Assembly (NCBI GenBank): GCA_025359915.1 | Contig: JANYDE010000103.1 | Span: 1-64,000, forward strand | Origin: Chamaesiphon sp. 336R_metabinner_41 | Lineage (GTDB): Bacteria > Cyanobacteriota > Cyanobacteriia > Cyanobacteriales > Chamaesiphonaceae | DNA length: 64,000 bases | Direction of reading: 5' to 3' | Shown: positions 1 through 64,000 of the stretch, piece after piece | Layout of the letters: every line of letters begins with the position of its first letter | Numbering within the stretch: position 1 is the stretch's first letter | Made by a program: the position numbers and the translations under genes | The notes under the pieces: generated by a model | The model's input: only the letters and a program-made list of their open reading frames with translations | Told to the model about the DNA's origin: nothing | Databases searched by the model: none

Positions 1-57
1 AGCATTCTCGGCATCGCTCTCCTGTTAACTGTTTTGTTAACATTCTCTGTGGGTTAA
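1..57 (+). CDS. C-terminal tail of an unidentified membrane protein (partial)
   Basis: Reading from base 1 gives 18 codons and a TAA stop at 55-57. The peptide is very hydrophobic ([14 protein letters not shown]), as expected for a final membrane helix or a tiny membrane subunit. The start lies outside the window, so no family can be given. A hairpin with a T-run downstream at 167-201 would suit its terminator. It could also be a chance open frame. Confidence 0.35.
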
Positions 58-166
58 TTGCTTATTGCCATCAACCCAAGAAGCCAGGAATCGCTATGCA
101 GCACAATTTGATCTGTTCTGCTTAACCCGAACTCACGTTAAGTAATAAGTAATAAGTTCGATAAAG

Positions 167-201
167 AAGCCCCATTAGCATTCAACTAACAGGGCTTTTT
201 T
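167..201 (+). terminator. Hairpin with T-run between the first gene and ftsH
   Basis: AAGCCC (167-172) pairs with GGGCTT (192-197), extended inside by TTAG/CTAA around a 2x2 internal loop, and TTTTTT follows at 196-201. It reads best as a terminator for the plus-strand gene. It may also serve the ftsH transcript arriving from the right, but the minus-strand T-run is poor. Confidence 0.55.
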
Positions 202-229
202 AATAATTAAATTATTAATTCAATTGCTG

Positions 230-2116
230 CTACAGCATTGGTGCAAACTGAGGCTTCTCAGGTACCACTGTGTATTCAGCGACGATTTGACGGAATTCAT
301 CACCATCGATCGTTTCTTTTTCGATTAAGATGTCTACAAGTCGATCGATTACCGAACGATTTTCACGCATGATTTGCAGTGATTCCTCGTGGCATTTATT
401 CACGATGATCCGCACTTCTTGGTCGATTTGAGCGGCTACTTCGTCGGAGTACTCAGAACGCGCACCCCAGTTACCACCGAGGAATACTTCCCCAGATTGG
501 CTTTCGAGTGAGAGCGGGCCGAGTTTGGACATCCCGAACCGTGTTACCATTTGGCGAGCCATTGAGGTAACTTGTTGCAAGTCTCCACCAGCTCCAGTTG
601 TGACTTCAGCATCACCAAAGACGACTTCTTCGGCGGCGCGTCCACCCAACGCACCGGAAATCCGCGCGCGAAGTTGGGTACGGGAGATTAGAGATTGATC
701 TTCAGAAGGAGTAAACCAGGTCAAACCAGCAGCTTGTCCGCGGGGGATCAGGGTTACTTTTTGGAGTGGGTCGTGAGCGGCGATCAGAGTAGCGACGATC
801 GCGTGCCCTACTTCATGATAAGCTATGAGACGCTTGCTCTTACCATCTACGAGCGGAGTACCTTCCATCCCTGCTACGACTCGATCGACTGCATCATCGA
901 TTTCGAGGTTGGTAATCGCATCTTTGCGACGACGTGCGGTCATAATTGCGGCTTCATTGAGCAAGTTGGCTAAGTCAGCACCACTAAAGCCAGGAGTCCG
1001 ACGAGCGATTGCTTCGAGGGAAACGCCTTCACCTAATTTCTTGTTCCGAGCGTGGACATTGAGAATTTCAATCCGTCCAGCGACATCAGGCGGATCTACC
1101 TGTACTTGTCGATCGAAACGACCGGGACGTAATAGAGCAGAGTCTAACACGTCAGGGCGGTTAGTTGCCGCAATAATAATAATCCCAGTATTACCTTCAA
1201 ACCCATCCATCTCGGTCAGCATTTGGTTTAGGGTTTGTTCTCGTTCGTCGTTCCCACCACCAATACCAGCACCGCGTTGACGACCGACTGCATCAATTTC
1301 ATCGATGAAGATGATACAAGGAGCGTTTTCCTTCGCTTTTTTGAACAAATCACGGACGCGAGACGCACCCACACCGACAAACATTTCGACGAATTCCGAA
1401 CCAGAAATACTAAAGAATGGAACGCCAGCTTCACCAGCAATCGCTTTTGCTAATAGGGTTTTACCAGTACCTGGAGGGCCGACTAATAGGACACCTTTAG
1501 GAATTTTCGCACCAACAGCAGTGAACCGCTCTGGCTGTTTAAGAAAAGTTACAACTTCTTGCAATTCTTCCTTTGCTTCCTTAATTCCGGCAACATCATC
1601 AAACATCACCCCAGTTTTGGCATCCATCTGGAACTTCGCTTTGGATTTACCAAAGTTCATCGCTTGTCCAGGGCCACCAGGCATATTATTAGAACGGCGG
1701 AATAGTAAGAACAAACCGCTGATTAATAAGGCTGGAAAAACTAAGTTACCGAGGAAACCCCAGACTGCACCATCATTCCGAATTGGATGGCTGTCAAAGG
1801 AGATATTCGAGTCTCTCAGCTTGGCAATCAATTCTGGTGAGTTCATTGGTAAATCGACACGCAGACGTTGCATCCGATTTTCTAGGTCTGGATCGATCGC
1901 TTCAACGATCGCTGTTCTACCACCATCATACAGGTCAACTGCCTTGACGCGATTTGCATCAAGATACTCTAGGAACCTACCATAGGTCATCCGAGTACTC
2001 GCTGTATTTTGACCGACTTCAGCGGTGACGGGTGTGAATGCCCCTTGCCATACAAAGAAGCCGATTACCAGAACGGGAATCGTCCACAGTGCTGCTAGTT
2101 TCCACGAGAACTTCAT
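230..2116 (-). CDS. ftsH: ATP-dependent zinc metalloprotease FtsH (FtsH2/Slr0228-like)
   Basis: This is a membrane-bound AAA+ zinc protease of the thylakoid. In cyanobacteria the FtsH2 type forms complexes with FtsH3 and removes photodamaged D1 during photosystem II repair. The 628-residue protein has an N-terminal membrane helix (about 8-26), a lumenal segment, a second helix (about 119-139), Walker A GPPGTGKT (213-220), Walker B IIFIDE (268-273), the SRH region ending in RPGRFDRQV (about 330-338) and the zinc motif HEVGH (434-438). The start MKFSW and the segment [16 protein letters not shown] closely match my recollection of Synechocystis Slr0228, so I assign the FtsH2 subtype by memory, not by alignment. 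It is monocistronic, with no partner next to it. Confidence 0.95.
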
Positions 2117-2261
2117 AAAATTTTGTGCCTTTAGTTATGGGGTGACAGGAGTCGGTTAAGAATAAATAATTCGGCTTGTCTTATATACGCTTTAAAATGT
2201 TTGAAAACATATCTTAATTAAATTTAACGTAATTCTCAGATTTCGGAAAGGGGGGGAATTA

Positions 2262-2293
2262 GGGGAAAGGGGAAAGGGGAAAGGGGAAAGGGA
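2262..2293. repeat. Purine heptamer tandem repeat (GGGGAAA x4)
   Basis: Four exact GGGGAAA units lie at 2262-2289, followed by GGGA, upstream of ftsH in the gap before the PhzF gene. The period is 7, as in the other short tandem repeats of the window. No gene overlaps it. Confidence 0.8.
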
Positions 2294-2365
2294 GGGTAAT
2301 GTAGGGTGGGCACTGCCCACCATCTAGGGTTGCGGTAATTTCACTGCTATGAATTTTGTGAATTT

Positions 2366-3256
2366 TTACAGAATAAATTCACCTTTAGCGATATTGATGA
2401 CTCTGCCGCCGATGCTGACGGGGCAATTGTCGGGGGTATAGTTGGCTCTGAGGTAGAGGAGAGAGCTTCTGCCCATTTCGATACCTTGTTCGACGGTGAT
2501 GTCGAGGTTGGGGCTACCGAAGTATTGGTATTTGGCGAGATAGGCGGCGAGACAGCCATTCGCGCTACCTGTGGCGGGATCTTCGGGGATGCCGAAACAT
2601 TCGGTGAAAACGCGGACATGGATCTGACGATGTGGATCGATCGTTTCGGGGCAGAATACGAGAATAGCTTGGGCGGGTAGATTGGCGACTGAGTGGGCGT
2701 ATAATTCTAGATTCAATTTCGCATGACTTACCGCAGCCAAATTTTTCAGCGGCACTATGATAAATGGTAAACCAGTTGAGATGGGTTCGATCGGGTAACG
2801 CGCATCAATATCAGTCGGACTTACCCCGATGACAGCAGCTAACATCTCCACATCAACAGCATCATAAAATTTCGGCTGTTGTTGGTGCATCCACAGAATA
2901 TCTACCTCACCATCCAAATAATTGAGATCCACCGGAATTTGTCCGACTTGATAATTGAGATTTACCCGCTCCACAGCATCCTTAATTATCTCCTGCTGAA
3001 TCGCAAACGCCGTCCCTAACGTCGGATGTCCCGCAAATGGCAATTCAGTCGTCGGGGTGAAAATGCGGGTATTGTAGCCCCCATTCACTGGCTCCACGGT
3101 CGTAACAAACGTTGTCTCCGAGAAATTAATCTCCCGCGCTATCTGCTGCATCTGCACATCTGTCAAATTCCCGGCATTCAGACAGACAGCGAGTTGGTTC
3201 CCCGTATATTTACCCGTCGCAAACACATCCAGAATTAAAAAAGGAATGTTGGGCAT
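2366..3256 (-). CDS. PhzF family isomerase/epimerase
   Basis: The protein has the PhzF (diaminopimelate-epimerase-like) fold signature. The N-terminal PFLILDVFATGKYTGNQLAV, the SETTFV segment with the family's conserved glutamate, the block ELPFAGHPTLGTA and the C-terminal GIPEDPATGSANG are all typical. Length (296 residues) fits the family. PhzF itself isomerises a phenazine precursor, but most members, including cyanobacterial ones, have no known substrate, and there are no phenazine genes here. I start at the ATG at 3256 because it begins the conserved domain and AGAGA lies upstream. The frame stays open to 3334, which would add 26 residues unlike the family. Confidence 0.88.
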   Translation of the reverse strand: MPNIPFLILDVFATGKYTGNQLAVCLNAGNLTDVQMQQIAREINFSETTFVTTVEPVNGGYNTRIFTPTTELPFAGHPTLGTAFAIQQEIIKDAVERVNLNYQVGQIPVDLNYLDGEVDILWMHQQQPKFYDAVDVEMLAAVIGVSPTDIDARYPIEPISTGLPFIIVPLKNLAAVSHAKLNLELYAHSVANLPAQAILVFCPETIDPHRQIHVRVFTECFGIPEDPATGSANGCLAAYLAKYQYFGSPNLDITVEQGIEMGRSSLLYLRANYTPDNCPVSIGGRVINIAKGEFIL

Positions 3257-3443
3257 AGTAATCTCTTGCAATAGTATAAAAATATTAGTAATTATCGTAG
3301 ATCTAGGGCGGGCACAGTAATAGTATCTATGCATTTGTGTCAGGCAGTTAGCTTGCCCCCTCCCCGCATCTTCGGGCAGGGTTAGGGTGGGGTAACGATC
3401 TACGCAACAACATTCTCAAAGTCCAGTTAGTTTAGTTATTGAA

Positions 3444-4658
3444 ATGGGCAACCTAAAATATATACATGCCAATAACCAGATGAATACCTATTCCATCCTA
3501 ATTGTTGATGATGAACCCGATAACTTCGACGTGATTCAATCACTTCTGCCCGCTGAAAACTATAAATTACACTATGCCATTAACGGCGAACAGGCGATCG
3601 CTTCACTGGATAAATTCGACCCCGATGTGATCTTGTTGGATGTGATGATGCCTGGTCTGAATGGATTTGAGGTATGTAAGCAGATCAAGGCAATGTCCAA
3701 ATGGCAATATGTGCCGATCGTCATGGTTACAGCCTTATCTAGCAAAGAAGACTTGTCACGCTGTCTAGAAGCAGGTGCCGATGATTTTGTCAACAAGCCT
3801 GTAAATGGGATCGAGCTACGTGCCAGAGTCAAATCGATGCTGCGGATCAAAAAGCAACACGATCGGATTCAATCTTTCTCCAAACTGCAACGGCACAACA
3901 TTCATTCTTTATCAACTAATTTGAATGAGATTCGCTTAGATTTGGCTGCGGAGTTTTCCACTGAATTTGATTATCCTTTAGATATCATCTTGGAGACCAC
4001 CGAGCATCTGACCAAGAATATCGATCAGCTAAGTTCAGCAGCTATTCTGCATATTTTAGGACAAAATAATCGATCTACACTGCAATTGCGTAAATTGATG
4101 CAGAAATTCTGGTTCTATCTCCACCTGGTAGTTGAAAAACCAGTATCTAATTATGACGATCCTTCAATCCCTAAATCGATCGTCGAGGACAGCTTGCTCG
4201 AACGGTTTCGAGGATTGGCAAGACCTAGCAATATAATTTGTGAAATTGAGGATGCAAAATTAGCTGTAGATCATCATCATTTTCAGTGGATCTGTAATGA
4301 GTTGATAGAATATGTAATTGGCAATGCCAAGCCGGATATTCGGATCAGAGTTTATGGCGAAATTATCGACGATATCTTCCATTTCTCGCTATCAACTTAT
4401 CCACAAGATGGATCGAATAGCTCGATCGCCGAAATGACAAAATCGGTTCAAATGAGTTCATCAACATATGAAGAGCGAGAATTAAAAATCGGTCTAAAAA
4501 TTGTGAAGAAGCTTGTCAACAACTATGATGGCATATTTTTATTGTCTAGTTCTGACGAAGACGAAACTACCGTTTATTTAACTTTACCCCTGGTACCAGA
4601 GCGGTTGCCGATCTCTGGATCGCAGTTAAAAATACCCACAATTTCCGCTCACAATTGA
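3444..4658 (+). CDS. Response regulator fused to a degenerate histidine-kinase-like module
   Basis: Residues 17-135 form a receiver domain with the acidic pair DD (22-23), phosphoacceptor D66 in VILLDVMMPG, and the conserved lysine in NKP (118). The rest resembles a kinase: a helical region around residue 175 looks like a dimerisation box, but the position of the H-box histidine reads STEFDYPL instead of SHELRTPL. After that comes an ATPase-like part with an N-box-like NELIEYVIGNA and a final LKIGLKIVKKLV segment. The phosphoacceptor histidine is therefore absent. It probably receives phosphate and gives an output by protein contact. ATG 3444 is used; ATG 3480 (MNTYSILIVDDE) is equally possible because neither has a clear ribosome site. 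Confidence 0.8.
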   Translation: MGNLKYIHANNQMNTYSILIVDDEPDNFDVIQSLLPAENYKLHYAINGEQAIASLDKFDPDVILLDVMMPGLNGFEVCKQIKAMSKWQYVPIVMVTALSSKEDLSRCLEAGADDFVNKPVNGIELRARVKSMLRIKKQHDRIQSFSKLQRHNIHSLSTNLNEIRLDLAAEFSTEFDYPLDIILETTEHLTKNIDQLSSAAILHILGQNNRSTLQLRKLMQKFWFYLHLVVEKPVSNYDDPSIPKSIVEDSLLERFRGLARPSNIICEIEDAKLAVDHHHFQWICNELIEYVIGNAKPDIRIRVYGEIIDDIFHFSLSTYPQDGSNSSIAEMTKSVQMSSSTYEERELKIGLKIVKKLVNNYDGIFLLSSSDEDETTVYLTLPLVPERLPISGSQLKIPTISAHN

Positions 4659-4670
4659 GATCGGTTTGAA

Positions 4671-4901
4671 GCTACGGTGTATACACAAGTCTGTTGGAGA
4701 TGATGCGTAGATCTATACCCCACCCTAGCCCTCCCCTTTCCAAGGGGAGGGGATAAGAGTCCCACTTTTCAAGGGGAAATTCATCTCATCCCAAATTGAA
4801 GATAGTCAACGATAAATTAGCTCCTCCCCGCATCTTCGGGGAGGTTGGGTGGGGTATAGATCTCCGCATCCACTCAAACTGACTTGTGTATACACCGTAG
4901 C
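4671..4901. mobile_element. MITE-like element with 55-bp imperfect inverted ends
   Basis: The left end (4671-4725, beginning GCTACGGTGTATACACAAGT) is the reverse complement of the right end (4847-4901) with about five mismatches in 55. Between the ends lie two short hairpins (GGGGAGGG/CCCTCCCC near 4731-4752 and CCCCG-CATCTT-CGGGG near 4827-4842). There is no coding capacity. A partial relative of the right half lies at about 3350-3410. I see no clear target-site duplication. Confidence 0.6.
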
Positions 4902-4931
4902 CCAGAAGTCGGGGGTATTTCTGTAAATAGC

Positions 4932-6122
4932 CTAAGGAATAACCCGAATTGCCATCGCCTGAGCAGCCACATGACCGCGATTGGCGGGAATATCCCGAAT
5001 GACATTACCTTGAGGCACTGCTAAATGACTCACACTATTAGCTGGGAGTTCATAGCCGCCCAAACAATTGCCCTCAGTCCAGACAGCCAACCTGTCGTAA
5101 TCCAACACCCACCAGTTTGGTACCTCAATCTGGGAGGTACCAGGGATAACATTAAAGATCGAAGTCCGATAGATGGCTTCATAGCCACCGCGCCCATCTG
5201 GACGGACAATCGCAATTCGAGCACGTCCAGGTGCTACCCATTTTGTTTCAATTGTTCGCACTCGACCGAAAGTTAAGGGGTGATGAAGATCGATGTAGAA
5301 AAAACCACCAGGTAAGGGTTGGGCTTCTTTCTGGAGCGGATTACCACCTTGAGACTGAGGGGGTGCAGGTTCTAGCCCCAAATTCACCATCTTATTTGCC
5401 ATGTATGAGGCAAATACTGCATGTCCCAAATTATTCATGTGCAAACCATCAGCCGAATAATCCGGCAGATCTGACAATGGGAAGGCTTCATTTCCGGCCT
5501 CAACTAAATAACCACCGATTTTATTAGTAGTTTCTACTAATACTCGATCGTAATCTTTGCGCCGATCGAGTGTACCTTGATTGGGCTGGGATGTACTGAT
5601 AATCAGTTGATGTGGCTCAAATTCCTTCGCCATATCAGTCAGCATCTTGGTCAAATCCCCGCTGTAGGTACCCCGCTGCTGGGCAGTTCCCACCGGAACT
5701 CGTTGAAACGCATCATTGACACCATAGAGCAATACTACTCGATCGGGTTTTCGGGACAAAACATTTTTGCGCCACCGTTCAATCGCTGATGGAACTGTTG
5801 CTAGTTGTGGAGTATTTCGCAGCGCAGTCGATACTGTCGAGCCAGACAGTCCTTCATTAATCTCTTCCCAACCCAGATAGCGGGATAGCAATGTCGTCCA
5901 CCGCCTGTCGCCTCTGGTTGTCCCAAATCCAACGGTACTACTAGAACCGAAGAAGACAACTTTTGGCAACTTTTTGATTGGAGATTGAGGATCTGTAGCT
6001 TTGATTGACACGGTTGGTGGTGGTGATGAGTTGGCAATGAGTGGCTGTGTATTCAAAATACAATAACCAATACTTACCAACCCTAGTAGATGCCCGAAAA
6101 TGGATTTAGCGTGATTTACCAT
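4932..6122 (-). CDS. SGNH/GDSL-family hydrolase, membrane-anchored
   Basis: A likely secreted or anchored esterase/acetylhydrolase. After an N-terminal hydrophobic segment (IFGHLLGLVSIGYCIL) and a proline-rich linker come the SGNH blocks in order: FFGSSSTVGFG with the nucleophile serine, NEGLSGS with the oxyanion glycine, GVND with the asparagine, and DGLHMNNLGH carrying the Asp-His pair. The C-terminal third (about 140 residues) is an extra beta-rich part I do not recognise. I start at ATG 6122, which overlaps the end of the DUF3131 gene by 17 bases; the longer frame begins with TTG at 6152. The overlap implies translational coupling, and the pair probably acts on the same envelope polysaccharide. 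Confidence 0.82.
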   Translation of the reverse strand: MVNHAKSIFGHLLGLVSIGYCILNTQPLIANSSPPPTVSIKATDPQSPIKKLPKVVFFGSSSTVGFGTTRGDRRWTTLLSRYLGWEEINEGLSGSTVSTALRNTPQLATVPSAIERWRKNVLSRKPDRVVLLYGVNDAFQRVPVGTAQQRGTYSGDLTKMLTDMAKEFEPHQLIISTSQPNQGTLDRRKDYDRVLVETTNKIGGYLVEAGNEAFPLSDLPDYSADGLHMNNLGHAVFASYMANKMVNLGLEPAPPQSQGGNPLQKEAQPLPGGFFYIDLHHPLTFGRVRTIETKWVAPGRARIAIVRPDGRGGYEAIYRTSIFNVIPGTSQIEVPNWWVLDYDRLAVWTEGNCLGGYELPANSVSHLAVPQGNVIRDIPANRGHVAAQAMAIRVIP

Positions 6123-7392
6123 GTGCCCAATCTGCGATCGAATTTGAACCAATATGACTATAGAGGATTGCTTCTAATATTTGACCATTAGTATTTAAAG
6201 TCAGCGATCTATTAATGTCTTGCGTGCTCTCATAGACCCCGCCAAACACACCCCGATCGGGGTCTGCCAGCCACCGCAAGCCTTTGTAATTGCGTTCGGT
6301 ATACCGATTGCGGAATAACATCTGCCAAGACACCGCCGTCTTGGTGCTGCTGGTGCTAAATTTATCACTATCCTGACCGGATGGATTCATCGTTTTCCAA
6401 TTTTTACCATCGACGTGGACATTGTTATAGACAAACCAGGGGGCGCGATCGAGATTATCCTCAGACCAGGCGGTAAAGTGTCCAGTAGCCTGAGCGCGGC
6501 GGGTTTGAGCTTGCAATACTCGTCCGGCATATTCAGCAGGTAATGCCTTAAATCCGGTTTCTAATCCATCTAAAACATAGGGTTCGCTGGTGACATAGTT
6601 ATGATAGCTGGTGCGGGTATCAGCCGGAATCTGGACTCCCATCACATCCACATTTTGCTCGTGTGCTTTGGGATTGAGGGCATTTTTGGCGACGACACCT
6701 AATTTTGTCAGTCCATAAGCGGCATACTGTTCGTAACCCAATCGCCCTTCTTGATTCCACTCTTCTTTACCCTGATTAATATGGGCACCCATTAGATTTC
6801 CCTCACTTTCGAGTCGGGTGAGTTTCCATTTCGCAGTGACTGCATTACAGGCTGCTTGGTGTTGGGGATAGCGATGAGCGATAATATCTAGCCACAGAGC
6901 TAATCTCCCTAGATCGATCGCCGAGAAGCCGATTTCTTCGATTTTATCCAATTTACCATAGCTCACAGGTTGCAGTGTGGCAGCATTGTAGGCTTTATTT
7001 GGCAGTTCGCCTTTATACAATGGCAGTTTAGCCAGTGAAACCAGTACTTGAGCCATCCAGCGATCAAATTCTGCCGCTGAGAGCAAATCTAATTCCCGCG
7101 CCGCTGTCATGCCTGCAAACTGACTGGCAACATCCCACATCGTTGTCGCTGGAAATTTGGCAGCCGAAGATACAAATCCAGTCGGTAGTCGATTAGTCTC
7201 AAAGTATTTCCAAGCATTACGGGCAAGTTGAAGGTCTTCACCAGTGAGCGGTACACTGCGGTGTACGGGGACTGGCAATACACTAGTCTCCTGCCAAGTT
7301 AGCAGTTGGGTTACGCCCAAACCAGTTAAACCAATCGCGAGACAAATCGCCGCTTGCCAGCGTGTATTAAATGAATGAGGTATAGTTTGCAT
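6106..7392 (-). CDS. DUF3131 domain protein
   Basis: This 428-residue protein has an N-terminal membrane helix (AAICLAIGLTGLGVTQLL) followed by a DUF3131-type region: ARNAWKYFETNRLPTGFVSS, TTMWDVASQFAGMTAARELDLLS and the later GGVYESTQDINRSLTLNTNGQILE. Such proteins look like alpha/alpha-barrel glycoside-processing enzymes and often sit near polysaccharide genes, but no reaction is established. It is co-transcribed with the overlapping SGNH hydrolase downstream. The family call is by recognition, not a search. Confidence 0.8.
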   Translation of the reverse strand: MQTIPHSFNTRWQAAICLAIGLTGLGVTQLLTWQETSVLPVPVHRSVPLTGEDLQLARNAWKYFETNRLPTGFVSSAAKFPATTMWDVASQFAGMTAARELDLLSAAEFDRWMAQVLVSLAKLPLYKGELPNKAYNAATLQPVSYGKLDKIEEIGFSAIDLGRLALWLDIIAHRYPQHQAACNAVTAKWKLTRLESEGNLMGAHINQGKEEWNQEGRLGYEQYAAYGLTKLGVVAKNALNPKAHEQNVDVMGVQIPADTRTSYHNYVTSEPYVLDGLETGFKALPAEYAGRVLQAQTRRAQATGHFTAWSEDNLDRAPWFVYNNVHVDGKNWKTMNPSGQDSDKFSTSSTKTAVSWQMLFRNRYTERNYKGLRWLADPDRGVFGGVYESTQDINRSLTLNTNGQILEAILYSHIGSNSIADWAHGKSR

Positions 7393-7422
7393 GGGAGTTA
7401 GGGGTTGAGGTGATTTGCATTG

Positions 7423-7683
7423 TTAGCGATGCTGTTGTGAGATTTCTGCTGGTTGAATAACTCCAAATTTCTGAATTTTTTGGGTGTAATTGCTCAGAAT
7501 CAAAATTGAGTCATCCTCATCTTCGATCGTAATGGTGAGTCGATCGCCACCAGCTTGGGCGGAGCAAACAATATCATTATTGCCATCTAGTCCAGCAGAG
7601 AGAATTGACTCGATACAATTGCTACAAGCTTCGTTAATGATATTGAGCAATTGAGGATACATTTCAGGCGAGATTGATTGCAT
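7423..7683 (-). CDS. Hypothetical small protein
   Basis: An acidic protein of about 86 residues (MQSISPEMYPQLLNIINEAC...) with two nearby cysteines (EACSNCIES) and an acidic patch (IEDEDDS). I do not recognise a family. It lies 30 bases upstream of the DUF3131 gene on the same strand and may be the first gene of that operon. A GTG at 7692 would add three residues; AGGA upstream could serve either start. Confidence 0.55.
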   Translation of the reverse strand: MQSISPEMYPQLLNIINEACSNCIESILSAGLDGNNDIVCSAQAGGDRLTITIEDEDDSILILSNYTQKIQKFGVIQPAEISQQHR

Positions 7684-7759
7684 TTTATCCACATGTCCTA
7701 TAGTATTTCATTAGTCTCGATCGATAAAAAAGAAAAAGCTAGCACGATATAGTTGAATT

Positions 7760-8149
7760 TTAGATATTCACAAGATCGACTGAATTCAGGGAAGTAATGT
7801 TGTTAGATAAATTGATGTAGATAGCGATCATTACATCTGGATCGAGAATCTTTAAATCACGATCTAGAATATGTTTGTTTTTGCTAACTAGACTTATATG
7901 CTGCTGCTGAAATACAATCGTGGGTGGATATAGACAACATCGGTTGTATGGGCTATGCAGACCATATTGACCACCATAGATACCATGTTCATAGTGGATA
8001 CTATTGATATTATGTTTATTTCCATATGTCCTCATATTGATAATCGAGTTTGGATCGCAGCGATCGCTAGACAGTAGCCCTAGGAAATGACCATTCTGTG
8101 CATATAGCTCTAGTTGTCGATCGAGTGAAATTAGATCTGGAAGATTCAT
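7760..8149 (-). CDS. Hypothetical protein with Gly/Tyr-rich repeat-like core
   Basis: A 129-residue protein. The middle contains YEHGIYGGQYGLHSPYNRCC and then PPTIVF. This resembles small bacterial proteins with the pattern IYNEYGxYGSxYSxxSxYNPYxxxPPxIV, sometimes called four-fold beta-flower proteins. The resemblance is from memory. No signal peptide or membrane helix is visible. The function is unknown. Confidence 0.55.
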   Translation of the reverse strand: MNLPDLISLDRQLELYAQNGHFLGLLSSDRCDPNSIINMRTYGNKHNINSIHYEHGIYGGQYGLHSPYNRCCLYPPTIVFQQQHISLVSKNKHILDRDLKILDPDVMIAIYINLSNNITSLNSVDLVNI

Positions 8150-8291
8150 ACAACTTCACCCATTTCTATAAATCTAATTTCCCTTGTTTAATTTATGCCG
8201 AATTCACGATTGAATTAGTGTGATGTGGATGTCGATCGAGCGTGATTCGCGATCGTTCATTCACATTCCTGTCGAAGTTGTGTGTTAAGTT

Positions 8292-9491
8292 TTATCTCGG
8301 AATAATCTTAAACAAAATTTCTTTTTTGACCATGAACCAACATAAGCCAATCGCGATCGCTTGAGCCAAGCTCACCAGCCAAGTACTCCCCTGAATTAAA
8401 CCTGGAATCATAAACCAGATTAAAGTCAGCGGCACATGAATAATATAGACATACAGCGAATTTTGACCTAACGGAATCAATACATTACCCAATGTTTTGG
8501 ATAAGGGAATCCAGAAAAAATCAACAGCCATAAACATCAGCGAAAATAGCCCCAGTAAAGTCACTAACCGAATTGGGCCATTGATACTACGATCGGTCAA
8601 CCGCAGCCACAAGGCGCGATCTTGCACCCCTGTCGGCCACGTTCCTAGTTGTAAGTCAAAATGAGCCGCAACCAGAGCAGTAGCAACAATTGCCCCCATC
8701 CCCAGTATTAGTGGCACTTTCGGCAATCGGTTCCATGTTTTAGCTAGCTTATTTTTGTGATAACCAGCCGCAACACCATGCACGTACAGGATTTGCCAAG
8801 TACTAAACACAAAATAAGGATGAGCGCGATCTAATGGTTGAAAACTAAACGAATAGGGATGTACCTGTTGAATCCACCACAATGTCCAGGAAGCAGTCAA
8901 TAGGGGTAGCAAAAGTCCCCGCCGCAGCAACCAAAATATGGCGGGAGAAGCTAATAAACACAACACATATAGTTGCAAAATATCAACAATCGGCGGGGCT
9001 AAATGGAGAGTACCCGCAGCTAGCAAAATCTGCCACCAGTCGCCAGGAGATCGATCAAAACTAGGTCTAGTCATCCCAGGGGCAACAGTACTGAGCAATC
9101 CCAAACCAGCAATCAGAATAAAGCTTGTAATATACAATATCTTTGCTCGTTCTAGCAATTTCTGCATCGCTGAATTCAAGCCAATCTTATCAATTCGTTG
9201 TAAGGTCACAAATCCCAATACAAAGCCAGACAAAAACACAAATCCTTCCGCCGAACTTGCATAGATATGTCCCTGAGTAATATTATTAAAATAAGATCGA
9301 CATTCTAAATGATTAACGACCATTGACACGATCGCGACACCTCGGAGTAGATCGATTCGTAGATCTCTTTTTCCATAGAATTCAGGATCGTACCGCCATA
9401 AATTCCGGCGTTTAGTAGTTACTGAATCTAGCTGCTCAGGCTCAGAGGCTACATCAACAGGCGATTCAACTGGTGGGGGGATAATCGACAT
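8292..9491 (-). CDS. OpgC-family membrane acyltransferase-like protein
   Basis: A polytopic membrane protein of 399 residues with about ten hydrophobic segments. The N-terminal block RDLRIDLLRGVAIVSMVVNHLE and the SAEGFVFLSGFVLGFVT motif are characteristic of the OpgC/acyltransferase-3 group. OpgC succinylates osmoregulated periplasmic glucans; related proteins acylate other surface glycans. No glucan synthase genes are in the window, so the substrate is unknown. The nearby SGNH hydrolase and DUF3131 genes fit an envelope-polysaccharide theme. The start ATG at 9491 gives an extra proline-rich cytoplasmic leader. Confidence 0.82.
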   Translation of the reverse strand: MSIIPPPVESPVDVASEPEQLDSVTTKRRNLWRYDPEFYGKRDLRIDLLRGVAIVSMVVNHLECRSYFNNITQGHIYASSAEGFVFLSGFVLGFVTLQRIDKIGLNSAMQKLLERAKILYITSFILIAGLGLLSTVAPGMTRPSFDRSPGDWWQILLAAGTLHLAPPIVDILQLYVLCLLASPAIFWLLRRGLLLPLLTASWTLWWIQQVHPYSFSFQPLDRAHPYFVFSTWQILYVHGVAAGYHKNKLAKTWNRLPKVPLILGMGAIVATALVAAHFDLQLGTWPTGVQDRALWLRLTDRSINGPIRLVTLLGLFSLMFMAVDFFWIPLSKTLGNVLIPLGQNSLYVYIIHVPLTLIWFMIPGLIQGSTWLVSLAQAIAIGLCWFMVKKEILFKIIPR

Positions 9492-9583
9492 AGCATATAT
9501 AATAATTTTGTCAAAGGAGATCTTGCTATCTTAGTAGTACCCATTAATGTCTGAAAAATCCCATTAGTCAGCAAGTAATTTAT

Positions 9584-10807
9584 CTAAAACTTCCACCGAA
9601 TTTGACTGAGAATAGATTGGCTAGTAGCTGGGCTGCCACCAGTATCATGACTTTTGACATTACTGAAGCTATAGCCAAGATCCACTTCAAAATTGGGGGA
9701 GATCTTCGCAGTACACTTGGTTTGATAGCCGCCCGCATCAGAATCTTTGGTATTGACATGCTGTCCACCTAAACTCGCCGAGAGCCGACAACTAAGTACA
9801 TCTCGAATCACACTACCTTCCCAGGCAACTTCACCCGTGTACACCAAAAAATCTGGCGGTGTAAAGTAACCCTTGTCAGTCGGATTTCGGTAATTCCAGG
9901 TAAACAAGTTACCCGCCACCGAAAACTCGCCTAACTTACGCTCAATCCGACTAAACGACTGTTGCTCTTGGTTATTGTCGCTATAGTTTCCCAAATGTAA
10001 GGATGAAAATAAAGATGTCTCTTTATCTATTTGCCAGAACATAGATGGCCCATAGCGGAAGGCAGAGATTTGATTGCCGATAGTTTTAGCATTAAATTTA
10101 TAAGCCCCCTGTTGCAAATCGGCAGATACTGTTAACCCAGCCGTCACGGGATAGTCTACTTTTAGACTAAAATTTGGGGTGGTAGCACCACTCAATATGT
10201 CAACGCCGACTCCTGGACGAACTTTGAGCGCGTTAATTTTAGTCTCCCATTCTATCCCTAGGGGAATATTTGTGACAGTTTTAACTCCTAGTTGTTCATA
10301 GGTGTTGTTACCAATTGTCAAGAACAAAAGATCGCCATTATTTAGTCTCAAAATTGCTGTTGATTCGATCGTTTGATTAACTTGACCCGAATTATTCCAA
10401 CTATTATTAATATTTGGTTGTATTCCTTCTAACACAGCAAAAGGTGTTCCCACAGTATTAGGCTTTGCAACTGCACCAGCATTAGTTTCAGCGGCAGGTG
10501 TCGTTTGATTTGGAGGTGTTGGTGGCGGTGGTGGCGGTGGGATTGGGATATTTTCTGTTGGGGGCAGTAATTTCAGCGTGGGATTGAAATTATCCGCGCC
10601 AGCAATCAGTTGTGGTGCCAATCTCATTACTGGTGGAGACGATTTTCGATCTACGGAAATCTTATCAGCACGATCGAGATCGGGTGCTGTTGTAGCTGAT
10701 GATACAGTTATTTTGAACAAGAGACAGACAAAAACACTCCCTGTCGCTAATAATGATTGCCAAGCTAGAAAACGGTAGCAAACTGTTGGAAGTTTCATCT
10801 TCTGCAT
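9584..10807 (-). CDS. Outer-membrane beta-barrel-like exported protein
   Basis: 407 residues. The N-terminus has a signal-peptide-like hydrophobic stretch (FLAWQSLLATGSVFVCLLF). A disordered part follows, with a proline run (IPPPPPPPTPP). The rest has alternating beta strands (TAGLTVSADLQQGAYKF, GNLFTWNYRN, CTAKISPNFEVDLGYSFSNV) and the chain ends in RWKF, the terminal phenylalanine expected of outer-membrane barrels. I infer a porin-like or surface protein; the family was not identified. ATG 10807 is used; ATG 10798 is an alternative. Confidence 0.65.
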   Translation of the reverse strand: MQKMKLPTVCYRFLAWQSLLATGSVFVCLLFKITVSSATTAPDLDRADKISVDRKSSPPVMRLAPQLIAGADNFNPTLKLLPPTENIPIPPPPPPPTPPNQTTPAAETNAGAVAKPNTVGTPFAVLEGIQPNINNSWNNSGQVNQTIESTAILRLNNGDLLFLTIGNNTYEQLGVKTVTNIPLGIEWETKINALKVRPGVGVDILSGATTPNFSLKVDYPVTAGLTVSADLQQGAYKFNAKTIGNQISAFRYGPSMFWQIDKETSLFSSLHLGNYSDNNQEQQSFSRIERKLGEFSVAGNLFTWNYRNPTDKGYFTPPDFLVYTGEVAWEGSVIRDVLSCRLSASLGGQHVNTKDSDAGGYQTKCTAKISPNFEVDLGYSFSNVKSHDTGGSPATSQSILSQIRWKF

Positions 10808-11109
10808 CTAATATAGATTCAATACTCACTGACTGAGATTTAAGCTTTAGTTGTAAATTGCAACTGACTATATCTAGGATGCCCTCAAAATTCACTTTAA
10901 TTGGCATCAATCCGAACAATATCGATCGAATTACAGACATGCCTAGTCTCACTGCATTTAAAAATAGATTGGACAAAATTTTAGATGAATTAAAAATGGA
11001 TCGATAGGAATACAACTATCTGTTAGCTCGGATTATGTCCAGACTATCGATCGATCGGATATATTAATAGACTCGGCTATATATTAAGATCGAAATCGAC
11101 GATAGTTTC
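10808..11109. other. Intergenic region between barrel gene and cupin gene
   Basis: About 300 bases separate two divergent genes. The stretch is AT-rich with several ATCGATCG words. It contains one possible 42-codon plus-strand frame (10879-11007), listed separately. I see no convincing promoter consensus. Confidence 0.5.
10879..11007 (+). CDS. Possible small protein of 42 residues
   Basis: ATG at 10879 opens a 42-codon frame ending in TAG. The peptide looks protein-like, with an amphipathic lysine/aspartate-rich end (AFKNRLDKILDELKMDR). The frame stays open upstream for 14 more codons without an ATG. There is only a weak AGG before the start. It precedes the cupin gene on the same strand. 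No homologue is recognised; it may be spurious or a gene remnant. Confidence 0.25.
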   Translation: MPSKFTLIGINPNNIDRITDMPSLTAFKNRLDKILDELKMDR

Positions 11110-11742
11110 ATGACCACGCTAGATAAACCAAACATGCTCGATAGTCTAATTGAAGATTGTATATATTATGAATATACAAAAGCCGCAGATCCAATCGGTT
11201 CTGGAGCTATCTCGACAATTCCGTTTGCAGAATTTGGTAGCGAGTTACATGAAACTGGTGGTACCCGAATTATTCCGCTCGACATTAGCGAGCAACTAGG
11301 CTGTGAATCGCCAGCAACTAGTCCCGCTCTGTGTGCTAACTTCGTGCGAATTTTGGCTGGGGAAGAGTTGTCCACGGATTTTAATGCCACATCGCAAATC
11401 TTTTATGTGATGCGTGGTAGTGGATGCACTGAATTTGATGGCATGGATATCCGCTGGAACACTGGTGATTTTGTAGTATTGCTGATCGGTAAAGAGACAC
11501 GCCATTTTGCTAGTACTGATGCTGCATTTTACTTGGTTCATGATCAGCCATTGCTACGATATCTCGGTGTGAAAGCTGACACTCAACGTTTCAACCCGAC
11601 ACTTTATACCGCCGAAGATTCGCTACGAGAATTGGAGAAGGTGAGGAAAGAAGCGGAATCTGTCAACCGCAACCGGATTAGTATCTTGCTTGCCAACAAG
11701 GAAATAGACCAAACAGATACATTAGATCTCCTGCGAAAGTAA
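11110..11742 (+). CDS. Cupin-domain protein, possibly C-terminally truncated
   Basis: 210 residues. A single cupin core spans about 95-155: AGEELSTDFNATSQIFYVMRGS, then the DIRWNTGDFVVL turn and TRHFASTDAAFYLVHDQPLL. Only one clear metal-type histidine (TRHFA) is visible, so metal binding is doubtful. I recall cyanobacterial relatives with a second cupin after NRxxILLAN; here the chain ends soon after that segment (LLANKEIDQTDTLDLLRK), so the protein may lack a second domain. Substrate unknown. Confidence 0.7.
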   Translation: MTTLDKPNMLDSLIEDCIYYEYTKAADPIGSGAISTIPFAEFGSELHETGGTRIIPLDISEQLGCESPATSPALCANFVRILAGEELSTDFNATSQIFYVMRGSGCTEFDGMDIRWNTGDFVVLLIGKETRHFASTDAAFYLVHDQPLLRYLGVKADTQRFNPTLYTAEDSLRELEKVRKEAESVNRNRISILLANKEIDQTDTLDLLRK

Positions 11743-11833
11743 AAATAGAATCTTTTTCAGTACCGTTTTCATCTATAGTTCCCCCTATTTCCTATTCCCT
11801 ATCCCCTATCCCCTGACTTTCGCAGGAAGTCTA

Positions 11834-12955
11834 TTAGACTTTTTTCGCTGGTAACTTACTCAGAATACCTTCACACCCTCCAGGAATAGTGCGACGAGAT
11901 GTATCTCCACACCAAGTGCAGCAATATTTCCGCTGTTCCTCAGACATTTCTTGAACGTTGGTAAAATCGGTGTTTTCTACCACTGCACCTGTAAATTCAC
12001 CCGTCGTATAGTTGGGTATTTCGTTGCGACTGCGGGGACTAGCAAATTCGGCGGTACCGTAGAAAAAGCGAGTACCTTTGACATCCGCACCGTTGAGATT
12101 CGCTTCATATAAGATGGTGCGGGAGAAATTGGCTTTGACTAAATCGCAGCCGCTGAGATTTGCACGGATCAGATTGGCATCGCTGACATCTGTCCACCGC
12201 AAATCGGTTTGGGAGAGATCCGCACCTGCTAACATCACACCTAAGTCGATGACACGGACTCCATAGAGGCGATCTTCCTCATAACCACCATCTCCATCCA
12301 AAATCGCTCTACCAAGCCGGCGATCGCGTCTGAGGGGGCTGAGGAGCTTAGACTGGGAGAGGAACCTGAGTACCTTGGCTTTTCCGGCGGGATCGATGCT
12401 ACCGAGCAGTGCAGCGGTACGTCCTTCAGCAAAGGCTTGTTCCTGCGGCCAATCTTCGAGAAAACCGTCATCGTCTAATACTAGATCGGAAATGCCCTGA
12501 AAATAAGTATCGATCGTTTGTTGTTGGGTGAGAATATTTTGTTGGGTGGTGAGGCGATTTTGTTCGATCGTCAGATCGCGAGAGATAATATACTGTCGCC
12601 ATGCAATATATACTGCTAAGATTGCAATTAAAATCTGACCGAATGCGCCACCCCATTCTCCCGATGCACCGACAGCATTCCAATCAATTTTGTCAGAAAA
12701 ACTACTGACATATTCAAAAAATTCGAGGATCTGGAGTAAGCCAACTAAAGCAATCAAGACGGTAATCGAAGCAATTAATTGCAAACGTTGCGCTGCTGTC
12801 AATGAATCTAGCAGCTCTTGACGAATCCCACGATAGATAATTGGTACCGATAATACTAGAGCGATCGCACATCCGGCTGCGGCAATCCAGGTATTATTAA
12901 GCCATAATCCGAACACCATAATGGCGATCGCTATCAGATTTCCCCAGATTGTCAT
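11834..12955 (-). CDS. Pentapeptide-repeat membrane protein
   Basis: 373 residues. The N-terminus has two closely spaced hydrophobic helices (LIAIAIMVFGLWL, WIAAAGCAIALVLSVPI) and two more near 60-120. A central region is predicted helical (QNRLTTQQNILTQQQ). About 240-290 carries pentapeptide repeats A(D/N)Lxx: GADLSQTDLRWTDVSDANLI, RANLSGCDLVKANFSR, YEANLNGADVKG. The C-terminus has a cysteine cluster (KYCCTWCGD and GGC) that may bind metal. Pentapeptide proteins are abundant in cyanobacteria; most have no assigned function. Confidence 0.82.
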   Translation of the reverse strand: MTIWGNLIAIAIMVFGLWLNNTWIAAAGCAIALVLSVPIIYRGIRQELLDSLTAAQRLQLIASITVLIALVGLLQILEFFEYVSSFSDKIDWNAVGASGEWGGAFGQILIAILAVYIAWRQYIISRDLTIEQNRLTTQQNILTQQQTIDTYFQGISDLVLDDDGFLEDWPQEQAFAEGRTAALLGSIDPAGKAKVLRFLSQSKLLSPLRRDRRLGRAILDGDGGYEEDRLYGVRVIDLGVMLAGADLSQTDLRWTDVSDANLIRANLSGCDLVKANFSRTILYEANLNGADVKGTRFFYGTAEFASPRSRNEIPNYTTGEFTGAVVENTDFTNVQEMSEEQRKYCCTWCGDTSRRTIPGGCEGILSKLPAKKV

Positions 12956-13063
12956 ATGCTATGTAAAATATCTAGCTTGGAAGGTCAAAATATCTAGATT
13001 TCCCAGACTATATCACTGAATAATAACATTTTTTGTTCCTATTGAAAAGATTAGATTTTAAAG

Positions 13064-13780
13064 ATGTCAAATATTATATTTAAGTTGCTGGCAGTTATTT
13101 TAGTCGCAGGTGCTGGAGGTCTCTATTATGTTTGGCAGGAGGCAACTAAATTACCAGATGACTATGTGAAGGATTCTGCCGAAAAGCAGCCAGGAACGAA
13201 AGCTCCCCAACTACAGTCGAGTCAAATTACCGCAAAAGCTGCTGTCACTAAGCAGAAAATAATCGCACCAATCGAGCAAGCCAAAGTTGGTCAAAAAGTG
13301 GATGTCAAACTTAGCAATCTAGATATAAATAATTTAGTAATAGCCAAACTTGCGAGTTCCCAATCAAATAAGCAGTTGCCAACTGGAATTAAATCAGTTA
13401 AAACCAATATTAAAGACGGTAAAATTCATATTGGTGCTTTAGTAAATTTAGGTCAATTAGCCGAAAGTGGCACACCTGGCAGTCAAACTGCTGCACTAAC
13501 TAAACTAACTGACAAACTGACATTTTTGAAGGATCGGGATGTTTTTGTCGGGATTGTCGGTAAACCAATTGTTGAAGGTAGTAAAGTAAAATTTAGTGAA
13601 GATACTGAAATTCAAGTGGGTGGGATGAATTTTACCATCGCCCAACTTGCCAAGAATTTGGGTGTATCTCCAGCGAGAATTCAACAGATGATTGATTTGC
13701 AGTTGCAACAAAATAATTTTAAGATCGATCGAGTCAATATCGTTAATAAGGGACTATCGATCGAGGGGGCGAAGAAGTAA
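13064..13780 (+). CDS. Membrane-anchored YpmS/LmeA-like hypothetical protein
   Basis: 238 residues: one N-terminal membrane helix (LLAVILVAGAGGLYYVW), a lysine/glutamine-rich linker, then a domain with VKLSNLDINNLVIAKLAS, VKTNIKDGKIHIGALVNLG and IQVGGMNFTIAQLAKNLG. The pattern of a helix that places the protein outside the cytoplasm followed by an LSNLDINNLV segment recalls lipid-binding YpmS (DUF2140) or LmeA proteins, but the likeness is weak. The gene ends in a run of AAGTAAT heptamers. Confidence 0.6.
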   Translation: MSNIIFKLLAVILVAGAGGLYYVWQEATKLPDDYVKDSAEKQPGTKAPQLQSSQITAKAAVTKQKIIAPIEQAKVGQKVDVKLSNLDINNLVIAKLASSQSNKQLPTGIKSVKTNIKDGKIHIGALVNLGQLAESGTPGSQTAALTKLTDKLTFLKDRDVFVGIVGKPIVEGSKVKFSEDTEIQVGGMNFTIAQLAKNLGVSPARIQQMIDLQLQQNNFKIDRVNIVNKGLSIEGAKK

Positions 13781-13782
13781 GT

Positions 13783-13810
13783 AAGTAATAAGTAATAAGT
13801 AATAAGTATT
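13783..13810. repeat. AAGTAAT heptamer tandem repeat
   Basis: Three exact AAGTAAT units and a fourth degenerate one fill nearly all of the gap between two convergent genes. A shorter run of the same unit lies at 140-156. Confidence 0.75.
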
Positions 13811-13812
13811 CA

Positions 13813-14649
13813 CTATCTACTCTTCTTCATAAAAATTCCTTGGGATGGACTGAATAGTAATGCTAGGATAAATAAGCCTGATGATACTAAGACGATTGCG
13901 GGGCCAGAGGGTACGTGTTTGACATAAAAACTAATATATACGCCGCTAATGCTAGCGATCGATCCAATTATTGCACCAACAATCATCATTTGATGCAATT
14001 CTTTTACTAGTAGGTATGCTGTCAATGCTGGCCCAACTAGTAATGCAATTACTAAAATTACGCCTACTGCTTGCATACTGGCAATAATTGTCAAGGTAAT
14101 TGCTGCCATAAATCCAAAATGAATGGCATTAACAGGCAATCCCATCGCTGTCGCACCAGTTTTATCAAACGTATAAAATAATAGCTCTTTATAAAATAGC
14201 CATACTGCACCCAAAATCGTCAAAGTAACGATCGATGTGCGATAAATATCAGTCATCGTTACACCAAGAATATCACCAAATAGAAAACTATCCAGATCGA
14301 TATTATTTTTAAGCAGACTAATCAGTAATATACCCAGTGCGAAAAAGCTAGAAAACGTCAAAGCCATCGCGGCATCTACTTTAACTCTTGCTTGCGATCG
14401 AATCCAAGAAATTGCCCCCGCGCCGAGAATTCCAGAGATAAAGGCACCTACCATAATATCTATTCCCAAGAAGAATGAGAGCGATAAACCAGGTAGCACA
14501 CAATGAGCGATTACATCGCCAAATAGTGCCATTCGTTGGACAATCAAATAACTACCCACAATCGGACACAAAACCCCGACTAACATTCCAATTAGGATCG
14601 CATGTCGCATGAATTCATAGTTCCAAGGATCGATCAAGATTTCTAACAT
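13813..14649 (-). CDS. ABC-3 family metal (Zn/Mn) transport permease
   Basis: An inner-membrane permease of the ZnuB/MntB/TroC family. The segments LCPIVGSYLIVQRMALFGDVIAHCVLPGL, KVDAAMALTFSSFFALGI and GVILVIALLVGPALTAYLL are typical, and there are eight or nine membrane helices. From ATG 14649 the length is 278 residues, normal for the family. The frame is open to a TTG at 14778 that overlaps the ndk leader, which I consider less likely. The matching ATPase and solute-binding protein are not in this window, so metal specificity cannot be inferred from neighbours. Confidence 0.88.
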   Translation of the reverse strand: MLEILIDPWNYEFMRHAILIGMLVGVLCPIVGSYLIVQRMALFGDVIAHCVLPGLSLSFFLGIDIMVGAFISGILGAGAISWIRSQARVKVDAAMALTFSSFFALGILLISLLKNNIDLDSFLFGDILGVTMTDIYRTSIVTLTILGAVWLFYKELLFYTFDKTGATAMGLPVNAIHFGFMAAITLTIIASMQAVGVILVIALLVGPALTAYLLVKELHQMMIVGAIIGSIASISGVYISFYVKHVPSGPAIVLVSSGLFILALLFSPSQGIFMKKSR

Positions 14650-14804
14650 CAGGTAATAGTTGAAAGTTGGTAGAATGATTGTGGGGTGTGTTAGACGCAA
14701 GGCTAACGCACCAATATTCAAGATACGCTTAGACAACACCACTCGATCGCGAATAGAACTATAATCGATCGTTGGCAAGTCTATCTATATTTCAGGAGTT
14801 CACG

Positions 14805-15254
14805 GTGGAACGGACATTTCTAGCAATCAAACCCGACGGCGTTCAACGTGGCTTAGTTGGCGAAATCATTCGTCGGTTAGAAACTAAAGGCTTTACCCTC
14901 GTCGCCTTAAAATTATTGCACCCCAGCCGCGCATTAGCCGAGCAACATTACGCAGTTCACAAAGAAAGACCTTTTTTCAGCGGTTTAGTTGATTTTATTA
15001 CGAGCGGGCCAGTCGTCGCAATGGTATGGCAAGGCGATGGTGTTGTCGCGGCATCCAGACTCGCAATTGGCGCAACAAACCCCCTAGTATCCCCTCCAGG
15101 GACGATTCGCGGCGATTTGGGCATAAACATCGGTCGCAACCTCATTCACGGTTCTGACGCGGTTGAGACGGCTCAGAGCGAGATCGCCTTATGGTTCAAG
15201 GAAGAAGAATTGGTAAGTTGGACACCTACAGTTTCTCCTTGGTTGGCTGAATAG
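14805..15254 (+). CDS. ndk: Nucleoside diphosphate kinase
   Basis: Transfers phosphate from ATP to other nucleoside diphosphates through a phosphohistidine. The family motifs are complete: [20 protein letters not shown] at the N-terminus, [36 protein letters not shown] and [12 protein letters not shown], whose histidine is catalytic. I start at GTG 14805 because AGGAG lies six or seven bases upstream and the product is then 149 residues, the usual size. It is divergent from the metal permease gene and followed by a structured repeat. Confidence 0.96.
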
Positions 15255-15272
15255 GTATCCTCGCAGTTTGTA

Positions 15273-15343
15273 GGGGTGCCCTGTCTTGTCGTTTTTTTAT
15301 GCGGGGGGAACCCCCGCATAAAAACGCCGCTTCATGGGTACCC
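15273..15343. repeat. Two-stem structured repeat, copy 1
   Basis: Outer stem GGGTGCCC (15274-15281) pairs with GGGTACCC (15336-15343). Then come unpaired TGTCTTGT and GCCGCTTCAT, and an inner stem running from CGTTTTTTTATGCGGGGG to CCCCCGCATAAAAACG. A second copy at 49160-49241 keeps the unpaired segments but has different bases in both stems. It also sits just downstream of ndk and could end transcription. Confidence 0.75.
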
Positions 15344-15420
15344 AGAGATCTACGCTTTTACTAATCTTTATGTATTGCTACAATTAGAGCGAGACTTAGA
15401 GGCTGAAACGAACATACACG

Positions 15421-16452
15421 CTAAGAATTACAGGTCATCAGATTCACTAATTTATACACGATTCTCGCACCGACATTCCCATCCCATTCGGCATTTCCCA
15501 CCTCACATACGTCAAAGCCAATAATCTCTCTACCGCTGTGAATAACTTCGCGACACAAGCAAAAAGCTTGTTCCAATTCTAAACCACCAGGAACAGGGGT
15601 ACCTGTTTCGGGACAAAGTTTGGGATCTAGTCCATCGACATCAAAACTAATATAAACATGCTGCGGTAACTTGGAGATCGCATCTCGATAAATATCTGCC
15701 CAAGTGCTACCCGAATATAACTGTTGTTTGATGAGTGAATCATAGTAGACAACTACTCTACCATTCGATCGATCGATCGTATTTATTTCTACTTCAGATA
15801 CATCCCTAATTCCTACCTGTACTAGTTGAGAAATATGGGGAATTTTCAGCGCATTAAACATAATCGATGCATGAGAAAAATCGAAGCCTTCGTAAGCATC
15901 CCGCAAGTCTGAATGAGCATCTACATGTAAGATGCCAAAGTCGGGATAACGCTCGGCTAAGGCTTGCATGTAACCCAATGGCACGCTATGATCGCCCCCG
16001 ATAATGCCGACCTTTTTACCATCCGCCATCGCTGCCTGAGTGCGATCGAATAACCACTGATTTAGATCTGCACCAGCTCGATTGATATCTGCTAGTATGG
16101 CGGTCAAATTTGGTTCTGAAGCTAGCGATTCACCCTGCTCCAATCGATCGATAATTAGGGCAGCTTGAGATCGATAATAGTTATTTTTTGCGAGTAAATC
16201 TCGATCGATTGGAGGCATATATATTCCCTGTTTCCAACCATGTGGATGGTCAAAATCATACAGATCCAATTGCGGTGAAGCATCAAGAATCTGCTGCGGA
16301 GCTAATGCTGTACCTGGGCGATAAGAAACAGTCACTTCCCACGGCACCCCAAAGATAATAGTCTGCGCCGAAGCATAATCAAACGGCAATCCAAACAAAT
16401 TACCATTCACCCGCCCCACATCACTAGGATCGTAATTATCCAAACTATTCAT
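15421..16452 (-). CDS. speB: Agmatinase/arginase-family ureohydrolase
   Basis: A manganese- or nickel-type ureohydrolase of 343 residues. The metal-binding motifs are present in order: GGDHS, HVDAHSD and SFDVDGLDP, followed by PVPGGLELEQAF. It could be agmatinase (agmatine to putrescine and urea), but cyanobacterial members include enzymes with other guanidino substrates, for example guanidine hydrolase. No polyamine genes are adjacent, so substrate choice is open. The N-terminal part (GLPFDYASAQTIIFGVPWEVT) is typical of the bacterial branch. Confidence 0.85.
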   Translation of the reverse strand: MNSLDNYDPSDVGRVNGNLFGLPFDYASAQTIIFGVPWEVTVSYRPGTALAPQQILDASPQLDLYDFDHPHGWKQGIYMPPIDRDLLAKNNYYRSQAALIIDRLEQGESLASEPNLTAILADINRAGADLNQWLFDRTQAAMADGKKVGIIGGDHSVPLGYMQALAERYPDFGILHVDAHSDLRDAYEGFDFSHASIMFNALKIPHISQLVQVGIRDVSEVEINTIDRSNGRVVVYYDSLIKQQLYSGSTWADIYRDAISKLPQHVYISFDVDGLDPKLCPETGTPVPGGLELEQAFCLCREVIHSGREIIGFDVCEVGNAEWDGNVGARIVYKLVNLMTCNS

Positions 16453-16472
16453 TAGCTATCAACTATCAACTA

Positions 16473-16500
16473 TTTTCCTACGGAAAGGCTCCGCCAACAA
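16473..16500 (+). repeat. 28-bp stem-loop repeat, covarying copy
   Basis: TTTTCC-TAC-GGAAA followed by GGCTCCGCCAACAA. The stem bases differ from the other copies (TTCTCC/GGAGA) but still pair. ACTATCA heptamers flank it at 16457-16471 and 16498-16525. Confidence 0.65.
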
Positions 16501-16519
16501 CTATCAACTAATTTAACTA

Positions 16520-16867
16520 TCAACTAATTTGCGCCATTGTCCGAAGCTGACGGAGAGATCTGATACAAGCAGGACAATCACATCCAAACATAGCCGCAGC
16601 CGCATCACTTTCTTCCTCATTAAAGTTGACGAAGGCATCAGGATTTTTTGCGTCGGCTTCAGCTTTGGCAATCAATGCCGATTTAGGCGTGTTGATAGCT
16701 AATTGTGAAGATTTGACACAGACGAGTCGAGCATGAGCATTGACGCAAAATTTATCTTCAGTACCTGAAGTACTTGCTGCTAGAGCAGGTGCTGTCGCTG
16801 TGACGATAGGTAAAATCGCACTGAAAACGGTAGGTGCTGACAGGAATAGGAGTAAAAATCTTTTCAT
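16520..16867 (-). CDS. Small exported cysteine-containing hypothetical protein
   Basis: 115 residues with a clear signal peptide (MKRFLLLFLSAPTVFSAILP ... ALAA). The mature part has four or five cysteines, including FGCDCPACIRS near the end and FCVNAHARLVCV near the start. The spacing suggests disulphides or metal binding in the periplasm or lumen. I do not recognise the family. The gene stands alone. Confidence 0.65.
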   Translation of the reverse strand: MKRFLLLFLSAPTVFSAILPIVTATAPALAASTSGTEDKFCVNAHARLVCVKSSQLAINTPKSALIAKAEADAKNPDAFVNFNEEESDAAAAMFGCDCPACIRSLRQLRTMAQIS

Positions 16868-17145
16868 AAAGTAATTAATCTTAAAGTTTGCAGCTAAACC
16901 TGAACGTTAACCGATCGACAGGAGCTTCGTCAACCGCACTAACCCATACGAGCAATGTTTATTCAGTACCGGATTTAGCTAAAGATCCTCAATTTTAGGT
17001 ATAAAGCTTCTTTCTACCTTTGACTACGGCTAATCTACTGAATGTTCCCAGCGATGGGAGATGGGAGCACCTTTTCAAGACAGAGAAGATGAGAAGATAT
17101 AGAACAGGGGGGAATGGTTGTTTTACTTAGCCGCTTAGTACTAGC

Positions 17146-17856
17146 CTAACTCCCAACCGACTTAAATTTTTGCCACTGACTGGGTGGAGGGGTAAGAAAC
17201 TCATAAGCACCTGCGGCGTTGGCAGTTGCAGTGAGGACGATATCAAAAGACAATGACAATCGCAGATCCTCCGTTTCGTTCATCGTGACTGCATGACGCT
17301 GCTTCGCAGGAAACATTAATAATCGTCCTGCCACAGGTAGATAAGCCGTCTGAAGTTGATTGAGATAATTATCCTCATCCACAATATCCGTATTTTCGCT
17401 ACCCAAACCTGGACTCACCTCATTAACTCGTGCATCGTTGAAAAAGACTAACCGTCCTGGATCGTAAGTCCCCTCTGGTGGTACCTTAATATAATAAACA
17501 GCACTAATATGCGCCGTATTGTGACAATGAGATCCAATTTCTTGTTCTGTTCGTGAAACAATCGGCCATGCTCTTTGAATATACAAATCGACCTTCGTCA
17601 AATCTACACCCAACTCTAGTAAATAGATCGCTGTATGCCGCTCTACTTGCTCTACAATCCACGCAAAATCTGGATTGGTATGAATTTGCTCTACACCATG
17701 TAGATCTCCCGTCCAGGCCATTTCAGGATAGTTACGGCGTTCGGCACCATCTCGCTCTAGTTGCAGCACCGCAGCGATTAAACTTTGTTGGTGTTGAGGC
17801 GCGTCGGGTAGATCTTCATAATAAATTGCTAATGGGAAGCAAGTCTCGATCGGCAT
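17146..17856 (-). CDS. 2OG-Fe(II) oxygenase-like protein (TIGR02466 type)
   Basis: About 236 residues. The region HCHNTAHISAVYYIKVPPEG, then PGRLVFFND, and near the end AGRLLMFPAKQRHAVTMNE and LRLSLSFDIV matches the putative 2OG-Fe(II) oxygenases typed as TIGR02466. A first histidine in the HCHNTAH segment and the later QRHAV histidine would bind iron, with RLSLSFDI carrying the cosubstrate arginine. The substrate is unknown. I start at ATG 17856; the frame opens from TTG 17874. Confidence 0.7.
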   Translation of the reverse strand: MPIETCFPLAIYYEDLPDAPQHQQSLIAAVLQLERDGAERRNYPEMAWTGDLHGVEQIHTNPDFAWIVEQVERHTAIYLLELGVDLTKVDLYIQRAWPIVSRTEQEIGSHCHNTAHISAVYYIKVPPEGTYDPGRLVFFNDARVNEVSPGLGSENTDIVDEDNYLNQLQTAYLPVAGRLLMFPAKQRHAVTMNETEDLRLSLSFDIVLTATANAAGAYEFLTPPPSQWQKFKSVGS

Positions 17857-17931
17857 AATTAGGATGATTCTCAATAGTCCAACTATCGAGTTTAGCAGAC
17901 CTGTTCGATCGAGGACAATCTCGTGATCGTT

Positions 17932-18297
17932 TCAGAGAGCATCTATACTTAAAATACTACCATCGCTAAAATCAATATTTAGATTGCAATTATTCAGTAG
18001 CAAAGTACCTATTTGTGGACGAATACCCATCGCTAATACTGGCACCTCCAGCTCTACTTCATCCCAGACTACCGTAGCTCGATGAACTGGCGTGACATAA
18101 TTCTCATCATTAGCCAAATTCGTATTGATACTCGCCACATAGGGCAATTGCAGCTTGGCAACCGCCGCGATAGGCAATGCCAAAGCTCCTTCAAATCCGG
18201 TATTAACTACACAACCAATTTCTAGATCTGGATAGCCAGATATGCGCACGATTACTTTAACCTGCGGTTGTCTGCCGATGACAATTCCATTAATCAC
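17932..18297 (-). CDS. Clan AA (retropepsin-like) aspartic-protease fold protein with NTG in place of DTG
   Basis: 121 residues. The segment GCVVNTGFEGALALPIAAVAKL aligns with the family motif VDTGFxGxLxLP, but the catalytic aspartate is asparagine (codon AAT on the coding strand). The later ATVVWDEVELEVPVLAMG and LLLNNCNLNIDF fit the second half of the single-domain fold. Without the aspartate it should be inactive as a protease. It is translationally coupled to the gene before it: their stop and start overlap at 18297. Confidence 0.7.
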   Translation of the reverse strand: MINGIVIGRQPQVKVIVRISGYPDLEIGCVVNTGFEGALALPIAAVAKLQLPYVASINTNLANDENYVTPVHRATVVWDEVELEVPVLAMGIRPQIGTLLLNNCNLNIDFSDGSILSIDAL

Positions 18298-18584
18298 TAT
18301 AAATCCACCTTTGTCAAAGTACCACCAACTGCATAAACAGCACTAAATCCAATTCGTTCCGCCCAAATAACTGCATCAGGAAATTCACGTTGGAGTCGAT
18401 CGCTAGATTCTAGCAAATTATCGTCGATTTCATAATTACCTGTATTGATATCGATCGAGATGATCTTACCCATATTTTCGCGGTTTTCGACTTTTTCGCG
18501 GATCGATCGATAAAAAGCCTGTCCGCGTCTGGCAATTTTAAGATGGTTGATTGCAGCGGCTGGGATGCTGTTTGGCTGAGTCAT
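18297..18584 (-). CDS. Hypothetical protein paired with the protease-like gene
   Basis: 95 residues, predicted mixed helix and strand: AARGQAFYRSIREKV-like helix, then MGKIISIDINTGNYEIDDNL and FPDAVIWAERIGFSAVYAVGG. I recall such short proteins next to retropepsin-like ORFs in cyanobacteria, where the pair is sometimes suspected to be a toxin-antitoxin module. Nothing in the sequence proves this. It overlaps the downstream gene by a base. Confidence 0.6.
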   Translation of the reverse strand: MTQPNSIPAAAINHLKIARRGQAFYRSIREKVENRENMGKIISIDINTGNYEIDDNLLESSDRLQREFPDAVIWAERIGFSAVYAVGGTLTKVDL

Positions 18585-18641
18585 TACATTATCAATTGAG
18601 CTAATTTTTACTCGTCTATAGATGATTATAGCAAATAGACT

Positions 18642-19784
18642 CTAGATAAAATTCATACTAACAAACAAAATGAGGTTTGATATTGCAAATCCGATCGGAA
18701 CGATCGATCGGGCTAGATTTTGAACTTTATGTGCTCGGTGCCGATTTTCTTTGGTTGTCGATCGATGAGCAATAATTAATACCAAAATTGCCACTAAAAT
18801 TGTCATAAAACAAATCATCGTGAATCCATCCATTAGGGTTAAATAGCCGACATGTGGTAACGTATCGTTGATGACCAATAGTAGAGCAACCACCGTTAAC
18901 AGATTCGTAAAAGCAATCCCGATTTGGGTAGAAAACTCCTGTGGATCGATCCAAAATACCGACCAAGAGGCAATTGTAATCAGGAGCAAAGGCATCATTA
19001 CCTTGAGCACATAGAAACCATAATTGCGCGTCACATGGACTTGAATTGTTACGCGTGAATAATACTGATTTTCTGGTGGAAAGAACGATTTGCTATTGCT
19101 GCCCGTCGTAGTACCAAGCTGCCATTCTGACAAAGAAACAAAACTATCTGTACCAATCCCAATCTTGGGAGAATCGGCAATCAATGCTACGGATCGATCG
19201 TCATATCTCAATGATTCAATTACAACTTGCAGCGACTGTCGATCGAATGGAAACTTTTGCAATGATAGCCCCGATGAAAGCGTCTTGGCAAATCGCTCTT
19301 GCGCCTGAACTGTTCCATCGGGAGCAATATCCACAAAAGTATCAGAATTGGTTGAGGATTTGAAATTGACCATTTCCATTGCTGGATGCCAAATCTTGTC
19401 CAAACTAGAGGTTCTACTGGTTTCATTGGGCTGCGGTTTATAAGCCAGTCGCGGATCGCGCCAGCTATACATTAGGTACCCAGCGGCATCAAAGGTTTCC
19501 GAGACTTGATTGATATCGGCAAGATTGCTCAGATATAGCCCGACAGATACTTTAATCGGTTCTTTGCTAACCTTGATCGATTTTAAGCTATCGGCTTCAC
19601 TCAATGTCGAGTTTGCGGCATTGGCTGGTGGCTCAGGCTCGGATTTCAGCGCGACAATAGACTCTACCGAGGGTTGTTGCGCGACGAGATAGCTTCCATT
19701 CAGGACAATCCAGCAGGCTAATCCCGCTGAAATGAAGATACTGAACCAACGCAATTGTCTTTGACGCAACTGAATATTTTGCAT
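18642..19784 (-). CDS. Pentameric ligand-gated ion channel (prokaryotic Cys-loop receptor relative)
   Basis: 380 residues. After a signal/leader segment (about 12-36) an extracellular beta domain spans 75-250, with IKVSVGLYLSNLADINQVSE, DAAGYLMYSWRDPRLAY, IWHPAMEMVN and KFPFDRQSL, which matches the loop that is Cys-bounded in animals but lacks cysteines here. Four membrane helices follow: M1 about 255-277 (starting RNYGFYVLKVMMPLLL), M2 285-305 (pore), M3 313-338 and M4 359-379. This is the architecture of GLIC and ELIC. Ligand and ion selectivity cannot be read. It stands alone on its strand. Confidence 0.9.
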   Translation of the reverse strand: MQNIQLRQRQLRWFSIFISAGLACWIVLNGSYLVAQQPSVESIVALKSEPEPPANAANSTLSEADSLKSIKVSKEPIKVSVGLYLSNLADINQVSETFDAAGYLMYSWRDPRLAYKPQPNETSRTSSLDKIWHPAMEMVNFKSSTNSDTFVDIAPDGTVQAQERFAKTLSSGLSLQKFPFDRQSLQVVIESLRYDDRSVALIADSPKIGIGTDSFVSLSEWQLGTTTGSNSKSFFPPENQYYSRVTIQVHVTRNYGFYVLKVMMPLLLITIASWSVFWIDPQEFSTQIGIAFTNLLTVVALLLVINDTLPHVGYLTLMDGFTMICFMTILVAILVLIIAHRSTTKENRHRAHKVQNLARSIVPIGFAISNLILFVSMNFI

Positions 19785-19867
19785 CCCTCAAACCCAATCT
19801 CCTAAATACTTTGCACCTATACTAGTGTATCTATATCTTGTCATCTATCCACTAAAAACTAAACCAC

Positions 19868-19898
19868 TCCAGATGTCTAATTTGACACTAGGAATGGA
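19868..19898 (+). repeat. 31-bp dispersed element, copy 1
   Basis: CCAGATGTCTAATTTGACAC plus the following 11 bases resembles 25429-25460 and 46128-46158. It lies 57 bases before the MalK-like gene start and is preceded by CCACT-rich sequence, as the other two copies are. Confidence 0.5.
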
Positions 19899-19954
19899 GT
19901 ATTGGCGATAGTGTGGGAAGATAAGGACTCTCGCGTAATTGACAGCAATCTACC

Positions 19955-21223
19955 GTGGCACAAGTTATTCTCGAAAATATCTATAAAAGCTATACTCCGT
20001 CAATTACTCAGACTAAAAGTAAAGCCGAAACACAGAATCTCGTTACTCCAGAAAGTGTCCTCCGCCGGATAAATTTGACTGTAAACGACGGGGAATTCAT
20101 GGTATTAGTTGGTGCCTCTGGTTGTGGTAAGAGCACCCTGCTGCGGCTAATAGCAGGCTTGGAGACACTAACTGCGGGCAATATCAGCATTGGGGAGAAA
20201 CTGGTAAACAATCTACCTCCCAAGGAACGGGATATTGCGATGGTGTTCCAAAGTTACGCGCTCTATCCACACATGCGGGTATACGACAATATTGCGTTTG
20301 GGCTAAGGCGGAGTCAATCTTTGGATACCTTAGCTCTCGCGTCCAAACCCGATGGTTTACCCCCTCAGCTAGAAAACTTTCTAGTCGAAATTAGTAGAAG
20401 ATTTCCACGCGGTTTTAGATACATTTCTCCTCGTGAAAAAATCATCGCTAAAAAAGTTTTGCAGGTAGCCGAGATGTTGCAAATTGAGGGGTTATTAAAT
20501 CGGTTTCCCAAGCAACTATCTGGAGGTCAGAAACAGCGTGTTGCCTTGGGTAGAGCCATCGCTCGTGATGCTCAGGTCTTCTTAATGGATGAACCACTAT
20601 CCAATCTCGATGCGAAATTACGAGCGGAAACTCGCACCCAAATTGTCAAGTTGCAACGTCAATTAGGTACGACGACAATCTATGTCACCCACGATCAAAC
20701 TGAAGCAATGACAATGGGAGATCGAATTGCTGTGATGAATCAGGGGCAAATTCAACAAGTTGATACCCCGCTGGCAATTTACAATCATCCAGCAAATATT
20801 TTTGTCGCGCAATTTATCGGCTCTCCACCGATGAATTTGATCCCTGTTCAAGTCAAGTTACCTTTGTCGATCGGTAATAACCAATTTCGGATTACCCTAG
20901 CAGAAGAATGGGAAGCTGTCCTGAGTGAATATTCTAATCGATCTTTAGTAATGGGGCTTCGCCCCGAACATCTGACACTAGGATTACCCGCTACCAAGAA
21001 TTTTTGCGGGATTGTCGAGACGGTAGAAGCATTAGGGAATGATACTTACGTTTCTGTCAAAATTCAGGGCTTAGAACCTCCCAACCTGATTATGCAAGTT
21101 CGAGTTGCACCAGATAAGTCGGTTAAAGTGGGTGAGGAAGTTTGGCTGTCATCTACTATTGACAAAATTCATCTATTCGATCGAGATACTGGTTTAGCAC
21201 TGAGGGTAGAGGGTAGAGGGTAG
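19955..21223 (+). CDS. MalK/UgpC-type ABC transporter ATPase with two insertions
   Basis: 422 residues. Walker A GASGCGKST (53-61), Q-loop (FQS, 98-100), signature LSGGQ (188-192), Walker B VFLMDE (208-213) and H-loop histidine (246) are intact, and the C-terminal OB-like regulatory part has MGLRPEHLTLG. This subfamily powers sugar or glycoside importers. Two inserts are unusual: about 18 residues near 18-35 and about 40 between the Q-loop region and the signature (about 121-160). Start is GTG 19955. No permease or binding protein is adjacent. The last codons are made of GTAGAGG heptamers that supply the stop. Confidence 0.88.
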   Translation: MAQVILENIYKSYTPSITQTKSKAETQNLVTPESVLRRINLTVNDGEFMVLVGASGCGKSTLLRLIAGLETLTAGNISIGEKLVNNLPPKERDIAMVFQSYALYPHMRVYDNIAFGLRRSQSLDTLALASKPDGLPPQLENFLVEISRRFPRGFRYISPREKIIAKKVLQVAEMLQIEGLLNRFPKQLSGGQKQRVALGRAIARDAQVFLMDEPLSNLDAKLRAETRTQIVKLQRQLGTTTIYVTHDQTEAMTMGDRIAVMNQGQIQQVDTPLAIYNHPANIFVAQFIGSPPMNLIPVQVKLPLSIGNNQFRITLAEEWEAVLSEYSNRSLVMGLRPEHLTLGLPATKNFCGIVETVEALGNDTYVSVKIQGLEPPNLIMQVRVAPDKSVKVGEEVWLSSTIDKIHLFDRDTGLALRVEGRG

Positions 21224-21393
21224 AGCGGAAATAGCAATTCTCAGCCCTAAGACTAAATCTCCAATCTCCTCTCTCCGCACCGATTATTAAAAAAAAGTAT
21301 CGTAATTAACCAAATCTTAACTTTTTGGTGGATAATTTTGTTATCTTCAATAGATAAGCAAAATTAATCAGTAGTATAACGGGGATCGCAGTA

Positions 21394-21675
21394 ATGGCAG
21401 ACCAAGCAATCTGGAGCGAAGCGCGAGAAATGGCAATCTATCGTCCTGGCCAAAAAGTCGAAATCAAGCATCGTCTAGGGGTCATCGATACAGTCATAGC
21501 TTACGATCCGATGATGGTGCCGCCAGTGATGCTCGCAAACGATCCCCAGGCTCGATATCCTGAAGAACTGATCTTAGTTTCTCAACCCACGATCGCCTTT
21601 GATTGGCGACATCCTTGGGCTAAAATTACTAATCATCCCCAGATTCCGACCAGCCGCCAGCTTGTAAAAGCTTAG
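21394..21675 (+). CDS. Hypothetical cyanobacterial-type protein
   Basis: 93 residues: MADQAIWSEAREMAIYRPGQ, then KVEIKHRLGVIDTVIAYDPM and PEELILVSQPTIAFDWRHPW. The RPGQKVEIKHRLGVIDTVIA part looks like a small SH3-like beta barrel. I do not recognise a named family. It precedes apcF on the same strand with about 100 bases between, so a shared transcript is possible. Confidence 0.6.
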   Translation: MADQAIWSEAREMAIYRPGQKVEIKHRLGVIDTVIAYDPMMVPPVMLANDPQARYPEELILVSQPTIAFDWRHPWAKITNHPQIPTSRQLVKA

Positions 21676-21772
21676 AATACAATTGCGAATTGTAACGCGC
21701 CTATCCCTGAGGGGGGTGCTCTTCTGCGATACTGATAAACTGATAAAAGAATTATGTTGGGAGAGCTGTCTC

Positions 21773-22282
21773 ATGCGGGATGCTGTAACAAATCTTATAA
21801 AAACTTACGATATCACGGGCCGTTATTTAGACCGGAACGCGATCGATAGCTTAAAATCTTATTTTGATACTGGTGCGGCGAGAATTGCTGCTGCGGGGGT
21901 AATTAACGCCAATGCAGCCGCGATCGTCAAGAAAACGAGTTTACAGTTATTTGACGAATTACCGGAGTTAATCCGTCCGAGTGGATATGCTTATACCACT
22001 CGGCGTTATGCTGCTTGTTTGCGGGATATGGATTATTATCTCCGGTATGCTAGCTATGCGATCGTGGCTGGAGATACAAATGTTCTAGATGAGCGGGTGC
22101 TTCAAGGCTTGCGGGAGACTTACAATTCTCTGGGTGTGCCAATTTCGCCAACAGTTCGCGGCATTCAAATCATGAAAGATTTGGTGAAAGCGCAATTAGC
22201 CGCAACTGGTGTCACTGATACTGGATGCGTTGATGCACCTTTCGATCACATGACTCGTGAAATCAGCGAGCAAGATGTTTAG
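21773..22282 (+). CDS. apcF: Phycobilisome core component ApcF (allophycocyanin beta-18 subunit)
   Basis: A 169-residue phycobiliprotein of the phycobilisome core, where beta-18 replaces a normal allophycocyanin beta subunit in the terminal-emitter trimer next to ApcE. It begins MRDAVTNLIKTYDITGRYLD, the form typical of ApcF, and has YTTRRYAACLRDMDYYLRY; the cysteine there binds phycocyanobilin. Length is exactly that of the family. GGGAGAG about eight bases before ATG 21773 fixes the start; an open frame runs further upstream to 21683 but adds non-homologous residues. A strong HIP1-containing terminator follows. Confidence 0.93.
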   Translation: MRDAVTNLIKTYDITGRYLDRNAIDSLKSYFDTGAARIAAAGVINANAAAIVKKTSLQLFDELPELIRPSGYAYTTRRYAACLRDMDYYLRYASYAIVAGDTNVLDERVLQGLRETYNSLGVPISPTVRGIQIMKDLVKAQLAATGVTDTGCVDAPFDHMTREISEQDV

Positions 22283-22312
22283 GTCGTTGATAGTTGATAG
22301 TTGACAGTTGAC
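22283..22312. repeat. GTTGATA heptamer tandem repeat
   Basis: About three and a half units of GTTGATA, one of them as GTTGACA, directly follow the apcF stop codon. The related reverse-complement unit TATCAAC/ACTATCA occurs at 16457-16525 and 46349-46383. Confidence 0.65.
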
Positions 22313-22340
22313 TTAACGATCCAATCACCTAAATTAATTC

Positions 22341-22394
22341 AAAAAGCGATCGCGACTCAATGCTAAGTTATAGCAGAGGTTGCGATCGCTTTTT
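22341..22394 (+). terminator. apcF terminator built from two HIP1 octamers
   Basis: AAAAAGCGATCGC (22341-22353) and GCGATCGCTTTTT (22382-22394) form a perfect 13-bp stem with a T-run on either strand. Each arm contains the HIP1 octamer GCGATCGC. It is placed to stop apcF and the gene on the opposite strand at 22452-22808. Confidence 0.75.
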
Positions 22395-22451
22395 GGTTAG
22401 CCTGATTTGAATCAGAAGAACGAGGTTTAGATAACCTCGTTCTATCGACAT

Positions 22452-22808
22452 CTAAGCTGCTGGTTCTGGAACTACAGCAGTCAAACTGTCAAGTGAGAGC
22501 GGAATGAAATCACATGTGCTGGTTAAACCCAATAGCATTGGCTCCTTGGCGTTGATAACTTTTCCAGTAATCCCACAACGTTCTTCGGCATTTGCAGTTG
22601 CGGTGACAGTAGCGCGGATATCTTCGGAAGTAAAACGATGACGATAATCGCCAGATTTTTGCTGTACGTATTTCCACAGTACCTCACGAATCAAGGCTTG
22701 ATAACCTTGATGTCCCGAAATCTCTTTCAGGCGTTCTTTGAGTTCGCGTTCGAGACGAATGCTAGTAACTTCCATTTCAGTGGTTGGTGTCCGTTTGAGT
22801 GTATGCAT
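22452..22808 (-). CDS. Ribbon-helix-helix (CopG-like) domain protein
   Basis: 118 residues. Residues 12-48 (MEVTSIRLERELKERLKEIS, then YQALIREVLWKYV) match a ribbon-helix-helix DNA-binding or dimerisation fold. The C-terminal half has RHRFTSEDIRATVTATANAEERC, then an acidic, hydrophobic tail (GLTSTCDFIPLSLDSLTAVVPEP) that I do not recognise. No toxin gene is adjacent, so it is more likely a stand-alone regulator than an antitoxin. Confidence 0.65.
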   Translation of the reverse strand: MHTLKRTPTTEMEVTSIRLERELKERLKEISGHQGYQALIREVLWKYVQQKSGDYRHRFTSEDIRATVTATANAEERCGITGKVINAKEPMLLGLTSTCDFIPLSLDSLTAVVPEPAA

Positions 22809-23159
22809 TTTTTAGTTGCTCCGAAAATTTGAATAGACAGGGTGGTGTATTTATTGTAGTTTTATTTGCAGTAAAAAGCAAACATTTTCTAAACCTTATT
22901 AATTATTCAGTACTTGGGCACCTTTTAACTATTTTTTCAGGAAAATAATTGCCAAATTTCCTACCTTTGCAACAAAAAGTTATTCCCAACACCTAGCCCC
23001 AACTCCTAGCTCCTAGCTCACCCCTCCTCACTCTTCACACCTCAATTCAGAAATATCTAAAATAGAACGTAGGCTTTTATCCTCACAATTTCCTCACAAT
23101 GTTGGTCTAAGCTACTCTGAGGGGCAGTCATTCCACCGTTCTTAATTTAAGGAAGAACT
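22809..23159. other. Intergenic region with short CTCCTAG repeats
   Basis: About 350 bases between divergent genes. It is AT-rich near the 22808 gene, then has a pyrimidine-rich run with CCTAGCT/CTCCTAG words (about 22991-23040). ATTTAAGGAAGAACT just before 23160 gives a GGA-type ribosome site for the next gene. No RNA gene is evident. Confidence 0.45.
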
Positions 23160-23564
23160 ATGTTGAAACTAATTTATACTGAAACAGATTTACATCTGGA
23201 ACTGTTGAATTCTGATTTAGATGATTGGGTCGAAAATAGACTCCAATTTTCGACAAGTACGGGTGAGACAATCTTCGTCAGCGCGGATAATGCTACTTTT
23301 CTCCTACCAGAGCTGATTTGTGAAACTACCGCCGTTAATTTTTACCTACATCGCCAGGGTGTAAAAACTGTGACAGTCAATCGCTGCGATTTAGATCGAG
23401 TCGAGATTGGATTGACTGGTTATTGGCTATCTAATGATTTGGATGGTGATGAAGGCATATTCGTGACACAATTACCCGATCGAGTGGAGTTATATTTGTG
23501 GCAATTATGGTGCAGTGCAAATGTCCAGCCAGCGATGAGTGATGGCGTAATCTGGCAGGGATGA
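23160..23564 (+). CDS. Conserved cyanobacterial hypothetical protein
   Basis: 134 residues, acidic, probably soluble and beta-rich: MLKLIYTETDLHLELLNSDL, DWVENRLQFSTSTGETIFVS, TAVNFYLHRQGVKTVTVNRC, DRVEIGLTGYWLSNDLDGDEG and a tryptophan-rich end. I believe homologues occur in other cyanobacteria (an alr0857-like family), from memory only. AAGGAAG upstream supports the ATG. It precedes tlyA by about 150 bases. Confidence 0.65.
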   Translation: MLKLIYTETDLHLELLNSDLDDWVENRLQFSTSTGETIFVSADNATFLLPELICETTAVNFYLHRQGVKTVTVNRCDLDRVEIGLTGYWLSNDLDGDEGIFVTQLPDRVELYLWQLWCSANVQPAMSDGVIWQG

Positions 23565-23717
23565 GGTTTTCGGCTTGAGGGAAATTCGCCGTATTCCGTG
23601 ATTCAACTCGGAAGTTCGATCGATATCTGAGGATCTGTGGATCGATCGAGTCGGAGTTGAGCGTGTTATTTTTAAGATTGAGATTTAGCAATTGTTTCTT
23701 ACCGATCTCTTTGTGAC

Positions 23718-24554
23718 TTGAAAAAACAACGTCTAGATTTACTACTAGTAGAACGCAATTTGTGTGAGTCTCGCCAATTGGCACAACGCTGGATTCAAGC
23801 GGGAGAAGTGCGGGTAAATGGCGAGGTGGTGGATAAGTGTGGCACGGGAATTCTCCTGACAGCGACAGTTGAAGTCAAAGCTAGAGCGCGATTTGTCTCC
23901 CGTGGCGGTGAAAAATTGGCGAAGGCTGTGGATGTATTTGGGATCGCGACAGTCGATCGAATCTGCCTGGATGCAGGTATTTCGACTGGTGGTTTTACGG
24001 ACTGTCTATTGCAAGCTGGCGCGAAACAAGTTTATGGTATCGATGTTGGCTACGGACAAGTAGATTGGAAAATCCGCACTGACGATCGAGTAGTTTTGCG
24101 AGAACGGACAAATATCCGGCATTTGACTCCAGCAGAACTCTATGGAGAGCCAGTTGACGGCATTTATCCAGTCACATTACCAGATTTGGCGGTAGTTGAT
24201 GTTTCCTTTATTTCGGCGATTAAAATTCTACCAGCCTTAAAACTCTTATTGGCACCCCCAAAAGAACTCATATTGCTAGTTAAACCGCAATTTGAGGTCG
24301 GTAAACAGGCGATCGGCAAGAATGGAGTCGTCAGAGATTTATCAGCCCAAGCAGGAGCAATTTCAGGGGTTTTAGCCGCAGCGCAAGGATTAGATTGGAA
24401 TTATCGTGGCTTAACATGGTCGCCACTAGTCGGTCCCGCTGGAAATATTGAGTATTTATTGTGGTTAAATACAAATGGTGATCAACTAATTCAGTCACCA
24501 GATCTAGCCGAAATTGAATTGCTGACTCGATCGGCACATCAAGCATTGTCTTGA
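23718..24554 (+). CDS. tlyA: TlyA-family rRNA (cytidine-2'-O)-methyltransferase/hemolysin-like protein
   Basis: 278 residues. An S4 RNA-binding domain occupies 1-60 (KKQRLDLLLVERNLCESRQL then AGEVRVNGEVVDK). An FtsJ/RrmJ-like methyltransferase follows with SRGGEKLAKAVD, DAGISTGGFTDCLLQAGA (the SAM site) and GIDVGYGQVDWKI. TlyA enzymes 2'-O-methylate rRNA cytidines. Start is TTG 23718, which places KKQRLDLLLV at the N-terminus as in homologues; no in-frame ATG is better placed. Confidence 0.88.
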   Translation: MKKQRLDLLLVERNLCESRQLAQRWIQAGEVRVNGEVVDKCGTGILLTATVEVKARARFVSRGGEKLAKAVDVFGIATVDRICLDAGISTGGFTDCLLQAGAKQVYGIDVGYGQVDWKIRTDDRVVLRERTNIRHLTPAELYGEPVDGIYPVTLPDLAVVDVSFISAIKILPALKLLLAPPKELILLVKPQFEVGKQAIGKNGVVRDLSAQAGAISGVLAAAQGLDWNYRGLTWSPLVGPAGNIEYLLWLNTNGDQLIQSPDLAEIELLTRSAHQALS

Positions 24555-24564
24555 GGGGATAGAG

Positions 24565-24694
24565 AATAGGGAATAGGGAATAGGGGATAGGGATAAGAGG
24601 AGCGAAAGTATTTTTCCTAAAGCCTAAAGCCTAAAGCCTATCCCCCTAAAGCCTATCTCCCTAAAGCCTATCCCCTATCCCCTATCCCCTAATC
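24565..24694. repeat. Intergenic array of AATAGGG, CCTAAAG and CCTATCC heptamers
   Basis: AATAGGG occurs three times at 24565-24585, CCTAAAG three times at 24616-24636, and then mixed CCTAAAG/CCTATCC units run to about 24694. The array fills the gap between tlyA and upp and ends just before the upp start codon at 24697. Confidence 0.8.
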
Positions 24695-24696
24695 TC

Positions 24697-25353
24697 ATGG
24701 CAATCCAACTACGTGTCTACGTCCCCCCACATCCATTAATCAAGCACTGGCTAGGGATGGCGAGAAATAAAGAGACTTCGCCGAAAATCATGCGCCAAAC
24801 ATTGGCAGAACTCGGTAAATGGTTGGCGTATGAAGCGATTAGGGAATGGCTACCGACGATCGATATTCAGATCCCGACACCGTTAGCTGAAACTACTGCG
24901 ACATTTGTCCATCCTCAGACTAAACTGGCGATCGTCCCAATTTTACGCGCGGGATTGACATTAGTCGATGGGATTCAATCAGTTTTACCGTTGGAGTCGG
25001 CAATTTATCACCTCGGATTAGTTCGGGATGAAGAGACATTACTGCCAAGTTGTTATCTCAATCGGCTACCCGATAAGTTCGATCCAGATACCAGGATTAT
25101 CATCGCCGAGCCGATGTTGGCAACTGGAGGAACGATTATGCAAGCGATGTATGAGCTAGTCCAACGCGGTATCGATCCGGCATATGTGCGGATTATCGCG
25201 ATTATTGCCGCGCCACCAGCTTTGCAAAAGTTGAGCGAGACATATCCCACTTTGAGTATTTATGCGGCAATGATTGACGAACAAGTCAATGAATCTGGTT
25301 TCATTGTCCCTGGTTTAGGTGATGTTGGCGATCGAGCCTTCGGAACGCTATAA
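24697..25353 (+). CDS. upp: Uracil phosphoribosyltransferase
   Basis: Salvages uracil to UMP with PRPP. 218 residues with LAIVPILRAGLTLVDGIQSV, the PRPP loop EPMLATGGTIMQA (about 128-140), and the uracil-binding C-terminal block GFIVPGLGDVGDRAFGTL. It is shorter at the N-terminus by nothing obvious; the ATG at 24697 is preceded only by heptamer repeats, so the ribosome site is not recognisable. Confidence 0.94.
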   Translation: MAIQLRVYVPPHPLIKHWLGMARNKETSPKIMRQTLAELGKWLAYEAIREWLPTIDIQIPTPLAETTATFVHPQTKLAIVPILRAGLTLVDGIQSVLPLESAIYHLGLVRDEETLLPSCYLNRLPDKFDPDTRIIIAEPMLATGGTIMQAMYELVQRGIDPAYVRIIAIIAAPPALQKLSETYPTLSIYAAMIDEQVNESGFIVPGLGDVGDRAFGTL

Positions 25354-25428
25354 CTATGATAGGTGGCTATGTTGGTGAATTCACCACCACCGTTACACAC
25401 TATCCACCATCCACCATCCACTCATTCT

Positions 25429-25460
25429 CTAGATATCTAAATTTCACACTGGGAAGAGAG
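25429..25460 (+). repeat. 31-bp dispersed element, copy 2, supplying a ribosome site
   Basis: CTAGATATCTAAATTTCACA and the following GGGAAGAGAG resemble 19868-19898 and 46128-46158. Here the GGGAAGAGAG end sits directly before the ATG at 25462 and appears to serve as the ribosome site. Confidence 0.5.
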
Positions 25461-25461
25461 T

Positions 25462-26193
25462 ATGAATGATACAGAGTCGATTATTATCCGATTGGAAGAT
25501 GTAAGCAAGACTTATGGCATCGAAGATACTTTAGTTAAGGCATTGGATCGGGTAAATTTGACGATCGCCGAAGGTGAGTATTGCTCGATCATGGGACCAT
25601 CTGGTTCGGGTAAATCTTCAGCGATGAATGTGATTGGTTGTCTAGACAGACCTACTACTGGACATTATTATCTCGATCGAATGGATGTGTCTACTGTCCC
25701 CGACGCTGAACTCGCCAAAATTCGCAATCGGAAGCTCGGTTTTATCTTCCAACAATTTCATCTCCTACCCCAACTGACGGCTCTCGATAATGTGATGCTG
25801 CCAATGATCTACGGCGGATTGCCTCCCAGCGAACGCAAGGAACGAGCGGTAGTGGCGTTGGAAAAAGTCGGATTGAGTAATCGGATGGCAAATCGTCCCA
25901 ATCAGCTCTCTGGGGGTCAGCAGCAGCGCGTCGCGATCGCCAGAGCAATTGTCAGCGAACCACGAGTATTGCTGGCAGATGAGCCTACAGGGGCCTTAGA
26001 TTCGCGAACGACTCAAGAGGTGATGGATATCTTCACTGAGTTAAATGAAACCGGAATCACGATCGTCATGGTGACACACGAACCCGATGTCGCCAAGCAA
26101 ACCAACCGGATTGTCTGGTTCAAAGATGGGCAAGTAGTTCACTCTCATCTTACGCCTAGTGATATCTATCGGGTAGCAATGGAGGTTGGCTAG
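25462..26193 (+). CDS. MacB/LolD/DevA-type ABC transporter ATP-binding protein
   Basis: 243 residues. Walker A GPSGSGKSS (45-53), Q-loop IFQQFH, signature LSGGQQQRVAIARAI and Walker B VLLADEPTGALDSRT are complete. The NVIGCLDRPTTGHYYLD and DEPTGALDSRTTQEVM segments place it with the MacB/LolD/DevA group, which drives export or lipoprotein and glycolipid release through FtsX-like permeases. The permease and adaptor are absent here, so this ATPase is an orphan in the window. Confidence 0.9.
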   Translation: MNDTESIIIRLEDVSKTYGIEDTLVKALDRVNLTIAEGEYCSIMGPSGSGKSSAMNVIGCLDRPTTGHYYLDRMDVSTVPDAELAKIRNRKLGFIFQQFHLLPQLTALDNVMLPMIYGGLPPSERKERAVVALEKVGLSNRMANRPNQLSGGQQQRVAIARAIVSEPRVLLADEPTGALDSRTTQEVMDIFTELNETGITIVMVTHEPDVAKQTNRIVWFKDGQVVHSHLTPSDIYRVAMEVG

Positions 26194-26258
26194 GAGATGG
26201 GAGATGGGAGATGGGAGAGAATGAATCGTCCTAACATCTAACATCTAACATCTAACAT
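26194..26258. repeat. Gap made of GAGATGG and AACATCT heptamers
   Basis: Three or four GAGATGG units (about 26194-26217) are followed by four AACATCT units (about 26232-26259). They fill the space between two convergent genes. Confidence 0.75.
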
Positions 26259-27593
26259 CTAATTACTATCAAACTCGTGCGTATTTTCTACCTCTTCCGA
26301 TAGATAAACCAAAACTTTGTCAACTCTTTTGCCATCCATATCGACGATTTCAAATCTGAGTTTGCGCCATTGGAAGTATTCGCCAGAGATGGGGATTTTT
26401 CCTAGTTGCATACTGACAAAACCGCCAAGGGTATGGTAATTACCTCGATCGATCGAACTCAATGCACTGTCTGGAATGTCGAATTGGTCGAGTAATTCTT
26501 CGATCGATAACATGCCATCCAAGAGCCACGAACCATCTTCACGTTGAATAATTTGAGGTTCTTCTGGTTCTTCATTAAAGTCAGTAATATCACCAGCAAT
26601 CTCTTCAAAGATATCGTGCATAGTGACTAAACCTTGAATCACACCATACTCATCCACTACCATCGCAATATGAGTGCCAAATTTCTTAAATTGTTCGAGT
26701 ACTTTTAAACCGCGTGTACTTTCGGGGATAAAAAGTGGTTGACGGAGGGATTCCGTGACATTGATCTCTTCACCTTTGAGCGTCTGAGAAAGTAAATCGG
26801 CGACGTGAATTACGCCCAAGACTCGATCGAGTTCGCCTTCACAGACTGGTAATCTAGAATAATCGCTATCAATGATTTTTTGACGAGTAATCGCGATCGA
26901 ATCTTCACTATCAATCCAAACAATATCAGGACGGGGAGTCATCAGCGCACCGATTTTGAGATCGCCCAAACTCAATACTCCTTGTACCATATCCTGTTCG
27001 GATTCCTCAAACATCCCTGTTTCGGTACCCTGCTCGATCATTACTTTGATTTCTTCTTCCGTCACTTCTGGCTGATTGGAAGGTTTGATTCCCAATAGTT
27101 TGACGACAAATTTGGTAGATCCACTCAAAATAAAGATAATTGGCGCAGATAATCGGACGAGTAAATTTAGTGGAACAGCAACGAAACTAGCTACTTTTTC
27201 GGGACTATTTAAGGCTAGTTGTTTGGGTACCAATTCCGAAATCACGATCGTCAGATAAGTAACAATTGCGATCGAAATTACCGACGAAATTGGTTCGCTA
27301 TATTGATGAGGAATCCAACTCTCCAATAATGGTAAAATTATCCGTGAAATCGCGCTTTCACCTCTAGCACCGGATAAGATGATCAACAGGGTAATCCCAA
27401 CTTGAACCGTGGGCAAAAAACGATCGGGTGTCATTGCCAAGCCTAATGCAATTCCGGCTCGCCTATCGCCTTGATTCACCAGTTGTTGCAATCTCACTTT
27501 TCGAGCTGAGACAATCGCCATTTCTGACATCACAAAGACACCATTGAGTATGATTAGAAAAGCAACCAGCAATAATTCCGCAGTTAGAGACAT
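26259..27593 (-). CDS. CNNM/CorC-HlyC family membrane protein (hemolysin family)
   Basis: 444 residues. A DUF21/CNNM membrane domain with three or four helices covers about 1-185. Two CBS domains follow (about 205-325: MTPRPDIVWIDSEDSIAITR and HIAMVVDEYGVIQGLVTMHD). A CorC_HlyC domain ends the protein (SWLLDGMLSIEELLDQFDIP, TLGGFVSMQLGKIP). Relatives are implicated in Mg2+/Co2+ or Na+ transport. The name hemolysin is historical. The start ATG 27593 is well supported by homologue-like MSLTAELLLVAFLI. Confidence 0.9.
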   Translation of the reverse strand: MSLTAELLLVAFLIILNGVFVMSEMAIVSARKVRLQQLVNQGDRRAGIALGLAMTPDRFLPTVQVGITLLIILSGARGESAISRIILPLLESWIPHQYSEPISSVISIAIVTYLTIVISELVPKQLALNSPEKVASFVAVPLNLLVRLSAPIIFILSGSTKFVVKLLGIKPSNQPEVTEEEIKVMIEQGTETGMFEESEQDMVQGVLSLGDLKIGALMTPRPDIVWIDSEDSIAITRQKIIDSDYSRLPVCEGELDRVLGVIHVADLLSQTLKGEEINVTESLRQPLFIPESTRGLKVLEQFKKFGTHIAMVVDEYGVIQGLVTMHDIFEEIAGDITDFNEEPEEPQIIQREDGSWLLDGMLSIEELLDQFDIPDSALSSIDRGNYHTLGGFVSMQLGKIPISGEYFQWRKLRFEIVDMDGKRVDKVLVYLSEEVENTHEFDSN

Positions 27594-27680
27594 GAAACCA
27601 AGAATGAAGGATTGTCCGAAATACTGTCTCCAGTTTACCTGTTATGGGTCTATTCACCTCTTGTGCTAGAAGCAAAATTT

Positions 27681-28451
27681 CTAGTGAGATACAAGCTTGT
27701 TCTTGCCTTTAATTCTTTCGCCGACTGCTAGCAGTGCAAATTGAGGTAGAGCCAAAGATCTCCGCCAGCGGCTGGGTTCTTGCGCGATGCGGTACAACCA
27801 TTCTAGATTCAGCTTGCGAAAAAATGCTGGTGCTCTAGTTTTGACTCCAGACCACACGTCAAAACTGCCGCCTACACCCACCCAGATTGCCTCAGGACAT
27901 AGGTGAAAGTGATCGCGGATCCAAACATCCTGTCTGGGCACTCCTAAGGCGACTAGAATGATTTTCGGTTGAGTTGTTTGGATTTTTTCTAATAATTTAG
28001 CTTGCGCTGTTGCGTCGATATAGCCATCTTCGATCCCGACAAAATTCAGCGTCGGTAACTCTGTTTGCCACCTGTTTGCGGCTAGCTTCACAATCTCTGG
28101 TTTACCGCCATAGAAAAAAATTGGATAGTTGAATTCCGGTTTACTCGCCAATCGCAGTAAATTTTCACCCAGCTCAATCCCCGCGCAACGAGATTGCTCG
28201 ATCTCATGTAGTTTTAAAGCCATAATAATCCCCGCACCATCAGGAGTAACTAAGCCAGCTTGATGAATAATGCTAGCTAGTTCCGAATCGTGATTTGCTT
28301 GCATGACAATTTCTGCATTCATCGTCACGACATGGGTACCAATTCCCTGTTGGAGTCGATCGATCAGCCAAGCAGTATAATCAGGAGATAGATGCACTGG
28401 TTGACCGAGAATTTTGAATTGTGGCAAAGGACTAGATCCGCGATCGAGCAT
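27681..28451 (-). CDS. WecG/TagA/CpsF family glycosyltransferase
   Basis: 256 residues of GT26 type. VTMNAEIVMQANHDSELASI, TPDGAGIIMALKL, FFYGGKPEIVKLAAN and the later ILVALGVPRQDVWIRDH and WVGVGGSFDVWSGVKTRAPAF are characteristic. Members transfer N-acetylmannosaminuronate or N-acetylmannosamine in surface polymer synthesis. The substrate here is not known; no teichoic-acid or ECA genes are near, so a role in capsule or exopolysaccharide is more likely. Confidence 0.9.
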   Translation of the reverse strand: MLDRGSSPLPQFKILGQPVHLSPDYTAWLIDRLQQGIGTHVVTMNAEIVMQANHDSELASIIHQAGLVTPDGAGIIMALKLHEIEQSRCAGIELGENLLRLASKPEFNYPIFFYGGKPEIVKLAANRWQTELPTLNFVGIEDGYIDATAQAKLLEKIQTTQPKIILVALGVPRQDVWIRDHFHLCPEAIWVGVGGSFDVWSGVKTRAPAFFRKLNLEWLYRIAQEPSRWRRSLALPQFALLAVGERIKGKNKLVSH

Positions 28452-28508
28452 ACAATTAGCTAAGTAGTTTTATAATGTGGCGATTGTGAATAGCGATCGA
28501 TATTTAAG

Positions 28509-28769
28509 TTATTTGATATCATTTAATTGGGTTAACAACCATTCATCCACTGGTGCTCCATCTTTGCGTTGCAGCTCGATTTCGATCGCCATTACCGCTC
28601 TAGAACCTACAGCGGCAGGTTTCTTATTAAAGATAATATCGTAGTCAAATGGATCTTCATTTCGCTGTTTGAGCCAATCTTCTACTTTTGTTTTAGCAAA
28701 TAAAGATTGACCACTTTCAAACATCCGATTGATTTGGAGTTGGATACTATGAGGATTGTGTTGTGACAT
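28509..28769 (-). CDS. Hypothetical protein
   Basis: 86 residues: QLQINRMFESGQSLFAKTKV, EDWLKQRNEDPFDYDIIFNK and SRAVMAIEIELQRKDGAPVD. Soluble and probably helix-strand mixed. No family recognised. It is divergent from the PiT gene, with about 70 bases between start codons. Confidence 0.55.
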   Translation of the reverse strand: MSQHNPHSIQLQINRMFESGQSLFAKTKVEDWLKQRNEDPFDYDIIFNKKPAAVGSRAVMAIEIELQRKDGAPVDEWLLTQLNDIK

Positions 28770-28841
28770 GAGATTAGATGGCTGCTATTCTAGAATTAAA
28801 ACACGTTCATTAACTAATTTTACCAATCCTCACACCGATCA

Positions 28842-30101
28842 ATGCTATTCATTATCTTTGTTTGCGGTTTGGCTCTCTATGTTGCCTGTAATCTCGGTGC
28901 CAATGATGTTGCCAACTCAATGGGTACATCCGTTGGCTCGAAAGCGATTACCATCAAACAGGCAATTATTATTGCGGGAGTCCTGGAATTTACAGGTGCG
29001 GTATTGTTTGGGAGACAAGTCTCTTCGACATTGGCGACGAGTATTGCCAATCCCGATTTATTTGTCAGTCAACCGCAGACATTATTGCTGGGGATGATTG
29101 CGGTATTAATTAGCTGCGGATTGTGGTTGCAAATTGCTACTGCCAAAAAACTACCTGTAGCATCTTCTCATGCAGTTGTCGGTGCCATTGCCGGATTTAG
29201 TTGGGTGGCGGCAGGCTCCCAGGCGGTAAAATGGTCAGCACTGGGTGTCATTTCCCTCGCATGGGTTGTCACGCCTGTAGTAAGCGGCTCGATAGCGGCT
29301 GGCTTTTATCTATTAATTAAACGCTGGATTTTGGAGCGGGAGCAGCCACTGATTCAATTGGAACAATGGATACCATGGCTATCACTGCTGTTGGTGAGTG
29401 TGTTTGGCGTAATTGTTTTACCCACCGTTGTCGAAACATTACCATCAGAATTTTTACATACTGTTCCCCGTTATGATTTTGCGCTGGGATTGGGTGGAGT
29501 TGCTGCGCTCTCGATTACGCTGGTAGGGTGGCAAAGATTGGCGCAGGAAACTATCGATGTTGATGCGGCAACTAATGTAGAAGTTTGTGAAGTTGTCGAG
29601 CGTCAATTAGCGAGATTTCAACTACTGAGTGCCTGCTGCGTGGCATTTGCTCACGGTTCAAATGATGTGGGTAACGCGATCGCACCTTTAGCTACAATTC
29701 TGTATATTCGGAATACTGGTACTGTGCCTCAATCTAGTCTAGAAATCCCCTTGTGGGTTTTAATTCTCGGTGGAGTCGGGATCGTGACTGGGTTAGCGAT
29801 TTGGGGAAAACAAGTCATTGCCACCATTGGCGAAGGAATTATCAAGCTCGAACCTAGTAGCGGTTTTGCCGCAGAATTAGCCACCGCAGCGACGATTTTG
29901 ATTGCATCCAGCTATGGACTACCAGTCTCGACTTCTCATGCCTTAGTCGGTGCGGTAGTCGGTGTCGGTGCCGTCAAAAATTGGCAATCGGTAAATCTCA
30001 GTACGTTGAAATCGATAGGAATGGCGTGGATTGTTACCATTCCTATCGCTGCTTTTCTTAGTGCTGGAATCTTTACCATGCTGAAATATGTCTTTGTTTA
30101 G
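28842..30101 (+). CDS. PiT-family inorganic phosphate transporter
   Basis: 419 residues with about ten membrane helices. Both PiT repeats show their signature: GANDVANSMGTSVGSKAI near residue 18 and HGSNDVGNAIAP in the second half, plus SSHAVVGAIAGFSW and STSHALVGAVVGVGA. Homologues carry phosphate, coupled to H+ or Na+ or as metal-phosphate. There is a long central cytoplasmic loop. Convergent with the zinc-ribbon gene, with only 13 bases between. Confidence 0.92.
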   Translation: MLFIIFVCGLALYVACNLGANDVANSMGTSVGSKAITIKQAIIIAGVLEFTGAVLFGRQVSSTLATSIANPDLFVSQPQTLLLGMIAVLISCGLWLQIATAKKLPVASSHAVVGAIAGFSWVAAGSQAVKWSALGVISLAWVVTPVVSGSIAAGFYLLIKRWILEREQPLIQLEQWIPWLSLLLVSVFGVIVLPTVVETLPSEFLHTVPRYDFALGLGGVAALSITLVGWQRLAQETIDVDAATNVEVCEVVERQLARFQLLSACCVAFAHGSNDVGNAIAPLATILYIRNTGTVPQSSLEIPLWVLILGGVGIVTGLAIWGKQVIATIGEGIIKLEPSSGFAAELATAATILIASSYGLPVSTSHALVGAVVGVGAVKNWQSVNLSTLKSIGMAWIVTIPIAAFLSAGIFTMLKYVFV

Positions 30102-30114
30102 TCCAAAATTCCGA

Positions 30115-30294
30115 TTATTTTCTGCCGAAGCTGTGAAAGCGAGTGTCAAAGGTACACTCTAAACAGTAATAGGGATAAAGATTGATTTTTGAAAGAAGTC
30201 TGTCCATTGTACTGACACGATGAGTCCGGCGGACTTCGGTAGAGTCACACTTTGGACATTTATGAGTGGTTTCAGCTTGGTTCGATAAAGTCAT
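30115..30294 (-). CDS. Zinc-ribbon-like small protein, copy 1
   Basis: 59 residues with CPKC (17-20 region) and CLEC motifs, a HKCPKCDSTEVRRTHRVST start and DTRFHSFGRK end. Two CxxC pairs suggest one bound zinc. I start at ATG 30294, giving the same length as its paralogue at 30764-30943; an upstream TTG at 30309 is possible. Its function is unknown. CRP-type palindromes at 30470-30485 and 30493-30508 lie upstream. Confidence 0.6.
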   Translation of the reverse strand: MTLSNQAETTHKCPKCDSTEVRRTHRVSTMDRLLSKINLYPYYCLECTFDTRFHSFGRK

Positions 30295-30469
30295 TGGCGG
30301 GGTACTCAAAAGATAGATATAAGTATTTTATATCCCTATAGTACCCGAAAAATTAGATGTGGTAGCAAGTAACATCAGCTATTTGACTAAATTTCACTAT
30401 TTCTTTTGAATCATATTTTTACTCTCTAAAAACGAAATTATCCTGTCTTCGATCGAAGATAGAGTAATC

Positions 30470-30485
30470 TGTGATCTAAATCACA
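30470..30485. promoter_or_regulatory. CRP-type operator 1
   Basis: TGTGATCTAAATCACA fits the CRP/SyCRP1 palindrome TGTGA-N6-TCACA exactly. It lies about 176 bases upstream of the zinc-ribbon copy 1 start. Confidence 0.55.
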
Positions 30486-30492
30486 CTTAAAT

Positions 30493-30508
30493 TGTGATCT
30501 GGATCGCA
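30493..30508. promoter_or_regulatory. CRP-type operator 2 (one mismatch)
   Basis: TGTGATCTGGATCGCA matches the same palindrome with one base changed (TCGCA for TCACA). It starts 23 bases after operator 1, close to two helical turns. Confidence 0.4.
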
Positions 30509-30763
30509 ATATGTTTGGAGCCAATTGTTTGGCGGTGAATAAACCTGTTAGAACAGAGTGTTTGAAATCGCGAAAACCCTTACAGGAACAAAGGACGAAT
30601 ATCTTAGCTTAAATACTGTCTCCAAAGAAGTTTTGACGATTTTAGTGATTTTTTTAACAGGTCTAAATGCGAAAACACCCCGATCTTTGATCGAATAGAT
30701 GGTAATGCTGGACTGGAACATTTGCCATGAATCGATACTTTTGAGCTGGTAAAATAATCCCAA

Positions 30764-30943
30764 TTACTTTCTGCCAAAACTGTGGAAGCGAGTGTCAAAG
30801 ATGCACTCAAGGCAATAGTATGGATAGAAATTTACCGTTGAAAGAATTTTGTCCATTGTACTGACACGATGAGTCCGACGGACTTGAGTAGTGCTACATT
30901 TTGGACATTTATGAGTAGTTGCAGATTCGCTTCTTAAGACCAT
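30764..30943 (-). CDS. Zinc-ribbon-like small protein, copy 2 (paralogue)
   Basis: A 59-residue protein read on the minus strand from ATG 30943: HKCPKCSTTQVRRTHRVSTM, then YPYYCLECIFDTRFHSFGRK and a TAA at 30764-30766. It keeps both CxxC pairs and the same length as the gene at 30115-30294. AGGAGAAG (about 30951-30959) and AAGG nearer the start support translation. A perfect CRP-type site at 31048-31063 lies 105 bases upstream. Confidence 0.7.
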   Translation of the reverse strand: MVLRSESATTHKCPKCSTTQVRRTHRVSTMDKILSTVNFYPYYCLECIFDTRFHSFGRK

Positions 30944-31047
30944 TACCTTACTTCTCCTGAGTATGAGCCTTGGTGTATATACATTGTTCAGTCTATTTTA
31001 TATACCTGCTGATGGTATCGGCTATTTGGCGTAACTTTATGTGATAA

Positions 31048-31063
31048 TGTGATCGAGATCACA
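31048..31063. promoter_or_regulatory. CRP-type operator 3 (perfect)
   Basis: TGTGATCGAGATCACA is an exact TGTGA-N6-TCACA palindrome, 105 bases before zinc-ribbon copy 2 and about 140 bases after the psaL stop. A hairpin at about 31079-31111 separates it from psaL. Confidence 0.6.
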
Positions 31064-31078
31064 GCTACTAAATAAATT

Positions 31079-31111
31079 ACCCCGCCTTCTCAACGAAGAC
31101 AGGGTAATTTG
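31079..31111 (-). terminator. Likely psaL terminator hairpin
   Basis: ATTACCCCGCCTTCT and the facing AGACAGGGTAAT pair across a short loop. It lies downstream of the psaL stop (minus strand). A related hairpin lies before zinc-ribbon copy 1. Confidence 0.45.
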
Positions 31112-31158
31112 TGATGATTGCCATAGCTTAGGATCGATCTTGAATGAGTCAATCGAGA

Positions 31159-31186
31159 TTAGGCAAAGCCTACGCTACGCGAACGA
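31159..31186 (+). repeat. 28-bp stem-loop repeat, divergent covarying copy
   Basis: TTAGGC-AAA-GCCTA followed by CGCTACGCGAACGA. The stem bases differ from the other copies but still pair, and the tail keeps GAACGA. Confidence 0.5.
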
Positions 31187-31201
31187 CTATCAACTACTAG
31201 C

Positions 31202-31684
31202 CTAATTAGCTAAGATCGAAAAACTACTTAAAACGGGTACATTCGCTAATAACAAATAGCCAAATGCAGCTCCACCAACACCACCAATTAAGAAACCGGA
31301 AGTGAATTCATTCCAGCCTTTTTGATCGTTGAGATCGCTAGGTGGCTTGGGTACAGTTACACTAGCTAAAGGTGCTGCGGGATTGGTACTAGCATAGATG
31401 GAGAGACAGATGGTCAAAATTACCACCAATCCAACTGTGCCGAGTAATCCAGCTAAATGAGCTTGCTCGGCACTACGCAGAGGACCCAATAAGGTGAAGG
31501 GACCGATGAGGAGATAGCCATGAGCCATTCCGATTTCTAAACCCCGTCTTTGGGCAGACAAGCCATTGCGGTAAACAGGTAAGTTACCGATAAAAGCTTT
31601 GATGATGTCCGAAGAGTTGACTGGAGTAGCTAAGTTGCTAACTTCAGGACTGGGACTACTGATAGCTTGAGTACGATTAGGCAT
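31202..31684 (-). CDS. psaL: Photosystem I reaction centre subunit XI (PsaL)
   Basis: 160 residues with the PsaL pattern: SDIIKAFIGNLPVYRNGLSA, RRGLEIGMAHGYLLIGPFTLLGPL, three membrane helices (about 60-85, 85-105 and 130-155). PsaL lies at the interface where PSI monomers join, and it binds chlorophyll. It is last in a minus-strand cluster psaF-psaJ-psaL. There is no psaI beside it. The psaL leader region contains TTAGGCT-type heptamer repeats. Gene order matters here; see findings. Confidence 0.95.
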   Translation of the reverse strand: MPNRTQAISSPSPEVSNLATPVNSSDIIKAFIGNLPVYRNGLSAQRRGLEIGMAHGYLLIGPFTLLGPLRSAEQAHLAGLLGTVGLVVILTICLSIYASTNPAAPLASVTVPKPPSDLNDQKGWNEFTSGFLIGGVGGAAFGYLLLANVPVLSSFSILAN

Positions 31685-31703
31685 GAAGAACCTCTCAAAA
31701 TAA

Positions 31704-31832
31704 TTTAGGCTTTAGGTCTTAGGTGCTAGCTGTTAGGCTTTAGGTTTTAGGCTTTAGGTTCTAGCTGTCAAAACGCTGGCGTTCTTCTTTACTAGTGATC
31801 TAAATACCTAAATACCTAATACCTAACTAAAA
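31704..31832. repeat. TTTAGGC/CTTAGGT-type heptamers and CCTAAATA runs between psaJ and psaL
   Basis: TTAGGCTTTAGGTTTTAGGC-like units fill about 31704-31760, then an AATACCTA run covers about 31800-31828. Both lie within the psaJ-psaL intergenic gap. Confidence 0.65.
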
Positions 31833-31835
31833 ACA

Positions 31836-31961
31836 TTACAATGGATGAAATAGTAAGTCGGGGAAAAAGCGATTGAACTCAATCAAAATACCCGCAGTAA
31901 ATGTCATCCAAACTGCTGCCAATACTGGAGCAGTAGATAAAAATCTGACTAAATGTGGCAT
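31836..31961 (-). CDS. psaJ: Photosystem I subunit IX (PsaJ)
   Basis: A 41-residue membrane peptide read on the minus strand from ATG 31961 to TAA 31836-31838. The sequence begins [20 protein letters not shown] and continues with [18 protein letters not shown], the recognisable PsaJ chain with one membrane helix. It binds chlorophyll and carotene beside PsaF. GGAGA seven bases upstream is a good ribosome site. It lies downstream of psaF and upstream of psaL. Confidence 0.93.
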
Positions 31962-32115
31962 GAAATATCTCCAGAATCTAAGATATATGAATCAGTTTTT
32001 GCCTTTGATGGCAAGTTTTCCGGTGAAGATGAAGGATTTATTGGCAAATTATTTAGGTGTTAGTAACATTGCTGTTGCTGTTAACTAAAATTTCTGCCAA
32101 TCCATTCCACCAAAT

Positions 32116-32613
32116 TTACCGAGGAGAAACAGTAATTTCGTTGTCTTTAGCAACTAATTTACCAGAGGTGAATTCACCAATGGCAGCAGCAGGCCAAGCA
32201 AATCCGCCTAACATGCAGCTAATTGCTAGAGGTAAGTCGATAATAATTTCTTTTTCTTCGGTGTTGTCGCCTTTTTTGATGGCGATCAGATAAGCACGAC
32301 CAACCCAACCGATCCAACCAGCGATGTAGAGGAACATTACACTAGGGATCAGGAAGTCGCCTGCTCGATCGAGTCGTCCATCGACGATCAGATGTGGCAG
32401 TCCTTCAGGGCCGCACAGAGCTTGGGAGTATAGCGCGAAGCGTTTCTTGCCAGATTCGGGATCGCTGGTGGTATTTCGCGCCGATGCTGCACGTTGCTGG
32501 AAGGCTTGGGAATCGCTACAACGAACGAGTCCAGCTACTTCTGACGCAGATGCGGTCGGAGCAAAGTTAAACCAGAGACAGATGGCAAAGACAAAAGCTA
32601 ATAGTTTTTGCAT
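32116..32613 (-). CDS. psaF: Photosystem I reaction centre subunit III (PsaF)
   Basis: 165 residues, lumen-targeted: a signal peptide ([15 protein letters not shown]...ASA) is followed by [17 protein letters not shown], then [20 protein letters not shown] with the paired cysteines, and a membrane helix [20 protein letters not shown]. PsaF forms part of the PSI lumenal face; in algae and plants it docks plastocyanin or cytochrome c6. I start at ATG 32613 (MQKLL) because it gives a proper signal peptide; the frame opens at 32694. psaF leads the psaF-psaJ-psaL cluster and is divergent from tsaD. Confidence 0.95.
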
Positions 32614-32904
32614 AGTGATTGTTTCTTTCTGTAACAAAACAAATAGTTTTGTTTGCAAAATACTCGATCGATTTTTCGATCTGAAATTTGGCAAAAAAAC
32701 TATAATAGTCGTCTGGGCAGCTTGGGTAATATTGGCGATCGCTCGCGAACATCACCGATCTTGTAAAGGTTGGAGATGATTTCGCCCATAGCGACTGCTC
32801 GAACGAGATCGCTATTAGAATTGGTGTATTATCTGAATTAACAGCTATACCACGACGATCGCCAAATTATTTACCTCTATTTTCATCTTTAAAATTAGCA
32901 GCTA

Positions 32905-33957
32905 ATGACAACAGTTTTATCAATTGAAACAAGTTGTGACGAAACTGCGGTAGCAATCGTTAACAATCGTAAAGTTTGCAGCAGTGTCGTCGCTTCTCAA
33001 ATCCCTATCCATACCCAATATGGGGGTGTTGTCCCCGAAGTTGCATCTAGGCAACATTTATTAACAATTACTGAATTAATTGCCCAGGCGATCGAGGAAG
33101 CAGGTCTAACCTGGGTAGAAATTGACGGGATTGCGGCGACTGTCGCACCTGGATTGGTTGGTGCGCTGATGATTGGGATGACTGCGGCGAAAACGCTGGC
33201 GATCCTACACGACAAACCATTTTTGGGCGTGCATCATCTGGAGGGACATATCTACGCGTCCTATTTGAGTGCGCCAGAATTGGCACCGCCATTCTTGTGT
33301 CTGTTGGTATCCGGCGGACATACTAGTTTGATTCATGTCAAAGATTGCGGCGTATATACCGAACTCGGAGCGACTCGCGATGATGCGGCGGGGGAAGCCT
33401 TTGATAAAGTGGCGAGATTATTAAATCTCGGCTATCCAGGTGGCCCTGCAATCGATCGATTATCAGCCGCAGGTAATCCAAGCCTCTATCCCCTACCAGA
33501 GGGGAATATATCGCTTCCTGGCGGGGGCTTTCATCCTTATGATTCCAGCTTTAGCGGGGTGAAGACGGCGGTGCTGCGATTGGTGCAGAAATTGCAAGCC
33601 GAGGGGACAGAATTACCTGTGGCAGATATTGCGGCGAGTTTTCAGCATAGCGTGGCTCGATCTCTGACTAAACGCGCGATTCGGTGTGCGATCGACCATA
33701 ATTTAGAAACGATCGTCATCGGCGGTGGTGTCGCTGCTAATCGAGGATTGAGAGCGACATTACAAGCTGCCGCGAGTAAAAATAATATTCAGGTGTTATT
33801 CCCACCGCTGGAATACTGTACTGACAATGCGGCAATGATTGGTTGTGCTGCGGCAGAACATCTCAAGCGGGGACATATTTCACCTCTAAATCTCGGCGTA
33901 CAGTCGCGGTTGTCGATTATGGATGTGATGAGTTTGTATACTCCCCCTAATTCATAA
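32905..33957 (+). CDS. tsaD: tRNA N6-adenosine threonylcarbamoyltransferase TsaD (YgjD/Gcp)
   Basis: 350 residues. It transfers threonylcarbamoyl to A37 of ANN-decoding tRNAs. Metal and nucleotide motifs are complete: [28 protein letters not shown] with the HxxxH pair, [12 protein letters not shown], and [12 protein letters not shown]. tsaD next to psaF/psaJ is a recurring cyanobacterial arrangement as I recall it. The ATG at 32905 gives [15 protein letters not shown], the family start. Confidence 0.95.
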
Positions 33958-34054
33958 GACTTTATACTGAAGCCATAAACTATTCGGGTTGGTATAATAA
34001 GAGGCGATTAAAGTTGCGGCTTTTTGCCTCGCAGTAGTATGCCTAATTAAGATT

Positions 34055-36337
34055 ATGTCTCCAGTTGTTGTTGGTGCTAGCCGTTTTGCGACTGCTCTGG
34101 AAACAGGGACAGCAAAACTTTGGGTGCTATTAATTGGGGTTAATCAATATCAAGATATTACTTTTCCCCCGCTCAGATATGCGGCAATAGATTGTCAGGG
34201 AATTGGTACGGCATTGGCAGCGGCGACAGATCCGTTTCCCAATAAAGAATTTTTGATTCACCACGATCTGGTTGCCCAAACTCCGAAATTGGCAACAGTA
34301 GAGTCCAGCTTACACCGAGTGGTGAGAGAGGCAAAAGTTCAAGATACGATCTTGATCTATTTTTCGGGACATGGGGTGGTCGAACCGATCGGGCAGCAAA
34401 CTGTTTTATGTTTATATGATACCGATCGTGAACACTTATTAAGTACTGGCTTGCCAATTCAGGTTGTGCTGGATATGTTGCGGCATTGTGCGGCGCACAG
34501 TCAATTATTGTGGTTGGATGCTTGTCATAGCGGCAATATGCGATCGCCAGATCAGTCTTCTCGACTGAAAATGGGGACAGAAATCGATCATCATCAATCA
34601 CTCAATCAAAACTGGAAAAACCGACTCAATCCTACAACACAACTACTATCTTCACTTCGCCAAGCGGTCAGCAATCGGGGGTTTTATGCTTTATTATCTT
34701 GTGACGAAGGGCAACAGTCATGGGAATTTCCCGATCTCGGCCATGGGGTATTTAGTTACTATCTGATGCGCGGCTTGGGTGGGGAAGCCGCAGATGATCA
34801 GGGAATTATTGATGCGGATGGTTTATATCGATATGTGTATCGGCAAACGATGCAGTATATCGACAGGACTAATCAGCAGGTAAGATTGGCAAATCAAGTC
34901 AAACGAGAGCGCGGGGAAATGAGTTGTGCGCCTGAGTATTCACCCCAAACACCGAAGCGGATCGTGTCTGGGGTGGGCGAAATTATTTTAGGGATTAAGT
35001 CTCCGGCTGTTTTCAGCCAGCCAGATCGATCTGCGTTGATTATCGATGGCGGGAAAGAAGAGATCCGTAGCGAGTTGGATACCCTCAGTCATGTGCTAGC
35101 GCAAGAGGGGAAATTTACACTCGATCGTTTTCCCGTAACTAGTGGTACCTCATTGGTATCTTTATCAGCAGTTGAAGATCGGATTCAAACCTTTCTCCGT
35201 GGCGGTGTCGTGCAGGGAGAAAGGTTCTCCAGAGGAGAGGCTCCGCCAACGACTCAACCACCCTCGACACGCTTATTGTACCTGCGGGGGCAGATTGGCA
35301 ATCTTGGGGGTAAAGATGCTGGATTAGTCATGGGGGATGGGATCAAATTGAGCCGGACTTGGTTGGGTCAAAAATTAAACCAATCTAGTCACAACCAGCA
35401 AATCCTGATCGTTGATGCTCCAGGTGCTACCGCTACTACTGAATGGGTAGAAGCTCTAAAAATGGTAGCGGGGAATCTCTGTATCATTGTTTGTGCCGCT
35501 CCTGTCGAAGATCCCGAACTATTTATTCAAGTATTAATCGAAGCTCTGATTTCCGCTCCACCCCAAGTTGGCGTGCCTGTTGTGAGCTTATTCACTCGAT
35601 TGCAAACTACTTTAGATGCGCTGGGAATTTCCTGCGATCTATTCCTCTCTGGTACTCAAGGATTAATTGAAATTGTCCCCGCAGCGGAGATCGAGCAGAT
35701 TGAGTTACCGCCGGAAATAATTATTCAGACAGAAATATCTGCCCCGCCAGACAATCTCAGATTTTCCGCAGCATCAGATATCACATTTGGGCAAGACAGC
35801 ACTTATCTTCAACCAGTGCAGGAAAAGATCCCAGTATCTTCCAGCATTTCTCAAGATAGCTTAGAATCAATTTTATCAAGATTAGTAGGACCGATCGCGT
35901 CAACCTTAATTAAGCGTGCTCAAGCCAAAGATATCACGACCACGATCGACAATCTACGGCTGATGTTACCGTCGCAATTTAAAGATACATTCGATCGACA
36001 AGTTCAGGCATTACTGGTAAAACCACCTGTCCCAACCCCACAAAAACGCGAACAGCAGGTGCTAGAAACAACTGTATCACATCCATCTTTCTACGTTGCC
36101 AGTGGTCGTGGAATTTCAGCACCGCCACATGTGGGCATCGATGAGTCTGCGTTCCGGGCCTATGAGCATGAGTTGAATTTGGCGATCGGACCGATATCGA
36201 AGTTCATTGTTAATAGTACCCGCAAAGCGCATCCTCAGATATCTGCACCAGATTTGATTGCTGTTTTAGCTAGCAATATCACTGATCCAAATCGAGCCGA
36301 TTTATTTCGACAGAAATGTCGAGATCTATTTGAGTGA
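34055..36337 (+). CDS. Caspase-like (peptidase C14) protein with two copies of a GPI(A/S) domain
   Basis: 760 residues. The p20-like caspase fold spans 20-290 with catalytic H106 in FSGHG and C157 in DACHSG, so it should be active as an orthocaspase. A middle part (about 330-560) is another alpha/beta region that I do not recognise, containing a 28-bp repeat translated in frame near 390-400. Two copies of a small domain follow: LESILSRLVGPIASTLIKRA (about 605) and HELNLAIGPISKFIVNST (about 700 to the end). The same domain ends the Ser/Thr kinase at 41164-42492. Cyanobacterial orthocaspases are proposed in stress and cell-death signalling. Confidence 0.87.
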   Translation: MSPVVVGASRFATALETGTAKLWVLLIGVNQYQDITFPPLRYAAIDCQGIGTALAAATDPFPNKEFLIHHDLVAQTPKLATVESSLHRVVREAKVQDTILIYFSGHGVVEPIGQQTVLCLYDTDREHLLSTGLPIQVVLDMLRHCAAHSQLLWLDACHSGNMRSPDQSSRLKMGTEIDHHQSLNQNWKNRLNPTTQLLSSLRQAVSNRGFYALLSCDEGQQSWEFPDLGHGVFSYYLMRGLGGEAADDQGIIDADGLYRYVYRQTMQYIDRTNQQVRLANQVKRERGEMSCAPEYSPQTPKRIVSGVGEIILGIKSPAVFSQPDRSALIIDGGKEEIRSELDTLSHVLAQEGKFTLDRFPVTSGTSLVSLSAVEDRIQTFLRGGVVQGERFSRGEAPPTTQPPSTRLLYLRGQIGNLGGKDAGLVMGDGIKLSRTWLGQKLNQSSHNQQILIVDAPGATATTEWVEALKMVAGNLCIIVCAAPVEDPELFIQVLIEALISAPPQVGVPVVSLFTRLQTTLDALGISCDLFLSGTQGLIEIVPAAEIEQIELPPEIIIQTEISAPPDNLRFSAASDITFGQDSTYLQPVQEKIPVSSSISQDSLESILSRLVGPIASTLIKRAQAKDITTTIDNLRLMLPSQFKDTFDRQVQALLVKPPVPTPQKREQQVLETTVSHPSFYVASGRGISAPPHVGIDESAFRAYEHELNLAIGPISKFIVNSTRKAHPQISAPDLIAVLASNITDPNRADLFRQKCRDLFE
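35225..35252 (+). repeat. 28-bp stem-loop repeat inside the caspase-like gene
   Basis: TTCTCC-AGA-GGAGAGGCT then CCGCCAACGA, read in frame as FSRGEAPPT. Its family is described in the findings. Confidence 0.75.
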
Positions 36338-36354
36338 ATATGCTCAGGACAGAT

Positions 36355-36379
36355 CCCCGACTTCTCACAGAAGTCGGGG
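36355..36379. terminator. Bidirectional hairpin between convergent genes
   Basis: CCCCGACTTCT (36355-36365) and AGAAGTCGGGG (36369-36379) form a perfect 11-bp stem with a three-base loop. It lies between the caspase-like gene and the Tll0287-like gene. A similar hairpin is at 59145-59177. Confidence 0.65.
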
Positions 36380-36413
36380 AAGAAATAGACGATTGCCTAT
36401 TCACTAAACCACT

Positions 36414-37316
36414 TCACTCCCATTGCTTGAGCAAATTCATCGAAATTTGTAAACTCGATTTCATCCGTCCAAAAGCAGTTGCGAGTAAGCCAATCTCATC
36501 ATCATTTTGATGTTGAAATTCAGCATCCATATCACCCAAACTCACAGCTTCTGCTGTTTTGACCATATTTTTAATTGGTTGAATGATCGTGCGGCGGAGT
36601 AAATAATTGATTGCTAGTAAAATTGCCCCAAATACGGCGAGTAAAACTGCCATAACCACCTTGAGCGCGTCTTGGGCATTATTTAAAATCTCCTCAGCCG
36701 GAACCGAAATTACTTGAGTTGCAACAATTTCGTTGAGCTTCCAACCAAACCCATTATCTGCGCCATATGTGGCAATTTGACTTTTTGGTGCTCGATCGGG
36801 TGTAGAATGACAGCGCAAGCAGCTATCTTTTTTGATCGAGAGTGGACGTGCCGTATAAAATACTTTACCACTAGGTAAATCCCTAAAGCCTGAGAGTTCT
36901 TTAGTTGTTGGTTCGTTTCTAAATTTTTCGACTAAAGAGGTTTCAAAGCTATCGACTTTATCGCGCAAATTGGTAGGATTGAGTGTAGCTTCTTTATAAA
37001 AGAAACTCCGATAGGCTTCATTTTTCCTTAATTTTTGAAATACTTCAGTTGCCGAAAATGCCGGAACTGTTTCGGGAATGAATGCTGGTTCGACTTCCAA
37101 TCGATCGTTCAGTAGTGGTTGAATATTGCTAGTTGTATAATCCCTAACAGAGTTCATTGTTTGAACGATCAATTTCGCTCGATCCGATACCTCTGTCTCG
37201 GCATTTCGTTCCAAAACTTGGAAGAGGAGGGTGCTAGTGAGAATCGCCCCCAGAATAAAGATGATTAATAAGAAAGTATTGAATTTTGATTCTAATTTTA
37301 GATTTTTAATTAACAT
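36414..37316 (-). CDS. Tll0287-like (DUF3365) sensor with HAMP domain
   Basis: 300 residues. Membrane helices at about 13-33 and 217-240 enclose a sensory domain. That domain carries CLRCHS (a CxxCH haem-c motif), as in DUF3365 proteins such as the red haem protein Tll0287. After the second helix comes a HAMP region (RRTIIQPIKNMVKTAEAVSL and DDEIGLLATAFGRMKSSLQ). No kinase output is fused. Such genes in cyanobacteria often accompany Ser/Thr kinases or ABC genes, as here. It probably senses redox or a gas. Confidence 0.8.
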   Translation of the reverse strand: MLIKNLKLESKFNTFLLIIFILGAILTSTLLFQVLERNAETEVSDRAKLIVQTMNSVRDYTTSNIQPLLNDRLEVEPAFIPETVPAFSATEVFQKLRKNEAYRSFFYKEATLNPTNLRDKVDSFETSLVEKFRNEPTTKELSGFRDLPSGKVFYTARPLSIKKDSCLRCHSTPDRAPKSQIATYGADNGFGWKLNEIVATQVISVPAEEILNNAQDALKVVMAVLLAVFGAILLAINYLLRRTIIQPIKNMVKTAEAVSLGDMDAEFQHQNDDEIGLLATAFGRMKSSLQISMNLLKQWE

Positions 37317-37514
37317 CTGTGCTGTGGGATAAGGGATAGTCTCTATGGATTAGAAAATAAGGGAGTAGGAATAGAACCGAGATTTGAACTAATAAGATTT
37401 AGTTTAACAGATCGCAGGTTTTCAAATCCCCACCTAAAATGTTAATTGTTGTTGGGGTGGGGTCAAGAACCCCATCATAACAACCCAATTATTAATTATC
37501 AATTATCAATTAGT

Positions 37515-39938
37515 TTAAACCACATCTTTTCGTTTTTGGAGATAGAGGGCAATAACTAAATAAATCATCGCACTCAGTAACAATATTCCCCAGTCCAATC
37601 CTAACTTTTGCCACGTTGGATCATAGATATCATTAGGTTGAATGGGTTGGGGAATTGATCGTAGCTGTCCCGGAATGATAATTGCACTAGGAATCATCGC
37701 ATTGACATCTACTAGTGACCCATAAGCACTGACAGACCAACGACTGAGCATTAGCCAGGAGATCTGGTTGGATATTCCTTCGAGGTCAAATAGTACGCCA
37801 GAAAAAATGATTTGGGGAATCATAATTAAGGGGAGCGCGTTGTTTGCTTCGTTTTCATTGGTGACAAAAGCTGAGAGCAGTAATCCTAAACAAATACTGC
37901 TGAGAAGAGTACAGAAATTGGTAATAAATAAGCCTAAAGTCCAGGGGATAAGCTGAGAAGTCGGTGCGGGAAAGGCGATCGAGATGGCAATTACGAGTAA
38001 ACTAGTTTGGAGGATCGCAATGCTCGATCGAACTAATATTTTCGAGCCTAGATAGGGCAGTAATCCCAGATTTACGAGCCGTTCGCGGGCATAAATTGCA
38101 CCTTCTTTGACTATTTCTTGTGCGGAACAGGAGATCCCCACCCAAATCCCGATGCAACTAAAGATAAATAATGTTTTGAGGGTCAATGCTGCTTGCAATG
38201 CGGAGGCGGGTTCGATTTTAATCAGCGGATCTTGACCTTGGATCGCTAATCGAATTAGGATAATCCCGATCGGTCCGGTAAATAATGCCAGGAGTAAACT
38301 GGTGCGATCTCGCAATCCTAATTGCCAGTAACGATGGCTGAGTAATCGTAGTTGTTGCCAGAATGAACTTCGGACTGGACGAGTTGCCAGCTTGGGTGAC
38401 AACGTGCTCATCTGTGCTTCAGATGGTTGAATATATGCTGGAGATTGTTGGAATTTGTGCGCCCATTCCGCTGCGATGGCTTGTAGCTCTTGTGTGGTAT
38501 TCCCTCGATCTAATTTGAGATAAATATCAGCAAAATATTTAAAATCATGATTGGGTAAGTCGAAGAATTCTAGTGCGGCTGTCGGTGTGCCAAAGTAGCA
38601 GAGCGTGCCACCCCGTGCCATAAATGCTACTCGATCGCAGACTTCCAAATTTGCGGTAGCATGGGTAACGAGAATTACTGTGCGCCCTTGGTCGGCTAGT
38701 TCGCGGAGTAATTTCATCATCTCACGATCGAGTCCTGGATCGAGTCCAGAGGTCGGTTCATCCAAAAAGAATAGTTTGGGGTCGGCGAGTAATTCAACCC
38801 CGATGCTGACCCGTTTGCGCTGTCCTCCGCTGAGATCGCGAATGAAGGTCTGCGCGACATGAGTGAGTTTGATCTGCGCTAGCGTTCGCTGGAGAATTTG
38901 CTGGAGATTGGTATCGGGTGGTAGTCGCAATTTGCAGGCGTACCGCAAGACTTCTTCCACAGTTAAATTCTGGTGAATAATATCGTCTTGGGGCACATAA
39001 CCAATATGCGATCGATAGAGATTAAAATGCTGATGGAGATTGTCACCATTTAGATAAACTGCTCCAGAGGTAGTGGGTTCGATGCCTAATAGTGTTTTCA
39101 TCAGGGTCGATTTTCCGGCTCCACTGCCACCAACGAGCGCGACTAATTGACCAGGTTCGATCGACAGTGATACATTATTTAGAATTGTTCGTAACTCGCC
39201 ACTTTTAGCTGTCACTGTGCGGACTAAATGTGCGGCATCGAGACGAATTTGATTGCCGCGATCGGCAAGTTCCAATACACCGGGCTGATATAGTAAGATA
39301 AACGGCCCAATCCTAATCCGATCTCCATGTTGCAATGGCATCGATCGTTCCACCCGTAAATCATTGACAAAAGTACCATTAGTGCTCCAATCTTCGATCG
39401 TATGCGAGCCATCTTTATTCACCGAAATCGTTGCATGACGGCGAGAGACGACAGGTGAATCTAGTTGCATCGCACCATAATTTGCCGGATCAATTTCTCG
39501 ACCTAATTCGACGGGAAACTGATTCAGACTTTTTAAATTCAACTGGAGCTTACTGAGGCGATTGGTATTACTACTAACCGGATTGAAATAAGTAAGTAAA
39601 ATCTGATTGTGATTATTTTGACCGATGGCTAACTGAGTCCCATCCTTGAGTAAATAACCGTGCTCTCGATCGATCCGAGTATGATTGACAAATAATCCAT
39701 TGCGACTGATTTCCAGAAGATCGCCATCGTAGATCCGATAGTCCTCACCCTCTCGTTTCAATACCGCCTGTCGCCTTGATAACACTTCCCAGCCAACATT
39801 CGGAATTTCGCCAGTTGCCCACTTCAGATCTCGTCCTAATTGCCAACAGTCCTGTTCCAACCGAAATCGTAAAATTCTACCCTGATTATTGAGTTCGATA
39901 AATGGAGTTGGACTACTAACAACGGTAGCTTGAGACAT
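37515..39938 (-). CDS. FHA-ABC-2 fusion transporter (ABCG-like)
   Basis: 807 residues. Two FHA domains (about 25-110 and 150-225; the second has SRRHATISVN and NGTFVNDLRV) precede an ABC ATPase with Walker A VGGSGAGKSTL, signature LSGGQRKRVSIG and Walker B LFFLDEPTSGLD, then an ABC-2 membrane domain with six helices. This domain order is the ABCG-type half transporter common in cyanobacteria. FHA domains bind phosphothreonine, so activity may be controlled by Ser/Thr kinases, one of which lies 1.2 kb away. Start is ATG 39938 (MSQATVV); ATG 39956 would add six residues. Confidence 0.9.
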   Translation of the reverse strand: MSQATVVSSPTPFIELNNQGRILRFRLEQDCWQLGRDLKWATGEIPNVGWEVLSRRQAVLKREGEDYRIYDGDLLEISRNGLFVNHTRIDREHGYLLKDGTQLAIGQNNHNQILLTYFNPVSSNTNRLSKLQLNLKSLNQFPVELGREIDPANYGAMQLDSPVVSRRHATISVNKDGSHTIEDWSTNGTFVNDLRVERSMPLQHGDRIRIGPFILLYQPGVLELADRGNQIRLDAAHLVRTVTAKSGELRTILNNVSLSIEPGQLVALVGGSGAGKSTLMKTLLGIEPTTSGAVYLNGDNLHQHFNLYRSHIGYVPQDDIIHQNLTVEEVLRYACKLRLPPDTNLQQILQRTLAQIKLTHVAQTFIRDLSGGQRKRVSIGVELLADPKLFFLDEPTSGLDPGLDREMMKLLRELADQGRTVILVTHATANLEVCDRVAFMARGGTLCYFGTPTAALEFFDLPNHDFKYFADIYLKLDRGNTTQELQAIAAEWAHKFQQSPAYIQPSEAQMSTLSPKLATRPVRSSFWQQLRLLSHRYWQLGLRDRTSLLLALFTGPIGIILIRLAIQGQDPLIKIEPASALQAALTLKTLFIFSCIGIWVGISCSAQEIVKEGAIYARERLVNLGLLPYLGSKILVRSSIAILQTSLLVIAISIAFPAPTSQLIPWTLGLFITNFCTLLSSICLGLLLSAFVTNENEANNALPLIMIPQIIFSGVLFDLEGISNQISWLMLSRWSVSAYGSLVDVNAMIPSAIIIPGQLRSIPQPIQPNDIYDPTWQKLGLDWGILLLSAMIYLVIALYLQKRKDVV

Positions 39939-40084
39939 AAGTATCGATCGTCGCATTTGCTAATTATTATATCGACTTGGATGAACTGCGATCGAACTAT
40001 CCTGAGATCTGATGTGTAACGCAGATTTGGACAACTACGGGATGTTCAAATAAGAATTCACTATAGTTAGCGAGATCGTCGAAA

Positions 40085-40275
40085 CCAGATAGGTTTAGAA
40101 CGACTTCAACAACGAGCCAAAGCATGAGTTTGAACACTAAGTTTGTGGTTCGGACTTTCATGGCTTCAACTCTCCCTCAACTAAAGTGTTCGTACCTATT
40201 ACTACGATTTAGATTGAGTGGTTATGCAACAACAAAAATCCCTCACTACAGGCGTGAAGGATTTTTGTTATTTTC
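40085..40275 (+). ncRNA. Candidate small RNA ending in an intrinsic terminator
   Basis: GAACACT (about 40132-40138) can pair with AGTGTTC (about 40186-40192), and the stretch ends in a strong hairpin with a T-run. No protein frame explains it. There is no clear promoter. It may be a small RNA or leader remnant; the call is speculative. Confidence 0.25.
40233..40267. terminator. Intrinsic terminator, usable on both strands
   Basis: CAAAAATCC (40233-40241) and GGATTTTTG (40259-40267) pair; TCAC/GTGA extends the stem inward around a seven-base loop. A-run and T-run give each strand a suitable tail. Confidence 0.65.
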
Positions 40276-40425
40276 TAAATATTTGTCGAGCGATAGTAAT
40301 CCTATTTGAGTTCCTATTAGTGGGGTTGGGCGGGTTCGTACGATAGTTATTGGTACAAAGCGATGATTTTTAGCATAAACCCGCCCCGACAACGTATAGA
40401 AATCAGTTTGAATTTGGAATTACTG

Positions 40426-40477
40426 ACTATCACTCAAGTAGGGGCAATTCATGAATTGTCCCTACTTGAGCGATAGT
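40426..40477. repeat. Long near-perfect palindrome
   Basis: 26-bp arms beginning ACTATCACTCAAGTAGGG, with two mismatches and no loop; the centre is CAATTCATGAATTG. The core GTAGGGGCAATTCATGAATT is a repeat type I recall as widespread in cyanobacterial intergenic DNA. Confidence 0.75.
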
Positions 40478-40564
40478 ACCGAAGCGATAAATTATTTAAT
40501 CTACGATACTTTTGCTTTACTCAACCTTATTTTTCCCCTTTCCCCTTTCCTCTAATATCCCTAA

Positions 40565-41047
40565 CTACTTAGTTCCTGCTGGAGCTTGTGCAGGAACTTG
40601 CGCTGGAGCTGGTGCGACTTGTTGTGTAGCCTGAGGCAATGGCTGTAGCAATTGTTGGATCAAAGGTTGAGCCATTTGGATTAGTGGCTGCACTGATTGG
40701 ATCAGTTGTTGGGGAATAACAATTCCCTGTTGAACTAATTGTACGGCTGGAGTCAAATCTGGAGCTGCTGGAGCTGGAGCTGCCACTGCTGCTGCTGCTT
40801 TTGGTGCTTCTGGCTTGGGATCACAAGGCAAAATATTCACCCGAACACTATCTTGACTAGCTTCACTTGGGTTGAGTCGAACGCGGGGTTGAATGCTAGG
40901 TTGCCAACCACATTGCCAAGTCAGATCGGCACCTAATACCTGAGAAAAATCGACAGCTTTTGCCGGAGCGATATTGAAGATTGTAGAGCCTAATAACATT
41001 AACAAAGCACTATTAATACGTAACGATTTTTTTAGGTAGGTGTTCAT
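40565..41047 (-). CDS. Exported Pro/Ala/Gln-rich hypothetical protein
   Basis: 160 residues. A signal peptide (KSLRINSALLMLLGSTIFNI ... AKA) leads to FSQVLGADLTWQCGWQPSIQ with a cysteine, then an Ala/Pro linker and a region of repeated LIQ/PLIQ motifs (LIQSVQPLIQMAQPLIQQLL). It ends in an Ala/Pro-rich tail. It looks like a periplasmic or surface low-complexity protein; function unknown. Confidence 0.65.
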   Translation of the reverse strand: MNTYLKKSLRINSALLMLLGSTIFNIAPAKAVDFSQVLGADLTWQCGWQPSIQPRVRLNPSEASQDSVRVNILPCDPKPEAPKAAAAVAAPAPAAPDLTPAVQLVQQGIVIPQQLIQSVQPLIQMAQPLIQQLLQPLPQATQQVAPAPAQVPAQAPAGTK

Positions 41048-41163
41048 AATTGTAGCTTCCTTTGTAATAATAGTTCGAGACAGATTAACAGGCGATGTTT
41101 TAATGATTTTAGTCTTCTATTTATCCTTACGATTGACTCAAATTATTTATGCACTCCTGGATT

Positions 41164-42492
41164 TTACCGAAACCCAGTCCGAAATTTGGTTGCCTGAATC
41201 GGCTGAGGAATATGCTGTGCGAGGAGATCTACTAACTCTGCGGGAGCAAGATCGGGATGTTTTGAAATTGTGCTATGCACGAGCATTTTGGCAATCGGGC
41301 CAATGTACTCGATTAACTCTCGTTCGCACTGAGCCGCAAATGTTGCTGTCAAGCCAGTTCTGATCGGCATTTGCGGCTGTGAGGCGACTGGTGGGGCACT
41401 TACTCTAGTAATCGGGAAAGTTGTACCTGGCTGACTTAACTGAGTTTGGGGGAAGATTGTCAACTGTTCCAAGTCTGCTAAAACTGCCGTAGCAGATTGA
41501 TAGCGTTGAGCGGGAGCATCTTGCAACATCCGATTCAAGATTTTGACCAAATCGTTACTAACAGCCGCTTTTCGCGGCCATTGCTCTTTGAAAGATGCTT
41601 GACTGGTGAGAGTTTGGGGATCGATTCCGGTGAGCATTACCACCGCAGTTATGGCGAGCGAATAGAGATCGCTACTGGGAAAGCTTTGTCCTAGCCAGAT
41701 TTGTTCGTAGGGTGCATAACCAACTTTACCAACGATCGATCTTTGGCGAGCAGAATTAGTTGGTGCTGCAAAATTTTCAGCCGGATTTTGAGATTGGACT
41801 AGATCGGATCTACCAATCCCAAAGTCAATTAGCATTGGCAGATTGCTGTCGTCCTGGAGCATAATATTGTCGAGCGAAATATCCCGATGGACGATTTGAC
41901 GATCGTGAAGATAGCCCAAAACTGGCAATAAGTCTTTTAGCCATTTAGTAATTTCGAGTTCTGAGAAAGTATTTCCATACTGTTGACGTTCTCGCAACAA
42001 AGAGGAATAAGTCCGCCCTTTGATGTACTCTTGAACGAGAAAAAGTTGATCGTTTTCTTCAAAGAAAGCGAAGAATTTGGGGATTTGAGCGCGATCAATC
42101 TGATGTAAGATTCGGGCTTCCCGCTCGAACAATTCACGAGATTTTTTCGCTTCGTAAGCCCCTTGATTTTGAGGCAGAAACTCTTTGATTACACAGGGTT
42201 CATTGAATCGATGTAGATCGATCGTCAGATAAGTTTTCCCAAACCCACCTTGACCTAATACTTGTTTTAGTTCATAACGATTTCCCAACAATCTTTTCCC
42301 CTCAGAAATTGCTGGTGATGTGGACATTTCTCGATTTAGATTTTCGCCAGCACGATCGACATATAATTTCATTGGCACCAATTCTGTTTTGCCATTAGTT
42401 GTCACTTTTGCATAGACAATTTGTACAAAAGATTCATCAGATCGATATTCAACCATTTTGCCCTCACTTGCTACAACTAAATCGAGTAGCAT
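41164..42492 (-). CDS. Ser/Thr protein kinase with C-terminal GPIA domain
   Basis: 442 residues. About 70 leading residues precede a kinase domain: YELKQVLGQGGFGKTYLT, catalytic lysine in PCVIKEF, HRDISLDNIM with the catalytic aspartate and DFG. The HRDxS form replaces HRDLK, as in other cyanobacterial Pkn2-type kinases I know. No membrane helix is visible. The C-terminal 60 residues (CERELIEYIGPIAKMLVHST, then KHPDLAPAELVDLLAQHI) are the same small domain seen twice in the caspase-like protein. Neighbours suggest a signalling cluster with the FHA-ABC transporter and the PhnD-like protein. Confidence 0.9.
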   Translation of the reverse strand: MLLDLVVASEGKMVEYRSDESFVQIVYAKVTTNGKTELVPMKLYVDRAGENLNREMSTSPAISEGKRLLGNRYELKQVLGQGGFGKTYLTIDLHRFNEPCVIKEFLPQNQGAYEAKKSRELFEREARILHQIDRAQIPKFFAFFEENDQLFLVQEYIKGRTYSSLLRERQQYGNTFSELEITKWLKDLLPVLGYLHDRQIVHRDISLDNIMLQDDSNLPMLIDFGIGRSDLVQSQNPAENFAAPTNSARQRSIVGKVGYAPYEQIWLGQSFPSSDLYSLAITAVVMLTGIDPQTLTSQASFKEQWPRKAAVSNDLVKILNRMLQDAPAQRYQSATAVLADLEQLTIFPQTQLSQPGTTFPITRVSAPPVASQPQMPIRTGLTATFAAQCERELIEYIGPIAKMLVHSTISKHPDLAPAELVDLLAQHIPQPIQATKFRTGFR

Positions 42493-42547
42493 CTCTAATT
42501 GTAGATACGGATGAAGCGGATAGTTTATGCGTTGATACTCGCCATGC

Positions 42548-43492
42548 CTAGAACCCCTTTTCTTTGATGGCTTCTTTAAACAGTCGGACTGGTTTCTTGG
42601 TCAATAAGGCGGCGGTTTGAGCTTGGTCGGCGGGAAAGATCGATCGGACTCGATCGACCACCGAGATCATATACTTATAGTCAGGCACTTCTCCGGTGGG
42701 GATAAAAGCAGCTTCTTGGGAAACTGTCGAGGGGCTATCTTTCAAGATGCGGCGGATTGATTCTTGCAGTTTGATATCGACGCTGGAACTAGCTAAAATC
42801 GACCCTGTCGGCACTTTATGCGGATCTGTAAATAAAATCCTAAATGCTGATTGGGGAATTTCACCTTTATAAGTATTGAATTCTTGGAGTGATAGTGCGC
42901 CGACATCTGCACTACCTTGGGCGACAGCTTCTAAAACCGCTTTGGGCGTGGAGGTGACGATTAGTTCTCCGAGCGTCAAGCCGTAGAAATTGTAGATGGG
43001 AAAATAATAACCTGTTGCCGAACCTGGTTGACCGATGGCTAGTTTCTTGCCAGCCAGAGATCGCAGATCTTGGTAAGTACTATCCTTCTTAACCACTAAA
43101 ATCGAACGTAAATTGTTAATACCTTCAAGTGGTAGTAGAGCAGTATACTGATATTGTGAGATGGCAATTGCTGCTAATCCTGGTGGTGCAAATACCAGAT
43201 CCCATGCTTTAGCTCTAATTCTTTCTAGTGCTTTACTTTCATTGAAAGTAGGTTCGATTTGAACGAGCGCATGAAGTTTTTGTTCTAAATACTGTTTAAC
43301 GCCATCGTATTGCGCACTTGGTTGTTTCCCTGAGCCATAGCTGAGAGTCCCAATCGCCAACTGCTCTCCCCCTGCGTAGCCTTTTTCGGTGGAATTTGTT
43401 GCTGTCGATGAGCCACTAGAGGATCGTCTAGCTCCACAGCTTGATAAAAACAACGCAGTTAGAAATAATCGACGGGAAGTTGTCAAGCGCAT
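42548..43492 (-). CDS. PhnD-like phosphate/phosphonate-type solute-binding lipoprotein
   Basis: 314 residues. A twin-arginine-like or lipoprotein leader (TSRRLFLTALFLSSCGARRS) gives a cysteine after LFLSS. The domain TLSYGSGKQPSAQYDGVKQY, FAPPGLAAIAISQYQYTALL and KPVRLFKEAIKEKG is the PhnD/periplasmic binding fold. In cyanobacteria such proteins often sit beside Ser/Thr kinases rather than phosphonate transporters, which fits here. The ligand is unknown; there is no permease in the window. Confidence 0.82.
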   Translation of the reverse strand: MRLTTSRRLFLTALFLSSCGARRSSSGSSTATNSTEKGYAGGEQLAIGTLSYGSGKQPSAQYDGVKQYLEQKLHALVQIEPTFNESKALERIRAKAWDLVFAPPGLAAIAISQYQYTALLPLEGINNLRSILVVKKDSTYQDLRSLAGKKLAIGQPGSATGYYFPIYNFYGLTLGELIVTSTPKAVLEAVAQGSADVGALSLQEFNTYKGEIPQSAFRILFTDPHKVPTGSILASSSVDIKLQESIRRILKDSPSTVSQEAAFIPTGEVPDYKYMISVVDRVRSIFPADQAQTAALLTKKPVRLFKEAIKEKGF

Positions 43493-43498
43493 ATATCA

Positions 43499-43530
43499 AG
43501 ATGGGAGATGGGAGATGGGAGATGGGAGAA
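43499..43530. repeat. GATGGGA heptamer tandem repeat
   Basis: About four GATGGGA units lie just upstream of the PhnD-like gene, between it and the divergent sigma factor gene. Confidence 0.75.
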
Positions 43531-43670
43531 ACTGAAGCTACTGTATCGGGATAGAAGTTAAATCAATGTCGTTCTCAAATAAATTTTAGCTTATAAGTTA
43601 AATTCAAAAGCATAAATTACAATTCATAATATCTGTTACTCTTTCTTTACCATAAAAGCGATTTTATCCC

Positions 43671-44897
43671 ATGAGATCTCGTCAAAGTATCCTCGAAATC
43701 TTTTCCACATTCTTGTGTTTTGAAGACGACCTTGCCACTAGATGGATTGTGGATGGCAGATTGCGGCGCAGTATTCAGGGTTGTCTCGAACGAAGCAGCG
43801 AGAATGCGGTATCGCCGAGATTTTGGGCGTTGTATTGGTATCAGATTTGGCAAACAGAATCGTTGTCAAACAGCAGGTCTCCACGAGTAAAAATCTCAGC
43901 AAATCATTTGGCAGCTTATTTGCAGGAAGTCTGTTATTGGTCGGCTCAAAAACTGGCAGCAGATTTAGCTAAGAAACAGTTGATTTCTGACTTCTTTCAA
44001 ATTGCGATTATTAAACTAGATCGAGTAATGAAAGGATTCAATGTCGATCGGGGGATTGAGATGAAAAGTTATGCTAGCCTAGCTTTTACCAATGCAATCA
44101 AGGATACCTTGCGTCAGCGGCAAGAGGTCGAAATCTGTACGGACTGGGCACTTTTACATAAAGTCAGTCAAAAACGATCGATCGAATCCTTGCAACAACT
44201 CGGACTCAATCCTGAGACAATTTCTATTTATATTTTAGCTTGGCAATGCTTTAAAACTATCTACGCGCCAACTAACGGACAGGGACTGCGGAAATTGGAT
44301 AAACCAGATTTGCCAACATTAAACGCGATCGCCGATCTATTCAATAGTGAACGGGGAACTATAATTAATGCACCAACTCACTGTGATGGAGAAACTATTT
44401 TTCAGTGGTTGACTAGTTTTGGAGCGGCGGTGCGCTCCTTTCTATATCCCACCCTCGTCTCAGCCTCCCAACCCAAATCCGCTAGCGATGATACGGAATT
44501 CTTAGATGACTTTGAGATTACCTTCCAAGCATCCCTATTGACCCAAACAATCGATCGAGAGGATGAGATTGATCGAGACAATCAGCGATCCGACCTCCAA
44601 AAAATCTTACTACGAGCGTTGGTCAAATTCAATGTCGAATCACAACGACTATTGCAAATGTACTATGGGCAGGGCTTGACTCAAAAAGAAATTGCCAGCC
44701 AATTGGAAACAAAACAATATACTGTATCCCGCCGCCTGACTAATGTTCGCGAGGCATTACTTACCGCTCTATGTACCTGGAGTCAATCCACACTGCATAA
44801 AACTTTAGATGCGAACGTAATGAGTGATATGAGTATCACGATCGAGGAATGGTTAAAGGTACATTATAGTCATCCCGATCTGCCCGTCGAACATTAA
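43671..44897 (+). CDS. Sigma-70-family RNA polymerase sigma factor-like protein
   Basis: 408 residues. A sigma region-2-like segment (about 95-150: LISDFFQIAIIKLDRVMKGF, then EMKSYASLAFTNAIKDTLRQ) and a C-terminal region-4 helix-turn-helix (VESQRLLQMYYGQGLTQKEI, ASQLETKQYTVSRRL) are visible. The long N-terminal and middle regions are unlike standard ECF factors. The next gene (DUF1822) starts 13 bases after its stop, and this pairing recurs in cyanobacteria as I recall. It probably controls a regulon through that partner. Confidence 0.75.
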   Translation: MRSRQSILEIFSTFLCFEDDLATRWIVDGRLRRSIQGCLERSSENAVSPRFWALYWYQIWQTESLSNSRSPRVKISANHLAAYLQEVCYWSAQKLAADLAKKQLISDFFQIAIIKLDRVMKGFNVDRGIEMKSYASLAFTNAIKDTLRQRQEVEICTDWALLHKVSQKRSIESLQQLGLNPETISIYILAWQCFKTIYAPTNGQGLRKLDKPDLPTLNAIADLFNSERGTIINAPTHCDGETIFQWLTSFGAAVRSFLYPTLVSASQPKSASDDTEFLDDFEITFQASLLTQTIDREDEIDRDNQRSDLQKILLRALVKFNVESQRLLQMYYGQGLTQKEIASQLETKQYTVSRRLTNVREALLTALCTWSQSTLHKTLDANVMSDMSITIEEWLKVHYSHPDLPVEH

Positions 44898-44910
44898 TGA
44901 GGCAATTGCC

Positions 44911-46071
44911 ATGAATACCCTGTTAACATCATCTATGATTGCCCTACCCCAATTCCATTTACCGATTGCTGACAACTCCCAAACTGAATTTTGGCAACAA
45001 TCGAAATCTGCTTACTCCAGCGCGGGCAGTCGCTGGCAGGCAGCACTCAACCAAGCTTGTTTGGACGGATTACTACCGTGGCTCCAAGCCGAACGCGATC
45101 CCCAAGCTCAAGCTTGGACAAAACCTGCCAATCGTCCGAGTTTTTGGGATGTAGTTAATGGATCCGCCATCGACCTTAATGGTAGCCGATTGGTATTGAT
45201 TCCGACTACGGCGATCGATTTCGCCGAATTGCGCGTCCCCCAGGAATGGATCGATCTCCCTAGTTGGGCGGGTGACTATTATCTCTCCATCTACGTCAAC
45301 TTAGACGATGAAGAAATTCAGGTACTCGGCTACACCACCCATCAACAATTAAAACAGCAGGGACTATACGATCCGATCGATCGTAGTTATAGTTACGATA
45401 GCGATGACCTAATCCCCGATCTCAATGTGCTGTGGTTGTCTCGGCAACTGTGCCCCTCGCAAGTCCTCCGCTCCGACATCGCGCCATTACCTCAGATGCG
45501 GCTAGAACAGGCTGAAAACCTGTTGATTCGCCTCGGTAATACAAATCAGCTCAGACCGCGTTTAGCCGTCCCCTTCGCCTTCTGGGGCGCGTTAATGGAA
45601 CATAGCGGTTGGAGACAGCAGCTCTATCGCCACCGGATGGGTTTGCCCGAACAATGGTCGATGTCCAAGTGGTTCCAGTCCGAAATCTCTAATCTGGGGC
45701 AACAATTAGGTTGGGACATGATAACTATGGAACCTGCGTTAGTATTAGCGCGTGGCGAATCCAACCCAACGACTAAAATTCTCCTCCGTCAACTCACTAT
45801 CGCCGGACAACCTTACGAACTGCGGATTTTACCCAAAGGAGATAACCTGTGGCGATTTGAATTGCACAGCACCAGCACCAACAAGATTCCCCGTGGTTTC
45901 AAACTCAGATTACTAACTGAAGATTTATTACCTTTTGCTAATAATGAAGATATTGCCCTGACTGAGACAGATAGACTTTATCTGGACGTACAAGTAAGTC
46001 CTGACGATGGATTAGTCTGGGAGACTGAGCCTCAACCAGAGCGGTTCGATCAAGAAATCCTTCGCTTCTAA
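44911..46071 (+). CDS. DUF1822 family protein
   Basis: 386 residues, soluble. The segments SFWDVVNGSAIDLNGSRLVL, FAELRVPQEWIDLPSWAGDY and LSIYVNLDDEEIQVLGYTTH are typical of DUF1822. It lies directly after the sigma-factor-like gene and may act as its partner (for example an anti-sigma or regulator); this is inference only. Confidence 0.8.
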   Translation: MNTLLTSSMIALPQFHLPIADNSQTEFWQQSKSAYSSAGSRWQAALNQACLDGLLPWLQAERDPQAQAWTKPANRPSFWDVVNGSAIDLNGSRLVLIPTTAIDFAELRVPQEWIDLPSWAGDYYLSIYVNLDDEEIQVLGYTTHQQLKQQGLYDPIDRSYSYDSDDLIPDLNVLWLSRQLCPSQVLRSDIAPLPQMRLEQAENLLIRLGNTNQLRPRLAVPFAFWGALMEHSGWRQQLYRHRMGLPEQWSMSKWFQSEISNLGQQLGWDMITMEPALVLARGESNPTTKILLRQLTIAGQPYELRILPKGDNLWRFELHSTSTNKIPRGFKLRLLTEDLLPFANNEDIALTETDRLYLDVQVSPDDGLVWETEPQPERFDQEILRF

Positions 46072-46388
46072 AAATATACTCCGCACTTTAACCGCTAAAC
46101 CACTAAACCACTAAACCACTATTCACTCTAGATGTCTAATTTGATACTGAGAAGGGGCGTAAATGCATAGTTGTTGTACAGCTTGGGCAAGTCAGATGTT
46201 ACTGTAAATGCAGATACATTTGGCTTGATTTTTATGAACTACGAGAAATTGAATCCTAGAAGATCGATCGCTAGTTAACTACAATCCCCAGCCAAAGGCG
46301 ATAGAGTAACTATCAACTGCTTGGTGCGCTAAACCGTCGGTTTCGAGCATCCGCTATCAACTATCAACTATCAACTATCAACTAATCT
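46072..46388. other. Repeat-rich intergenic region before the ExbB-like gene
   Basis: CTAAACCA octamers (about 46095-46120), the third copy of the 31-bp element (46128-46158) and ACTATCA heptamers (about 46349-46383) occupy most of it. No gene or clear promoter is visible. Confidence 0.6.
46128..46158 (+). repeat. 31-bp dispersed element, copy 3
   Basis: CTAGATGTCTAATTTGATAC plus the next 11 bases resemble 19868-19898 and 25429-25460. Confidence 0.5.
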
Positions 46389-47063
46389 ATGGATGCTAGA
46401 GAATTGTTTGAGAAAGGTGGTCCCACAATGTGGCCATTATTTGGACTGTCGATTTTATCCTTAGCGACTATTTTTGAACGGCTGTGGTTTTGGTTTAAAA
46501 CGCTTAGGAAAGAAGAAGAACTTGTCGAGCGCGTACTCGAAGCCAGTTCCAATTCCGAATGGGACACCGCCGCTCAAATCGCCAAACAGGAACGGACTCG
46601 CAAACCGATGGGGAGATTTCTCTATGCGCCACTCAAACGGACAAATCCCGATCCTGAGACATTTAAACTTGCGCTCGAAGCCTCCGCAGAAGAAGAAATC
46701 GCCACCATGCGCAAGGGTGATAAGTCGCTAGAATCAATCATTGCCCTTGCTCCTTTGCTAGGATTGCTCGGCACTGTATTAGGTTTGATTCGCTCTCTGA
46801 GTGGGATTAAACTAGGAGATTTAGGTACTTCCGCAGGTGGTACTGTGACCTTAGGTATTAGTGAATCCCTCATCTCTACCGCTACTGGGATGATTGTCGC
46901 AATCGTCAGTCTTGGCTTTTATCGAATATTTCAAAGCTTGATCTTCGGTCAGATCAACTTATTTCGCGGCGCGGGAAATCAGCTAGAATTATTATACCGA
47001 GAGCATTGGCTCAGTACGAAAGGTAAATCGATCGATGGCGTAGATACTGAATTTATGCGTTAG
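46389..47063 (+). CDS. MotA/TolQ/ExbB proton channel family protein
   Basis: 224 residues. Three membrane helices (about 15-35, 115-135 and 155-185) and the conserved LAPLLGLLGTVLGLIRSLSG and GISESLISTATGMIVAIVSL motifs define the ExbB/TolQ family, which couples the proton gradient to outer-membrane work. The usual ExbD/TolR partner is not adjacent; the next gene is ilvB. Confidence 0.88.
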   Translation: MDARELFEKGGPTMWPLFGLSILSLATIFERLWFWFKTLRKEEELVERVLEASSNSEWDTAAQIAKQERTRKPMGRFLYAPLKRTNPDPETFKLALEASAEEEIATMRKGDKSLESIIALAPLLGLLGTVLGLIRSLSGIKLGDLGTSAGGTVTLGISESLISTATGMIVAIVSLGFYRIFQSLIFGQINLFRGAGNQLELLYREHWLSTKGKSIDGVDTEFMR

Positions 47064-47273
47064 ATTCTAGATACCCAGAGTGGGCAAATGCCCACCCACC
47101 AGATTTCTTAAAATAAATAAATATCACCGATCGACAATCGTCGATCGATAGATAATATGAAGATTAACTGGCGTTACTGATTTAAGGTCTGATTTACTAT
47201 TTGTGAAACCCATAGATCTCCCAGTCCCCCAGTCTCCCCTCTCCCCTCTCCCATCTAATTCCGAGGTTTATTC

Positions 47274-49151
47274 GTGGTATCTCAACGTGTCATTGAAGTA
47301 GCAACTACTCAGCCATCGCCAACCATTCCGGTAATGGCTCAGTCCCAGACGGGTGCTTACGCCCTCCTCGATAGCCTCCATCGTCATGGAGTCAAACATA
47401 TTTTTGGTTATCCTGGTGGAGCCATCCTCCCCATCTACGACGAAATCTATCGATTTGAAGCTGCTGGTAAAATCAAACATATCCTCGTCCGTCACGAACA
47501 GGGTGCCGCTCATGCTGCCGACGGATATGCCCGCGCTACGGGCGAAGTAGGGGTCTGTTTTGCTACTTCTGGCCCAGGAGCTACAAATCTGGTTACAGGC
47601 ATCGCCACCGCCCAAATGGACTCGATTCCGTTGGTAGTTGTGACTGGGCAAGTACCTAGTTATCTCATCGGTACCGATTCCTTTCAGGAAACAGATATTT
47701 ATGGGATTACTCTACCCATCGTCAAACATTCCTATGTAGTTCGCGATCCGGCGGACATGTCTAGAATCGTCGCAGAAGCCTTCTACATCGCCGCTTCCGG
47801 TCGTCCTGGGGTTGTGCTGATTGACATCCCCAAAGATATTGGCGCGATGCCATTTAACTATACTCCCGTCGCACCTGGAAGTGTAAAATTACCTGGATAT
47901 AAGCCTACTGTCAAGGGAAATCCTCGCCAAATTAATCAAGCAGTCCAACTAATTACTAAAAGCCGTCAACCATTACTCTACGTTGGTGGTGGTGCGATTT
48001 CTGCTAGTGCTCATGAAGAAGTCAAGCAACTAGCCGAACTATTCCAAATCCCTGTCACTACCACCCTGATGGGTAAAGGTGCATTTAACGAAATTCATCC
48101 GCTTTCAGTCGGGATGTTAGGGATGCACGGCACCGCTTATGCAAACTGGGCAGTAACTGATTGTGACCTATTAATCGCTGTCGGTGCAAGATTTGACGAT
48201 CGAGTTACAGGTAAATTAGATGAATTTGCCTCTGATGCTAAAGTAATTCACATCGATATCGATCCTGCGGAGGTTGGTAAAAATCGTACCCCAGATGTCC
48301 CTATCGTCGGCGATATCAAACAAGTCTTAATTCAACTACTCCAACGAGTACAGGAAATCAGTTTAGGTGATAATTCCGAACAAACGAAACCTTGGCTAGA
48401 CACCATCGATGGTTGGCGCGTAGACAATCCCTTAGTTGCACCCAGCTACGACGGTTTACTCGCACCCCAAGAAGTCGTCGTCGAATGTCGTCGTCAAGCA
48501 CCAGATGCTTACTACACCACCGATGTCGGACAACATCAAATGTGGGCGGCTCAATTCCTCAATAACCTTCCCCGCCACTGGATTTCTAGTGCTGGATTGG
48601 GTACGATGGGATTTGGCGTACCTGCGGCAATGGGCGTACAAATGGCACTCCCAGGTGAGCAAGTCATCTGTATCAGTGGCGATGCTAGTTTCCAGATGAA
48701 TCTCCAGGAACTTGGTACCCTCAAACACTATGGTTTGAATGTCAAAATCGTGATCATCAACAATGGCTGGCAAGGCATGGTCAGACAGTGGCAAGAAGCT
48801 TTTTACAAGGAAAACTACTCTTCCTCGGAAATGGCACCTTCTCAGCCCGATTTCATGCTGTTAGCGCAGGCTTATGGCATCAAGGGAATGACCGTCGATA
48901 ATCGCGAAGATTTACCAGACGCGATCGCTGCCATGTTAGCGCATGATGGCCCCGTTTTACTCAATGCCCAAGTCAAACGTAATGAAAACTGTTACCCAAT
49001 GGTAGCAGCGGGTAAATCCAACGCAGAAATGTTGGGATTAGCTAAACCTAAGCGTTCGAGTTCGGGTGCTTTATCAATTCATTGGCGCAATTGCGGCACA
49101 ATTCACACCATCACTCACAAATTCTGTCCTGAATGCGGGAGCGAACAATAA
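47274..49151 (+). CDS. ilvB: Acetolactate synthase, large subunit, with a C-terminal cysteine-rich tail
   Basis: 625 residues. It condenses pyruvate (or with 2-oxobutyrate) using thiamine diphosphate in branched-chain amino acid synthesis. The N-terminal TPP domain ([33 protein letters not shown]), central FAD/domain region and C-terminal TPP site with [15 protein letters not shown] and [12 protein letters not shown] are complete. The start is GTG 47274, with GAGG a few bases upstream. The final 20 residues ([20 protein letters not shown]) look like a zinc-ribbon tail unusual for this enzyme. The small subunit IlvN is not next to it. Confidence 0.95.
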
Positions 49152-49159
49152 GAAATTTA

Positions 49160-49241
49160 GGGTAAGGGTAATGTCTTGTCGGTTTTTTTATTCGGAGGGA
49201 ACCTCCGAATAAAACCGCCGCTTCATGAATTACCCTTACCC
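49160..49241. repeat. Two-stem structured repeat, copy 2
   Basis: Outer stem GGGTAAGGGTAAT (49160-49172) pairs perfectly with ATTACCCTTACCC (49229-49241). Unpaired TGTCTTGTC and GCCGCTTCATGA are kept from copy 1, while the inner stem is GGTTTTTTTATTCGGAGG against CCTCCGAATAAAACC. The outer stem also supplies the TPR gene stop codon. Confidence 0.8.
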
Positions 49242-50270
49242 TCGATCAAAAATAAGTGGACTACCGTCAATTTCCCGATTTCTTTGGATATAAGTAGCTG
49301 TCAGGTTATTTTTTGTTCTCGCCCAATGTTTAGGGAAAGCCTCGCGGGTAAGTACCTTTAATGCTAGCTGATAACAACGGATTGCCTCCTCCAGATTATC
49401 TAAACGATTCCCCCGAATTCGATCGCTATATGCTATTCCTAGTCTATGCTGTATCGTTGCCCACTCTTCAGGATAAGCATCGCGAGAGGAAAGTTCTAAC
49501 ACTTTGTGATAGGTAGAGATCGCATTTTCTAGATCGGCATTTTTGGTTTTGATATTCTGACGAGATCGATCGAAATAGGCTATCCCTAGACTTAAATATA
49601 GACTTCCCAGTAGTGGCGAATCGGGATCGGTTGCCAAAATTTTATCTATTTGAGCTTGGATGGATTCAGGATTTGCTGACGATTTTGAGGTGTGAGGATC
49701 AAGATGGATCGTCAAATATTGGAGATCGATATCTCCATTTGCTGTCGTCAGCGGACGCACGAATTCAAATACACCACCGCGCCAACTCCAGAAATCAGGA
49801 GCCTGTCTGGATAGTTCTCCAGCAATCGCTTCTGTCATCCATAAAATTACCGGAAACCGAAATTCTCGTAAGGCTTCTCGCGTCCATTGTGTAGAAAAGA
49901 AAAATTGTGCTTGCTCCGAGCGATTTATCGTCACCGCAGATTCCAAATCCTGCTCTCGGCTGACGTTCAATAATCCATCGATCCCCAACACAGTGACGAT
50001 TTCATGTCGATCTGTATTTACAGGAGGATGCCGATCGAGTAAACTTTGCTTTAAACTTGGATGATCTCTATCGATCTGTACCCGATCGCAGTTAACATTT
50101 TTGGCAGTGAGTTCTGTCTCATAATCGCGGATAATTTCATCTCGATAGTAGGGATTATCGCAAATACAAATCAGTAAATTTAATTCGCCATAACTCGCCT
50201 CGATCGATCGCAACAATCGTCGTAGTTGATAACTATTTTCAGTTTGATAATCTACAATTTTATCGATCAT
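49236..50270 (-). CDS. TPR protein with an N-terminal conserved domain, paired with a P-loop ATPase
   Basis: 344 residues. Residues 1-170 form an alpha/beta domain (LNLLICICDNPYYRDEIIRD, EIVTVLGIDGLLNVSREQDL, ESAVTINRSEQAQFFFSTQW, APDFWSWRGGVFEF) of a type I have seen in cyanobacterial TPR proteins. Tetratricopeptide-like repeats follow (LYLSLGIAYFDRSR, TIQHRLGIAYSDRIRG, TKNNLTATYIQRN). The protein stops inside what looks like another repeat, at the outer stem of the structured repeat. It lies 30 to 40 bases downstream of the ATPase gene and is likely its partner. Confidence 0.7.
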   Translation of the reverse strand: MIDKIVDYQTENSYQLRRLLRSIEASYGELNLLICICDNPYYRDEIIRDYETELTAKNVNCDRVQIDRDHPSLKQSLLDRHPPVNTDRHEIVTVLGIDGLLNVSREQDLESAVTINRSEQAQFFFSTQWTREALREFRFPVILWMTEAIAGELSRQAPDFWSWRGGVFEFVRPLTTANGDIDLQYLTIHLDPHTSKSSANPESIQAQIDKILATDPDSPLLGSLYLSLGIAYFDRSRQNIKTKNADLENAISTYHKVLELSSRDAYPEEWATIQHRLGIAYSDRIRGNRLDNLEEAIRCYQLALKVLTREAFPKHWARTKNNLTATYIQRNREIDGSPLIFDRG

Positions 50271-50299
50271 CTCAATTCTCCTAGTGAGAAAATTTGCTC

Positions 50300-51580
50300 T
50301 TAAATTACTCCTTCTCTTGTGAGTAAATCCACCACGATCGGATGCACGTCATACCAGAGAGCATCATTCTCATATTCTAATACCATTAAGCCATGTAATA
50401 ATTTAATAAAATCTTGACCTTCCACTGATTTTAACGTCTCATACACTTGCTGCAATAGTCCATAATTACCGCCAATCTGCCGTGCAAAATCATTCCGAAG
50501 ATTACGGATTGCTCGCATCAATATCGCATCATTAATACAGACATCAGTGCGATCTGGGTCGATTTCGATCTGCACCATGCACTCGGTACAGCATTCTCGC
50601 CCAATTCTCACCAGTTCACGCATCACGCCGCCACTCATTAGTGCCATTTTACGGACAGTTTGAGGATCGAGTAGCGAATCTGGAAATCGACGGCGAATTA
50701 CCTCTTCAAACAATTGGATATTTTTGGAAACCGGTTCGCAATTTATTTTACGCACATCATCGCGTGGATAAAACTTGGTAACTGGAAATAAATTAGGGCG
50801 AACAATTCCTTCCGAAGTTAATGCACCCATCACTTGCGGTTCTTGAATTGCCGATACGGGGATGGTAAATACAATCTTAAATGCAGGTGAAAATAAGGAT
50901 TTGAGGTTATTTCGATAAATTGGTTCGACGATACTAAGATCTAGTTTGTCCAAGTCATCAATAATGACTAAAACAGCTTGATTTGTCTCAATTTGAATCG
51001 CGGCTGCTAATCGATCGAGATTTCTAACTAATTCCGAAATTCTTTTCTCAAAAGTTCGTTCCAGCTCTTGCCGAAACGTGCGTTCTTGTTTGAGACTTGC
51101 TGTAAAAATTTTGAAGATCGCACCAGGATCGATCCCAATTGCTGATTTATCTTCACTTTCTAGTATTTCTTTGCGAGTAATTGTTGTCCAGCCGAGCAAT
51201 GTTTCGCTAATATCTGCATCTACTGGTATCTTATCGAAGATAGCGGCTTCGAGCAATTGTAACCCGATCGAGTAGAGAATATTAACATGGCTAACATCGG
51301 ACATCTCGATCGTATCAGCTATCGAAAAAAACACCACAAAATTTTCCGATGCCATTTCTACTGCAAATTGTTTTAGTAGAGTAGACTTACCACAACCTCG
51401 ATGTCCAGCAAAAATCACTTTACCATCGGCTTTGGATGCTTTTACCTCGCTTTTGAGACGCACCAAAACTTCTCGACCATATTCTACTCGAAACTTCTGG
51501 ATCTTCTCAGGTTCGAGTAGTGGAAAGAGATCGAGATCTCGGTAAGCTGTCTGAAATTGTGCCAGTAAGGTTTGAGCCAT
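50300..51580 (-). CDS. P-loop ATPase (AAA/STAND-like) of an ATPase-TPR pair
   Basis: 427 residues. P-loop AGHRGCGKSTLLKQF, then a central coiled-coil-like stretch (TFRQELERTFEKRISELVRN), Walker B VLVIIDDLDKLD, and a winged-helix-like end (YETLKSVEGQDFIKLLHGLM). The overall form resembles STAND/AAA proteins such as KAP-type or Orc/Cdc6-like NTPases that respond to a signal. I start at ATG 51580 (MAQTLLAQFQTAYRDLDLFP); a TTG at 51658 would extend it by 26 residues. The partner TPR gene follows on the same strand. The biological role is unknown. Confidence 0.8.
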   Translation of the reverse strand: MAQTLLAQFQTAYRDLDLFPLLEPEKIQKFRVEYGREVLVRLKSEVKASKADGKVIFAGHRGCGKSTLLKQFAVEMASENFVVFFSIADTIEMSDVSHVNILYSIGLQLLEAAIFDKIPVDADISETLLGWTTITRKEILESEDKSAIGIDPGAIFKIFTASLKQERTFRQELERTFEKRISELVRNLDRLAAAIQIETNQAVLVIIDDLDKLDLSIVEPIYRNNLKSLFSPAFKIVFTIPVSAIQEPQVMGALTSEGIVRPNLFPVTKFYPRDDVRKINCEPVSKNIQLFEEVIRRRFPDSLLDPQTVRKMALMSGGVMRELVRIGRECCTECMVQIEIDPDRTDVCINDAILMRAIRNLRNDFARQIGGNYGLLQQVYETLKSVEGQDFIKLLHGLMVLEYENDALWYDVHPIVVDLLTREGVI

Positions 51581-51765
51581 CTTTAATCTACGCCGATAAT
51601 GCCACCACATCATATCCCATTCTATAACGGCGATAAGTTCGTCGGTGACGGCTTTCAATACGGTTCTAGCCAGATACTCAAGTCGCAGCTAAGATTTATG
51701 CAATTTATATTTAACAAAAATTTACCAAAATCGAGGTTTAGAGCTATGCACCTTTAGGTGGACTG

Positions 51766-51800
51766 TTGTTAGGATTGGGTCAAAAGACCCTTCCTAACAA
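51766..51800. terminator. Hairpin after pheT
   Basis: TTGTTAGGA-TT-GGGTC (51766-51781) pairs with GACCC-TT-CCTAACAA (51786-51800 region) with a small internal loop and an AAAA loop. It lies between pheT and the ATPase gene. A related hairpin with changed bases lies at about 37447-37485. Confidence 0.5.
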
Positions 51801-51860
51801 ATCAATTCTCAATTATTTTACACCTACCTAATTAATTTGGTAAATAGATAAATTGTTAAT

Positions 51861-54329
51861 TTAACTGCGTAAAGTTACCTGAAATTTATCGACTAAAACA
51901 TCTCGGACTTTTTGCTGCAAAGGCTCTACATCAGTATCCGTCAAAGTGCGATCGAGTGCGCGATAAATTAACCGAATTGCTAAACTTCTTTGCCCTTCGG
52001 GGACGTTGGTACCGCGATATTCATCGAAGACTTCGACTTCTTCTAATAGTTCGCCACCAGCTTTGGTAATTGATTTCTGGATATCTGCTAATGATAGATC
52101 TACAGGTGCAAAGAAAGCAATATCTCGATCGGATGGAGGATAGCTAGAATAGTTCTTAAAGGTTGGAACTAGTCGCTCTTCGGCGGCGAGATAATTGAGG
52201 ATCGGATCTAATTTGAGTTGGAAGACATATACTGCTGCGGGAAGATCTTTTTCCTGACGGAGTTGGGGGTGCAATTGTCCGAAGTAACCGAGTTTTTGTC
52301 CCTGCAACCATAAGGATGCTGTTCGCCCTGGATGGAGCTTGTCATCCGATCGATCTGCTTGATATTCTACAGGTATTTTGAGGCTGTTGCAGACGCTTTC
52401 TAGCATCCCTTTGGCTGCAAACCAGGTGATTGGTTGCGGCTTACCGCCTGTCGTCCACCGTCCAACACCAGCATCGCCGCCGATGATGCCAGCTAATACG
52501 TCGGTTTCGATTAATCCAGTTTCGTCGCGTCCGAAAATTTTGCTAATTTCAAAGCCTTGAAGTGCGCCGTTTCCTTGGGCGAGATTGGTTTGGAAACTTT
52601 GGATTAAACCAGAGATTAATTCGGAGCGCAAAGTAGAATATTCGGTGAACATCGGGTTGACTATTTCTACTTGGGAGCCATTATTTAGCTTTTCAATGGC
52701 GTAGGAATATTGAACGACTTCATTCAAACCGACAGCGCGAAAAGCAGCCCGAACTCGGCGTAATAATTCCTCATCTAGAGAGAGAAAACCCGCCGCTGAT
52801 TCTGATGGTAGGGTATCCATGAATCGATCGTAACCATACAGTCTGGCGACTTCTTCAATCAAGTCAATTTCCCGTTCCAAGTCGCGGTAACGATAAGGTG
52901 GTACAATTACATCCCAAACTGTTTCTTCTGCATCACCTTCGGTGACAGATAATTGACAACCCAAAGCTGTCAACGTGCGTTCGACATCTTCAACAGTAAT
53001 ATCTCCAGGTTCGCCATCATCATCGATCGGACCTAAGATTTGATTCAACCGTTCTAACCGGAGTTTGATTGTCCGAGGTTGGAGCGTCAAATCGGGGCGA
53101 TGGTCGTTGATATCCTGACAGACTATCTTACCACCAGCTAATTGAATAATTAACTCGATCGCTCGATGAGCCGCAGTTTCCAGTTCTGCTAAGTTTACAC
53201 CCCGCTCGTACCGTGTGGATGCTTCCGATCGCATTCCGCCTTGACTCCGCGCTGATTTTCGCACCGCGACAGGATCGAATATTGCCGCTTCCAAGACAAT
53301 ATTTTGAGTACCTGCGGATACTTCAGTATTTTCGCCACCCATGACACCGGCGAGGGCGACGGGGATATTGTTAGCAGTAATTAGGAGGTTTAGAGCCTGC
53401 AACTGACGTTCCTGCCCGTCTAGCGTCTTTAGGCTCTCACCTTGCTTCTCGGCATAGCGCACGCCCATTTTGATGGATTCACTTCCACTCACAGCCTGCA
53501 ATTTAGCCGCATCAAAAGCGTGTAAAGGTTGTCCCCACTCTAGTAGGATGTAATTAGTCACATCCACAACATTATTAATCGGGCGAATTCCCGCAGCTTG
53601 TAGGCGACGTTGCAGCCATTCGGGAGATGGTGCAATTTGGACACCTTCAATTAGCGTACCTGAATAAATCGAGCAAGCTTGAACCTCGCTGACTTTGACA
53701 CTTAATTGCGGTTGCTTAGAAATAGCCGACTTATCAACGGTAGGTAATTTCAACGCACCTCCAGTCAACGCCGCGACTTCTCGCGCAATCCCTACCATGC
53801 TCAAAGCATCGGCGCGGTTAGCCGTAGAAGATAAATCGAGAATGACATCATCCAAACCTAATAGCGATCGAACGTCAGTACCAATCGCGGGTGTATGGGG
53901 ATCTTCAGCTTCTCCAAAAATATGAATCCCCTCGGAATCCTTCGTCAAGCCTACTTCCGACAGCGAACAAATCATCCCCTCTGATTTTTCACCCCGTAAT
54001 TTAGCAGGTTTAATTTTGAGATCGATTTTCGGTAAATATGTACCGATAGTCGCCACAGCCACATGAATCCCCGCCCGCACATTTGCCGCACCACAAACGA
54101 TTTGCAACGGCTCCTCGCCACCGACATCTACCGTACAGACACTTAATTTATCAGCATTGGGATGTTGAATCCGCGTCAACACGCGCCCCACGACGACACC
54201 ATCAGCCCAAGTACTCCGATCCTCGATCGATTCAACCTCAAATCCAGCCAGCGTCAGGGTTTTTGCCAATTCTTCAGGATCTAGCTGACAGTCTACTAGT
54301 TCTTTTAACCAATTTAGAGCAATATACAT
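51861..54329 (-). CDS. pheT: Phenylalanyl-tRNA synthetase beta chain
   Basis: 822 residues. A tRNA-binding OB domain (about 40-150, [29 protein letters not shown]), the B3/B4 and B5 domains ([20 protein letters not shown] and [20 protein letters not shown]) and a C-terminal anticodon-binding domain ([20 protein letters not shown]) are in order. The beta chain works with PheS, which is not in this window. The start is ATG 54329 ([14 protein letters not shown]), the normal form. Confidence 0.96.
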
Positions 54330-54884
54330 TTAATTTAATTTAGTCACTATAAGCATCGCGTCTATCTATTGTCATATAGATCGGGAGTTTCAGGCGAATC
54401 GAGATGCGATCGATCCAGCGATTAAAATTATGCGGTATATGGATCAAATCCAGAAACGATCGATTTGCTCCGATCATCTTCCCCTTTTCAGGTATTTGTC
54501 AAGAAACCATGACAATTAAGACATCCAAAACGACGTAACAGCGTTAAACCCCCGAAATTGAGCGCGATCCCCCCTTGACGGATCGGGGTAAAGTTTTGTT
54601 AGATAGATGTATACAAGCAATTGTTAATCACTAAATAACTGAAAAATAAATTACTTCAGATCTTAGTACATCCAAATTAACAATCGCGTTTTTAAACAAC
54701 GCAATTTAGTCACCTGCGATCGAGTGATAAATTCGATGTCGCAGCTTCTAGAAATTTAATAAACGGCTTACATGTAGTTGGTCAATTAGCGAACTGACTG
54801 ACAATAGCAATTTTACTAGGTGACACCAAGTGTAGTTGCAAGACCTTTAAATTTGTAACTACACATTATTCGGAGATTCGGACC
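54330..54884. other. Intergenic region with a possible promoter and leader hairpin
   Basis: About 555 bases between divergent genes. A candidate promoter has TTGACG at 54575-54580 and TTAGAT at 54599-54604 (18-base spacer). GTGTAGTT (54830-54837) can pair with AACTACAC (54857-54864), just before GGAG (54872-54875) of the DUF4912 gene. The leader would be about 270 nt, long enough for regulation. No RNA family is recognised. Confidence 0.35.
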
Positions 54885-56129
54885 GTGACGATAGACAACA
54901 CATTAGAAGAAATGACTCTCAGACAACTCCGCCGCGTGGCGAGTGCCTGTGGAGTGTCCCGTTACAGCAGGATGCGGAAATCCCAACTCCTCGAAGAAAT
55001 TCAAAAAGTCCAGAGTACTAAGTCTACTCATATTTCATCTACACAACTGGAGGCGCAATTAGCAGTGGAAGCAGGAAAATTTGAACTTGGAGTCGATGTA
55101 GATCTCACTGCTGAAGAATTAGCAGATGCAGATGAAGGATTAGGCGATTTACCTGCAGGTTATGGAGATAGTCGGATTGTTTTATTACCTAGAGATCCGC
55201 AATGGGCTTATGCTTATTGGGACATTCCAATCGAACACAAAAATGAGCTACGCTATCATGGCGGACAACAATTAGCTCTACGGATTTATGATGTCACCGA
55301 TATTAATATCGAGCATCAAAGTCCTCATAGTATTCAAGAATACCCGATCGATGAAATGGCGAGAGAATGGTATATACCAATTCCCGTCAGCGACAGGTCT
55401 TACACGATCGATATCGGCTATCGTTGTGGTGATGGTCGCTGGTTAGTTCTCGCTCGTTCTGGAGCTGTCGGTATTCCCCCTGTCTATCCTTCTGACTGGA
55501 TTGAAGATGTCTTCATCACTGTACCGTGGGAAGAAGAGCTAGCTGGTAAAACATTTGTCGAGCTAGTACCGCCTAGCAAAAAAGCCGCTGAGACTGCTGA
55601 TGCGACTGGTGCTGGTGGCAAAACTACCGAGCAAAACGCCATCTACAATCGGATTTTCGGGATGTCAGATGCAGCAGAATCGATGCGTATCGATGGTTCT
55701 CTCTACGGTTCCATGCACCACTCCCCCATGGATTCCCTCAGCTCCTTCATATTCCCCTCTGGAGTGGGCAATTGGTCGCTCCCTACCAATTCCGGCGTAA
55801 ATACGTCTGGCGTGGGTATGTCGGGCGTAGGGATGGATGTGAGCGAACGTCAGCGTCAATTCTGGTTGATTGCTGATGCTGAATTGATCGTCTACGGTGC
55901 CACTGAGCCTGATGCTACAGTCACCATCGGCGGACGACAAATCAAGCTCAATCCCGACGGTACTTTCCGCTATCAAATGTCCTTCCAAGATGGCAACATC
56001 GACTACCCGATCATCGCGGTAGCCAAGGATGGCGAGCAACAACGCTCTGTCCACATGACATTCGATCGATCGACTCCTTCCCGCAATACTAATACTAAGG
56101 AAGAAGCTGTACCTGAAAAATGGTTCTAG
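54885..56129 (+). CDS. DUF4912 protein with an N-terminal Rho/SAP-like motif
   Basis: 414 residues from GTG 54885. The N-terminus (EEMTLRQLRRVASACGVSRY, then MRKSQLLEEIQKVQS) is Rho_N/SAP-like, suggesting nucleic-acid binding. The next region (GYGDSRIVLLPRDPQWAYAY, WDIPIEHKNELRYHGGQQLA, then RSYTIDIGYRCGDGRWLVLA) is typical DUF4912. A final small beta domain (LIVYGATEPDATVTIGGRQI) resembles an Ig-like or cell-surface module. The function is unknown. GGAG ten bases upstream supports the start. Confidence 0.78.
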   Translation: MTIDNTLEEMTLRQLRRVASACGVSRYSRMRKSQLLEEIQKVQSTKSTHISSTQLEAQLAVEAGKFELGVDVDLTAEELADADEGLGDLPAGYGDSRIVLLPRDPQWAYAYWDIPIEHKNELRYHGGQQLALRIYDVTDINIEHQSPHSIQEYPIDEMAREWYIPIPVSDRSYTIDIGYRCGDGRWLVLARSGAVGIPPVYPSDWIEDVFITVPWEEELAGKTFVELVPPSKKAAETADATGAGGKTTEQNAIYNRIFGMSDAAESMRIDGSLYGSMHHSPMDSLSSFIFPSGVGNWSLPTNSGVNTSGVGMSGVGMDVSERQRQFWLIADAELIVYGATEPDATVTIGGRQIKLNPDGTFRYQMSFQDGNIDYPIIAVAKDGEQQRSVHMTFDRSTPSRNTNTKEEAVPEKWF

Positions 56130-56132
56130 GTA

Positions 56133-56187
56133 AATCATAAACTAGCTCCATCAGTCCTCATGACTGGTGGAGCTAGTTTATGATTTA
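56133..56187. terminator. 25-bp hairpin between convergent genes
   Basis: AAATCATAAACTAGCTCCATCAGTC (56133-56157) faces its complement (56163-56187) with one mismatch and a five-base loop. T-rich tails are weak, but the position suits a bidirectional terminator. Confidence 0.6.
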
Positions 56188-56216
56188 GAACGATCAATTC
56201 TCAATTCTCAATTAAT

Positions 56217-56582
56217 TTAACTACCTAATTTGAATCCTTCGACAAATAAACCGTAAATTATTCCTAATTTAAGACTGTTTAAAATAGCAATCAAAATCGG
56301 ACGTTGACCTAAAATAGAGTTATATTTTCCCAATTTGCGACGACCTAGAGCGGTACCATAAGTTAGCCAAGAAATTAATTCTGTGATAACTAAGATAATA
56401 AAACTGACTAAAATATCTAGATCGGTTCTTTGTCCAGTTGACGAAGCAATTGCAGTAGCCAGAAAGTTACCAAATAACAAGCTAATAATGATGAGTGACA
56501 ATCGCCGCCAGGGATTTTCGGCCCATTGAGTAAATTGTTGGAAGATGCGATCGATCAGTGTATTGAGACGGGTGTTTTGCAT
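56217..56582 (-). CDS. ycf20: Ycf20-like (DUF565) membrane protein
   Basis: 121 residues. TRLNTLIDRIFQQFTQWAEN, PWRRLSLIIISLLFGNFLAT and a hydrophobic stretch (LVSFIILVITELISWLTYG) with a second helix near 95-115 match Ycf20/DUF565, a conserved cyanobacterial and plastid protein linked to photoprotection (npq genes) but without a known reaction. It is co-oriented and ten bases downstream of the DUF3685 gene. Confidence 0.8.
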   Translation of the reverse strand: MQNTRLNTLIDRIFQQFTQWAENPWRRLSLIIISLLFGNFLATAIASSTGQRTDLDILVSFIILVITELISWLTYGTALGRRKLGKYNSILGQRPILIAILNSLKLGIIYGLFVEGFKLGS

Positions 56583-56591
56583 GATTATTTC

Positions 56592-58325
56592 TTAAGGATT
56601 TCGCTTGCTTTCTTGCCAGATATTACCAATTCCTTTGATGACACCTCGACCGATCAAACCAATCCCACGACCAATAATTTCTGTTAGTAGATAAACAATA
56701 CTACTACCAATAAATGTGGTTGCCATTTTCAATCGAGGTGAGAGTGCATCTCTTGTTTCTAGAGCTAAAGTCACTACTAAGGGAATTCCAGCTAATTGCG
56801 ATAATTCTTGGGGCCGAGGGGCGTAAATAGCGATGCGATCGATCCCATAAGCTGTAAAGATAAATAATCGATATTTACTGTCAAATATAGCCTGCGGTTC
56901 GCCAATATATCGATCGATTCGATACCGCCAAGACAAGTCATTTCGGAATCTTTCGATCTCTCGACTGGAGAGTAAGCTGCGATCGTAAAATCTAGATTTA
57001 ATTGATTCTAAGTTACCAAACCGATTGAGTAAAGGTTGCATGACAGCATTTGCCATCTGGATTGTCAAATTTTCTAAGAGAATACAGGCACGATCTTCAG
57101 ATGTCTGACTACCTGCATCGCTAACAGTATTATCAATCGCTAATGGTACTTTGAATAGTAAGTAATTTAACAGTTCGGTTGATTGTGGAATTTTAGCCAG
57201 AATTTCGGTTTGGATTGTAGCCGCATCTTGAAGGATGACAGGGATAATTTCAATATGACTACTATCGATCGATAGGGTATGATATCTACCAAAAAAATCT
57301 GTCAAGATTGATGCCCATAAGTCAATCAAGATCGTTTGCTGTTTTGCTGACAACTGTTCGATAGTGACTTGGGAAAATCGTAATTCATTTAATAGTCCCT
57401 CGAACTGCTTCAGAATCAAATAAAATAATTCTTGCTTCTTTTCTTGGCGTAAAATATCGATTTCTAATGCGATTGGTGTGAGATTTGTTAGTCCAGATTG
57501 TAATTTAGCAGCGATGCGTTCAAATAGTGTCTGCGCTTGGAAATTTGATTGGCTAGATTCAGCTAGTGGCGATGGAACTAATTGAGAGATTGATGGACTA
57601 GCATCGAGATGCGAGCCAGTTGGAGTTGTACCTGGGAATAATTGTTGAACTAGCCACCGAGCGGTAGTTAGTTCGCGTTTACGTCCGGTTAAAATTAATC
57701 GATTTAACCCAGAAAGTCGCTCCTCTCGGTTAGAAGCAACAGGTAGATTGAGATTAGTATTTAGTCTTGCTAAAGTGGTATCAATTTGCTGAAGACTAGC
57801 TAATCGCAATCTATCAATTAAATTACCCTGTTGAGTTGCTGTTCCGACTGTCACCTGTGCTAAAACTGTTGGTACCCAACTTCCTTCTCCTGCTACAACG
57901 GCTCGAATCCCTGCGACTAAATCTAAAATCGAACTACCGCGCAGACAACAGCCCTCAATTCCCAATTGAAATGCAGTAGTTAAATCTCGATCCTGGGGAG
58001 AACTGAGCAGCAAGATTGGTAAGTTTGGATATTGAGTTTTTACTTGTTGACAAAACTCTAGACTCGATCTATCTTTGAGCGGATGATGTAATGGTAATCC
58101 CAATAAGATTAGATCGATTCTCCAAAGGAGAGGCTTCGACAACGAGTCTATTTCAGCACCTGAATTTGTCAGAATTTGCCAAGCACTCGCAACATTCTCA
58201 GCTTCCGCAGATACCTGTAAATCTGGAAACCGATTCAAGCAAGTAACTAATCCTGAAAGTATGACTGGATCTGATTCGATCGTTAGAATGTGGATCGATC
58301 GATCTAAAATCGGCGTTTCTGCCAT
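56592..58325 (-). CDS. DUF3685 protein with a degenerate receiver domain
   Basis: 577 residues. The N-terminus is a receiver-like domain (SIHILTIESDPVILSGLVTC ... FPDLQVSAEAENV), but the usual phosphoaspartate region is broken: NSGAEIDSLSKPLLWRIDLI includes a translated 28-bp repeat, then LGLPL lacks the aspartate. The remaining 400 residues match DUF3685, helical with YLLTEIIGRGIGLIGRGVIK near the end suggesting membrane contact. It is followed by ycf20, with which it may share function at the thylakoid. Confidence 0.75.
   Translation of the reverse strand: MAETPILDRSIHILTIESDPVILSGLVTCLNRFPDLQVSAEAENVASAWQILTNSGAEIDSLSKPLLWRIDLILLGLPLHHPLKDRSSLEFCQQVKTQYPNLPILLLSSPQDRDLTTAFQLGIEGCCLRGSSILDLVAGIRAVVAGEGSWVPTVLAQVTVGTATQQGNLIDRLRLASLQQIDTTLARLNTNLNLPVASNREERLSGLNRLILTGRKRELTTARWLVQQLFPGTTPTGSHLDASPSISQLVPSPLAESSQSNFQAQTLFERIAAKLQSGLTNLTPIALEIDILRQEKKQELFYLILKQFEGLLNELRFSQVTIEQLSAKQQTILIDLWASILTDFFGRYHTLSIDSSHIEIIPVILQDAATIQTEILAKIPQSTELLNYLLFKVPLAIDNTVSDAGSQTSEDRACILLENLTIQMANAVMQPLLNRFGNLESIKSRFYDRSLLSSREIERFRNDLSWRYRIDRYIGEPQAIFDSKYRLFIFTAYGIDRIAIYAPRPQELSQLAGIPLVVTLALETRDALSPRLKMATTFIGSSIVYLLTEIIGRGIGLIGRGVIKGIGNIWQESKRNP
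58118..58145 (+). repeat. 28-bp stem-loop repeat inside DUF3685
   Basis: TTCTCC-AAA-GGAGAGGCTTC then GACAACGA on the plus strand. The gene reads it in frame on the minus strand as SLSKPLLWR. Confidence 0.7.
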
Positions 58326-58356
58326 TGGGGTGAACGAGATAGCTCTTGATTAATCA

Positions 58357-58545
58357 TCAGTTTAACATCGGACGTATCTGCCATTGAATCCGAATCAGAG
58401 TATCGACCAAGCCACCTAGAGATCTTGGCACTATATGGTCGATGGTGAACCGATTGGCACTGAGTATTTCTAGCGAGTGACAATATTCACATAGATAGTT
58501 TACCCATTCGCGCACTGACTGTTCGGTTATTTCACTAATCGGCAC
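58357..58545 (-). pseudogene. HNH-endonuclease fragment
   Basis: 62 residues from GTG 58545. YLCEYCHSLEILSANRFTID, then HIVPRSLGG are the first parts of an HNH nuclease, with CEYC and the DH pair. After SLGG the normal DNLxxxCxxCN block is missing and the chain ends in unrelated LVDTLIRIQWQIRPMLN. It is probably a decayed copy. Confidence 0.55.
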
Positions 58546-58753
58546 GATCTACAGCTATCATTGATCGCGCCAACATTGCATCAGGAGGTCGAGAACTCGA
58601 TCGAATGGCAATAGCCTTGTCTTGATACCGTTGTTGACCGATTCGCAGATCTTGTTTTGTTGTCTTTTGAGTTTTTTTCTGAAATGCGTGCAGCACGTAA
58701 ACGGCTTCCTCAAACCGCGCTACAGATCGATCGCCATCATTTACTACAGCCAT
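58535..58753 (-). pseudogene. HigB-like toxin fragment
   Basis: 72 residues. FEEAVYVLHAFQKKTQKTTK, then QDLRIGQQRYQ is the conserved C-terminal core of HigB/RelE-like phage-type toxins; the N-terminal half (about 50 residues) is absent, and the end runs into unrelated sequence. No antitoxin gene follows. It overlaps the HNH fragment by 11 bases. Confidence 0.55.
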
Positions 58754-58785
58754 GAGGATCGATCGAATGGCAAAATTAGAGAGCG

Positions 58786-58833
58786 ATCGATCAGGGCGTA
58801 CTTATGAGTCTGTGAGACTACGCCCCGATCGAT
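58786..58833. repeat. Interrupted palindrome
   Basis: ATCGATC-A-GGGCGTA (58786-58800) can pair with TACGCCC-C-GATCGAT (58819-58833) around an 18-base loop. It lies just upstream of the toxin fragment. Confidence 0.5.
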
Positions 58834-58852
58834 TGATGGTGTTGCGCTTCGA

Positions 58853-58880
58853 TTCTCAACCTGAGAGGCTCCGCCAACGA
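58853..58880 (+). repeat. 28-bp stem-loop repeat (intergenic)
   Basis: TTCTCA-ACC-TGAGAGGCT then CCGCCAACGA. The stem has TCTCA/TGAGA, a further covarying form. Confidence 0.7.
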
Positions 58881-58890
58881 ATATCACCCA

Positions 58891-59082
58891 CTATGATTGC
58901 AGTTTAAAATCGATCGATATCAATTGAATCCACTGATATTCAAGATCGATCAACCAATCTTCTAAATAAAGATCGATCGACAGCGTAGAATTGACATCAT
59001 AGCTAGCCTTCACACCATTGATTACCAATCCTGTTGGCGCGATATCCGCAGGTTTCTTGAGTGGTAATTTTGTAATTGCCAT
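58891..59082 (-). CDS. Hypothetical small protein
   Basis: 63 residues from ATG 59082: MAITKLPLKKPADIAPTGLV, then INGVKASYDVNSTLSIDLYL and EDWLIDLEYQWIQLISIDFK. The charged, aromatic C-terminal part is probably beta-rich. The open frame continues up to 59163, but that part lies inside the hairpin 59145-59177, so the shorter form is preferred. No family recognised. Confidence 0.45.
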   Translation of the reverse strand: MAITKLPLKKPADIAPTGLVINGVKASYDVNSTLSIDLYLEDWLIDLEYQWIQLISIDFKLQS

Positions 59083-59144
59083 TGCTAGCGGTGCAAAATA
59101 TATCTTCTGATTTGTAGTCTTTTTTAATATCGAAGACAGAAGAC

Positions 59145-59177
59145 AGAAACCCGACTTTTCCAAAAAGTCGGGTTTCT
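59145..59177. terminator. ureF terminator-like hairpin
   Basis: AGAAACCCGACTTTT (59145-59159) and AAAAGTCGGGTTTCT (59163-59177) form a perfect 15-bp stem. It follows ureF on the minus strand. Confidence 0.7.
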
Positions 59178-59227
59178 AGGAGTAATGCTAAAAATGCTAG
59201 CTAAATTATAGATTGCTGTTGAGGATT

Positions 59228-59941
59228 TTAGCTTCTAAACAATCTACTATAAAGAGTCTCATGCTGCATACTAGCTAATGACAATCCCCAGCTACAGGCG
59301 TAGAGATCCTCATCAGCCAGAGTTGGAATAGTCTGGGCTAAAGCATCAATTTCGCCCTGCAATACCCACAAGATCTGTTGTCCGGCTGTTTGCCCTAGCG
59401 GGATGAGTTTGATGCCTGCGCCGAGGGAATTTGTGACCCAACTATGTAGATAAGCGGCGATGGTTGTCTGTCGTTGGCATAGCCTCTCCTGCGGAGAATC
59501 GATCTGCCAATATTGTGCGATAATTCCAAAAGCGATCGCGTAATTACAAGGTCGGTCGATCGCAGTGATTAAGTCTTGAATGCCTGGGGTTAATTCGATC
59601 GCAAGTTTTGTTAAAGAACCACCCATTTGCCAACTTTGTTGACGCAATTCTTCAGTTTCCCGCGCGGCTGAGAGCCATTGATTCCAATATTGCAATCTTT
59701 GACTATTTGACTCAATTCCCGCCAGATAAGCACGATCCATCACGGCTGTCTCAACCCGAATTGCACCAACTTGTAATTCTCGCTGGATCCAGGTTTGGAG
59801 TGTGATTCGATCTCGAATAATCCCCTGTGAAATCAGACTCTCCAATCCCTCAGAATAACTATATCCTCCCACAGGCAAAAGTGGACTAGCTAACTGCAAT
59901 AGTCTTAATAGTTGTTGGTTATTTATTGTTTCTATACTCAC
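59228..59941 (-). CDS. ureF: Urease accessory protein UreF
   Basis: 237 residues from GTG 59941. UreF helps load nickel into urease with UreD, UreG and UreE. The core LLRLLQLASPLLPVGGYSYS, then EGLESLISQG, and the later GSLTKLAIELTP and CNYAIAFGIIAQYW are typical. A 28-bp repeat is translated within it as SPQERLCQR. TTG 59965 would add eight residues. The gene lies 50 bases downstream of ureE; ureD, ureG and the structural genes are elsewhere. Confidence 0.9.
   Translation of the reverse strand: MSIETINNQQLLRLLQLASPLLPVGGYSYSEGLESLISQGIIRDRITLQTWIQRELQVGAIRVETAVMDRAYLAGIESNSQRLQYWNQWLSAARETEELRQQSWQMGGSLTKLAIELTPGIQDLITAIDRPCNYAIAFGIIAQYWQIDSPQERLCQRQTTIAAYLHSWVTNSLGAGIKLIPLGQTAGQQILWVLQGEIDALAQTIPTLADEDLYACSWGLSLASMQHETLYSRLFRS
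59471..59498 (-). repeat. 28-bp stem-loop repeat inside ureF
   Basis: On the minus strand TTCTCC-GCA-GGAGAGGCTATGCCAACGA, read in frame as SPQERLCQR. Confidence 0.75.
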
Positions 59942-59991
59942 ACTCTTCCAACTATTAACTAACAACTAAAAACTATCAAGTAACAACTAAT

Positions 59992-60456
59992 TTAATGGTG
60001 GCTATAAGCACCACCTTGAGGACAAAATGGCGCAATTTGAGCAACTACTTGTAAACCTAATTGTGTCAACATTCCTTCCAAGACAGAATCAGGAGCCAAG
60101 CGAAGATAGGTAGGTGTTATTTCTAAGCTAACGTGGCGATTACCTAAATGATAAGCCGCACGTAATAAATTAATCGAGTCGTCACTAGTAACCGTCAAAA
60201 CTGGCTCTGGTTTCGCCGCGACTTTGACGAAGATATTATCAGTCTCCGCAGTGAGCAAATCACCTTCTTGAAGGGTTGTACCGCGTGGTAGTTGCAAGTA
60301 AATCGGAGTCCCATCCTCAGTGTTGAAATGATGACGACTGCGGGTACGCTCTTCGGCTGTCAGCGAGAGGATTAGTGGTAGCGATGAATGATGGTGGTGA
60401 TGATGCAACCTTTTAGTCAGAACGATTGCTGTTTCAGGCGGTGAGCCGTTTGACAT
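59992..60456 (-). CDS. ureE: Urease accessory protein UreE, with an internal N-terminal histidine run
   Basis: 154 residues. UreE is a nickel chaperone. The N-terminal beta part (LPLILSLTAEERTRSRHHFN, TEDGTPIYLQLPRGTTLQEG) and the core with AAYHLGNRHVSLEI (the conserved metal-binding histidine) and GMLTQLGLQVV are typical. A six-histidine run (LHHHHHHSS, about residues 17-25) is in the N-terminal part, and GAYSHH ends the protein; many UreEs have the histidine-rich segment at the C-terminus. Confidence 0.9.
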   Translation of the reverse strand: MSNGSPPETAIVLTKRLHHHHHHSSLPLILSLTAEERTRSRHHFNTEDGTPIYLQLPRGTTLQEGDLLTAETDNIFVKVAAKPEPVLTVTSDDSINLLRAAYHLGNRHVSLEITPTYLRLAPDSVLEGMLTQLGLQVVAQIAPFCPQGGAYSHH

Positions 60457-60534
60457 GGTAGACTTAATCTCATTAAATAATAGTCGATACTATATTCTCA
60501 CCTAGATTCGAGCAATGGCGAAAGTTCTCGCCAA

Positions 60535-60996
60535 CTAATTCATAAATCCACGTACCCGATTTTGGAGTTGAGGATTGGAGCGGACAGATTGGGTAATTTG
60601 ATTGAATCTTTCGATGCTCAATCCCCGACTAGCTGCAATCGTCTCGCACTGGTTGCAGTAATTGACAAATAGGGATTTTGCTTCACTATTTAATCCCTCC
60701 ATTGTGTTCGGCTGATTGCAGACTAGGTTTGGTAATGTACCTCCAGTACTCGCGCGAACTTGAGCGAGTGTTGATTGGCGAATTGGTTCGATTTCCATCA
60801 GCGCAGCCGCATAGTTTCGCAAATCGGGATCGCTAAATTCATCTGCTCGCGCCGCACTACTAAAGAACAAACTAGGTTCTGATGCGGTAAAATCGGGTAC
60901 GACCCCAATTGAGATCCCAAATACACTAATAATAATACTTAGTAATAGTGGGCGAGACAAACAGTAAAAATTACTTCGAGTGTGTAGAGTTGTCAT
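60535..60996 (-). CDS. Exported DUF4168-type protein
   Basis: 153 residues with a signal peptide (LSRPLLLSIIISVFGISIGV). The mature part has FSDPDLRNYAAALMEIEPIR, and GLSIERFNQITQSVRSNPQL, the helical pattern of DUF4168. Two cysteines (VNYCNQCETI) might form a disulphide. It occurs in cyanobacteria with no known function. Confidence 0.7.
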   Translation of the reverse strand: MTTLHTRSNFYCLSRPLLLSIIISVFGISIGVVPDFTASEPSLFFSSAARADEFSDPDLRNYAAALMEIEPIRQSTLAQVRASTGGTLPNLVCNQPNTMEGLNSEAKSLFVNYCNQCETIAASRGLSIERFNQITQSVRSNPQLQNRVRGFMN

Positions 60997-61122
60997 ATGA
61001 GGGGCGAAACCAATCGAGCAGACTTTGGTTTGAGTTACAATCTATTTGAAGTATTTGACAGTCGATAAGTTCCTGAAGCTTTCTTTAGGCTTTAGATCTT
61101 AGCAAAGAATGATTAATTCCTA

Positions 61123-61154
61123 AAAGAATAGCCCGCTCATGCAGGCTATTCTTT
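61123..61154 (-). terminator. rpsF terminator
   Basis: AAAGAATAGCC (61123-61133) and GGCTATTCTTT (61144-61154) form an 11-bp stem; the minus strand then runs into TTTT. It lies 30 bases after the rpsF stop. Confidence 0.7.
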
Positions 61155-61183
61155 ATAAAGATTCTAGATTTTAATCGAAAATA

Positions 61184-61537
61184 CTAAGCTTCTTCGCCAC
61201 TTTCAGCGAGTGCAGCCGCAGCAGCCGCAGCTTTAGCTGCTTTTTTAGGCGGATCGAGTTTGAGGCTCAAGTAGCGAATGACATCTTCACTCAAACGCAT
61301 TGCTCTTTCCAAAGGTGCGATTTCTTTACCAGAACCAGTGAAATTCACTTGAACGTAGATGCCGTCGCGGTTCTTACCAATCAGGTATGCAAGACGGCGT
61401 TTGCCACGTTGTTGAATTTCGATGTCGGTAGCACCGTTGGTTTCGATGATCCCTTTGTATCTCTCGATCGATTCGGTTGCCTGATCGTCTGACAAGTCAG
61501 GACGCAGGATGTACATGATCTCGTATTTATCGCTCAC
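61184..61537 (-). CDS. rpsF: 30S ribosomal protein S6
   Basis: 117 residues. [20 protein letters not shown] and the [20 protein letters not shown] and [20 protein letters not shown] segments are the S6 ferredoxin-like fold. An alanine/lysine-rich tail ([20 protein letters not shown]) is added, as in many cyanobacterial S6. No rpsR or ssb lies next to it. Confidence 0.96.
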
Positions 61538-61656
61538 AGATTCTCCTTATGGACATAGTGGCTCAGGCTCTATTCACAAATGTGTCAGCTTAAGCAAGGA
61601 TCTCCTATCTTATCAGTAATTTGCTCTGTTCGATCGATCTGGATGATGAATAATAT

Positions 61657-61812
61657 TTAGCTAAACCATTTCGGTAGATGATTGTCTTGGTGTTCGAGAT
61701 GGGAGACAAGCCACCAACCACAGGTAGTTAAACTTAAGAGGATACAAGTGGATAGAAGGTAAGCACTACAGATAACGCGAACTATTGCGGGTGCGGACAC
61801 AGAATCTAACAT
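61657..61812 (-). CDS. Possible single-helix small membrane protein
   Basis: A 51-codon frame from ATG 61812: APAIVRVICSAYLLSTCILL and SLTTCGWWLVSHLEHQDNHL give one clear membrane helix. The ribosome site is weak and an in-frame stop lies two codons upstream. No family recognised. The length is below usual gene-calling limits, so this is tentative. Confidence 0.35.
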   Translation of the reverse strand: MLDSVSAPAIVRVICSAYLLSTCILLSLTTCGWWLVSHLEHQDNHLPKWFS

Positions 61813-62366
61813 GGTTCATTCAGCTCAAAGCTGTTGAAATTGTTTTTGAACTACCTTACATTGGCAATTCTGCCATTTAGCACGGAAGATAGGCGGTGTT
61901 TTTTAGCACATTGACAAAATATTTTTTGTGCTAGTGTCGCCAGACTTACCGACCGTAGATAGACTTGAGCTAGTTACTGTGACGATTACTCGTTGTGTAG
62001 CCTCTCCAGTGGAGAATCGATAAGTTGCACAATCTCAGCGCAATTTATCTTTAGCAATAGATTAATACGGTAAAGCAACCTCTAATCATATCAATCTATG
62101 GTTATTGTACCCCTATTTATTAAGAAATGTTTAAGAAGATTTAATTGGTCTACAAATTACCATCCAATTTTGAGTGTAGATCGCTGGAACCAGCTTTACT
62201 ACTGCCACCAACAACTTATACTAGCTCGATCGAACTTGAAAAGAAACCAAATAAGTTGATAGCGATACACTTATTTGCAATTTGTAACTGTTTTAGTGGT
62301 TTAGTTGATAGTTGATAGTGGTTTAGCTTGAAAACTAAACCACTAAACCACTAAAGCACTAAACCA
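61813..62366. other. Gene-poor region before crtW
   Basis: About 550 bases. It contains one 28-bp repeat (61990-62016), an imperfect TAGCAC/GTGCTA hairpin (about 61895-61924), GATAGTT heptamers and a CTAAACCA/CACTATCC octamer array (about 62335-62388). A 53-codon plus-strand frame (62098-62259) is present but has no support. Confidence 0.5.
61990..62016 (-). repeat. 28-bp stem-loop repeat (intergenic, one base shorter)
   Basis: On the minus strand TTCTCC-ACT-GGAGAGGCTACACAACGA. The stem is intact; one base of the tail is missing. Confidence 0.65.
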
Positions 62367-62388
62367 CTATCCCACTATCCCACTATCC
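62335..62388. repeat. CTAAACCA/CACTATCC octamer array
   Basis: Period-8 units overlap the end of crtW: CTAAACCA followed by three CACTATCC copies. The array supplies sequence right up to the crtW stop codon. Confidence 0.6.
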
Positions 62389-63086
62389 CTCAATTGCCAC
62401 CAGGGAATCTGGGGTGACTCGTGGTGTTCGTGATGATAGCCGAAATGATAACAGGTAATGAGTGACCACCAGTTAGATCGATCGATTGTCATAGCGCGAT
62501 GTCGATTGGTATAGCCGCCTTTTGGTTCACGATGGGGTAAGAATGTCCCGAAATAGAATAGTTGTAGCGAACTTAATAGCGAAGGCAGCACCCAGAACAG
62601 TAAGATGTTGACGATCGAGCATTGACAGATCATCGCATAAATCCCGAATATCACCACCAAATTGATTAGTTGTCGCCAACTGATATGCTCGCAAACAAAA
62701 TGTCCATACCATCCCCAAAAATGAGTAGTTGTACCATCGTGAAAATCTGGATCTCGATCGCTAGCTGGATACCTATGATGTAAGTGATGTTTGACGAATA
62801 ACTGCGAATAGTCAAATCCAGCATACAACCATAAGCATAATTGTCCAATCGATCGATTCAGCTTCGGCGACTCACAAACATTCCCATGCATCGCATCGTG
62901 AGCTGTAATAAATAAGCCCGTATATAGCCAAGTTTGCCAGCCAACCAGACAGAGCAAGCAAATGGGATGTACAGCTCGAATCTCAATCTGAATGCAGCTC
63001 CAGAGGCTAATTGCCCAGACCCCCACGATCGTCATAGCTACCTGTAACGGCAAGCCGTTCGTGAGTCCTCGCAATGTTGCTGTCAT
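62367..63086 (-). CDS. crtW: Beta-carotene ketolase CrtW
   Basis: 239 residues. It adds 4-keto groups to carotenoids to give echinenone or canthaxanthin. The di-iron histidine boxes are in order: HDAMHG, HHLHHR and HEHHESP with ITCYHFGYHHEHHESPQIPW near the end. Four membrane helices are visible (for example ICLLCLVGWQTWLYTGLFIT). It is divergent from the OCP gene, sharing about 250 bases of upstream DNA, which suggests a common response to light. OCP needs the ketocarotenoid this enzyme makes. Confidence 0.93.
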   Translation of the reverse strand: MTATLRGLTNGLPLQVAMTIVGVWAISLWSCIQIEIRAVHPICLLCLVGWQTWLYTGLFITAHDAMHGNVCESPKLNRSIGQLCLWLYAGFDYSQLFVKHHLHHRYPASDRDPDFHDGTTTHFWGWYGHFVCEHISWRQLINLVVIFGIYAMICQCSIVNILLFWVLPSLLSSLQLFYFGTFLPHREPKGGYTNRHRAMTIDRSNWWSLITCYHFGYHHEHHESPQIPWWQLRDSGIVG

Positions 63087-63275
63087 TAGGTTATAGGTTG
63101 TAAGTATTGGACTTGGAATCGGGATCTTAGCCCCACCCCCATCAGCAGATCTATCAAAATTATTTAATTTATTTTATATAAGAAATAATTAACCTTCTCA
63201 TAAGTTAGCCAGTATTTATCAATATGACTTGCTTTTTTGTCAACAATTGTTTTAATATCTTAACAAGACAGTAAA

Positions 63276-63291
63276 GTTTTGTAAACAAAAC
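63276..63291. promoter_or_regulatory. Inverted repeat between crtW and ocp
   Basis: GTTTTG-TAAA-CAAAAC is a perfect 6-bp inverted repeat, 42 bases before the OCP start. A possible promoter, CTGACA (63292-63297) and TATAGG (63315-63320) with a 17-base spacer, overlaps the leader, but it would leave hardly any 5' untranslated region. Confidence 0.3.
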
Positions 63292-63332
63292 CTGACAAAT
63301 ATCTGTTTATCCCATATAGGGTCATAGTAATT

Positions 63333-64000
63333 ATGTCTATTTCACTCAAGTCTGCTCAGTCAATCTTCTCCAACACCTTAATTGCTGATGCAATTCCTGC
63401 TGTTACAGCAGCCTTCGACCAACTCAGCGTCGAAGATCAACTAGCTTTACTCTGGTACGCTTACACCGAGATGGGTGTAACGATTACCCCTGCTGCGACA
63501 GGTTCCGCAAGCATGGCACTAGCACAACCATTGCTCGACCAAATCAAAGCAATGCAGCCTGACGCTCAGACGCAGGTAATGACCGACTTAGCAATGCACA
63601 CAGATACTCCTCTGTGCCGAGCATATACTGCATTCCGGATGAATACCAAACTTGGGTTCTGGTATGAATTGGGACAAATGATGAAACAGGGATTGGTTGC
63701 ACCAATTCCGCCTGCTTATGTAGCCTCTGCTGACGCAACTGCATTACTCGAAACCATCAAACAACTCGACGCAGGTCAACAAATTACCGTATTACGGAAT
63801 ACTGTAGTTAACATGGGTTATGACCCCGCACGCGGTCAAGACTACGACAAACGCGAAGCACCGTCAGTTACGCCTAAATCATTTGCAGATCGTTCTCGTG
63901 CAGCGATCGAAGGTGTGGACAACTACACTGTGTTAAGCTACATCGACAACATGAATGCCTTTGACTTTATCGCGGCATCAAACCTATTTGCAACAGAAGG
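63333..64000 (+). CDS. ocp: Orange carotenoid protein (partial, cut at window end)
   Basis: 222 residues visible. OCP binds a ketocarotenoid, is photoactivated by strong light and quenches the phycobilisome. The N-terminal domain is complete: MSISLKSAQSIFSNTLIADA, DQLSVEDQLALLWYAYTEMG, SASMALAQPLLDQIKAMQPD, RMNTKLGFWYELGQMMKQGL and TVLRNTVVNMGYD with the arginine that faces the C-terminal domain. After the linker the NTF2-like domain begins (NYTVLSYIDNMNAFDFIAAS), so it is OCP, not an HCP. A few residues differ from OCP1 (WYELGQ for WYRLGE), so the subtype is open. Confidence 0.95.
   Translation, partial: MSISLKSAQSIFSNTLIADAIPAVTAAFDQLSVEDQLALLWYAYTEMGVTITPAATGSASMALAQPLLDQIKAMQPDAQTQVMTDLAMHTDTPLCRAYTAFRMNTKLGFWYELGQMMKQGLVAPIPPAYVASADATALLETIKQLDAGQQITVLRNTVVNMGYDPARGQDYDKREAPSVTPKSFADRSRAAIEGVDNYTVLSYIDNMNAFDFIAASNLFATE

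What the first reader, a model, noticed from the sequence alone, without database searches (positions are those of the whole stretch)
15273..15343. Two-copy structured element with conserved loops and covarying stems
Copy 1 (15273-15343) and copy 2 (49160-49241) both have an outer stem, unpaired TGTCTTGT(C) and GCCGCTTCAT, and an inner stem with a GAA-type apex. The unpaired parts are nearly identical. The stems differ: the inner arm is TATGCGGGGG in copy 1 but TATTCGGAGG in copy 2, each with its own complement, and the outer arms are unrelated but paired in each. Compensating change in stems with conserved single-stranded parts suggests selection on structure. It could be a mobile hairpin of the kind recognised by a Y1-type transposase, a REP-like element or an RNA.
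Basis: seen in the sequence. Interest (0 to 1): 0.75.

Follow-up and report, generated by a model that had tools for sequence, protein, structure and literature searches.

The report
Tiny mobile hairpins in cyanobacterial palindromes
The two look-alike structures are small repeated palindromes (REPs) that have each been invaded, at their tip, by a second mobile hairpin of about 49 bases, which is scattered about a hundred times through this cyanobacterial genome and cuts in at precise C|T positions; this makes the old question of how such very small repeats move open to a direct test.

Summary
Each copy has two layers. The outer stem is a REP of the GTAG type, the family tied to RAYT transposases; more than 40 empty copies of one class lie in the same genome. 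The inner part, TGTCTTG-[stem]-CGC, is a separate 47-53 nt element. About 103 copies were found in this Chamaesiphon genome, only about 20 of them in REPs. The others lie in terminator-like palindromes, heptamer repeats, other copies of themselves (both orientations) and unique sites. Stems covary strongly; the loop ends are nearly invariant. Related species show the same site without REP, with an empty REP, or with REP plus insert. One related species carries a 48-nt in-frame copy inside a gene whose seven orthologues are uninterrupted. Boundaries are C|TGTCTTG...CGC|T (sometimes |A). That is the dinucleotide at which TnpA-REP enzymes cut single-stranded DNA, so movement by a Y1/HUH enzyme in trans is the likeliest mechanism. 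No dedicated enzyme was found. The element resembles the SDRs described in Nostoc, and related copies occur in other cyanobacteria. Most likely a new variant of a known kind; identity with a named SDR family could not be checked.

The parts
15270..15281 (+). Left arm of host REP, class C (GTAGGGGTGCCC), starting 15 nt after the ndk stop codon
   Evidence: empty copy GTAGGGGTGCCCTTCATG at C81:32662 and tandem copies beside RAYT genes (L161/L167/L169)
15282..15330 (+). Inserted hairpin element, copy 1 (49 nt): TGTCTTG (unpaired 5' foot) - stem-loop - CGC
15331..15343 (+). Right arm of host REP, class C (TTCATGGGTACCC)
49160..49171 (+). Left arm of host REP, degenerate class A (GGGTAAGGGTAA), 8 nt after the stop codon of the large acetolactate synthase-type gene (ilvB)
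   Evidence: orthologous site in G006 holds an empty REP GGAGGGGCAATTCATGAATTGCCCCTTC
49172..49221 (+). Inserted hairpin element, copy 2 (50 nt): TGTCTTG - stem-loop - CGC
49222..49241 (+). Right arm of host REP (TTCATGAATTACCCTTACCC)
40438..40465 (+). Empty class A (double-foot) GTAG-REP: GTAGGGGCAATTCATGAATTGTCCCTAC; the un-invaded state of the copy 2 host
46318..46354 (+). Related mini-element of the TGCTTGG...CCGC type inserted at C|T in a CTATCAA heptamer repeat
   Evidence: (sequence), sister elements
17064..17082 (-). Truncated copy of the TGTCTTGAAAAGGTGCTC subtype next to CTCCCAT repeats

Best explanation
Each copy is a RAYT-associated GTAG-REP carrying, at its tip, an insertion of a separate non-autonomous mobile hairpin of about 49 nt. 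SHOWN: the unit TGTCTTG-stem-CGC is inserted without visible duplication into many unrelated hosts, at C|T or C|A in most sites; its stems covary while its ends stay fixed; it nests in itself and occurs in a gene that is uninterrupted in related species. INFERRED: it moves as folded single-stranded DNA. A Y1/HUH enzyme (RAYT, TnpA-REP or IS200-like) acting in trans recognises the hairpin and its 5' GTCTTG foot, cuts between C and T at both ends, and joins it to a C|T in another single strand. Loops at the tips of REPs and terminators, and unstable heptamer repeats, would be favoured because they are easily exposed as single strands. The REPs themselves are spread by RAYTs.
For: About 103 copies in the own genome. 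Empty and filled forms of the same REP classes in one genome. Orthologous sites without REP, with empty REP and with filled REP. 48-nt in-frame insertion in a glycosidase-like gene of G004 against 7 uninterrupted orthologues. Nested insertions in both orientations. Covariation: 23 two-sided changes, 0/500 shuffles reach it; on a set mostly from other cyanobacteria 33, again 0/500. Flank base before the element is C in 37 of 54 distinct contexts (P about 3e-12) and the base after is T 48, A 6, never G/C; the same C|T bias in other genomes (20/29 C, 24/29 T). TnpA-REP cuts ssDNA at C|T, and the Marinomonas Mb enzyme also at CA (PMC8266576). RAYTs with NHxH / WQ / YIxNNP motifs flanked by the same REPs, matching subclass 2.4 with double-foot REPs (PMC6006769).
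Against: No Y1 gene is flanked by the inner element, and no larger carrier with the same ends was found. In the own genome the class A RAYT has a premature TGA, and no class B/C RAYT was seen in it. In the simple guide model a foot ending in TG would select CA rather than CT, yet CT dominates. Class A REPs are entered at A|T and class D at G|T. Stem excess around insertion sites is modest (16.5% against 3.2% with at least 6 bp) and largely due to REPs.
Confidence: 0.6

Rival explanations
1. The inner element is an SDR in the sense of Elhai et al. 2008, moving by an RNA intermediate or an unknown route rather than by a Y1 enzyme.
For: Contexts agree with that paper as I remember its abstract (hairpins with compensatory changes, nesting in themselves, tandem heptamers, confinement to a subgroup of cyanobacteria). 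Heptamer hosts and nesting. SDR5 inserts precisely in HIP1 (PMC4390886).
Against: SDRs are given as 21-27 nt, these are 47-53. Nothing here shows an RNA step: no Rfam match and no target duplication. The C|T rule at both ends is explained more simply by DNA cleavage.
Confidence: 0.2
2. The inner element is moved in trans by a recombinase with a CT core, such as an IS110/IS621-type enzyme guided by a bridge RNA, known to insert in REPs.
For: The element is flanked by CT on both sides (C|TGTCTTG..CGC|T), and IS621 and others insert in REPs (PMC1525189).
Against: IS110-type insertion needs a specific target of about 10 or more bases (general knowledge), whereas these hosts share only C|T. It would not require covarying stems.
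Confidence: 0.08
3. It is only a loop variant of the REP, spread with the whole REP by RAYT, as in long self-complementary REP loops of Bradyrhizobium.
For: REP loops with long complementary inner parts exist (PMC3733652). The CGG-stem subtype sits mostly in class A REPs, so REP plus insert may also spread as a unit.
Against: Four REP classes carry the same unit at one position, and about 80 of 103 copies are outside REPs; another lies in a coding sequence of a related species.
Confidence: 0.05
4. It is a functional RNA or a transcription terminator at gene ends.
For: Both window copies lie 3' of genes, and some host palindromes look like terminators (L006 site).
Against: No terminator T-run after the stems; the scan around copy 1 finds no terminator for the full structure. 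No Rfam match. Insertions in genes, in heptamers and in itself do not fit a gene-end function.
Confidence: 0.05

Closest known systems
Small dispersed repeats (SDRs) of Nostoc punctiforme (Elhai et al. 2008, Genome Research 18:1484)
   Same: Very small, hairpin with compensatory changes, precise insertion, nesting, heptamer tandem repeats as hosts, restricted to cyanobacteria
   Different: Reported as 21-27 nt; here 47-53 nt with fixed TGTCTTG and CGC ends. REP tips as hosts are not described in what I recall or could read. Identity with a named SDR family not checked because the paper is not in the library
GTAG-REPs and REPtrons, TnpA-REP subclass 2.4 with double-foot REPs (PMC3733652, PMC6006769)
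   Same: The outer palindromes: GTAG at the 5' end and CTAC at the 3' end, G-C stem bottom, around RAYT genes with NHxH, WQ and YIxNNP motifs
   Different: The inner element lacks GTAG, has GTCTTG as its foot, and is not associated with a RAYT gene
Insertion sequences that target REPs (IS1397, ISKpn1, IS621, ISPsy8 and others; PMC1525189)
   Same: A mobile element inserted at one fixed point of a REP; ISPsy8 sits at the symmetry axis
   Different: Those carry transposase genes; this one is about 49 nt without genes and also inserts elsewhere
IS200/IS605 family
   Same: Hairpin ends, foot sequence 5' of the hairpin, precise insertion without target duplication, ssDNA chemistry
   Different: No transposase or second hairpin; target rule C|T instead of a tetra- or pentanucleotide

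Membership tests
GTAG-REP superfamily (outer palindrome) | GTAG at the foot of a 20-40 nt palindrome | tested here: met
   GTAGGGGYAATTCATGAATTRCCCCTAC, 49 pattern matches per strand (palindromic pattern) in the own genome against 3 for the reversed control
GTAG-REP superfamily (outer palindrome) | Association with a RAYT gene, often as inverted REPs | tested here: met
   L161/L167/L169 (classes B and C), L162/L176 (class A), L154/L156/L160/L165 (class D)
TnpA-REP subclass 2.4 | NH[IFV]H, WQ and YIxNNP motifs and double-foot REPs | tested here: met
   MPNHFH/NHIH (some NHLH), WQRNYY, YIINNP/YIQNNP proteins; class A REP has GTAG...CTAC; compared with PMC6006769. No tree was built
SDR (inner element) | Sequence match to one of the eight published SDR families | not testable with these tools
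   Paper not held; no relevant held paper contains the sequences searched
SDR (inner element) | Length 21-27 nt | tested here: not met
   47-53 nt in most copies; the size range is from memory of the abstract
SDR (inner element) | Nesting, heptamer hosts, precise insertion, covarying hairpin | tested here: met
IS200/IS605 or RAYT substrate (inner element) | Cleavage at C|T by a Y1 enzyme | tested here: inconclusive
   Boundaries fit C|T; the enzyme itself cannot be tested here
IS200/IS605 or RAYT substrate (inner element) | Y1 gene flanked by the element | tested here: not met
   No Y1 gene within the fetched flanks except REP-linked ones; the search for carriers was not exhaustive
Known structured RNA (Rfam 15) | Match to a curated family | tested here: not met
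Intrinsic terminator | G+C-rich stem followed by a T run | tested here: not met

The most novel reading that the evidence does not exclude
A class of mobile element consisting only of one folded single-stranded hairpin of about 49 nt, moved in trans by a RAYT-like HUH enzyme and using the exposed loops of REPs, terminators and its own copies as landing sites, would give the long-missing mechanism for very small dispersed repeats of cyanobacteria and would place SDRs and REPs in one enzymatic system.
Probability: 0.35. Interest if true: 0.75.

Novelty: new variant of a known kind. Interest (0 to 1): 0.52.

Why it matters
How repeats far shorter than any transposon move has been unexplained since they were described. 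The exact C|T boundaries found here point to a testable enzyme chemistry, the same cut that purified TnpA-REP makes. The many insertions, in defined hosts and with known empty states, give ready substrates. The element can also add an in-frame peptide to a protein and turns gene-end palindromes into compound structures, so it shapes both genes and intergenic regions.

Tried and rejected
My first genome pattern had the two halves in the wrong order and found nothing. The wide scan of genome contigs gave 107 stretches of which only the Chamaesiphon (and one unnamed cyanobacterial bin) ones are real; the rest are about the chance number for so loose a pattern and show no stem. I looked for an autonomous carrier by scanning Y1 loci for both ends and by an HMM of the RAYTs over module loci: none. 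I considered a 1-nt target duplication of T; sites followed by A and the REP empty sites show that the unit is TGTCTTG..CGC inserted before T or A, with the coding insertion one base shorter. The automatically folded covariance model R1 has a poor stem (14 pairs), so its bit scores rest partly on sequence; hand-drawn structures were used for the pair counts. Plasmid hits in Nostocales share the inner part but often lack the TGTCTTG end, so they were used as support for relatives only. Two apparent hits in the structural scan (one in L067, one long one in L261) are chance or truncated.

Full report
WHAT IS THERE. The window lies in a draft genome of a cyanobacterium; in a named collection the same element is found only in Chamaesiphon records and one unnamed cyanobacterial bin, and all nine genomes that the tool places in the window's genus carry it. 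Both reported structures are present and fold much better than shuffled sequence. The exact two-ended pattern occurs 14 times in the genome, with none for the reversed control.

TWO LAYERS. In the same genome the 28-nt palindrome GTAGGGGYAATTCATGAATTRCCCCTAC occurs more than 40 times without insert, and two other palindromes, GTAGGGGTGCCC-TTCATGGGTACCC and GTAGGGGCGGTGC-TTCATGCCCGCCC, also occur empty (one search shows their left halves through TTCATG). The reported structures are these palindromes with 49-50 nt inserted exactly before TTCAT. The outer arms of the two copies are unrelated because they belong to different REP classes. The insert is TGTCTTG, a stem-loop, and CGC.

OUTER LAYER. 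These palindromes begin with GTAG, and the symmetrical class ends with CTAC. They lie, often as inverted pairs, beside Y1 transposase genes of the RAYT type in the genus. The proteins carry NHxH, WQ and YIxNNP motifs, as given for TnpA-REP subclass 2.4, which is abundant in cyanobacteria and has double-foot REPs (PMC6006769). GTAG-REPs in cyanobacteria were catalogued by Di Nocera et al. (PMC3733652). This layer is known biology.

INNER LAYER. A scan for TGTCTTG, a paired stem and CGC in 676 kb of fetched Chamaesiphon DNA finds 102 distinct cases against 0-2 for scrambled motifs. A covariance model finds about 103 full-length copies in the own genome, a few of which are degenerate or belong to the sister family with TGCTTGG ends. 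About 20 are in GTAG-REPs. Others sit in GCCCCC|TTTACAAGGGGG palindromes, CTCTGCG repeats, tandem heptamers such as CTCCCAT and CTAAACCA, other copies of the family in either orientation, and unique sites. Stem sequence differs greatly between subtypes while the ends do not. On 21 Chamaesiphon copies 97.6% of cells pair, with 23 two-sided changes against 5.5 in shuffles; sliding the partners destroys this. On 17 copies, 15 of them from other cyanobacteria, 83% pair with 33 two-sided changes against 8.3.

MOBILITY. For copy 2 the orthologous site in G006 has an empty REP and in G004 a variant REP. For two further sites of the own genome, related species show an empty REP or none. For copy 1 none of the seven related genomes compared has even the REP. 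In G004 one copy lies inside a glycosidase-like gene; the reading frame continues through it, adding 16 residues between LKP and TAGKN, while seven orthologues are uninterrupted (the gene name is my reading of the sequence). A second in-gene copy lies near the end of a TnpB gene in G002.

BOUNDARIES. In 54 distinct contexts of the own genome the base before the element is C 37 times (A 8, T 8, G 1; P about 3e-12), and the base after it is T 48 times and A 6 times (the model itself favours T there, so the second figure is partly selected). In other cyanobacteria the figures are C 20 of 29 and T 24 of 29. So the unit is C|TGTCTTG...CGC|T. Purified TnpA-REP enzymes cut ssDNA at C|T, and one also at CA (PMC8266576).

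SPREAD. A class-wide search finds the model in 12 further genomes of 291, nine of them in the same order. The TGTCTTGRAAAG..CTTTYCGC subtype is in 16 of 386 genomes of the phylum, all in the same order. Related hairpins occur on Nostoc, Fischerella, Tolypothrix and Trichormus plasmids.

MECHANISM. Shown: separate element, precise insertion, structural constraint, C|T rule. Inferred: ssDNA transposition by a Y1/HUH enzyme acting in trans, with exposed loops as preferred targets. Not shown: the enzyme. No Y1 gene is flanked by the inner element, the class A RAYT of the own genome is interrupted by a stop codon, and the simple guide rule would favour CA over CT. Preference for hairpin tips is visible (16.5% of sites with at least 6 bp flanking stems against 3.2% of random T sites), but REP hosts drive much of it.

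COMPARISON AND NOVELTY. Contexts and nesting agree with the small dispersed repeats of Nostoc (Elhai et al. 2008, recalled, not held). The length differs, and sequence identity could not be tested. The element is absent from Rfam, and the sequences searched occur in no relevant held paper. I rate it a new variant of a known kind, with the C|T rule and the invasion of REP tips as the new points.

Noticed in passing
L154, L156, L160, L165 (Y1 loci): A fourth REP class (GTAGGGGCGGGTTTATGC) surrounds RAYT genes in long inverted arrangements, a clear REPIN/REPtron organisation in Chamaesiphon.
   Followed up: partly
L273/L176 (G000:C155:68909) and L162 (G003): The class A RAYT is interrupted by a TGA in the own genome but open in G003; both carry an in-frame PVGVASPAENRVS stretch that looks like another inserted repeat.
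   Followed up: partly
window 16473-16500, 35225-35252, 58118-58145, 58853-58880: Another dispersed hairpin repeat (TTCTCC..GGAGAGGCTCCGCCAACGA), also found inserted in stems of the main element (e.g. L243, L249).
   Followed up: no
G000:C129:7115-7138 (L265): GTAGGGGCAATGTCTTGCCCCTAC: a REP whose tip holds only TGTC(TTG), perhaps a deletion remnant or a precursor of the filled form.
   Followed up: no
G000:C82:8512-8559, C106:11741-11788, window 46318-46354: A sister family with ends TGCTTGG...CCGC, also inserted at C|T in palindromes and heptamers.
   Followed up: partly
L059, L069, L096, L233 (same site in G003, G005, G004, G001): One REP site that looks orthologous carries different stem subtypes of the insert in different species, suggesting repeated insertion or replacement.
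   Followed up: no
L352, L353 (plasmids of Nostoc and Gloeothece), L149 (G002): Three related hairpins lie near the 3' end of TnpB-like genes; an in-frame insertion is clear only in L149.
   Followed up: partly
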